The notes under the pieces are model-generated. The model was not told the origin of the DNA. It made no database searches and was given only the letters and a program-made list of their open reading frames with translations. Below are positions 1-22,284 of a stretch of 22,284 bases of DNA, piece after piece; position 1 is the first letter of the stretch; every line of letters begins with the position of its first letter. A program made the translations under genes and the position numbers. This DNA comes from a virus. The stretch spans positions 1 to 22,284 of the IMG/VR virus record IMGVR_UViG_3300037487_001693; one strand, written 5' to 3'.

Positions 1-91
1 GTTGCCACCTACACCCCACACACTGCACATCACTCGGCTCGTTGCTTGAGTACACACAGCGATGCTCCCATTTCGTCGGTAGCGTGTCCAT
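1..91 (-). CDS. Partial small Cys-containing protein, runs off left edge
   Basis: This reading frame opens with ATG at 91 and stays open for 30 codons to the window edge, so only the N-terminus is visible. It begins MDTLPTKWEHRC and has three cysteines (C12, then a CVGC motif at about 24-27), which suggests a small zinc-ribbon-like phage protein. The start overlaps the stop codon of the preceding gene by one base (TGATG), the usual coupling pattern in this operon, and a purine-rich GGGAAAAGG lies just upstream. The function is unknown. Confidence 0.6.
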   Translation of the reverse strand, partial: MDTLPTKWEHRCVYSSNEPSDVQCVGCRWQ

Positions 92-387
92 CAGCCTTTT
101 CCCTCCGTGCCATCCGTCTTGCACGTCGATGGTGCTGGCGAGCGGGGGGCGGTTGTGGCATCCGTGCTTTGTCGCCACTTGATGCGCGCTTGGGATTGCT
201 CGGGCTTCAGTGGCTGGAATTTCGGGCACGCTGGGGCGTCGAATGACAAGAACGTCGCCTTGTGAGGGCTGGCCTGGCAGTTCACGAAACCTGCGCGGGC
301 CATCTGCGTGATTGATCGCGCTGTTCCCTTGTCGGAGTCCGGGGGCGCTTTCAAAACGCCGTTTATGCATAGGATGCAGGTTGTCAC
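91..387 (-). CDS. Hypothetical Cys-containing phage protein
   Basis: This is a 98-aa product starting with GTG at 387, immediately after the TGA of the upstream gene (TGAGTG). A CILC motif near the N-terminus, a GFVNC segment at about 34-38 and an ACPKF segment near residue 54 resemble a family of small phage proteins with scattered Cys residues that may bind a metal. The C-terminal 25 residues are Ser/Thr/Pro-rich and low in complexity. It sits in a run of coupled minus-strand genes downstream of dut. I do not know its function. The GTG start has no strong ribosome-binding site, so it probably depends on coupling. Confidence 0.65.
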   Translation of the reverse strand: MTTCILCINGVLKAPPDSDKGTARSITQMARAGFVNCQASPHKATFLSFDAPACPKFQPLKPEQSQARIKWRQSTDATTAPRSPAPSTCKTDGTEGKG

Positions 388-594
388 TCATCGCCCAAGC
401 ATCTTGTCGATAAGGCTTAGGCCGCATGCGTGGTCGATCCAGTCGTACCGTGGTCTTATTGCCGCACGTCGGGCCGCCATTTTCAGTGCTTCTTGGCGCT
501 TTATCTCCACCTGAAAAAGCTCTGCCATCTTGATGAGCCCATCTACCTCATCTTTAGAGAAAGTCACACTGCCGTCTTGGTGTTTCTGAATCAT
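388..594 (-). CDS. Small hypothetical protein with charged helix
   Basis: This is a 68-aa protein. I chose ATG 594 because AAAGGGA lies about 8 nt upstream; an in-frame extension to 675 would overlap the upstream gene and has atypical Arg/Gly-rich composition. Residues 10-45 form a likely charged amphipathic helix (KDEVDGLIKMAELFQVEIKR), and the C-terminal part ends in IDKMLGR. Nothing marks a catalytic site. It is probably an accessory early protein co-transcribed with dut. Confidence 0.65.
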   Translation of the reverse strand: MIQKHQDGSVTFSKDEVDGLIKMAELFQVEIKRQEALKMAARRAAIRPRYDWIDHACGLSLIDKMLGR

Positions 595-608
595 TGCATC
601 AGTCCCTT

Positions 609-788
609 TCAAACCCAAAGCACGATGGCGACAGCCAACACGACCCCGAACACCAGATATCCGGCCACTATCCACGGAAAGGCTTGACCGTCATCGAGCG
701 CAAGCCCAATCATGGCAGCAGGCATTGTCAGCAACATGATCCCATGCCAAAGCGCGGGGCCGGGAAACTCTGCAGCGTTTACTAGCAT
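609..788 (-). CDS. Small two-TM membrane protein
   Basis: This 59-aa protein was read directly from the sequence. It starts with ATG at 788, preceded by a strong AAAGGAG 5 nt upstream. Two hydrophobic stretches, about residues 13-31 and 39-59, are separated by a short DDGQAF turn, so it should be an inner-membrane hairpin protein. It lies 15 nt after the 74-aa gene and 14 nt before the next, in the same operon. Small membrane proteins in early phage regions can act in superinfection exclusion or host modulation, but nothing here shows which. A holin role is less likely, because a separate lysis cassette is present at the other end of the window. Confidence 0.7.
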   Translation of the reverse strand: MLVNAAEFPGPALWHGIMLLTMPAAMIGLALDDGQAFPWIVAGYLVFGVVLAVAIVLWV

Positions 789-803
789 CTTTGCTCCTTT
801 GCA

Positions 804-1028
804 TCAATCCCGGTCATCCTTGCGGCCCATGTCGCGCCCCGTGTACTCGTCATTCATTCCTGCTGGCGGAATGAAGCCTGGTGCAAAGCCCACAAGCATG
901 GGCATCCCTGATTCGTCCATCGCGTCGTTGCTCCATCGATCAATAGCAGGCGCGGGAGCTGGCGTTGCTGGCGCGGGGATTGCTTTGCCAAGCGGTTGGA
1001 ATTGTTCTGGCGTGTCGGTTGTTCGCAT
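804..1028 (-). CDS. Hypothetical Pro/Ala-rich small protein
   Basis: This is a 74-aa product. ATG 1028 was chosen because it lies one base after the dut stop codon and has GGAG about 9 nt upstream inside the dut 3' end. A longer in-frame version from 1112 would overlap dut by more than 80 nt. Residues 15-30 are a PAPATPAPAPA linker; the C-terminus is charged (MGRKDDRD) and contains a GFIPPAGMNDEYTGRD segment. The function is unknown. Confidence 0.6.
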   Translation of the reverse strand: MRTTDTPEQFQPLGKAIPAPATPAPAPAIDRWSNDAMDESGMPMLVGFAPGFIPPAGMNDEYTGRDMGRKDDRD

Positions 1029-1029
1029 G

Positions 1030-1494
1030 TCATGCTCCGGTGCTGCCAAGGCCATTTGTGCCCCGGATGGTTTCAGTGAGTGATTTGACCTCCTCAAACT
1101 CGTAGCGGTCAACAGGGATGAGCATCGCCTGCGCCACGCGGTCGCCCGGCTTGATCAGCACTGGCGGGCCGTCATCGTCGGGTTCATCGCAAACGAGAAG
1201 AACCTTAATAGTGCCCCTGTAGTCGCTGTCCACCACCCCCACCGAGTTCGCAAGGCGGATCAGGTGGTTGAATCCGTGGCCGCTTCGGCTGTAGACCATC
1301 AGCACCATGCCTGGCGGAACCTCTACAGCCAAGCCGGTGTCACACATCACCGTCATTCCATCGTAGCAGGGTGAGCCGATTGCGCTGGCCCCCTCCACAG
1401 TTGCGGCGTACAGGTCAAAACAGGCCGCGCCGGCACTGCCGTAGGTGGGAATGCGGGCGTTGGGGTGCTCGCGCTTGAATCTTAGAACTTGCAT
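1030..1494 (-). CDS. dut: dUTP diphosphatase (dUTPase)
   Basis: This is a trimeric-type dUTPase of 154 aa, normal for the family. It hydrolyses dUTP to dUMP and pyrophosphate, limiting uracil in phage DNA and feeding dTMP synthesis. The five conserved motifs are in order: I AGAACFDLYA at 21-30, II SRSGHG at 69-74, III GVVDSDYRG at 86-94 (with the catalytic Asp and Tyr), IV GDRVAQAML at 117-125, and V RGTNGLGSTG at 144-153, the Gly-rich C-terminal arm that closes over the substrate (Leu instead of the usual Phe). AGGTGA lies 6 nt before the ATG. It is co-transcribed with the nin-like genes, a common place for phage nucleotide-metabolism genes. Confidence 0.97.
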   Translation of the reverse strand: MQVLRFKREHPNARIPTYGSAGAACFDLYAATVEGASAIGSPCYDGMTVMCDTGLAVEVPPGMVLMVYSRSGHGFNHLIRLANSVGVVDSDYRGTIKVLLVCDEPDDDGPPVLIKPGDRVAQAMLIPVDRYEFEEVKSLTETIRGTNGLGSTGA

Positions 1495-1544
1495 GTAATC
1501 ACCTATGGTGGTTTATGGCTTGATATGAAGGCGCATCGGGTTGG

Positions 1545-1772
1545 CTAAACATTGACGCCCAACAGACGCCGAATTTCATCCGTTTTCCAAAACAGCCGGC
1601 GATGAACTCGGATTGGCTGCAACGGGCCATTTTCCAAGCACGACCACGCACGAAGTGTTTGCTCGCAACGCATCAAGTGATGCGCTGCCGACCTTGTGTC
1701 AATCATTGGCCGCGTTTCTTTATCCAATTCCACAACAGCGCAAAGCGGTTTTCTATTCCTCAGTTTTGTCAT
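1545..1772 (-). CDS. Excisionase/MerR-like HTH DNA-binding protein
   Basis: This is a 75-aa protein. ATG 1772 follows the ninG stop by 4 nt and has AAGGAG (inside the ninG 3' end) about 9 nt upstream; the longer frame to 1901 would overlap ninG out of frame. Residues 23-75 read TRSAAHHLMRCEQTLRAWSC followed by a wing-like segment and WKTDEIRRLLGV. This is the pattern of small winged-HTH proteins related to AlpA/excisionase (DUF-type 'helix-turn-helix domain' proteins common in Burkholderiales). It probably binds DNA as a transcriptional regulator or directionality factor; no integrase is visible to choose between these. Confidence 0.75.
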   Translation of the reverse strand: MTKLRNRKPLCAVVELDKETRPMIDTRSAAHHLMRCEQTLRAWSCLENGPLQPIRVHRRLFWKTDEIRRLLGVNV

Positions 1773-1776
1773 GTCT

Positions 1777-2331
1777 TCACTCCTTGCCCAACAGGGCTTT
1801 GGTTTTTGCGCGGTAGTGCGCTTTGATTTCCTTGAGCTGGTCCACGGTCCACTTTTGCGGTGGGTGTGGGCCTTCAAGGCGATCGACTTCATGCAGGCCA
1901 ATGCGCCGGATCAATTCAGCGCGATACATCACCAAATTCCCGTGCAAGTGGGTATTGCAAGGTTGACATTGCTTGTGGATGTTGTTCGGGTCAAACCTGA
2001 GTTCTGGCCGTGCTCCTGTGGACAAGTAATGCCCGGCATGCCATTGCCCATCGTGGAACCGTGCACAGGACACACAGGGCCGGTAGGCATCCCTGGCTCT
2101 GATCCAAGCATTCACGGCGCTCTGAGCCTCTTGCAGCCACTTGCTGCGGGGCTTTACTGCCTCGCGCCGGGTCTTGTCGTGCTCTTTCACTGCCTTGATT
2201 GCGCACTTTGGGCTACAAACACGGTGAGTAGATGAACGGGGGGTGAACTCTTTGCCGCACTTGCAGGTCTTGATGACTGGCACGTAGAGGCGGGCCTCGG
2301 GCGTGGAGCGCTTTAACGGGCTTCGTTTCAT
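1777..2331 (-). CDS. ninG: NinG/Rap-type recombination protein
   Basis: This 184-aa protein matches the lambda NinG (Rap) family, a structure-specific endonuclease acting on branched recombination intermediates. It has an N-terminal Cys cluster (C23, C25, C39, C43) typical of a zinc finger, the conserved PRSKWLQEAQSAVNAWIRARD stretch in the middle, then CVSC and HAGHY, an ELRFDPNNIHKQC segment with CxxC, and LHGN, which together form the HNH-like metal-binding core. The C-terminal GPHPPQKWT and LKEIKAHYRAK segments are also family features. Its ATG overlaps the ninB stop by 4 bp, matching the ninB-ninG order of lambdoid nin regions. Confidence 0.95.
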   Translation of the reverse strand: MKRSPLKRSTPEARLYVPVIKTCKCGKEFTPRSSTHRVCSPKCAIKAVKEHDKTRREAVKPRSKWLQEAQSAVNAWIRARDAYRPCVSCARFHDGQWHAGHYLSTGARPELRFDPNNIHKQCQPCNTHLHGNLVMYRAELIRRIGLHEVDRLEGPHPPQKWTVDQLKEIKAHYRAKTKALLGKE

Positions 2332-2663
2332 GCAAACACCTCGTCAGGCACATCACGTCCCAAGCTGGTGCGCGACCACTTCACCCCCTTGTCACTCCCA
2401 AACGCATGGGCCAGCGTCACCAGATCGCCCAACTCGGCCACAGTCATCCGCGATGTACGCCGCCCGAGGATCACAAATCCGCCTTCGATCCCTTGTGCAA
2501 TGCGCTGGTGCTTGGTCAGGCCAGCGGTCAGGATGTCTTTCCATTCCTCGTCAGTCAGCCACTGCAGCACGCCATCGACGGGCCAGCGGACTTGCTTGCT
2601 GATGTCGCGCAGAATGCTCCAAAGGAGGCGATTTTGAGCCTCTGAGCGGGTTTCGGGTTTCAC
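2328..2663 (-). CDS. ninB: NinB recombination protein
   Basis: This is a 111-aa protein of the NinB (Orf) family, which helps RecFOR-type recombination by binding single-stranded DNA and SSB. Visible family features are RSEAQNRLLWSILRDISKQV near the N-terminus, EEWKDILTAGL, GIEGGFVILGRRTSRMTV and the LAHAFGSDKGVKWS segment. It overlaps ninG by 4 bp and the upstream zinc-binding gene by 4 bp, so the three are translationally coupled. Together with NinG and the Erf protein encoded on the plus strand, it gives this phage its own recombination set. Confidence 0.95.
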   Translation of the reverse strand: MKPETRSEAQNRLLWSILRDISKQVRWPVDGVLQWLTDEEWKDILTAGLTKHQRIAQGIEGGFVILGRRTSRMTVAELGDLVTLAHAFGSDKGVKWSRTSLGRDVPDEVFA

Positions 2664-2848
2664 GCCGCAGCCTTCCCCGTTTTAGCTGCGTGACATGCAG
2701 CGCAGTAGTCCAGCATACGATACACAACGCGGCCGGTGCCCACGGGCTTTTTGCAGTCGTTGCAACGGCGGCCAATGTGCATGCCCTGCCCGCCTGGCGA
2801 GCCTTGGGCGGTGCGGTCTTTCTCGTTTGAGTAGCGATGAACAATCAT
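2660..2848 (-). CDS. Small CxxC zinc-ribbon protein
   Basis: This is a 62-aa protein with two pairs of cysteines: CNDC at about 29-32 and CAAC at about 49-52, the spacing of a small zinc ribbon. It is basic near the N-terminus and ends in an Ala/Lys-rich tail. The frame was chosen over two competing minus-strand frames because both ends make 4-bp ATGA overlaps, with ninB at 2660-2663 and the next gene at 2845-2848. It probably binds zinc and a nucleic acid or protein partner; the exact role is unknown. Confidence 0.75.
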   Translation of the reverse strand: MIVHRYSNEKDRTAQGSPGGQGMHIGRRCNDCKKPVGTGRVVYRMLDYCAACHAAKTGKAAA

Positions 2849-3096
2849 GCGCCCCCCAATTGATAAACCGGCAGGCCATCAAGCCGAGCCTTCAGCTCAA
2901 GCGTGCGGATTTCGCTGCGGACCTTGCTGGGATTACATTTTTTCATCACGGCAAACCCCAAGTCACAGTGAGTCAGCACGGTGTAGAACGCTGTGTCCTC
3001 CGGCGAGCCTTCTTCTGGGCCCAACGCCGCCAGAATAATCTTGAGCGCTTCCCGGATGTTGGCTTCTTGCTCGCTCATGTCGGTGCGCGCTCTCAT
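2845..3096 (-). CDS. Hypothetical early protein
   Basis: This is an 83-aa product. ATG 3096 overlaps the upstream stop as ATGA and has AGAGGG upstream; a second possible start is Met7 (3078), and a frame extension to 3183 runs into the neighbouring gene. The sequence is mostly helical and charged: EQEANIREALKIILAALGPE, then a central YTVLTHCDLGF, and a basic KVRSEIRTLELKARL helix. No domain is recognised. It lies within the coupled nin-like gene chain. Confidence 0.65.
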   Translation of the reverse strand: MRARTDMSEQEANIREALKIILAALGPEEGSPEDTAFYTVLTHCDLGFAVMKKCNPSKVRSEIRTLELKARLDGLPVYQLGGA

Positions 3097-3398
3097 GCCT
3101 GCGCCCTCTGCTCGATGCGGATGTCTCGCGGGAGGCTCTGCACCCATGTAGGAATCCACCGAACGCCGCCAGGCCGAACCCATTGCGCCGTCAGCCGGTT
3201 TTCGGTGTAGTCAATACCTCTCTGACTCAATTGCCAGTAGCCGCGCCGGCCGGGGGTGCGCTCGATCATCCCGACACGCACCGCGTGCTGCAGCTTGTGG
3301 TCTGCGCCGATCTTGTCCAGGCTCAAGGCGTTGGCTACCTCTTGCACATGCTTGGGGCCATCGGCCAGAACGCGAATCACCAGCTTCCACGCGCTCAT
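3093..3398 (-). CDS. Winged-helix-like DNA-binding protein
   Basis: This is a 101-aa protein. Residues 5-60 read as a winged helix: an N-terminal helix WKLVIRVLADGP, a helix-turn-helix around KHVQEVANALSLDKIGADHKLQ, then a basic wing IERTPGRRGYWQLSQRG. The remaining C-terminal 40 residues are Trp/Arg-rich. It overlaps both neighbours by 4 bp. Being next to a larger multi-HTH protein, it may regulate the operon or load onto phage DNA. The fold is inferred from pattern, and the specific function is unknown. Confidence 0.65.
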   Translation of the reverse strand: MSAWKLVIRVLADGPKHVQEVANALSLDKIGADHKLQHAVRVGMIERTPGRRGYWQLSQRGIDYTENRLTAQWVRPGGVRWIPTWVQSLPRDIRIEQRAQA

Positions 3399-4312
3399 GC
3401 TTGCCCCCAGCTCTGCCCGGTAATCGGGTTCACGCCAACAGGCACCAGCGAAAACAAGCGGGGAACTTCGGCACCCGGGGCCACTTGATAACGGTAGTCA
3501 ATCGGCGGGGTGTAAAGCCGCGTGATCTTGACGCCGGTCGGAAGGATTGCTTCTTCCGTGCTATGCGCAGGCCCAATATGGCGCTTTGCAGCCTCTCTCT
3601 TGCGCTGTGAAGCCTTGCCCCTTGCCTCGGTTTCTGCGGCGCGCTTGCGGGCATTTTTGGCTGCGAGCGTTTCGGCGGCGATGGATTCGCGATTGGCCTC
3701 AAAGTCGCGGACGGATTGGCTGTCAGCGAAAAAGCGGATGGGGCGTCCTTCAACGCGAAGCAGCTTGCCGTCACGAACGAGTCGGCGGATGGCCGCAGTG
3801 ACGCCGCTTTCAGTGCCCCCGGTGTAGGAAACGGCTGACGTGATCGTCATCCCCGTTGCGCGGTGTTCGTTCGCGCAGTCGATCAGCTTGCCGTCGATTT
3901 CATGGAATCCACGGTTGACGCGGGCTTCGTGATACGCCTCCTTGATCCTCGCGTCCGACTTCTTCAGTCCACGTTGAATGGCGATCTTGACGAGGTGGTC
4001 AACGCGAACGCCGAACTCCTGCGCCAGGATCAAGTTGCTTTCGTGCGGGTAGCGCTTTGCAAGCTCATCGGCGCGTAGGTATATCGGCGAACGGGCAGCG
4101 AAATTGATATTGCGTTGCGCCAGTGCCTGCTTTTTCAAGTTGAGCATGTAGGCCGGCGACTTCTTCCATCCGTATTTGTGTGCCCAGTTCCTAACCTTCA
4201 TCTTTGTGATGCCGAAGTCAGCCGCCAGTGCATCGTTGTCCTCGTGCGGATAGCGGGCACTAATCTGGGCAAGTTGCTCGGGGGAGATTTGGAGACGCGG
4301 GCCGGGTTTCAT
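3395..4312 (-). CDS. Multi-HTH DNA-binding protein with internal duplication
   Basis: This is a 305-aa protein. ATG 4312 was chosen because it overlaps the stop of the newly read 59-aa gene as ATGA; the frame extension to 4396 lies inside that gene. Residues 14-52 and 81-119 are clear repeats exactly 67 residues apart, each with YPHEDN/YPHESN, a LAxxFG helix and a GxKKS end, resembling homeodomain-like HTH units. Residues about 150-190 form a third, winged HTH (TSAVSYTGGTESGVTAAIRR then LLRVEGRPIRFF). A basic Ala/Lys/Arg-rich coiled region (about 205-245) and a globular tail follow. It is probably a transcription regulator of the early or late genes; there is no catalytic motif. Confidence 0.7.
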   Translation of the reverse strand: MKPGPRLQISPEQLAQISARYPHEDNDALAADFGITKMKVRNWAHKYGWKKSPAYMLNLKKQALAQRNINFAARSPIYLRADELAKRYPHESNLILAQEFGVRVDHLVKIAIQRGLKKSDARIKEAYHEARVNRGFHEIDGKLIDCANEHRATGMTITSAVSYTGGTESGVTAAIRRLVRDGKLLRVEGRPIRFFADSQSVRDFEANRESIAAETLAAKNARKRAAETEARGKASQRKREAAKRHIGPAHSTEEAILPTGVKITRLYTPPIDYRYQVAPGAEVPRLFSLVPVGVNPITGQSWGQA

Positions 4313-4488
4313 GCTGACGGTTTCTCTGTTTGGGTTGAAATGGCGGTCTTGGTAAAAATCACGCGCTGATATGCGTCGTGCTGGCCGGGCTCGCACAAGC
4401 GGCGGTCTACGGGTTGATCATCTGGCTGCCAGTAGTGCGCGCAGGTTTCGCGCAATTGGCACCAGCCGCCAGCACAAGAAAGGCTCAT
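4309..4488 (-). CDS. Small Cys-rich protein (short gene)
   Basis: This 59-aa gene was read directly. It starts with ATG at 4488 overlapping the upstream stop (ATGA 4485-4488) and ends at TGA 4309-4311 overlapping the next ATG (4310-4312). The protein has four cysteines: C5, C10, C16 and C32, with W and H nearby, consistent with a small metal-binding fold. A downstream CEPGQHD segment resembles other short Cys-rich phage proteins. The perfect double ATGA overlap is the strongest sign that it is real, and it corrects the start of the multi-HTH gene. Confidence 0.7.
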   Translation of the reverse strand: MSLSCAGGWCQLRETCAHYWQPDDQPVDRRLCEPGQHDAYQRVIFTKTAISTQTEKPSA

Positions 4489-4679
4489 TTCTCTTCCAAT
4501 TGTTTTGCTGCGCGGTAAATAGCGCGGAGGGTTGCTGCGTATGGGTCGCCGTTGTGATTTTCCCTTGCAAACGCCTGCCCGCTCTTTGCTGCGACCGTTG
4601 ATTCTTCCTGAATGATTATTTCAAGGCTCAGCGTAATCACCAACCGCAGGGCATCTCCAAAATCGGTTAGCGGGCTCAT
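4485..4679 (-). CDS. Small hypothetical protein
   Basis: This is a 64-aa product with a hydrophobic helix near the N-terminus (LRLVITLSLEIIIQEE) followed by a helical C-terminal half (YAATLRAIYRAAKQLEEK). It overlaps both neighbours by 4 bp (ATGA). No Cys, no catalytic motif and no known domain. It may form a helical hairpin; the function is unknown. Confidence 0.65.
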   Translation of the reverse strand: MSPLTDFGDALRLVITLSLEIIIQEESTVAAKSGQAFARENHNGDPYAATLRAIYRAAKQLEEK

Positions 4680-4843
4680 TTCTCTGCCTTTGCTTTCTCG
4701 GTTTGCGCCGTCAGCTCATTGGCAAACATCTTGACGGCTCGGTGGTCTTGCTTGTAGGCCCATATGTCGCCGATACGGGACAGCCCTTTTTGCTTGCGCT
4801 TGGCTTTGTGCTCTTTGCTGCGCTGTGCTTGTGTCTTTGCCAT
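4676..4843 (-). CDS. Small basic helical protein (short gene)
   Basis: This 55-aa gene was read directly. It starts with ATG at 4843 and ends at TGA 4676-4678, overlapping the next ATG. The first 20 residues are strongly basic (MAKTQAQRSKEHKAKRKQKG), then IWAYKQDHRAVKMFANEL and a Lys/Glu tail. It resembles short basic phage proteins that may bind nucleic acid, possibly as a ribbon-helix-helix type. No strong Shine-Dalgarno sequence is visible before the ATG; the 45-nt gap upstream contains the 10-bp palindrome TTCCCGGGAA (4861-4870). Confidence 0.6.
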   Translation of the reverse strand: MAKTQAQRSKEHKAKRKQKGLSRIGDIWAYKQDHRAVKMFANELTAQTEKAKAEK

Positions 4844-4888
4844 GTGCAGATTGTGAGCGCGTTCCCGGGAACATGCAAGCGGCTTTTG

Positions 4889-5104
4889 CTATTTTTCTCC
4901 GCTGCTCAACACTTCGCCATTGCGGTCCATCCAGTGCCGACAGATGGCCGTGGGCCTGGTGTAGAAGTTGCCGCGCTTGCACGCGGTCTGTATCTGCTCA
5001 GGCTCACCCCGGTGATGCACGCAAGTCTCGCACCTGGGCACTGAGGGCTCCCAGTCTAGTGCAGTGCGGACTCCGCCACGGGGCTCGGTGTAGGGATGGG
5101 TCAT
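4889..5104 (-). CDS. Cys-rich small protein, probable zinc binder
   Basis: This is a 71-aa protein with four cysteines: CETC at about 25-28, C42 (TACKRG) and C55 (AICRHW). The arrangement CxxC-x13-C-x12-C, with His and Trp close to the last Cys, is common in small phage proteins that may form a zinc or Fe-S site. Its start overlaps the preceding stop by 4 bp. It belongs to the chain of accessory genes between the replication genes and ninB; the function is unknown. Confidence 0.7.
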   Translation of the reverse strand: MTHPYTEPRGGVRTALDWEPSVPRCETCVHHRGEPEQIQTACKRGNFYTRPTAICRHWMDRNGEVLSSGEK

Positions 5105-5316
5105 GCTGCGCCCCTAGCTGCATCAATTATCGCCAGCAGCGCCCGGACGTTATCGCGGCTGAATGCGCCGCTTCGGTGCAGCTTGTCGTCGGCCAGCATC
5201 AGCAGGTGCTTCTCCTCAATCGAGCTGCCAATGCTGACAATTTCCTCGTAGCGGGCGTCTGCTTCTGCGAGAGCTTGGCGGGCGTTTTGAATGATTTCTT
5301 CGGTGTCGGTGTTCAT
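5101..5316 (-). CDS. Hypothetical acidic helical protein
   Basis: This is a 71-aa protein, mostly acidic helix: TEEIIQNARQALAEADARYE, then KHLLMLADDKLHRSG and a VRALLAIIDAARGAA tail. The pattern recalls short Ea22/Ead-type accessory proteins but is too short to assign. ATG 5316 has GGGAA about 6 nt upstream. It is the first gene after the integron-like cassette. A 73-nt gap (5317-5389) separates it from the cassette gene and holds the half-site described separately. Confidence 0.6.
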   Translation of the reverse strand: MNTDTEEIIQNARQALAEADARYEEIVSIGSSIEEKHLLMLADDKLHRSGAFSRDNVRALLAIIDAARGAA

Positions 5317-5335
5317 TGAAATTCCCGGTTAGGGT

Positions 5336-5388
5336 GTTATGGAGACAGGTGTTCTGGCGCACCTGTCCGTTCAACTACAAGTTAGGCC
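5336..5388 (+). other. attC/attI-like half site at cassette junction
   Basis: Read on the plus strand, this holds an 8-bp stem GACAGGTG/CACCTGTC (5344-5351 / 5360-5367) with an 8-nt loop, then TCAACTACAA and GTTAGGC (5381-5387), a perfect GTTRRRY R' core box. The left part begins GTTATGGAG, which resembles the start of integron attI sites, but no complementary R'' box (RYYYAAC) is present. It is therefore either a diverged attC or an attI-like target. The cut expected for an integron integrase is G^TTAGGC at 5381/5382. The structural reading is direct; the recombination role is inferred. Confidence 0.5.
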
Positions 5389-5825
5389 ACTACAACAGCC
5401 CGTAGGCGTGTGGCTGCATCGGTGTGGGTCCGTATTCCTCGGGCGCATCGCCGCCGTCTTCCACGCGCTCCGGTTCTTCGTCGGGCGGCGGCGGCTCCAG
5501 GCCGTGCGGGCAGTGGCGCACGCAGTCAGCATGCCCAGGCCCGCCCGGCTCGCCGTAGTCGTACTCGCCGGTCTTCAGGTCCACGTACACCGCCTGTGAG
5601 CAGTCGTCCCAATCCAGCGGGCAGCGCCTGCCGCCTTCGGTCTTCCACAGCCGCGCGCCGTGGCTCACCGCGTCATCGGCGCCGGCCAGTTGCATCGCGG
5701 CGGTTATGAGTTCGTTCAGTGCTTGCATGCCTTGGTCCTCTCGCTTCGGAAACAGTGGCCTAACTGGTCGCTCAAGGCGACCTCCTACGGGCCTGCGGCC
5801 CTACGTCGGCGCCTTAGCTCCAACG
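5382..5825 (+). mobile_element. Integron-type gene cassette inserted in phage operon
   Basis: This 444-nt segment has the layout of an integron cassette. It begins with TTAGGCCAC just after a G (GTTAGGC box 5381-5387) and ends inside a second GTTAGGC box (5825-5831) that closes a folded attC site. The first bases GTTAGGCCAC (5381-5390) are the perfect reverse complement of GTGGCCTAAC (5755-5764), as expected when a circular cassette carried R'' and R' paired in one attC. The cassette contains one gene on the minus strand, with its own ribosome-binding site, in the direction of the phage operon but opposite to the usual cassette orientation. Precise removal would leave one GTTAGGC and keep the TAA stop of the upstream gpP-like gene. 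Confidence 0.7.
5390..5728 (-). CDS. Cassette-borne acidic Cys-containing protein
   Basis: This is a 112-aa acidic protein filling the integron-like cassette. ATG 5728 has GAGGA about 8 nt upstream, inside the cassette. The N-terminal 20 residues are a helix (LNELITAAMQLAGADDAVSHGAR); the middle has four cysteines (C36, C43, C69, C73) around a CPLDWDDC motif and a YDYGEPGGPGHADC segment, so a metal-binding or disulfide fold is likely. The C-terminal third is a Pro/Glu-rich disordered tail. The TAG stop overlaps the 10-bp inverted repeat of the left core site. The function is unknown; it is likely cargo of the cassette and reads in the direction of the surrounding operon. Confidence 0.75.
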   Translation of the reverse strand: MQALNELITAAMQLAGADDAVSHGARLWKTEGGRRCPLDWDDCSQAVYVDLKTGEYDYGEPGGPGHADCVRHCPHGLEPPPPDEEPERVEDGGDAPEEYGPTPMQPHAYGLL

Positions 5826-5832
5826 TTAGGCC
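5757..5832 (+). repeat. attC site (59-base-element type) of the cassette
   Basis: The 76-nt imperfect palindrome has all attC parts: R'' GCCTAAC (5758-5764), L'' GCTCAAGGCGAC (5770-5781), a terminal hairpin GGGCC-TGC-GGCCC (5789-5801), L' starting GTCGGCGCCTTAG (5805-5817) with extra unpaired bases, and R' GTTAGGC (5825-5831). L'' and L' pair with bulged bases on one side, which in known attC sites sets orientation. This matches the common proteobacterial attC pattern, where L'' reads TTCAAG..CGA and L' reads TCGG..CTTA. The R' box overlaps the TAA stop (5826-5828) of the gpP-like gene. Confidence 0.75.
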
Positions 5833-6338
5833 GCCATCATCCCTGGCGGCAGGTCAGCAGGGTTCACGCCCACGAATTTGTTGACAACATCCACCGCGTC
5901 AACAGTGCGCAGCGCCTCGCGCCAGCAAAACCGCTGGAACGGTGACAACCTAGCTCCGCCCTTCTCCAGCGCTTGAAGCCGATAAGCCCACGCTCTGGGG
6001 CCTTCGCTCTGCTGTTGGCTACGCAGGGTGCCAACTATTGCCGCGACGCGCTCAGGATCGGCTTTAGGGCCGTCAATGAGCATCGGCGCAGGGTCGGAAG
6101 GCCGGTTGATGCAGATGGCCTTGAACTGAGCTACGGTCGGCGGGAATTCTGCGGGCAGGTTTTCCAGGCCGTAAGCGATGAACGCGGGTTTGTCAGCAAA
6201 GCACCCGAGCTCTGCGGCCCAATCGTCTTTTACTGCATCCATTGGCAACCCTGCCCACTTTGCCGCCCACTGTTGGCCGTAGCGCAGCGCCATCTTGCCG
6301 AACAGGGCGTCAGTCCATTTCGATGGTAAACGGGTCAT
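5826..6338 (-). CDS. Putative replication protein P-like helicase loader
   Basis: This is a 170-aa protein directly downstream of the gpO-like gene and overlapping it by 29 bp, the classic O-P arrangement. The N-terminal part reads KWTDALFGKMALRYGQQW, then GLPMDAVKDDWAAELGCF and YGLENLPAEFPPTVAQFKAI, a pattern I know from Burkholderiales phage proteins annotated as gpP-like. The family is thought to bring the host DnaB helicase to the origin. The C-terminal part (RAWAYRLQALEKGG, LSPFQRFCWREAL) is helical. There is no clear ribosome-binding site, so coupling to the upstream gene is likely. Its stop codon lies in the R' core of the attC site. The similarity is from memory and the function is inferred. 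Confidence 0.65.
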   Translation of the reverse strand: MTRLPSKWTDALFGKMALRYGQQWAAKWAGLPMDAVKDDWAAELGCFADKPAFIAYGLENLPAEFPPTVAQFKAICINRPSDPAPMLIDGPKADPERVAAIVGTLRSQQQSEGPRAWAYRLQALEKGGARLSPFQRFCWREALRTVDAVDVVNKFVGVNPADLPPGMMAA

Positions 6339-7182
6339 TGTGTGTGCTCAGTTGTTCAAACGGGGTGTGCAGGTGGCCGATTGGCTTTGCGCTGAGAAGT
6401 CCCCCGGTCATCTCAGCAACTCGGGCGCACGCCAGGTTGTGGTCGCGCTCCTTGAACGACAACCCGCCTCCCGTGCCAATGGTGTTGGCGTTGCGGCACC
6501 AGTTGCGCCACGTTGCTTCCCAATCGAGCTTTGCCGCGTCCTTGCCGCTCTTGGCTCGCCAGTAGTCCGCGAACTTCTCGCCCTCAAGGCGGATTTGCTC
6601 AGGAGGCCAGCCGCGATCTTTAACAGCCCACTGTCCCCAAGCTCTCGGCAACTCCCAGTCATCAGGCAAACGCTTGCCTTTTCGCTGGGCCGGCGCTTTA
6701 GCGGCGGCAACAACCTCAGTCTTACTTTGTAAGTCTGTATCTGCTTCTGCTTCTGCCTCTGCATTGTGTCTACCGCGATCTACAGTAGAAGATGTAGAAC
6801 TTTGTAGAACTTCCTTTTCGGCCTGTCTGCGCGAATTGATGTACTTGCGCTTGCTTTCCTTGATCGACTCTTCATCGCGGATCGCACGGTACTTCTCATG
6901 GTTCAGAAGCCGCCAGCCTCCATCAATCGGCTCGATGCGCCGGCCATCGTTGGCTGAGGTACGGCTGTACTTGTCGGGCGACAAAAAACACTGGATTGCG
7001 GCGTCTGCATCCTCAACAGGAACACGGGCACGATTAGCCAGCCCAGGCACTGAGGCCCACACGCGGCCACGGGCATCAGCCATCGCCAGCATCGTTATCC
7101 ACACAAGGCGCACGCGGTCTGGTTCACACCAGACTGTCGACTCAGTGATGGACGAAAACAGCTTTGTGAATGTCATGCTCAT
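6310..7182 (-). CDS. Replication initiator, gpO-like
   Basis: This is a 290-aa protein. The N-terminal 100 residues (MTFTKLFSSITESTVWCEPD, VWITMLAMADARGRVWASVP, LANRARVPVEDADAAIQCF) form the winged-helix domain seen in phage O/DnaD-like replication proteins, including the W-x-S-x-P-G-L-A step. A charged linker with a low-complexity AEAEAEAD run follows, then a C-terminal LPDDWELPRAWGQWA and EKFADYWRAKSGKDAAKLDWEATWRNW motif, typical of phage replication proteins. It should bind the phage origin and recruit the gpP-like loader encoded next. Phased GTAGAA repeats lie inside the linker-coding part (6785-6812) and an identical palindrome lies just upstream of the ATG. No Shine-Dalgarno sequence is seen. 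Confidence 0.85.
   Translation of the reverse strand: MSMTFTKLFSSITESTVWCEPDRVRLVWITMLAMADARGRVWASVPGLANRARVPVEDADAAIQCFLSPDKYSRTSANDGRRIEPIDGGWRLLNHEKYRAIRDEESIKESKRKYINSRRQAEKEVLQSSTSSTVDRGRHNAEAEAEADTDLQSKTEVVAAAKAPAQRKGKRLPDDWELPRAWGQWAVKDRGWPPEQIRLEGEKFADYWRAKSGKDAAKLDWEATWRNWCRNANTIGTGGGLSFKERDHNLACARVAEMTGGLLSAKPIGHLHTPFEQLSTHNDPFTIEMD
6735..6763. repeat. Low-complexity hexamer run in replication gene
   Basis: The plus strand shows repeated CTTCTG/CCTCTG units; on the minus strand this encodes the AEAEAEAD run in the linker of the gpO-like protein. It is a simple-sequence tract that could vary in length by slippage. In-frame change would only alter linker length. Confidence 0.5.
6779..6812. 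repeat. Phased GTAGAA repeats, candidate origin iterons
   Basis: Three GTAGAA copies start at 6785, 6795 and 6805, exactly 10 bp apart, so they face the same side of the helix. The last two are a perfect tandem 10-bp repeat TGTAGAACTT (6793-6802 and 6803-6812). The first is part of the 11-bp near-palindrome TCTACAGTAGA (6779-6789). They lie inside the coding sequence of the gpO-like protein, as lambda-type origins do inside O. The repeats are direct observation; the origin role is inference. Confidence 0.5.
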
Positions 7183-7188
7183 ACTGTG

Positions 7189-7214
7189 ATTCTACTGTAG
7201 AAAAAATTGTCTAC
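7189..7214 (-). promoter_or_regulatory. Putative promoter/operator of replication genes
   Basis: On the minus strand the hexamer TAGAAT (7194-7189) lies exactly 6 nt before the ATG of the gpO-like gene, so transcription from it would give a leaderless mRNA. It overlaps the 11-bp near-palindrome TCTACTGTAGA (7191-7201), the reverse complement of the copy inside the gene. A further TCTAC (7210-7214) pairs with GTAGA around an A/T tract. No good -35 is seen (TTGCAT is 20 bp away). Autoregulation by the replication protein is possible. Confidence 0.4.
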
Positions 7215-7230
7215 ATGCAAAACAGGCGAC

Positions 7231-7250
7231 AAAAAAAGCACCTAAGTGCT
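7231..7250 (-). terminator. Rho-independent terminator after methyltransferase
   Basis: On the minus strand a short hairpin AGCAC-TTAG-GTGCT (7250-7237) is followed by seven T. It would end transcripts coming from the helicase-methyltransferase genes before the replication genes. The stem is only 5 bp, so termination may be partial or open to antitermination. The rest of the gap, 7251-7349, shows no gene. Confidence 0.6.
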
Positions 7251-7349
7251 ATGTGTTGGCCATCAGTAGGAATTGCCGGCAGGCGCTGGTTCGCTTTTCG
7301 AGACGGTAGCTACTCCGCCCCTAGCCGGGTTCCCTTTCACTATCTACGA

Positions 7350-8228
7350 TTAGTCCTCAGCAAAAAACAAGTCGATGGTTTTTGCCTTTGCCGCAGCAAG
7401 ATTAGCCACCGCTTGCTTGTAGTAGCTGGCCTTCAACTCCACGCCGACAAAGCGCCGGCCCATCTCGGCGGCCACATAGCCTTCGCTTCCGATTCCCATG
7501 AAAGGCGACAACACAATGTCATCAGGATTGCTCCACAGCCTGATGCCGCGACGAATCACCTCGAGCTGCAGCGGGCACACATGGCGCTCGTCGTCGTGCT
7601 CGCGGGCGCTCATGTATTGCAGCGTATCGGATGGGTTGATGTCCATCCACACCGGGCTGGCGTAGCGCTGCCACAAGCTCACCGGGAACTCGTCGGCGGT
7701 GTGCGTGACGTGCTCCGACTCGCCGGGGCTGCGCATAGTGATGAGGTAGTCGGGGATGCCCATGCGGGTCATTTCGCTGCGCTCACGAATCGACTTGTGC
7801 AGCAGGCCCAGCGCCTTGGTGCGGGTCATGGCCGTCACCGGGTCTTTCCAGATCGTGGCCTTGCTGTGGAAGATGAAGCCGTGCTTCTGGAATGCACGGA
7901 TCAAGTCGCCGGGAAAGTCCTTGAGGCCGATGTGCCCGTCACGCTCTTTGCTGGCCGGCATGTCCATGCAGTGGAAGCTCACGTTGCGGCCAGGCTTCAT
8001 CACGCGCAGAAGTTCTTTGATCAGGTAATCGAAATGCTCGTAGAACTCGAAGTCGTTGCGCACGTTGCCCATGTCGTTAGGGCTGTTCGAGTAAACGTAA
8101 AGTGAAATGAACGGCGGCGAAAAGATGCTGTAGCCGATGGAGTGATCCGGCAGACCTTTGAGTACCTCGACGGAATCGCCACGGTAGGCGGCGTATCGCT
8201 CGGTCACGACTTGTTCAATGCAGTTCAT
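7350..8228 (-). CDS. DNA methyltransferase (N4-cytosine/N6-adenine, beta class)
   Basis: This is a 292-aa DNA modification methylase. The catalytic motif IV is SPPF at 37-40, near the N-terminus, and the AdoMet-binding motif I is SPFMGIGS at 241-248, followed by RRFVGVEL with the acidic residue of motif II. Motif IV before motif I, with the target recognition region between (about 100-220), defines the beta class. SPP[YF] is more often N4-cytosine, but N6-adenine is possible. It overlaps the helicase gene by 4 bp and has no restriction endonuclease next to it, so it is probably an orphan phage methylase protecting phage DNA from host restriction or regulating gene expression. Confidence 0.93.
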   Translation of the reverse strand: MNCIEQVVTERYAAYRGDSVEVLKGLPDHSIGYSIFSPPFISLYVYSNSPNDMGNVRNDFEFYEHFDYLIKELLRVMKPGRNVSFHCMDMPASKERDGHIGLKDFPGDLIRAFQKHGFIFHSKATIWKDPVTAMTRTKALGLLHKSIRERSEMTRMGIPDYLITMRSPGESEHVTHTADEFPVSLWQRYASPVWMDINPSDTLQYMSAREHDDERHVCPLQLEVIRRGIRLWSNPDDIVLSPFMGIGSEGYVAAEMGRRFVGVELKASYYKQAVANLAAAKAKTIDLFFAED

Positions 8229-9613
8229 GCGGCTTCTTTCAAAAATGCCGGCACCTTGACTTGATGCACGGCGTTGTAGGAATTGGTTTCACGTGTCAAC
8301 CCAACGACTTCGGATTGCACCGCCTCGCGGGTTTCGGCCCCCAAGCTCTCGGCCATCTCTCCGGCCTCGCGCTCTTTGCGCTTGAGGTTGGAAACAATGG
8401 AGCCTTCGGCCTTGCTTGCGAATATGTGAACGTGAACCTCTCGCTTCTGACCGAACCTCCAGCAGCGGCGCACGGCCTGGTAATAGGCTTCGTATGAATC
8501 GGTGACGCCGACAAACGCCATGCGGGCTGCGTGCTGCCAGTTCAACCCGAACCCAGCCAGCGAAGGCTTCGTCACCAGCACTCGGGCGCGTCCCTCGGCA
8601 AAGTCGGCAAGGCGGCGCTCTTTTACTTCAACGTCATCAGCGCCCGCAATCTGTATTGCACCGGGGATCGCAGCGGTCAGCGCGTCACCCTCGGCATTGA
8701 GGTCGCACCAAACAACCCACGACTCACCGGGCTGACTGTTGACAATCTCAGCGCACGCGGCCACACGGTCGGCCATCGACTCGCGGCGGGCTTGTCTGCG
8801 TTCACTCAGGCTCTGCGCCTCGGCGGCGAACAGCATCCCATTGATCGGCATCTCGAAGTCGACTGAGTGCTCATGCAGGTGCAGGGCCGGCAGGTTGTAT
8901 GCCCCGTCATCAAAGCCCAGGTCAGAGGGCTTGCGGATCATCGCGCCCCACGATGCGACCCACCGCCAGAAGATGGCCCGCGCGTGGCCCTTGAGCCGCC
9001 ATGAACTGGTGTCGCCACCGTCATGGGTAAAGTACTCGGCCAGCATTTCCTGACGGGTGCAGATGCCCAGGAACTCGGCATGCGTGCCCAACTCAACCCA
9101 ATCATTTGGGGCAGGCGTCGCAGTGGCGCACAGCTTGAACGGGGTTTCCTTGAACGCGCTCAGCAGCGTGCTCAGCGTCTTGCTGTTGTGGTGCTTGATG
9201 CACGATGACTCATCCAGCACCACCGCGCCAAACATGGCCGGGTCAAAGCGGTGCAGCCGGTCATAGTTGGTGATGTTGATGCCCGGCCCCACTTCCGCAC
9301 CGTCGCGGCAATGCTGAACTTCCACACCCAGCTCTGCCCCCTCTAAAACGGTTTGAGCGGCTACGGCGAGTGGGGCCAGGATCAACACGGGGCGCCCGGT
9401 GTGGCGATGCACTGCATCGGCCCACGCGAGCTGCATGCGGGACTTGCCAAGACCGGTGTCGGCAAAGATGGCTGCGCGGCCACGGCGCAACGCCCAGGCG
9501 GTCAGCGCGGATTGATGCGGGAACAGTGAGCCCGGCAGGTTAAACCCATCGGCAATGCCAGTGGGCGGCACAGTAGACAGTTTGGTCGCCACGAATTTCG
9601 CGTAGTCGCTCAT
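8225..9613 (-). CDS. SNF2-family (SF2) DEAD-like helicase
   Basis: This is a 462-aa ATP-dependent helicase/translocase. Motifs in order: FPHQ at 31-34 (Q-like), Walker A ADTGLGKS at 51-58, TNYDRL at 115-120 (Ib region), Walker B LDESS at 133-137 (DESS in place of DEAH), ATATPAPND at 163-171 (motif III), the GFGLNWQ segment near 354-360 (motif V), and QAVRRCWRFGQ at 379-389 (motif VI with the two arginine fingers). The last is typical of phage SNF2-like helicases. It is coupled by ATGA overlap to the methyltransferase and to the gene before it. The pair may work together in replication, recombination or antirestriction; the substrate is unknown. Confidence 0.93.
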   Translation of the reverse strand: MSDYAKFVATKLSTVPPTGIADGFNLPGSLFPHQSALTAWALRRGRAAIFADTGLGKSRMQLAWADAVHRHTGRPVLILAPLAVAAQTVLEGAELGVEVQHCRDGAEVGPGINITNYDRLHRFDPAMFGAVVLDESSCIKHHNSKTLSTLLSAFKETPFKLCATATPAPNDWVELGTHAEFLGICTRQEMLAEYFTHDGGDTSSWRLKGHARAIFWRWVASWGAMIRKPSDLGFDDGAYNLPALHLHEHSVDFEMPINGMLFAAEAQSLSERRQARRESMADRVAACAEIVNSQPGESWVVWCDLNAEGDALTAAIPGAIQIAGADDVEVKERRLADFAEGRARVLVTKPSLAGFGLNWQHAARMAFVGVTDSYEAYYQAVRRCWRFGQKREVHVHIFASKAEGSIVSNLKRKEREAGEMAESLGAETREAVQSEVVGLTRETNSYNAVHQVKVPAFLKEAA

Positions 9614-9987
9614 GCAGCAGCCCTCAACGCAGGAGCCAGCCGATTGATGCGCTCGGCCATCTTCAGCAGTGCCTCAGTGCCGGCGATGAACTGCCGTTGA
9701 AGCTCTGCGGCCTCGTCCTTAACGTCCACTGGGAACGGCTCTGAGTAGCCAAGCGATGCGGACAGGTACTGCATGCCGACATGGCACCCCTTGGCGCGGG
9801 CCAGCTTCATGATGTGCATTGACTGCTCGGGCGTCAGGTGCGCCGGGCGATCTTCATTGAGGCAGTCCAGCATCAGGCGCTGTGCGGCCTCGGGTGTTTT
9901 CTCGGGCCACAGCAGCGGGCCGACTTGCTTGGAGCCACCGCAGGCTTTGACGCACTCAATGAGCGCTTCATTCATCGAATCAGGCAT
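9610..9987 (-). CDS. Hypothetical early protein, possible regulator
   Basis: This is a 125-aa protein starting MPDSMNEALIECVKACGGSK with a GPLLWPEKTPEAAQRLMLDC segment, LNEDRPAHLTPEQSMHIMKL and a C-terminal helix of 35 residues. I recognise this family from Burkholderiales phages, where it sits near the replication region without an experimentally known role. The LTPEQ-helix pattern and its place after cro and a terminator would suit a CII-position DNA-binding protein. ATG 9987 has GGGG 6 nt upstream; it overlaps the helicase start by 4 bp. Confidence 0.7.
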   Translation of the reverse strand: MPDSMNEALIECVKACGGSKQVGPLLWPEKTPEAAQRLMLDCLNEDRPAHLTPEQSMHIMKLARAKGCHVGMQYLSASLGYSEPFPVDVKDEAAELQRQFIAGTEALLKMAERINRLAPALRAAA

Positions 9988-10290
9988 TCAGTACCCCGTT
10001 GCACAGCGTTGCGAAAAGTTCGTCGGTGTTCGTAATGACCCGGCGAGACAAAAAATTTTTAATAGAGGCATGAACTCAAACGCGCAGCTTCCAGACCCCG
10101 ACACATGGGCTCGCTTGGCCGTAAGGAGTGTTTTCAGAAGGGCAATCGCGTCGATCCTGTCTGAACTCACATACGCCGCGAAAGGCTTGTCATGACCCCC
10201 AAGAAAGACCCGGTGAGCGGTCAGGCCCACCGGGTTCAACCGCGTCAAAGGGCAGACGCGGACCGAGGAGAAACGGGGAGTCATGTCAGC
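9988..10290 (-). other. Gap with terminator and doubtful reading frame
   Basis: This 303-nt gap holds the terminator at 10201-10235. A 98-codon minus-strand frame covers 9988-10284 (ATG 10284, MTPRFSSVRVCPLTRLN..., ending QRCATGY), but it runs straight through the terminator hairpin and has no convincing ribosome-binding site. Its middle (DRIDAIALLKTLLTAKRAHV) looks protein-like, so a real or decayed gene is not excluded. An A/T tract AAAAAATTTTTAAT at 10050-10063 lies about 65 nt upstream of the next gene and may be part of a promoter. Confidence 0.3.
10201..10235 (-). terminator. Rho-independent terminator downstream of cro
   Basis: On the minus strand an 8-bp stem ACCCGGTG/CACCGGGT (10235-10228 / 10215-10208) with a 12-nt loop is followed by CTTTCTT. 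Its place after cro and two small genes, and before the regulator-helicase genes, mirrors lambda tR1, so it is a likely site of antitermination control. Confidence 0.7.
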
Positions 10291-10428
10291 TCAATCGTTC
10301 GCAGCAGCAGCGCGTGCTTCATTGCCACTGAGGGCAATCGACTCGCTGCGGTAGGTCCAGGCCCATTGCCAGCCAAGGGCAATGCAGGCCCAGCGGACTA
10401 CAGATGCTTGGGCTTGGGGGTGGCTCAT
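10291..10428 (-). CDS. Small Trp-rich protein (short gene)
   Basis: This 45-aa gene was read directly: ATG 10428, three bases after the stop of the upstream gene, ending at TGA 10291-10293. AAGG lies about 8 nt before the ATG. The protein has a hydrophobic Trp-rich middle (VRWACIALGWQWAWTY) and an Ala-rich end (NEARAAAAND). The middle could be a membrane helix or an amphipathic segment. The function is unknown; the position just after cro suggests an early expressed peptide. Confidence 0.6.
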   Translation of the reverse strand: MSHPQAQASVVRWACIALGWQWAWTYRSESIALSGNEARAAAAND

Positions 10429-10431
10429 GGC

Positions 10432-10677
10432 TCAGCCTTCAACCGACCAGCCGCCCACGCCCGACAAACTGGCGCGTGCGTACTTGATCCGGCCTGCCTT
10501 GCGCATGGCCTGAAGGCGACGGTCAATCAGGCGCCACGACTGTTCATTGACCGAGTGCGGCAAACCCAATACACCAGCCGCCATGTCCTGAAGCTGTTTG
10601 GCGTTGTGCGGAGACCTGCCGGGGTTGCGTCGGATGTAGTCGCAAACCGAGTCATCAAGTTGCGCGAATTTGCTCAT
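10432..10677 (-). CDS. Winged-helix-like small protein
   Basis: This is an 81-aa protein coupled to cro by a 4-bp overlap. It starts MSKFAQLDDSVCDYIRRNPG, with a helix-turn-helix-like segment NAKQLQDMAAGVLG and RLIDRRLQAMRKAGRIKYAR, which is the recognition helix plus wing of a winged-helix fold (unlinked 'transcription is read from IKYAR'). It probably binds DNA and may work with Cro in early control. No close named family is assigned. Confidence 0.65.
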   Translation of the reverse strand: MSKFAQLDDSVCDYIRRNPGRSPHNAKQLQDMAAGVLGLPHSVNEQSWRLIDRRLQAMRKAGRIKYARASLSGVGGWSVEG

Positions 10678-10943
10678 GCGGCTTCCGTGCGGGCAAAGTC
10701 AACAGTGGGGCGCCCTTTGGGATGGGGCCATGCCTTGTCCTTGATGCGCGCCCACGGAACGTCCGGCCGGATTTCCTCAACGGTTACCGCTCCGCCCGTG
10801 GCGCGCTCGATGTCAACGCACCGGGCCTCCGGCACTGGGCGAATCTTGTTAACCCAAAAGGACAGATCGGAGGCGTGCGCCCCGATGGCCTGGCAGAGTT
10901 GGGATTGTCGCCCTCGTTGCTTGGTGTAGTCGGCTAGTAGCAT
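10674..10943 (-). CDS. Cro-like YdaS-family repressor
   Basis: This is an 89-aa protein that starts the minus-strand early operon, directly opposite the CI-like gene. Residues 8-45 carry an HTH (RGRQSQLCQAIGAHASDLSFW then VNKIRPVPEARCVDIE), followed by ATGGAVTVEEIRPDVPW. The 'RPVPxxRCxxIExATxGxVxxxExRPD' pattern is the signature of YdaS/Cro-type regulators. It should bind the operators between the divergent genes and shut off the repressor promoter. A -10-like TAAGAT lies 6 nt before the ATG with no Shine-Dalgarno sequence, so the mRNA may be leaderless. Confidence 0.88.
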   Translation of the reverse strand: MLLADYTKQRGRQSQLCQAIGAHASDLSFWVNKIRPVPEARCVDIERATGGAVTVEEIRPDVPWARIKDKAWPHPKGRPTVDFARTEAA

Positions 10944-11035
10944 GCAGCGATCTTAGCACCAAACTACCAACCAACGCAAGCACCATGTTCTCGGCCCGCT
11001 ACCATGACTCCGTACGCATTACGTATCGTGCTGGC
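10944..11035. promoter_or_regulatory. Divergent cro / cI promoter-operator region
   Basis: For cro (minus strand) a TTGCGT (10979-10974), 18-bp spacer and TAAGAT (10955-10950) give a promoter whose start would fall on the ATG. For cI (plus strand) TATCGT (11024-11029) lies 6 nt before ATG 11036; no -35 is seen, as expected for an activated maintenance promoter. Likely operators are the 13-nt near-palindrome TACGCATTACGTA (11013-11025) overlapping the cI -10, and repeated ACCAA units around 10958-10974 in the cro promoter. Confidence 0.55.
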
Positions 11036-11440
11036 ATGGACGTTGTTGCCGAGACCCGCCGTGCTAACCTGAACCTCTTGTTACAAGAGGTCGGGGCGGG
11101 GCGTGGCGATGCGGCCCAACTGTCTCGATTGACCAGCGTCAAGGCCCCGACCATTTCCCAACTACGCCGGCCCACGTTTTACAAAAACGGGGTTGAACGC
11201 ACGATGGGCGATGACATCGCCCGGAAACTGGAAAAGGGAATGGGCAAACCGACCGGCTGGATGGATCACCCGCACGAGGTGACTAGAGATGGCGACGAGA
11301 GCGAATTCCTACAGACCTACCGGGGGCTGACGGCCGAGCAGCGCGAGCACCTAGCGAAGCTGGCAACCATGCTGGCCCAGGCTAATAGAACGCCGGGAGA
11401 TGAACCGCCGCCAGCGCAACAGGGAAAACCCTCGCACTAG
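11036..11440 (+). CDS. Short CI-like phage repressor
   Basis: This is a 134-aa protein from ATG 11036. An in-frame ATG at 10985 would add 17 atypical residues and cover the operator region, so the shorter start is preferred. Residues 6-75 form an HTH domain: RRANLNLLLQEVG, then AAQLSRLTSVKAPTISQLRR as the helix-turn-helix, then GDDIARKLEKGMGKPTGWMD, a pattern typical of Burkholderiales phage repressors. There is no S24 peptidase domain, so SOS induction by self-cleavage is not expected; the C-terminus (EFLQTYRGLTAEQREHLAKL) may be a helix for oligomerisation. The Pro/Gln-rich tail is disordered. Confidence 0.85.
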   Translation: MDVVAETRRANLNLLLQEVGAGRGDAAQLSRLTSVKAPTISQLRRPTFYKNGVERTMGDDIARKLEKGMGKPTGWMDHPHEVTRDGDESEFLQTYRGLTAEQREHLAKLATMLAQANRTPGDEPPPAQQGKPSH

Positions 11441-11442
11441 GC

Positions 11443-11470
11443 TGTACAAAACAACAGTGTTCGATATAAT
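11443..11470 (+). promoter_or_regulatory. Promoter of the structured RNA
   Basis: A consensus -10 TATAAT (11465-11470) lies 16 bp after TGTACA (11443-11448), 4 of 6 matches to TTGACA. It starts 3 nt after the cI-like stop codon. Transcription would begin near 11477, at the 5' edge of the structured RNA. It is the best sigma70-like -10 in the window. Confidence 0.65.
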
Positions 11471-11476
11471 GGCCTC

Positions 11477-11616
11477 GCCGTTGGGTGAGACCGTGGCAAA
11501 ATTTCGACCTAGAGGGCCATCAAGCCTTCGCCGCATCGTGAACCGCAAGGTTCTGGCCGTGTAGAGGTACACGGACTGTCTCACCCACGATGCGACGAGG
11601 ACTTGATGGCCTTTTT
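11477..11616 (+). ncRNA. Candidate structured small RNA with own promoter and terminator
   Basis: There is no plausible gene here, but strong base pairing. Segment TGGGTGAGAC (11482-11491) pairs perfectly with GTCTCACCCA (11578-11587). A longer helix pairs 11515-11540 with 11586-11611: GGCCATCAAG/CTTGATGGCC, a bulged middle, and CGCATCGTG/CACGATGCG. The two helices interleave and share 11586-11587, so they form a pseudoknot or two exclusive states. In between are AACC-GCAA-GGTT (GNRA loop, 11541-11552) and CCGTGTA-GAGG-TACACGG (11557-11574). The long helix ends in TTTTT (11612-11616). It may be an antisense RNA in the immunity region, as C4 of P1 and sar of P22 are; I cannot match it to a known family by eye. 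Confidence 0.65.
11515..11616 (+). terminator. Terminator formed by the long helix of the RNA
   Basis: The GC-rich end of the long helix (GGCCATCAAG 11515-11524 with CTTGATGGCC 11602-11611) is followed directly by five T and G. The loop contains the two small hairpins. If 11578-11587 pairs instead with 11482-11491, the base of this helix near 11586 is disturbed, so termination could be conditional. Confidence 0.6.
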
Positions 11617-11931
11617 GCGTTGGTCGCCCACAGGCGCGTGATACGGCAAAGCGAGCATGCCCTTGCATCGGGGCGCACTGTGAAAAGACCGGCCGCCTTA
11701 CCTCGGGTGCGCGCCGTTCGGCCTGTCAGCTAGGGACCGAAGATGCGCTGGTGACTCCAGGGTGAAGACAAGCACCAGCGCGGAATGAATAGCTGCCTCA
11801 TGGGTACGCTGGGCTGCAACAGCCGGGCGAAGAGTTGATAAGCGATCCTCCGCTATCACCTCTTGGGCATTGCATCGCCTGCTGAAACTTACAAACTATC
11901 ACCCCACTGGAGGGTGCCCTCAAACAGGGGG
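11617..11931 (+). other. Non-coding, hairpin-rich region
   Basis: I see no credible gene in this 315-nt stretch. It contains several plus-strand hairpins: GGCCG/CGGCC spanning about 11691-11722, a 9-bp stem GCGCTGGTG/CACCAGCGC (11745-11753 with about 11772-11780), GGCTG-CAA-CAGCC near 11811-11824, TGATA-GCG/CGC-TATCA near 11836-11858, and CACCC/GGGTG near 11900-11916. It ends at a terminator. This is consistent with a long structured RNA or leader following the small RNA, but the fold is only hand-drawn. Confidence 0.4.
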
Positions 11932-11957
11932 GAGGCCTCTTTTTCGGCCTCTTTGTT
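11932..11957 (+). terminator. Rho-independent terminator
   Basis: GAGGCC (11932-11937) pairs with GGCCTC (11946-11951) across an 8-nt T-rich loop, followed by TTTGTT. It would end the transcript crossing 11477-11931 and isolate it from the plus-strand operon that begins with its own promoter downstream. Confidence 0.7.
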
Positions 11958-11978
11958 AGCGCCGAATGAAAATTAGTG

Positions 11979-12007
11979 TTGCGCTTTCCTTTGTGCTGCG
12001 CTAAAGT
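11979..12007 (+). promoter_or_regulatory. Promoter of the plus-strand accessory operon
   Basis: TTGCGC (11979-11984), a 17-bp spacer and TAAAGT (12002-12007) form a fair sigma70-like promoter. Transcription would start near 12014, giving a leader of about 37 nt with AGGAG before ATG 12051. Confidence 0.5.
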
Positions 12008-12050
12008 TCACTCATCGGTTCAACACACCGCCACCCACCAGGAGCCCGAC

Positions 12051-12242
12051 ATGACCAACAGCACCAACACCTTCCAAATCAGCCGCGACGCCGATGCAAA
12101 TTGGGTTGTCACCAACACCGAGAGCGGCGTTGTCATCGGCACCTTCTGGTCGCATGAAGACGCCTTGCAGCGCATTGCCTTCGTCGAGCGCCGCATTGCA
12201 GCGCACAACGTTCGCAAGCAAGCCCTTTACATCTACGCATAA
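12051..12242 (+). CDS. Small hypothetical protein
   Basis: This is a 63-aa protein. ATG 12051 is preceded by AGGAG 6 nt upstream; the in-frame extension to 11976 lies over the promoter. The sequence has a beta-rich N-terminal half (FQISRDADANWVVTNTESGVVIGTFW) and a helix (HEDALQRIAFVERRIAAHNV). This resembles small phage or plasmid 'host modulation' proteins, but no function is known. It is the first gene of the recombination operon. Confidence 0.7.
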   Translation: MTNSTNTFQISRDADANWVVTNTESGVVIGTFWSHEDALQRIAFVERRIAAHNVRKQALYIYA

Positions 12243-12311
12243 GACCTCAACCGCGCAGCCTGACCCGCCCGCCCCTACGGGGGCTCACCCCCTGATCTAC
12301 GGGAGCCCGAC

Positions 12312-12629
12312 ATGCTTGTCACCGCTGAAGAAAAACGCGCAGTTGCCAACATCGGCACGCATCAGCCCTCGCTGTTCCGCTTTGAAGCGGATTGGGTCGG
12401 GGTTCCTGTTGACATCACTTACACGGTCGATGACGAAGGCGGCCTGATGCTTGAGCAAATGCACATGCCTGGCTCGGCAAAGTGGATCGCCATCGGGCCG
12501 GAAACCTTTCTTGATTGGCAAATTGACCTGTGGGTTGATGATGCTTGGGCAGACTTCAACGATGGCCGCGAGCAAACAAACACTGACTTTGCGATTGACG
12601 CATATTTGGCCGCACGGGAGGCAGCATGA
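12312..12629 (+). CDS. Hypothetical protein
   Basis: This is a 105-aa acidic protein, with GGGAG 6 nt before ATG 12312; the same GAGCCCGAC-ATG context as the gene before it suggests a copied ribosome-binding region. Residues 20-45 look beta-rich (SLFRFEADWVGVPVDITYTV), then WIAIGPETFLDWQIDLWVDD and a helical end with a DFAIDAYLAAREAA tail. No domain recognised. The 69-nt gap before it (12243-12311) contains a CCCCTACGGGGG hairpin. Its stop overlaps the next ATG. Confidence 0.7.
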   Translation: MLVTAEEKRAVANIGTHQPSLFRFEADWVGVPVDITYTVDDEGGLMLEQMHMPGSAKWIAIGPETFLDWQIDLWVDDAWADFNDGREQTNTDFAIDAYLAAREAA

Positions 12630-12877
12630 ACAAACACACAAAAGGCCCGTGGTCTGTCGGCGGCCCGACTGGCTGCTTAAACCAGATCGGGATCGACCCC
12701 GCCATTGGTTGCGCATACGGCGCGGGCGAAGAGGTTAAGGCAAACGCCCGCCTCATTGCCGCCGCTCCTGATCTGCTGGAAGCGCTGCAGGCTCTGATGC
12801 CCGGCGCTGAAGCAATGGGATGGGACGTAAGCAAAGCCCGCGCAGCAATTACCAAAGCAACCGGAGAGCAGTCATGA
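12626..12877 (+). CDS. Phage hypothetical protein (ANARLIAAAPDLLEAL family)
   Basis: This is an 83-aa protein. It has the widespread phage motif KANARLIAAAPDLLEALQAL at about 38-57 preceded by a short N-terminal beta region (TKGPWSVGGPTG) and followed by a helix ending in ATGEQS. Members occur next to recombination genes in many phages and some are accessory to the nuclease/annealing proteins, but their role is not established. GGGAGG lies upstream in the preceding gene's end; ATGA overlaps on both sides. Confidence 0.8.
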   Translation: MNKHTKGPWSVGGPTGCLNQIGIDPAIGCAYGAGEEVKANARLIAAAPDLLEALQALMPGAEAMGWDVSKARAAITKATGEQS

Positions 12878-13116
12878 ACTTCAACGACACCGACATCAGC
12901 CGGCCCGGCCCTGAGTGCTGGCGTCATCTTGCCGAAAGGCAGCAAGTTCTGAAAGAATCCGAGGGCCTCGACCTTGCCGCGATGGACCTTGATGACGATG
13001 CTGGCGACTGTGCGGACGAAACCGGGCCGATGTGGTTTCAGCTCGTCGAGCGGCACCCCGGAACGATTGCTGTGATTGCTACCGCTATCGGCGCGCTGCC
13101 GTATTTCTGGGCATGA
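12874..13116 (+). CDS. Small protein with C-terminal membrane helix
   Basis: This is an 80-aa product starting at ATG 12874 (ATGA overlap; the extension to 12820 lies in the previous gene). The middle is strongly acidic (LAAMDLDDDAGDCADETG) and the last 20 residues (PGTIAVIATAIGALPYFWA) form a likely membrane helix at the very C-terminus, so it may be a tail-anchored inner-membrane peptide. No known family is assigned. Confidence 0.65.
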   Translation: MNFNDTDISRPGPECWRHLAERQQVLKESEGLDLAAMDLDDDAGDCADETGPMWFQLVERHPGTIAVIATAIGALPYFWA

Positions 13117-13160
13117 GCGATGCCCCACCAGATCAAGACCAGAACCATTCAAGGATTTGT

Positions 13161-13343
13161 ATGCAACGCACTGACGACGATCTTTCGCGCTTTCTTGTCT
13201 CGCGTCTTGAGCAGGCCGGGACGAAAGTGACACAGCCCACGGTATCGCTCATGTCCCCTCGTTTTCAGTGGGTGCCGAGCTACTCCACTGATTTGCGCGA
13301 GAGCTTCCGGCGCATCAAGGAAGCACAAGAGGCAGCAGCATGA
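13161..13343 (+). CDS. Small hypothetical protein
   Basis: This is a 60-aa protein from ATG 13161, which has AAGGA 6 nt upstream. A longer version from ATG 13113 would make an ATGA overlap with the previous gene and add 16 polar residues (MSDAPPDQDQNHSRIC); both remain possible. The protein is basic and helical at both ends (DDDLSRFLVSRLEQAG and RESFRRIKEAQEAAA). Its 3' end encodes the ribosome-binding site of the next gene (AAGAGGC). Confidence 0.6.
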   Translation: MQRTDDDLSRFLVSRLEQAGTKVTQPTVSLMSPRFQWVPSYSTDLRESFRRIKEAQEAAA

Positions 13344-13555
13344 ACAACAACCACGGCGGTTCAGCGTTCCCACACAAGCCTCCCGGCGATGCCCCAGGAA
13401 TGACGCTTCGTGATTACTTTGCAGCTAAGGCAATGCAGGGGATGCTGGCCTATCCAACCCGCTCAACAAACGCCATAGACGTGCTGGCAAGCGATGCCTA
13501 CATCGTGGCTGACGAAATGATTAAAGCGCGGCAAGCACAAGAGGCCACCCAATGA
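13340..13555 (+). CDS. Phage hypothetical protein (GMTLRDYFAAKAMQG family)
   Basis: This is a 71-aa protein with the characteristic GMTLRDYFAAKAMQGMLA stretch at about 20-37 and a C-terminal ADEMIKARQA helix. This is a very common small phage protein family of unknown role, usually found with recombination or replication genes. It overlaps both neighbours by 4 bp. There are no cofactor motifs. Confidence 0.85.
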   Translation: MNNNHGGSAFPHKPPGDAPGMTLRDYFAAKAMQGMLAYPTRSTNAIDVLASDAYIVADEMIKARQAQEATQ

Positions 13556-13665
13556 GCCGCATCGCCGACTTTCTGCAGATTTACAAGCTCTACCGCCGCG
13601 CCCATAGCCCGCTGTACGCCGCCCGCATCGCCTACGGCTGCACCTTCCGCAGCCTGCCATTCTGA
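13552..13665 (+). CDS. Short basic Tyr/Arg-rich protein (short gene)
   Basis: This 37-aa gene was read directly: ATG 13552 overlaps the previous stop as ATGA, and TGA is at 13663-13665, 8 nt before erf. The peptide (MSRIADFLQIYKLYRRAHSP followed by LYAARIAYGCTFRSLPF) is basic and aromatic-rich. I know near-identical short proteins in Comamonadaceae prophages, always in the same position before the recombination genes. The function is unknown. Confidence 0.75.
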   Translation: MSRIADFLQIYKLYRRAHSPLYAARIAYGCTFRSLPF

Positions 13666-13673
13666 GGATCATC

Positions 13674-14342
13674 ATGAAAGTCTATGAAGCAATCACCGCC
13701 GTTGCCAAAGCCATGAGCCATGAAGGCATCGGCAAGGGCCGCAGCAACGCCCAGCAGGGCTACAAGTTCCGAGGCATTGATGACGTGTTGAACGCGCTGT
13801 CATCGGCGCTGGTCAATGCTGGCTTGGTCATCCTGCCCCGCGTGTTGAGCCGGGAAGTCACCGAGCGGCAGACGGCCAAAGGCGGCGCGCTGTTCTATGT
13901 GACCGTGGAAGTTGAGTTTGATTTGGTTGCCGTGGAGGACGGCAGCAAACACACGGTCAAGACCTACGGTGAAGCAATGGACAGCGCAGACAAGGCAACC
14001 AATAAAGCCATGTCTGCTGCGTACAAGTACCTCGCGCTGTTGACCTTCTGCATTCCGACCGAGGCCAGCCCGGACAACGACGCCGACTTTTCGACGCATG
14101 ACGTAGCCGCCACCAAGGCAGTCAACAAGATCAAGGCCGAAGCCAAGGCCCCCGCATCTGACGACATGAGCCCGCGTGCCCGTGCAATGCGCATCGTTGC
14201 CGGTGTTGCTGCTGGCGATGCAGCCGGGGCCGCTGAGTTCCTTTCATCGCTGGATGACGCGACGCTTGCCGCGATTTGGGAACACCTCGACCCACCCACA
14301 ACCAAGGCGATCAACGCCGAATGGACAAAGGCCGCAGCATGA
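13674..14342 (+). CDS. erf: Erf-family single-strand annealing protein
   Basis: This is a 222-aa recombinase of the ERF superfamily. It anneals complementary single strands and drives phage recombination and circularisation. Family features in order are QGYKFRGIDDVLNALSSALVNAGL at 28-51, beta segments with ALFYVTVEVEFDLV, the KTYGEAMDSADKATNKAMSAAYKYLALLTFCIPTE block (97-131), then an Ala/Lys-rich linker and a short C-terminal helical domain. GAGG lies upstream of ATG 13674. It is coupled to the Gp157 gene. With NinB and NinG it makes a complete lambdoid-type recombination set. Confidence 0.95.
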   Translation: MKVYEAITAVAKAMSHEGIGKGRSNAQQGYKFRGIDDVLNALSSALVNAGLVILPRVLSREVTERQTAKGGALFYVTVEVEFDLVAVEDGSKHTVKTYGEAMDSADKATNKAMSAAYKYLALLTFCIPTEASPDNDADFSTHDVAATKAVNKIKAEAKAPASDDMSPRARAMRIVAGVAAGDAAGAAEFLSSLDDATLAAIWEHLDPPTTKAINAEWTKAAA

Positions 14343-14833
14343 CATCCCTCTTTGCACTCACCGCCGATTTTCGCGCCCAGGCTGACAAGCTGGCCGACAT
14401 GGATTTGCCGCCCGAGGTGCTGGCCGACACGCTGGAAAGCCTGACCGGCGATGTGGAGGCCAAAAGCCAGAATGTGGCGATGTTTGCCCTCGGTCTGGAA
14501 TCGCTGGCCGACAGCATTAAGGCCCACCGCGAAAGCCAGAAGGCCCGCGAGGATGCATTGCGCAAGCGTGCCGATGCCCTGCGCGACTACATCGCCCGTT
14601 GTATGCTGGACTGCGGCATGAGCAAGATCGAAGGGCCAGGCGTTGCGCTGTCCTTCCGCAAGTCGTCGGCCGTGGTCATCAATGAGCCGGGACTAATCCC
14701 GAGCGAGTACATGGTGACGCCAGAGCCGCCCCCGCCTGCGCCATCAAAGACGCTGATTGGCGCTGCGCTCAAGGCAGGCCGCGAAGTGCCGGGCGCTCAC
14801 ATCGAGCACCGCGAATCGCTTCAGATCAAGTGA
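14339..14833 (+). CDS. Siphovirus Gp157-family protein
   Basis: This is a 164-aa protein. ATG 14339 makes an ATGA overlap with erf; the longer frame to 14276 lies within erf. It has the Gp157 pattern: an N-terminal helix with LADMDLPPEVLADTLESL, the central KSQNVAMFALGLESLADSIK and REDALRKRADALRDYIARCM coiled coil, and the conserved KIEGPGVALSFRKSSAVVI with a PSEYMVTPEPPPPAPSK end. The family is found beside annealing proteins in siphophages, originally linked to phage resistance of Streptococcus thermophilus; its biochemical role is not known. Confidence 0.9.
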   Translation: MTSLFALTADFRAQADKLADMDLPPEVLADTLESLTGDVEAKSQNVAMFALGLESLADSIKAHRESQKAREDALRKRADALRDYIARCMLDCGMSKIEGPGVALSFRKSSAVVINEPGLIPSEYMVTPEPPPPAPSKTLIGAALKAGREVPGAHIEHRESLQIK

Positions 14834-14891
14834 CAGCGAGCGCCTAGGCCGCAGGCCGTGTCAGCTCCCACAGGAAGAAAGAAAGGACCCC

Positions 14892-15539
14892 ATGACCTCC
14901 CCCGCCCCCATTACAGCCCACACCGCCGACCTCCTGCGAGAGATGCGCAAGGAGCAGGCCCCGAGCATTGATGATGCACTCAAGCAGTGCCGTGACGCCA
15001 TCCGCGACATTGCCCTAGACCTCGCCATTGAGCAGCAGAACCACCTCACCAACACGCTGGGCAGCTACCGCCCCCACAAGCACGCAGCCGCAGCCGAGGA
15101 AACCGCCAAGCTGCGCGCCGCCCTCGCCGCTGCTGACACCGCCCTTGCAGCCCTGAGCGGGCCGCAGGATGAGCGGGCAGCATTTGAGCGCTGGTATTTC
15201 TCGCTGGAAGAAGCGATGTGGTATTCCGGCATTCAAAGCGCGATTGCATGGAACGCATGGCAAGCCCGCGCCTCCCTTGCCCATGCCCCACAGCCAGCCA
15301 GCGCACTGTCAGCGGTGCGGGAGCCGCACAGCATGATTGCCGGGGCCTTGTTTGACTTCGCTGGGTTCCTGACCACGCGCCCGACTGTGACCCCGTTCGG
15401 CTCAACGGCTGACCCGTGTTCTGCCGTTGACCTGCTGACTCAATGGGCCGCGACCCGTGGCCTGCACTTGGACGAGGCGGACGTTGGCGGGTGGTCAGTC
15501 GGCATCACCGACCAGGCACAGCAGGAGGGCGGGCAATGA
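14892..15539 (+). CDS. Hypothetical phage protein with coiled coil
   Basis: This is a 215-aa protein from ATG 14892, with AAAGGA 5 nt upstream. The in-frame extension to 14757 lies inside the previous gene. Residues 8-100 are helical and Ala/Glu-rich; residues 105-130 carry an aromatic motif (AAFERWYFSLEE then SAIAWNAWQARASLA), common to Ea22/Ead-like accessory proteins of phages. The C-terminal part (WAATRGLHLDEADVGGW) is a small globular tail. The 58-nt gap before it holds a small GGCC-GCA-GGCC hairpin. The role is unknown. Confidence 0.75.
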   Translation: MTSPAPITAHTADLLREMRKEQAPSIDDALKQCRDAIRDIALDLAIEQQNHLTNTLGSYRPHKHAAAAEETAKLRAALAAADTALAALSGPQDERAAFERWYFSLEEAMWYSGIQSAIAWNAWQARASLAHAPQPASALSAVREPHSMIAGALFDFAGFLTTRPTVTPFGSTADPCSAVDLLTQWAATRGLHLDEADVGGWSVGITDQAQQEGGQ

Positions 15540-15919
15540 TCCGACTTGAAAAAGAGCCACGTCTGCGCAAAGGCGTTCCGTGGGTCGCTTGCAGACCGTT
15601 CGTCGAGAACAGCATGGCCGTGCTGATCCACCGAGTGCGCTACGTCACCACACACAAGATCGGGCCACGCTGGGAGGCGCACCTTGCTGTTCATGCATGG
15701 TGCGGCAACGCGATGACCGGCGGAAAGAAATTCACGTTCTTGGACGCGCCGCCTGATGGCAAATTGGTTTGCGCGAGGTGCGACGCCAAGGCCACAGCGG
15801 TTGGCCTGCCGACATCAAGCGATTTGGCTGGGCATCACGTTCACCTTGGCGGGGTTGTGGCCGTGCAACTTTGCTGCGATCCAGCCCGCACCACACAGCA
15901 GGAGGGCGGCAATGGATGA
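15536..15919 (+). CDS. Hypothetical Cys-containing phage protein
   Basis: This is a 127-aa protein, ATG 15536 overlapping the previous stop as ATGA. The N-terminal half is beta-rich and basic (VPWVACRPFVENSMAVLIHR, WEAHLAVHAWCG), and the C-terminal half has a CARC motif followed by AVGLPTSSDLAGHHVHLGGV and a CC pair, likely a zinc-ribbon with His residues. I know the CxxC-xxAVAxGLPSS-xxLAGxHVHxGG pattern from other phage proteins of unknown function. Its end contains GGAGGG, the ribosome-binding site of the next gene. Confidence 0.75.
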   Translation: MIRLEKEPRLRKGVPWVACRPFVENSMAVLIHRVRYVTTHKIGPRWEAHLAVHAWCGNAMTGGKKFTFLDAPPDGKLVCARCDAKATAVGLPTSSDLAGHHVHLGGVVAVQLCCDPARTTQQEGGNG

Positions 15920-16154
15920 CTTGATGGACAAAACAAGCTATGGCCGCGCTGCGCTGCTCAAGTTCGGGGCGGTGCCCGAGGGCTTCCACATTTTTTGTGC
16001 CGAGTGGATCGGCGACAAGCCTGAGAACTGTGACTCGATGCGCGTGACCGGCGCTCAGTTTCAAGGCAAAAAGCGCGTGCTACGCACAACCATGACAACG
16101 ATAGTGACGCGGCAGGAGATGGACACAGCAGCACAGCAGGAGCCCACCCGATGA
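15912..16154 (+). CDS. Small hypothetical protein
   Basis: This is an 80-aa protein. ATG 15912 has GGAGG 9 nt upstream and overlaps the previous gene by 8 bp. It reads TSYGRAALLKFGAVPEGFHI, then CAEWIGDKPENCDSMRVTGA and a basic QGKKRVLRTTMTTIV segment, so it is probably a small beta-rich fold. No named family is assigned. Confidence 0.65.
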   Translation: MDDLMDKTSYGRAALLKFGAVPEGFHIFCAEWIGDKPENCDSMRVTGAQFQGKKRVLRTTMTTIVTRQEMDTAAQQEPTR

Positions 16155-16408
16155 GCACCGACCGCGACCCGCTGTGGGATGCCCTCAAGCAGCACAGCCA
16201 GGAGAAGTTCAACGCCGACCGTGCCCGGTTCATGGCCCAGGCCCAAGCCGCCGACGATGGGCAGTGGGTCAAGCACACCCCGCACCATTGGTCGCGCACC
16301 GTTGCAGGCCAGCGCCTGGACTACTGGCCGAGCCGCAAAAAGTGGCAGTTCGCCGGCCGCGTGCAGCGTGGTGATGTTCAACAGTTCATTGCAAAGGTCA
16401 CCCGATGA
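16151..16408 (+). CDS. Phage hypothetical protein (WSR..GxRLDYWPSRKK family)
   Basis: This is an 85-aa protein. The N-terminal helix (DPLWDALKQHSQEKFNADRA) and the C-terminal beta segment HHWSRTVAGQRLDYWPSRKK are conserved in a widespread phage family of unknown role. ATGA overlaps link it to both neighbours. Its basic, aromatic C-terminus could bind nucleic acid. Confidence 0.8.
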   Translation: MSTDRDPLWDALKQHSQEKFNADRARFMAQAQAADDGQWVKHTPHHWSRTVAGQRLDYWPSRKKWQFAGRVQRGDVQQFIAKVTR

Positions 16409-16971
16409 GCACCCCCATACCCAATGCCGCAGAGCTGGCGGCCCGCCTTTGCTCTATCAGCAGCCCGCTCGATGGATTCCCGGCCCCGGTCGGGTACATC
16501 AACATGAAAACCGGAGTCGTCAAAAGCCGCGACACGCTCAAGCGCCAGCCTGCGCCCGGTTCATGGCTGCCGTTCAACACGCAGGACGAGGTGCACGAAC
16601 TCCTGCGCACCCAGGCCGCCCGCATTGCAGAGCTTGAGGCAGAGGTGGCCGAGTGGCGCAAGTTGCGCGACCCGGTGACGCTGCACGCAAACCTGATTCG
16701 CGGCCTACCCGCACGACTTGACCGCGACACGTTCCTGCATATTGCTGGTGATGGGGCAGCCCTGGCGCAGCAAGTGCCAGCAGTGCCCGAGGGCTGGCAC
16801 GTCAAAGAACAAAACGGGGTTTTTCTTGTCACTGCCCCAAACAATGCAGCCGGCGCAGTGGTGTACGAGTTCCCTACTCACGCCAGAACCATCCCCGAGG
16901 AAGTTCTGTGGTTGCTGTTGCGCGACTTGACGGCCGCCGCACCCCTGCCGACACCGGAGAAGCCAGCATGA
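16405..16971 (+). CDS. Ea22/Ead-like hypothetical protein
   Basis: This is a 188-aa protein with a coiled coil at about 68-92 (LRTQAARIAELEAEVAEWRK) and a C-terminal globular part that starts VPEGWHVKEQNGVFLVTAPN. The 'VPEGWxxxxxxxxx' domain plus coiled coil is characteristic of phage Ead/Ea22-like accessory proteins, which are highly mosaic among phages. It overlaps both neighbours by 4 bp. The role is unknown. Confidence 0.75.
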   Translation: MSTPIPNAAELAARLCSISSPLDGFPAPVGYINMKTGVVKSRDTLKRQPAPGSWLPFNTQDEVHELLRTQAARIAELEAEVAEWRKLRDPVTLHANLIRGLPARLDRDTFLHIAGDGAALAQQVPAVPEGWHVKEQNGVFLVTAPNNAAGAVVYEFPTHARTIPEEVLWLLLRDLTAAAPLPTPEKPA

Positions 16972-17309
16972 GCCCCGAACAATCCGCCGCCGTGGAGCGG
17001 CTGCGTTCAGCAACTACCGAGGAAGCACGTTCTGTTTCTCGAACTGATGTGGTCAACATCCTTGCCGCGCTGGATGAGGCGCAGCAGGATGCGGCCCGCT
17101 TCCGATGGCTTTGCTCCACAAATGGCGAATTTGACTTGCGGCCCGACATCACAGTGGGCTCAACAATCCTTGAGCCCAACGAAGTCGCAGCCATTTGGTA
17201 CGGGCTCCCGGATGATGAATGGGACTTGTTCGGGTCGGCGATCACGCGGGAGCCAGGCGACAAACTGCGCGCAGCAATCGACGCAGCCCGCGCAGGAGAT
17301 GCGGCATGA
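16968..17309 (+). CDS. Hypothetical accessory protein
   Basis: This is a 113-aa protein from ATG 16968 (ATGA overlap). Residues 5-50 are helical (SAAVERLRSATTEEARSVSR, ILAALDEAQQDAARFRWLC), followed by a globular acidic part with LPDDEWDLFGSAI and an end-helix LRAAIDAARAGDAA. The 'DAARFRWL' motif occurs in many phage accessory proteins. No function is known. Confidence 0.7.
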   Translation: MSPEQSAAVERLRSATTEEARSVSRTDVVNILAALDEAQQDAARFRWLCSTNGEFDLRPDITVGSTILEPNEVAAIWYGLPDDEWDLFGSAITREPGDKLRAAIDAARAGDAA

Positions 17310-17488
17310 CCCGCACGCTACCCGCTGACGTAGCCCGCTGCCCCGGCTACGAAACCGACGAGGGCGATCTGCGCGAGGGCTGTGAGGATTGCCTGCGCCG
17401 AACTGATCGCAGCACGTTCCCGCTGGCGGTGTGGGTTGAAGCGCCGCCGCTGGTTGTGTTTGAGTGTGAACTGAGGATTGCGCCATGA
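17306..17488 (+). CDS. Small Cys-rich protein (CxGxxxxEGDLREGCEDCLRRT)
   Basis: This is a 60-aa protein with CPGYE at about 12-16, an EGCEDCLRRT motif with C26 and C29, and a C-terminal PPLVVFECELRIAP strand containing C54. It belongs to a very common small phage family that likely binds a metal through these cysteines. ATG 17306 overlaps the previous stop; the frame extension to 17219 lies within the previous gene. Confidence 0.8.
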   Translation: MTRTLPADVARCPGYETDEGDLREGCEDCLRRTDRSTFPLAVWVEAPPLVVFECELRIAP

Positions 17489-17748
17489 GCCACCGAAAGC
17501 ACTCCGCCCAGCGAGAGATAAAGGACGCACTGCGCGACCCTGACGCAGAAACCGCCGCACGCATTGATGAACTTCTGCAGGAGGCGCAAATGCCGCTTGT
17601 GTTGCCGGACACGATGCGGGAGAATGAGCCATGCGCGGATGGCGCACCCTTGGAGAACACTGATGAAGCGAGATTACAGCGTGCCAATGGCCGTGCAGAT
17701 GGCCGAAGAGGTGATGAACATGCACCACGAGCTGCAGCGGCTGCGTGA
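17485..17748 (+). CDS. Hypothetical protein overlapping next gene
   Basis: This is an 87-aa product starting at ATG 17485 (ATGA overlap). The first 45 residues are helical and charged (REIKDALRDPDAETAARIDE); the remaining part, RLQRANGRADGRRGDEHAPR and an Ala run, reads like an out-of-frame copy of the next gene, which overlaps it by 86 bp. The gene may once have ended earlier and lost its stop. It is the weakest gene of the operon. Confidence 0.55.
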   Translation: MSHRKHSAQREIKDALRDPDAETAARIDELLQEAQMPLVLPDTMRENEPCADGAPLENTDEARLQRANGRADGRRGDEHAPRAAAAA

Positions 17749-17941
17749 GGAAAACGCGGAACTGCGCGAGTACCGTGACAAGTACATGCAGGAGTTGGAC
17801 AACAGCATTGCCCACAGTCACCACATGATGGGCGGCCTGCTTCAACTAGCGCTGAAGCCGGGCGCTTTGGACGCAATCGCCGCATCAAACGCTGCCGCGC
17901 CCTTGGAGAGCAGACCCGCGACCTATACCCCGAGAATATAG
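17663..17941 (+). CDS. Coiled-coil hypothetical protein, end of operon
   Basis: This is a 92-aa protein. ATG 17663 has GGAG about 9 nt upstream; in-frame Met codons upstream (17624) have poorer spacing. Residues 15-45 form a strong coiled coil (EEVMNMHHELQRLREENAEL), followed by a helical part with HSHHMMGGLLQLALK and a disordered tail. It is the last plus-strand gene before the convergent lysis genes. Confidence 0.7.
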   Translation: MKRDYSVPMAVQMAEEVMNMHHELQRLREENAELREYRDKYMQELDNSIAHSHHMMGGLLQLALKPGALDAIAASNAAAPLESRPATYTPRI

Positions 17942-18011
17942 CCCTTTGACCGGGAGTGATTGAGACGCCAGTGGGCAGCGTCCAGCCGGGGTAACGTCCG
18001 GCCACCCTCTA
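17942..18011. other. Convergent gap with two hairpins
   Basis: Between the converging operons lie two short hairpins, GACGC/GCGTC (17964-17968 with 17978-17982) and GCCGG/CCGGC (17985-17989 with 17998-18002). Neither is followed by a T tract, so their role as terminators is doubtful, though they may act as a bidirectional stop. Confidence 0.3.
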
Positions 18012-18470
18012 CTACAGCAGCGCGATTTCAGACTCGCGCCTGAAAACAAGGCCGCGCAGGGTCTTGCCTCCCCCCTTTACCCATTTCCGCAGTTCGGTCG
18101 GTACGTCATCCCACCGGCCAGCGTTCACACGCTTGCGCAGGGTCGAGGCGCGGAGGTTGCCGGCACCTGCATTGAATGAGAAGTCCACCAGCGCAGCCAG
18201 CCGGCCGGGGGTGTCAATACCAGGGCAAAGGCGCAGCACCTCGGGCAGGAACTGAGTCCGCAGCATCCATTGCAGAAGCTGTTCGGCCCGTGCCGCTGTG
18301 ATTGGCGGGTCGGACATGGTGACGCGCCGCCCGTCTTCGTAAAAGGTTGCGCCGACGCCGAGCGTCGGGACACCACTTGGACAGAGGTACGGGCGAAGGT
18401 ATGTTCCTTCAAACTTCCGGCAGAGCGCAGCCGCTGCAACGACACCGGCTGAAATGTCGTCCGGGTGCAC
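18012..18470 (-). CDS. Endolysin, GH24 phage lysozyme
   Basis: This is a 152-aa muramidase that cleaves peptidoglycan between MurNAc and GlcNAc. I place the start at GTG 18470, which overlaps the holin stop as TAGTG; the longer frame to 18644 would cover the holin end. The catalytic core is FEGTYLRPYLCPSGVPTLGVG (residues 20-40): Glu21 is the catalytic acid, Cys30 stands at the usual Asp position and Thr36 at the Thr position. The rest (GRLAALVDFSFNAGAGNLRA, ELRKWVKGGGKTLRGLVFRR) matches the family. An Ala/Val-rich N-terminus (about 8-15) is too short for a clear signal-anchor. It needs the holin for release. Confidence 0.92.
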   Translation of the reverse strand: MHPDDISAGVVAAAALCRKFEGTYLRPYLCPSGVPTLGVGATFYEDGRRVTMSDPPITAARAEQLLQWMLRTQFLPEVLRLCPGIDTPGRLAALVDFSFNAGAGNLRASTLRKRVNAGRWDDVPTELRKWVKGGGKTLRGLVFRRESEIALL

Positions 18471-18934
18471 TATTTGGCCCGCTTGCCTAATGCGCGGTCT
18501 GCAAGATAGATGCCCAGCGCCGCATAGCAAACGCTGGCCGTGCCTTCGCTGATGATGAACACCCCAAATTCGTTGAGCGTCAGCATAAGGACAGACCACG
18601 TTGCTAAGCCGGGGCGGATGACCGCGTTCCACGCATCGACCCACACAATCCCAACCTTGCGCCCAGTGGCCCTCACGGCATCAAGCCAGCCCGTGGCCTC
18701 AATCTCATCAATTGCAGCCTCTGAGCGAGCCTCGATGACCTTGATGCCTAGCTCTGCATGCAGGCGCTGCGCTTCAATGTCTCGGCGGTGCTGTGCATCA
18801 TCGAGTTCGGCTTGCAGTCGCATCTTCTCGATTTCCTGCGAGTGCTCCTGCCGTGCTGTGACCCATGATGAAATCTCCCCCCAGATGGCGCGGAATATTG
18901 ATCCGCCGAGAAACGAAAGAATGGCACTGATCAC
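18470..18934 (-). CDS. Holin of the 3-TM family
   Basis: This is a 154-aa membrane protein. I favour GTG 18934, which overlaps the preceding stop (GTGA) and has AAGGGG 5 nt upstream; ATG 18952 would add six residues and lacks a ribosome-binding site. It has an N-terminal hydrophobic segment (ISAILSFLGGSIFRAIWG), a long charged coiled coil (EHSQEIEKMRLQAELDDAQH...), and two C-terminal helices (LATWSVLMLTLNEFGVFII and ASVCYAALGIYLADRAL). This matches the Holin_3TM family found next to endolysins. It would open the inner membrane to let the endolysin out. Confidence 0.85.
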   Translation of the reverse strand: MISAILSFLGGSIFRAIWGEISSWVTARQEHSQEIEKMRLQAELDDAQHRRDIEAQRLHAELGIKVIEARSEAAIDEIEATGWLDAVRATGRKVGIVWVDAWNAVIRPGLATWSVLMLTLNEFGVFIISEGTASVCYAALGIYLADRALGKRAK

Positions 18935-19224
18935 GGCAACCCCTTCGCCCATTTGACCAAAAGAGCGCCCGCAGCGACAAGAACAACTAGACCAGACGCA
19001 AGCCCGGTAAGTGTTTTCCACAGCGCCCCCGGCGAACTTTCTTCAATCTGCCGCTCAAGCGCATCAACCCGATTGACGAGCGCAATCATCTCGGCTTTTG
19101 TGGCCAAAAGGGACAATTCGCCCTTGGTTGCCATCGTTGCCTTGATGTCGTCCACTGCTCTGAGTAAGTGGCGCATGTCTGCCTGCATGCTTACCACCGC
19201 GTCTCGTTGTTGGTTCGGGTCCAT
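18931..19224 (-). CDS. XhlA-like hemolysin/lysis accessory protein
   Basis: This is a 97-aa protein. ATG 19224 lies 4 nt after the stop of the previous gene; a GTG at 19251 (PKLTISDI...) is an alternative. It has an N-terminal coiled coil (SMQADMRHLLRAVDDIKATM, ALVNRVDALERQIEE) and a single C-terminal membrane helix (LTGLASGLVVLVAAGALLV) before WAKGLP. This layout is typical of XhlA-type proteins that help holins. It lies directly upstream of the holin and overlaps it. Confidence 0.75.
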   Translation of the reverse strand: MDPNQQRDAVVSMQADMRHLLRAVDDIKATMATKGELSLLATKAEMIALVNRVDALERQIEESSPGALWKTLTGLASGLVVLVAAGALLVKWAKGLP

Positions 19225-19228
19225 GATG

Positions 19229-19627
19229 TCAGAAATGGTTAGTTTTGGCACCTACAAATTTTTGCAGGTTGACAGACAGCGAAAATGCGCATATTGCGAT
19301 GAGCATCGGGGAAAGCTCAAACGTCTGCATTCCTGCGGCAGTGCAGAGACTTGATTCACCAATGTTTGGGGCTGAGTCCATCGGAAAAGTCAGTCTGCAT
19401 ATGGGCCGCTGGATGGACTCAAACAGCCCGTAGAGGCAGACACACAGCCCCGCCATACTCCACCGCTGTGCGCGGTCTAGCAGGCAGGCTGCGAGCCACC
19501 ACAGCGCGGCAGATTCGATTCCTGTAAACACGTACTCCCATGCTTTGACACTGCCACCCGTCACCCCAGCCATGAGAGCGGGGGCAAAGTTTGACAGTGC
19601 GGCAACTAGAAGTAGTGCGGGAATCAT
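19229..19627 (-). CDS. Multi-pass membrane protein in lysis cluster
   Basis: This is a 132-aa protein. ATG 19627 overlaps the stop of the newly read 31-aa gene (ATGA) and has GAGG upstream; a longer frame to 19714 lies in another frame of that gene. Predicted membrane segments are about residues 2-20 (PALLLVAALSNFAPALMA), 40-58 (ESAALWWLAACLLD then MAGLCVCLYGLFESI) and 110-125 (PMLIAICAFSLSVNL). The order in the lysis cluster suggests a second holin/antiholin or spanin-like role, but no family is recognised. Confidence 0.65.
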   Translation of the reverse strand: MIPALLLVAALSNFAPALMAGVTGGSVKAWEYVFTGIESAALWWLAACLLDRAQRWSMAGLCVCLYGLFESIQRPICRLTFPMDSAPNIGESSLCTAAGMQTFELSPMLIAICAFSLSVNLQKFVGAKTNHF

Positions 19628-19719
19628 TTTTCCTCGCCGGAGCCGCCACCACGTCGCGGCGATGCGCGCTTTTTGGTGGGGGCTTTCTTGGCGGGGACGG
19701 GTTTTGGGTTGCATGCCAT
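19624..19719 (-). CDS. Lys/Pro-rich 31-aa peptide (short gene)
   Basis: This gene was read directly: ATG 19719 with AGGAG 8 nt upstream and 2 nt after the tailspike stop; TGA 19624-19626 overlaps the next ATG. The product MACNPKPVPAKKAPTKKRAS then a PRRGGGSGEEK end is highly basic and disordered. Short Lys/Pro/Ala-rich peptides at this place, between tail fibre and lysis genes, recur in Burkholderiales phages. Its role is unknown. Confidence 0.65.
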   Translation of the reverse strand: MACNPKPVPAKKAPTKKRASPRRGGGSGEEK

Positions 19720-19721
19720 GA

Positions 19722-21356
19722 TCAGGGCTCCTGTGTGATGTAGAACGAATGCGCAGTAACCGCAGCGCCGCCCGATGTTGTCACGCGCAACTCGACAACA
19801 TCATTTTTCGATAGTACCTGCGGGTTTGCAATAACAGCGACCGTTGTGTTTGATGCGCCGCTGATTACGCCAGTCATTGTGGTTATTGTCCCATTGACAT
19901 AGACGTAATAGGTGAACGTCTGGCCAACTCCAGGGGCGGAGTCTGTTTTGACGTAGAACTGAGACAGTACGTAGGTCTGGGCAATAAGCGATGTACCGAG
20001 CGAGGTAGTAGCCCCCGCCGCCGCAGTTGCCAGCCGCCCTGTAAGTGCCACCGAGTTGCTGGTGTTGTTGCCCACCGCTTGCAACGGGAGGTTATCAGCG
20101 ACGATCCAGTTCAACACAGACGAACCATTGGCAAAGCCAACTTTACCCGCCCCAGCGGACCTAAGATCGTTGCCGCTGATGATGAAGTCGCCGGACACGC
20201 CCGCGTCAATCTTGATGCCGTCCGCTTGCACAAACGAGGATGTTCCATCGTTGCCAATGCGGCAATTGCGGATAGCCCATCCGCTGACCCCGCCAGCGAT
20301 AACAGCGCCGGCATAGGTGTTGCTGGTTTTCTTGCTGTTGTGGACGATCCGCACGCCATCCATTTGAATGCTTGACCCGCCGCCGTGAATCCAGCCGTAC
20401 AAGCCATTTTCACGGAGCTGGCCGCCGTTCCACTGCAGGCCAACGAGGTTTGCGCCCGTGGTGCTCAAGCCGCTGCCATCGGTGCTGTACGATCCCCAGC
20501 ACGCGGTACAGGACGTTTCCCACACCTTGCCGTTTGTTCCGTCAAACACCCAATTGTCAAAGACGCATGTGTCCGCAAGTACGTCAGTGAAACGGGCATA
20601 GAGCACCTGGCGGCCGGTTGGCGGTGCAACCACAACGCCGTTTCCGCATGAGGTGACATCCAGTGTGGTGAAGTAGTCGCCGCCGCCGTCTTGCAGGTCA
20701 ATGCCCCGGCTTGCCCCAACCGTTCCGCTGAATCCAAAGTTGCTCACCTTTGCGTGCGTGAACAGGTTCCCCGCGCCTTGCGTCAGTGAACTTTTGTCTA
20801 CTTGAATTCCCCGCGCAGTGAAGAACAGCACACGGAAGTTTTGCCACCGCGTCTGAAAGCAACCCTTGACAGTTATTCCATAGTCGAAGTTGTTGACGCC
20901 GAAGTCATTGGCGACGAATAGGTCATTAGCGTTTTCGACAGCGATGCCTACGCCCGTAGATCCCACTCCGGTAAACCCTGCAGTCATCCAGCCAGCACCA
21001 GCCTCAACCGTCATGCCGGTGACGCCACCGCCTTGCAACAGCGACGCATATGCAAACGTGACGCCATTCCCGTTAACCGATGTTTGTCGCAGAATGGTTT
21101 TCTGCGGGCCAGCGCCGCGCAGGATGATTGGAGAATTGACCTGCACACCCGTGCCGTCTAGCGTCCAATTGCCACTGCAGAAATAGGCGTCAGAGGCCCC
21201 CGCTGCCGCAGCCGATGCCAGGCCTGCGGTAAGCGCAGTAGATACCGCCAGCAGGCCGGTGCGCGACTTGACGTCACGCGCCTGCGCCGGGGTTAGGAAC
21301 AGAGTCGCGTCAACAATATCCCGCAGCTTCTGTACGTTGCTCAGTGCTTGGCTCAT
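19722..21356 (-). CDS. Beta-helix tailspike protein
   Basis: This is a 544-aa protein. The N-terminal 60 residues (SNVQKLRDIVDATLFLTPAQ) are a helical connector likely binding the tail. From about 65 to 410 runs a right-handed parallel beta-helix with many GxxVxxxNNxF- and GIxVxxC-type rungs: TGVGIAVENANDLFVANDFG, GITVKGCFQTRWQNFRVLFF and VSGWAIRNCRIGNDGTSS. The C-terminal 120 residues are a beta-rich Ser/Thr-rich domain. This is the architecture of tailspikes and polysaccharide depolymerases that bind or cut host surface sugar. I cannot name catalytic residues by eye. Confidence 0.85.
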   Translation of the reverse strand: MSQALSNVQKLRDIVDATLFLTPAQARDVKSRTGLLAVSTALTAGLASAAAAGASDAYFCSGNWTLDGTGVQVNSPIILRGAGPQKTILRQTSVNGNGVTFAYASLLQGGGVTGMTVEAGAGWMTAGFTGVGSTGVGIAVENANDLFVANDFGVNNFDYGITVKGCFQTRWQNFRVLFFTARGIQVDKSSLTQGAGNLFTHAKVSNFGFSGTVGASRGIDLQDGGGDYFTTLDVTSCGNGVVVAPPTGRQVLYARFTDVLADTCVFDNWVFDGTNGKVWETSCTACWGSYSTDGSGLSTTGANLVGLQWNGGQLRENGLYGWIHGGGSSIQMDGVRIVHNSKKTSNTYAGAVIAGGVSGWAIRNCRIGNDGTSSFVQADGIKIDAGVSGDFIISGNDLRSAGAGKVGFANGSSVLNWIVADNLPLQAVGNNTSNSVALTGRLATAAAGATTSLGTSLIAQTYVLSQFYVKTDSAPGVGQTFTYYVYVNGTITTMTGVISGASNTTVAVIANPQVLSKNDVVELRVTTSGGAAVTAHSFYITQEP

Positions 21357-21703
21357 TTGTACTTCGGCACAAGGCCGCCCTTTCCGTCAGGTTTCATCCA
21401 TCGCAAGTTGGTGCGCTCGTAGCCCTCAAACACCTGCACTGTCTCCGGTATTCCTCGGCCAAATGCAGATGCAATGCTGTGGGCCAGCGGGATGGCTCGC
21501 GTGGTGCTGTACTGCGGTTCATCAACGCGGGCTTGCCCTTCGCGGGCGATGTGCGGGCGAAGTCCTGCGGCGCGCTCAAGCCTGGCAAGTTCCTCAACCT
21601 TTGCCGCATAGCGCGGGTCAGCGTCTGTGCCCATTGGGTCGCGGCCTGCCAGGTGTTTGTGGTCGGCCAACCACTGGCGGAGTTGGTGCGGGGTGGTCAT
21701 CAA
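21353..21703 (-). CDS. Hypothetical protein between tail genes
   Basis: This is a 116-aa protein overlapping both neighbours by 4 bp. Residues 6-60 are helical (PHQLRQWLADHKHLAGRDPM, AAKVEELARLERAAGL); residues 85-116 are beta-like (GIPETVQVFEGYERTNLRWM) and end in VPKYK. Its place between two beta-helix proteins suggests a spike connector or assembly chaperone, but there is no sequence sign of either. A second Met (21700) is possible as start. Confidence 0.65.
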   Translation of the reverse strand: MMTTPHQLRQWLADHKHLAGRDPMGTDADPRYAAKVEELARLERAAGLRPHIAREGQARVDEPQYSTTRAIPLAHSIASAFGRGIPETVQVFEGYERTNLRWMKPDGKGGLVPKYK

Positions 21704-22284
21704 TGAATGGCCTTCTTCATCGTCGGCACAGAGCTGTATGTGACCGTGAGCACCTCATTCGGCCCGAGCGAAAACGTACCCGCCGTGAGCCCTGTTGAAG
21801 TTCCAGAGTGGCTGATTTGAGTTACTGTGCCTGCACTCACGTACACCTCTTCTGGCACGGGGCCTGCCGTATAAGCAAACGGGCTTGCGCCAACAGTAAT
21901 AGGTCCGCCGCCAACCGGGTTATATCCAACATTGTCCAGGATTCGGAAGCCCGCCCCCGTAACACCTTGGAACAACGGCCCCGTGCTTCCTGATAGCGTG
22001 TTTCCTTGCGCAATGCCTGTGCAAGCCCCATTCAAACTAAGGCCATAGGTTTGATTGGGCGTGCCATACGTTCCAAGTTTTGCGGTGCACCCAATGATTT
22101 TGATGAGGGTTGCCGCCGTAACGGTCAGCCCTGCCGCCGCTGCGTTTTGCCCGTTTGCTTCAAAGGTGCAATTCTGGAAAGTGGCAGCGTTTGCGTCTGA
22201 CTCAACATACGCGCCGGATGTGCCACAGTTGAAGAACCGGCAGCCCATGAATTGCACCATATCACTTTGACTCAATCGCAGCCC
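21700..22284 (-). CDS. Beta-helix tail protein, 5' part beyond window
   Basis: This frame is open to the right edge, so only the C-terminal ~194 residues are seen; the first Met-like codon at 22275 is a TTG in the middle of an open frame and not a convincing start. The visible part has repeated beta-helix rungs such as MGCRFFNCGTSGAYVES, FQNCTFEANGQNAAAAGLTV and IGCTAKLGTYGTPNQTYGLS, then a beta-rich C-terminal domain. It is likely another tailspike or tail-fibre subunit working with the downstream spike. Confidence 0.8.
   Translation of the reverse strand, partial: GLRLSQSDMVQFMGCRFFNCGTSGAYVESDANAATFQNCTFEANGQNAAAAGLTVTAATLIKIIGCTAKLGTYGTPNQTYGLSLNGACTGIAQGNTLSGSTGPLFQGVTGAGFRILDNVGYNPVGGGPITVGASPFAYTAGPVPEEVYVSAGTVTQISHSGTSTGLTAGTFSLGPNEVLTVTYSSVPTMKKAIH

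Follow-up and report, generated by a model that had tools for sequence, protein, structure and literature searches.

What is encoded by the stretch of about 140 nt that follows a CI-like repressor gene in a viral contig? The window analyzed here comprises 22,284 bases of IMG/VR virus record IMGVR_UViG_3300037487_001693. The first-pass annotation had described this stretch as a compact structured RNA with two competing helices, and had proposed antisense control of the C4 or sar type or an attenuator. The element proved to be longer than described: conservation continues past 11616 to about 11870, indicating that the 140 nt are the first third, or 5' domain, of a predicted structured RNA about 390 nt long (Table 1). 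In the first relative, L003, the DNA is 96.5% identical over 430 nt (11440 to 11870) and the CI protein 79% identical; in L111 the CI protein is 70% and the DNA 71% identical over 304 nt. Since conservation peaks beyond the T-tract, at 11645-11867, the 140 nt are treated below as a 5' domain (domain A) preceding a core (domain B).

The promoter that had been placed directly after the CI-like gene was recovered, with 10 of 12 promoter positions matched (one such site found against 0.3 expected). The distance from the -10 element to helix 1 is 11-15 nt in all 13 sequences, and the promoter-like sites are strong in most of them. Those of L130 and L152 are weak and lack a -35 element (shuffle fractions 0.50 and 0.29). 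Both loci carry a repeated TAGCATSGC motif, also without a -35, which precedes the RNA as well as the next gene and might be a promoter specific to the phage; immediately before the motif lies a terminator-like hairpin.

Table 1. Features of the predicted RNA gene and its upstream context (window positions).
Feature	Position	Strand	Remarks
CI-like repressor	10985-11440	+	Upstream context, outside the RNA; phrog_12107 transcriptional repressor
Sigma70-like promoter TGTACA-16-TATAAT	11443-11470	+	Promoter-like sites at fixed distance 5' of helix 1 in 13/13
Predicted structured RNA gene, ~390 nt	11477-11870	+	5' end deduced from promoter, 3' end placed where conservation stops
Helix 1, 5' arm TGGGTGAGAC	11482-11491	+	Exact pairing with 11578-11587
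Helix 2, 5' arm, bulged	11514-11539	+	Pairs with 11588-11611
Inner GNRA hairpin GAACC-GCAA-GGTTC	11540-11553	+	
Inner GAGG hairpin CCGTGTA-GAGG-TACACGG	11557-11574	+	Shortened or replaced in other groups
Helix 1, 3' arm GTCTCACCCA	11578-11587	+	Abuts helix 2 3' arm
Helix 2, 3' arm	11588-11611	+	Pairs with 11514-11539
T-tract 3' of helix 2	11612-11616	+	At least five T in window, L003, L111, L132, L154
Linker hairpin GCCCT...GGGGC	11659-11674	+	Covaries in part
Helix CGGC/GCCG with covarying helix on top	11690-11716	+	CGGC/GCCG invariant in alignment A8
Domain B hairpin TTCGGCCT...AGGGACCGAA	11717-11741	+	Double changes in 5/8 pairs
Domain B hairpin GCGCTGGTG...CACCAGCGC, loop AGGGTGA-GACAAG	11745-11781	+	Compensatory changes in L003, L111
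Conserved strand TGAATAGCTGCC, then hairpin CGCTGGGC...GCCGGGCG	11786-11829	+	
3' hairpin, end CACCTCTTGGG (family consensus CACCCTTGGGGAACCTATG)	11830-11867	+	

Interleaved helices of the 5' domain

The 10-bp perfect helix described earlier (helix 1) is exact, and the GNRA and GAGG hairpins are both present; helices, hairpins and promoter all fall within one or two nucleotides of the positions given in the annotation. The bulged second helix is also there; it had been placed at 11515-11540/11586-11611, and is best drawn as in Table 1, where the 2-nt overlap with helix 1 is unneeded. The 144-nt fold has an energy of -67.8 kcal/mol compared with -46.6 ± 4.0 for shuffled sequences (z = -5.3; none of 200 shuffles as good). 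Forcing helix 1 gave -62.0 kcal/mol, a cost of only about 6 kcal/mol relative to the helix 2 fold.

A topology-specific scan, defined by two interleaved helices with abutting 3' arms, scored the window element at 35.2 against a shuffle maximum of 26.6. The same arrangement is found in 13 of 13 sequences, with scores of 27-35; the observed score was reached by one of 1300 dinucleotide shuffles, and the maximum over 120 random phage windows was 27.2. Of 14 negative-control loci, 13 had lower scores than the family; the exception was L143, a GC-rich chance locus (30.2) with no model match. Since most members were found without using domain A, this domain is a fair test of the family.

The sequences of helices 1 and 2 are almost wholly different between groups, and the pairing is maintained. 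Over the 13 sequences, 99.5% of 192 arm cells are paired, with 74 double changes, although the percentage alone is not independent because the arms in alignment A9 were picked per sequence for pairing. The weight is therefore carried by the shuffle test and by close pairs of sequences. Arm covariation was 1.09 compared with 0.27 in shuffled alignments and about 0.20 or less when pairs were slid. Between the nearly identical contigs L131 and L136, helix 1 changes from GTGGAAACC/GGTTTCCAC to GTGAGAACC/GGTTCTCAC by two compensated double substitutions; one A-T pair of helix 2 is T-A in L003, again with compensation, and in L111 helix 1 is GGGTAGGAC/GTCCTACCC against GGGTGAGAC/GTCTCACCC, despite only 71% DNA identity. 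These comparisons support the view that the interleaved helices are conserved and covarying, and in that sense the predicted domain is a pseudoknot.

The annotation had left the choice between a pseudoknot and a two-state switch undecided. The constant abutting of the 3' arms favours coexistence of helices 1 and 2 rather than alternation. In L131 and L132 the loop that separates the first arms spans just about 9 nt, a length that would not let both full helices stack coaxially in a straight line; the two may therefore lie side by side or exchange.

Homologues and the 3' core

Covariance-model, pattern and BLAST searches turned up viral contigs with homologues from at least seven phage groups that are unrelated to one another and differ in flanking genes. 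A covariance model of domain B (R1) matched other phage contigs with 43-178 bits and detected a second, paralogous copy in the phage of L111, on the opposite strand and adjoining tRNA-Arg and integrase genes. A degenerate domain B pattern combined with R1 recovered L128, L131/L134/L136, L132, L130/L141/L147, L152 and L148 (43-96 bits). BLASTN with L131 gave a short match in a deposited phage genome, MW202484.1, which is a divergent homologue by domain A and linker; domain A is a good fit and domain B a weak one (21.6 bits). The hypothetical protein annotated at 33533-33892 of MW202484.1 overlaps the RNA and is probably spurious. L112-L114 and most matches of the first pattern were discarded as chance.

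No full-length match was obtained by BLASTN of phages and plasmids. Among bacterial genomes, no match was found by the model in about 1,470 sampled or by exact pattern in 398; these large searches used strict filters and few candidates were scored. The bacterial genomes carrying CI relatives (31-39% identity) had no such RNA alongside. The family thus looks rare, or the filtered bacterial searches missed members. In Rfam 15 the window element had no above-chance match, the C4 (RF01695) and ROOL/GOLLD models included, and the ten homologue loci gave nothing but a tRNA gene at E<=1; with either gathering or permissive thresholds, the output was limited to a weak chance match and the tRNA. Neither Rfam nor a limited search of open papers contained a description of this RNA. 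These results support the earlier suggestion of an undescribed RNA family.

In the core, double changes occur in 16 of 32 pairs, a number reached by none of 500 shuffles, and the signal is lost on sliding the partner. The count was made on an alignment built without structure; the structure was itself the consensus that RNAalifold derived from this alignment, a choice that biases the count somewhat in its favour. A three-sequence fold had suggested that the 5' arm of helix 1 might instead pair with 11692-11703; this was rejected since it fails by inspection in L136, L132 and L128. A likeness to RNase P in short motifs (GGAAA-CCGG, TGAAT-GCTGCC), judged by eye, was dropped as well, there being no model match.

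Phage operators are often flanked by DNA inverted repeats, and the locus might on that ground be read as a DNA-level inverted repeat, or else as leftover coding sequence. Against this, the interleaved helices lie on one strand and show double compensatory changes, the promoter spacing is conserved, covariance models match the core and indels break the reading frame. We consider this reading scarcely credible.

Genomic setting and possible roles

The RNA adjoins cI in the window, L003 and L111, so its placement in the immunity region held for these phages; this is only one among several locations, since other copies adjoin an attP tRNA or replication genes, follow the small terminase gene or lie within the head module. 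No protein family immediately beside the RNA is common to different groups. In the window the Cro position (10674-10943, minus strand) is occupied by a YdaS-type regulator (Pfam PF15943). TTAGCGC/GCGCTAA repeats lie between cro and cI and, in the window, at a second promoter-like site 3' of the RNA (window 11956-12004; L003 ~3180; L111 ~4927), and are likely CI/Cro operators. In L111 they also cover the -10 of the RNA promoter, before 5460, and this copy may therefore be repressed in lysogens. The second copy in the L111 phage (L121) has a complete tRNA-Arg(TCT) at 1341-1417 beside the integrase, probably the attachment site. An HTH and HNH-endonuclease-like gene (7067-7924, minus strand) lies near the RNA in L152 and was not seen beside other copies.

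C4 (77 nt, P1/P7) and sar (68/69 nt, P22) pair with antirepressor mRNA (PMC12197685), and the position next to cI in three phages is what the present RNA shares with them. An antisense RNA that sets immunity by keeping an antirepressor mRNA, or some other phage mRNA, from being translated is nevertheless very improbable. Pfam and PHROGs scans of ten proteins each (part of the window ORFs, in an incomplete contig) showed no antirepressor domain, and the best duplex with the 40 gene-start regions of the window was no better than with shuffled RNA (fractions 0.28 and 0.57). C4 gave no Rfam match, the remaining members map to packaging, head, attachment-site or replication regions, and the helix arms are conserved as each other's partners.

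The attenuator proposal is best considered with the wider possibility of a cis-acting leader controlling the downstream operon by antitermination or attenuation, either like HK022 put or through a helix 1/helix 2 switch and the T-tract. The RNA lies directly 3' of a promoter-like site in every member, precedes a rightward recombination operon in the window, and would form helix 1 at low energetic cost; in five sequences helix 2 is followed by at least five T, and in L131 and L130 the next gene is co-directional and begins soon after the RNA. On the other hand, the T-tract terminator of the annotation, present in the window, is not conserved, being missing from six members (L121, L128, L130, L131, L148 and L152), and the best-conserved part of the RNA is 3' of the supposed terminator; an intrinsic attenuator would instead have a conserved hairpin and T-tract at the transcript end. 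In L128 the neighboring genes are on the other strand, and L121 is followed by the other-strand tRNA gene; with no co-directional gene immediately downstream, the RNA in these two members is not the leader of an adjacent gene. The window also has the additional promoter-like site with CI-operator-like repeats downstream of the RNA. HK022 put RNA is a cis-acting RNA of about 70 nt with two stem-loops (PMC9378689); the present RNA likewise directly follows a phage promoter, but is about 390 nt long, pseudoknotted and stand-alone in two members. A leader role is thus unlikely for the family, and may apply in several members, such as L131 and L130, where the next gene is close and co-directional.

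The differing genomic positions, the two diverged copies in one phage and the HNH-like gene of L152 would also be consistent with an RNA element, mobile or selfish and resembling a ribozyme or guide, that inserts between phage genes. This seems improbable: no constant nuclease or transposase adjoins the RNA, no Rfam ribozyme, intron or HEARO model matched, and each copy has its own promoter-like site.

A putative stand-alone phage RNA

Comparison of the sequences indicates that compensatory changes have preserved the promoter-like site, domain A and the core in unrelated phages and in varying genomic positions. The reading that we prefer, with a probability of roughly 0.6, is that of a stand-alone, trans-acting phage RNA gene whose structured product is about 390 nt long. 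Transcription would start about 5 nt 5' of helix 1 and continue through helix 2. Judging from its anatomy, the RNA may work in trans through its folded shape, serving as a scaffold or in an RNA or RNP complex, and probably neither by base-pairing to mRNA nor as leader of the next gene.

The nearest analogues are the ROOL and GOLLD RNAs, whose structures have been reported (PMC12286853). These too are phage- or prophage-borne stand-alone RNAs of elaborate structure with pseudoknots, and the present RNA is likewise independent in viral contigs, with a promoter-like site in each and no constant partner gene. The likeness is of kind only, there being no sequence or Rfam model match. Many GOLLD members exceed 800 nt (PMC12286853), so that the present RNA is shorter; one copy has a tRNA neighbor, which is a point of resemblance to ROOL/GOLLD, and most are not near tRNAs, which is a difference. 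By analogy, it would be an accessory RNA that is made together with phage genes and lacks an encoded protein partner, and would likely work in a ROOL/GOLLD-like manner.

We give about even odds to a broader proposal, that the family represents a new class of autonomous phage RNA in which a pseudoknotted 5' domain, free in sequence and fixed in shape, is joined to a conserved core, and which passes from one phage to another, unrelated one with no partner protein and works as an RNA complex. To our knowledge, large structured RNAs have been described from phages in only a few cases, and what ROOL and GOLLD do is still open. The present family is short enough to be probed and solved, has a promoter-like site to hand, and its shape-conserved, sequence-free pseudoknot permits simple arm-swap mutants, so that whether such RNAs help the phage would become directly testable.
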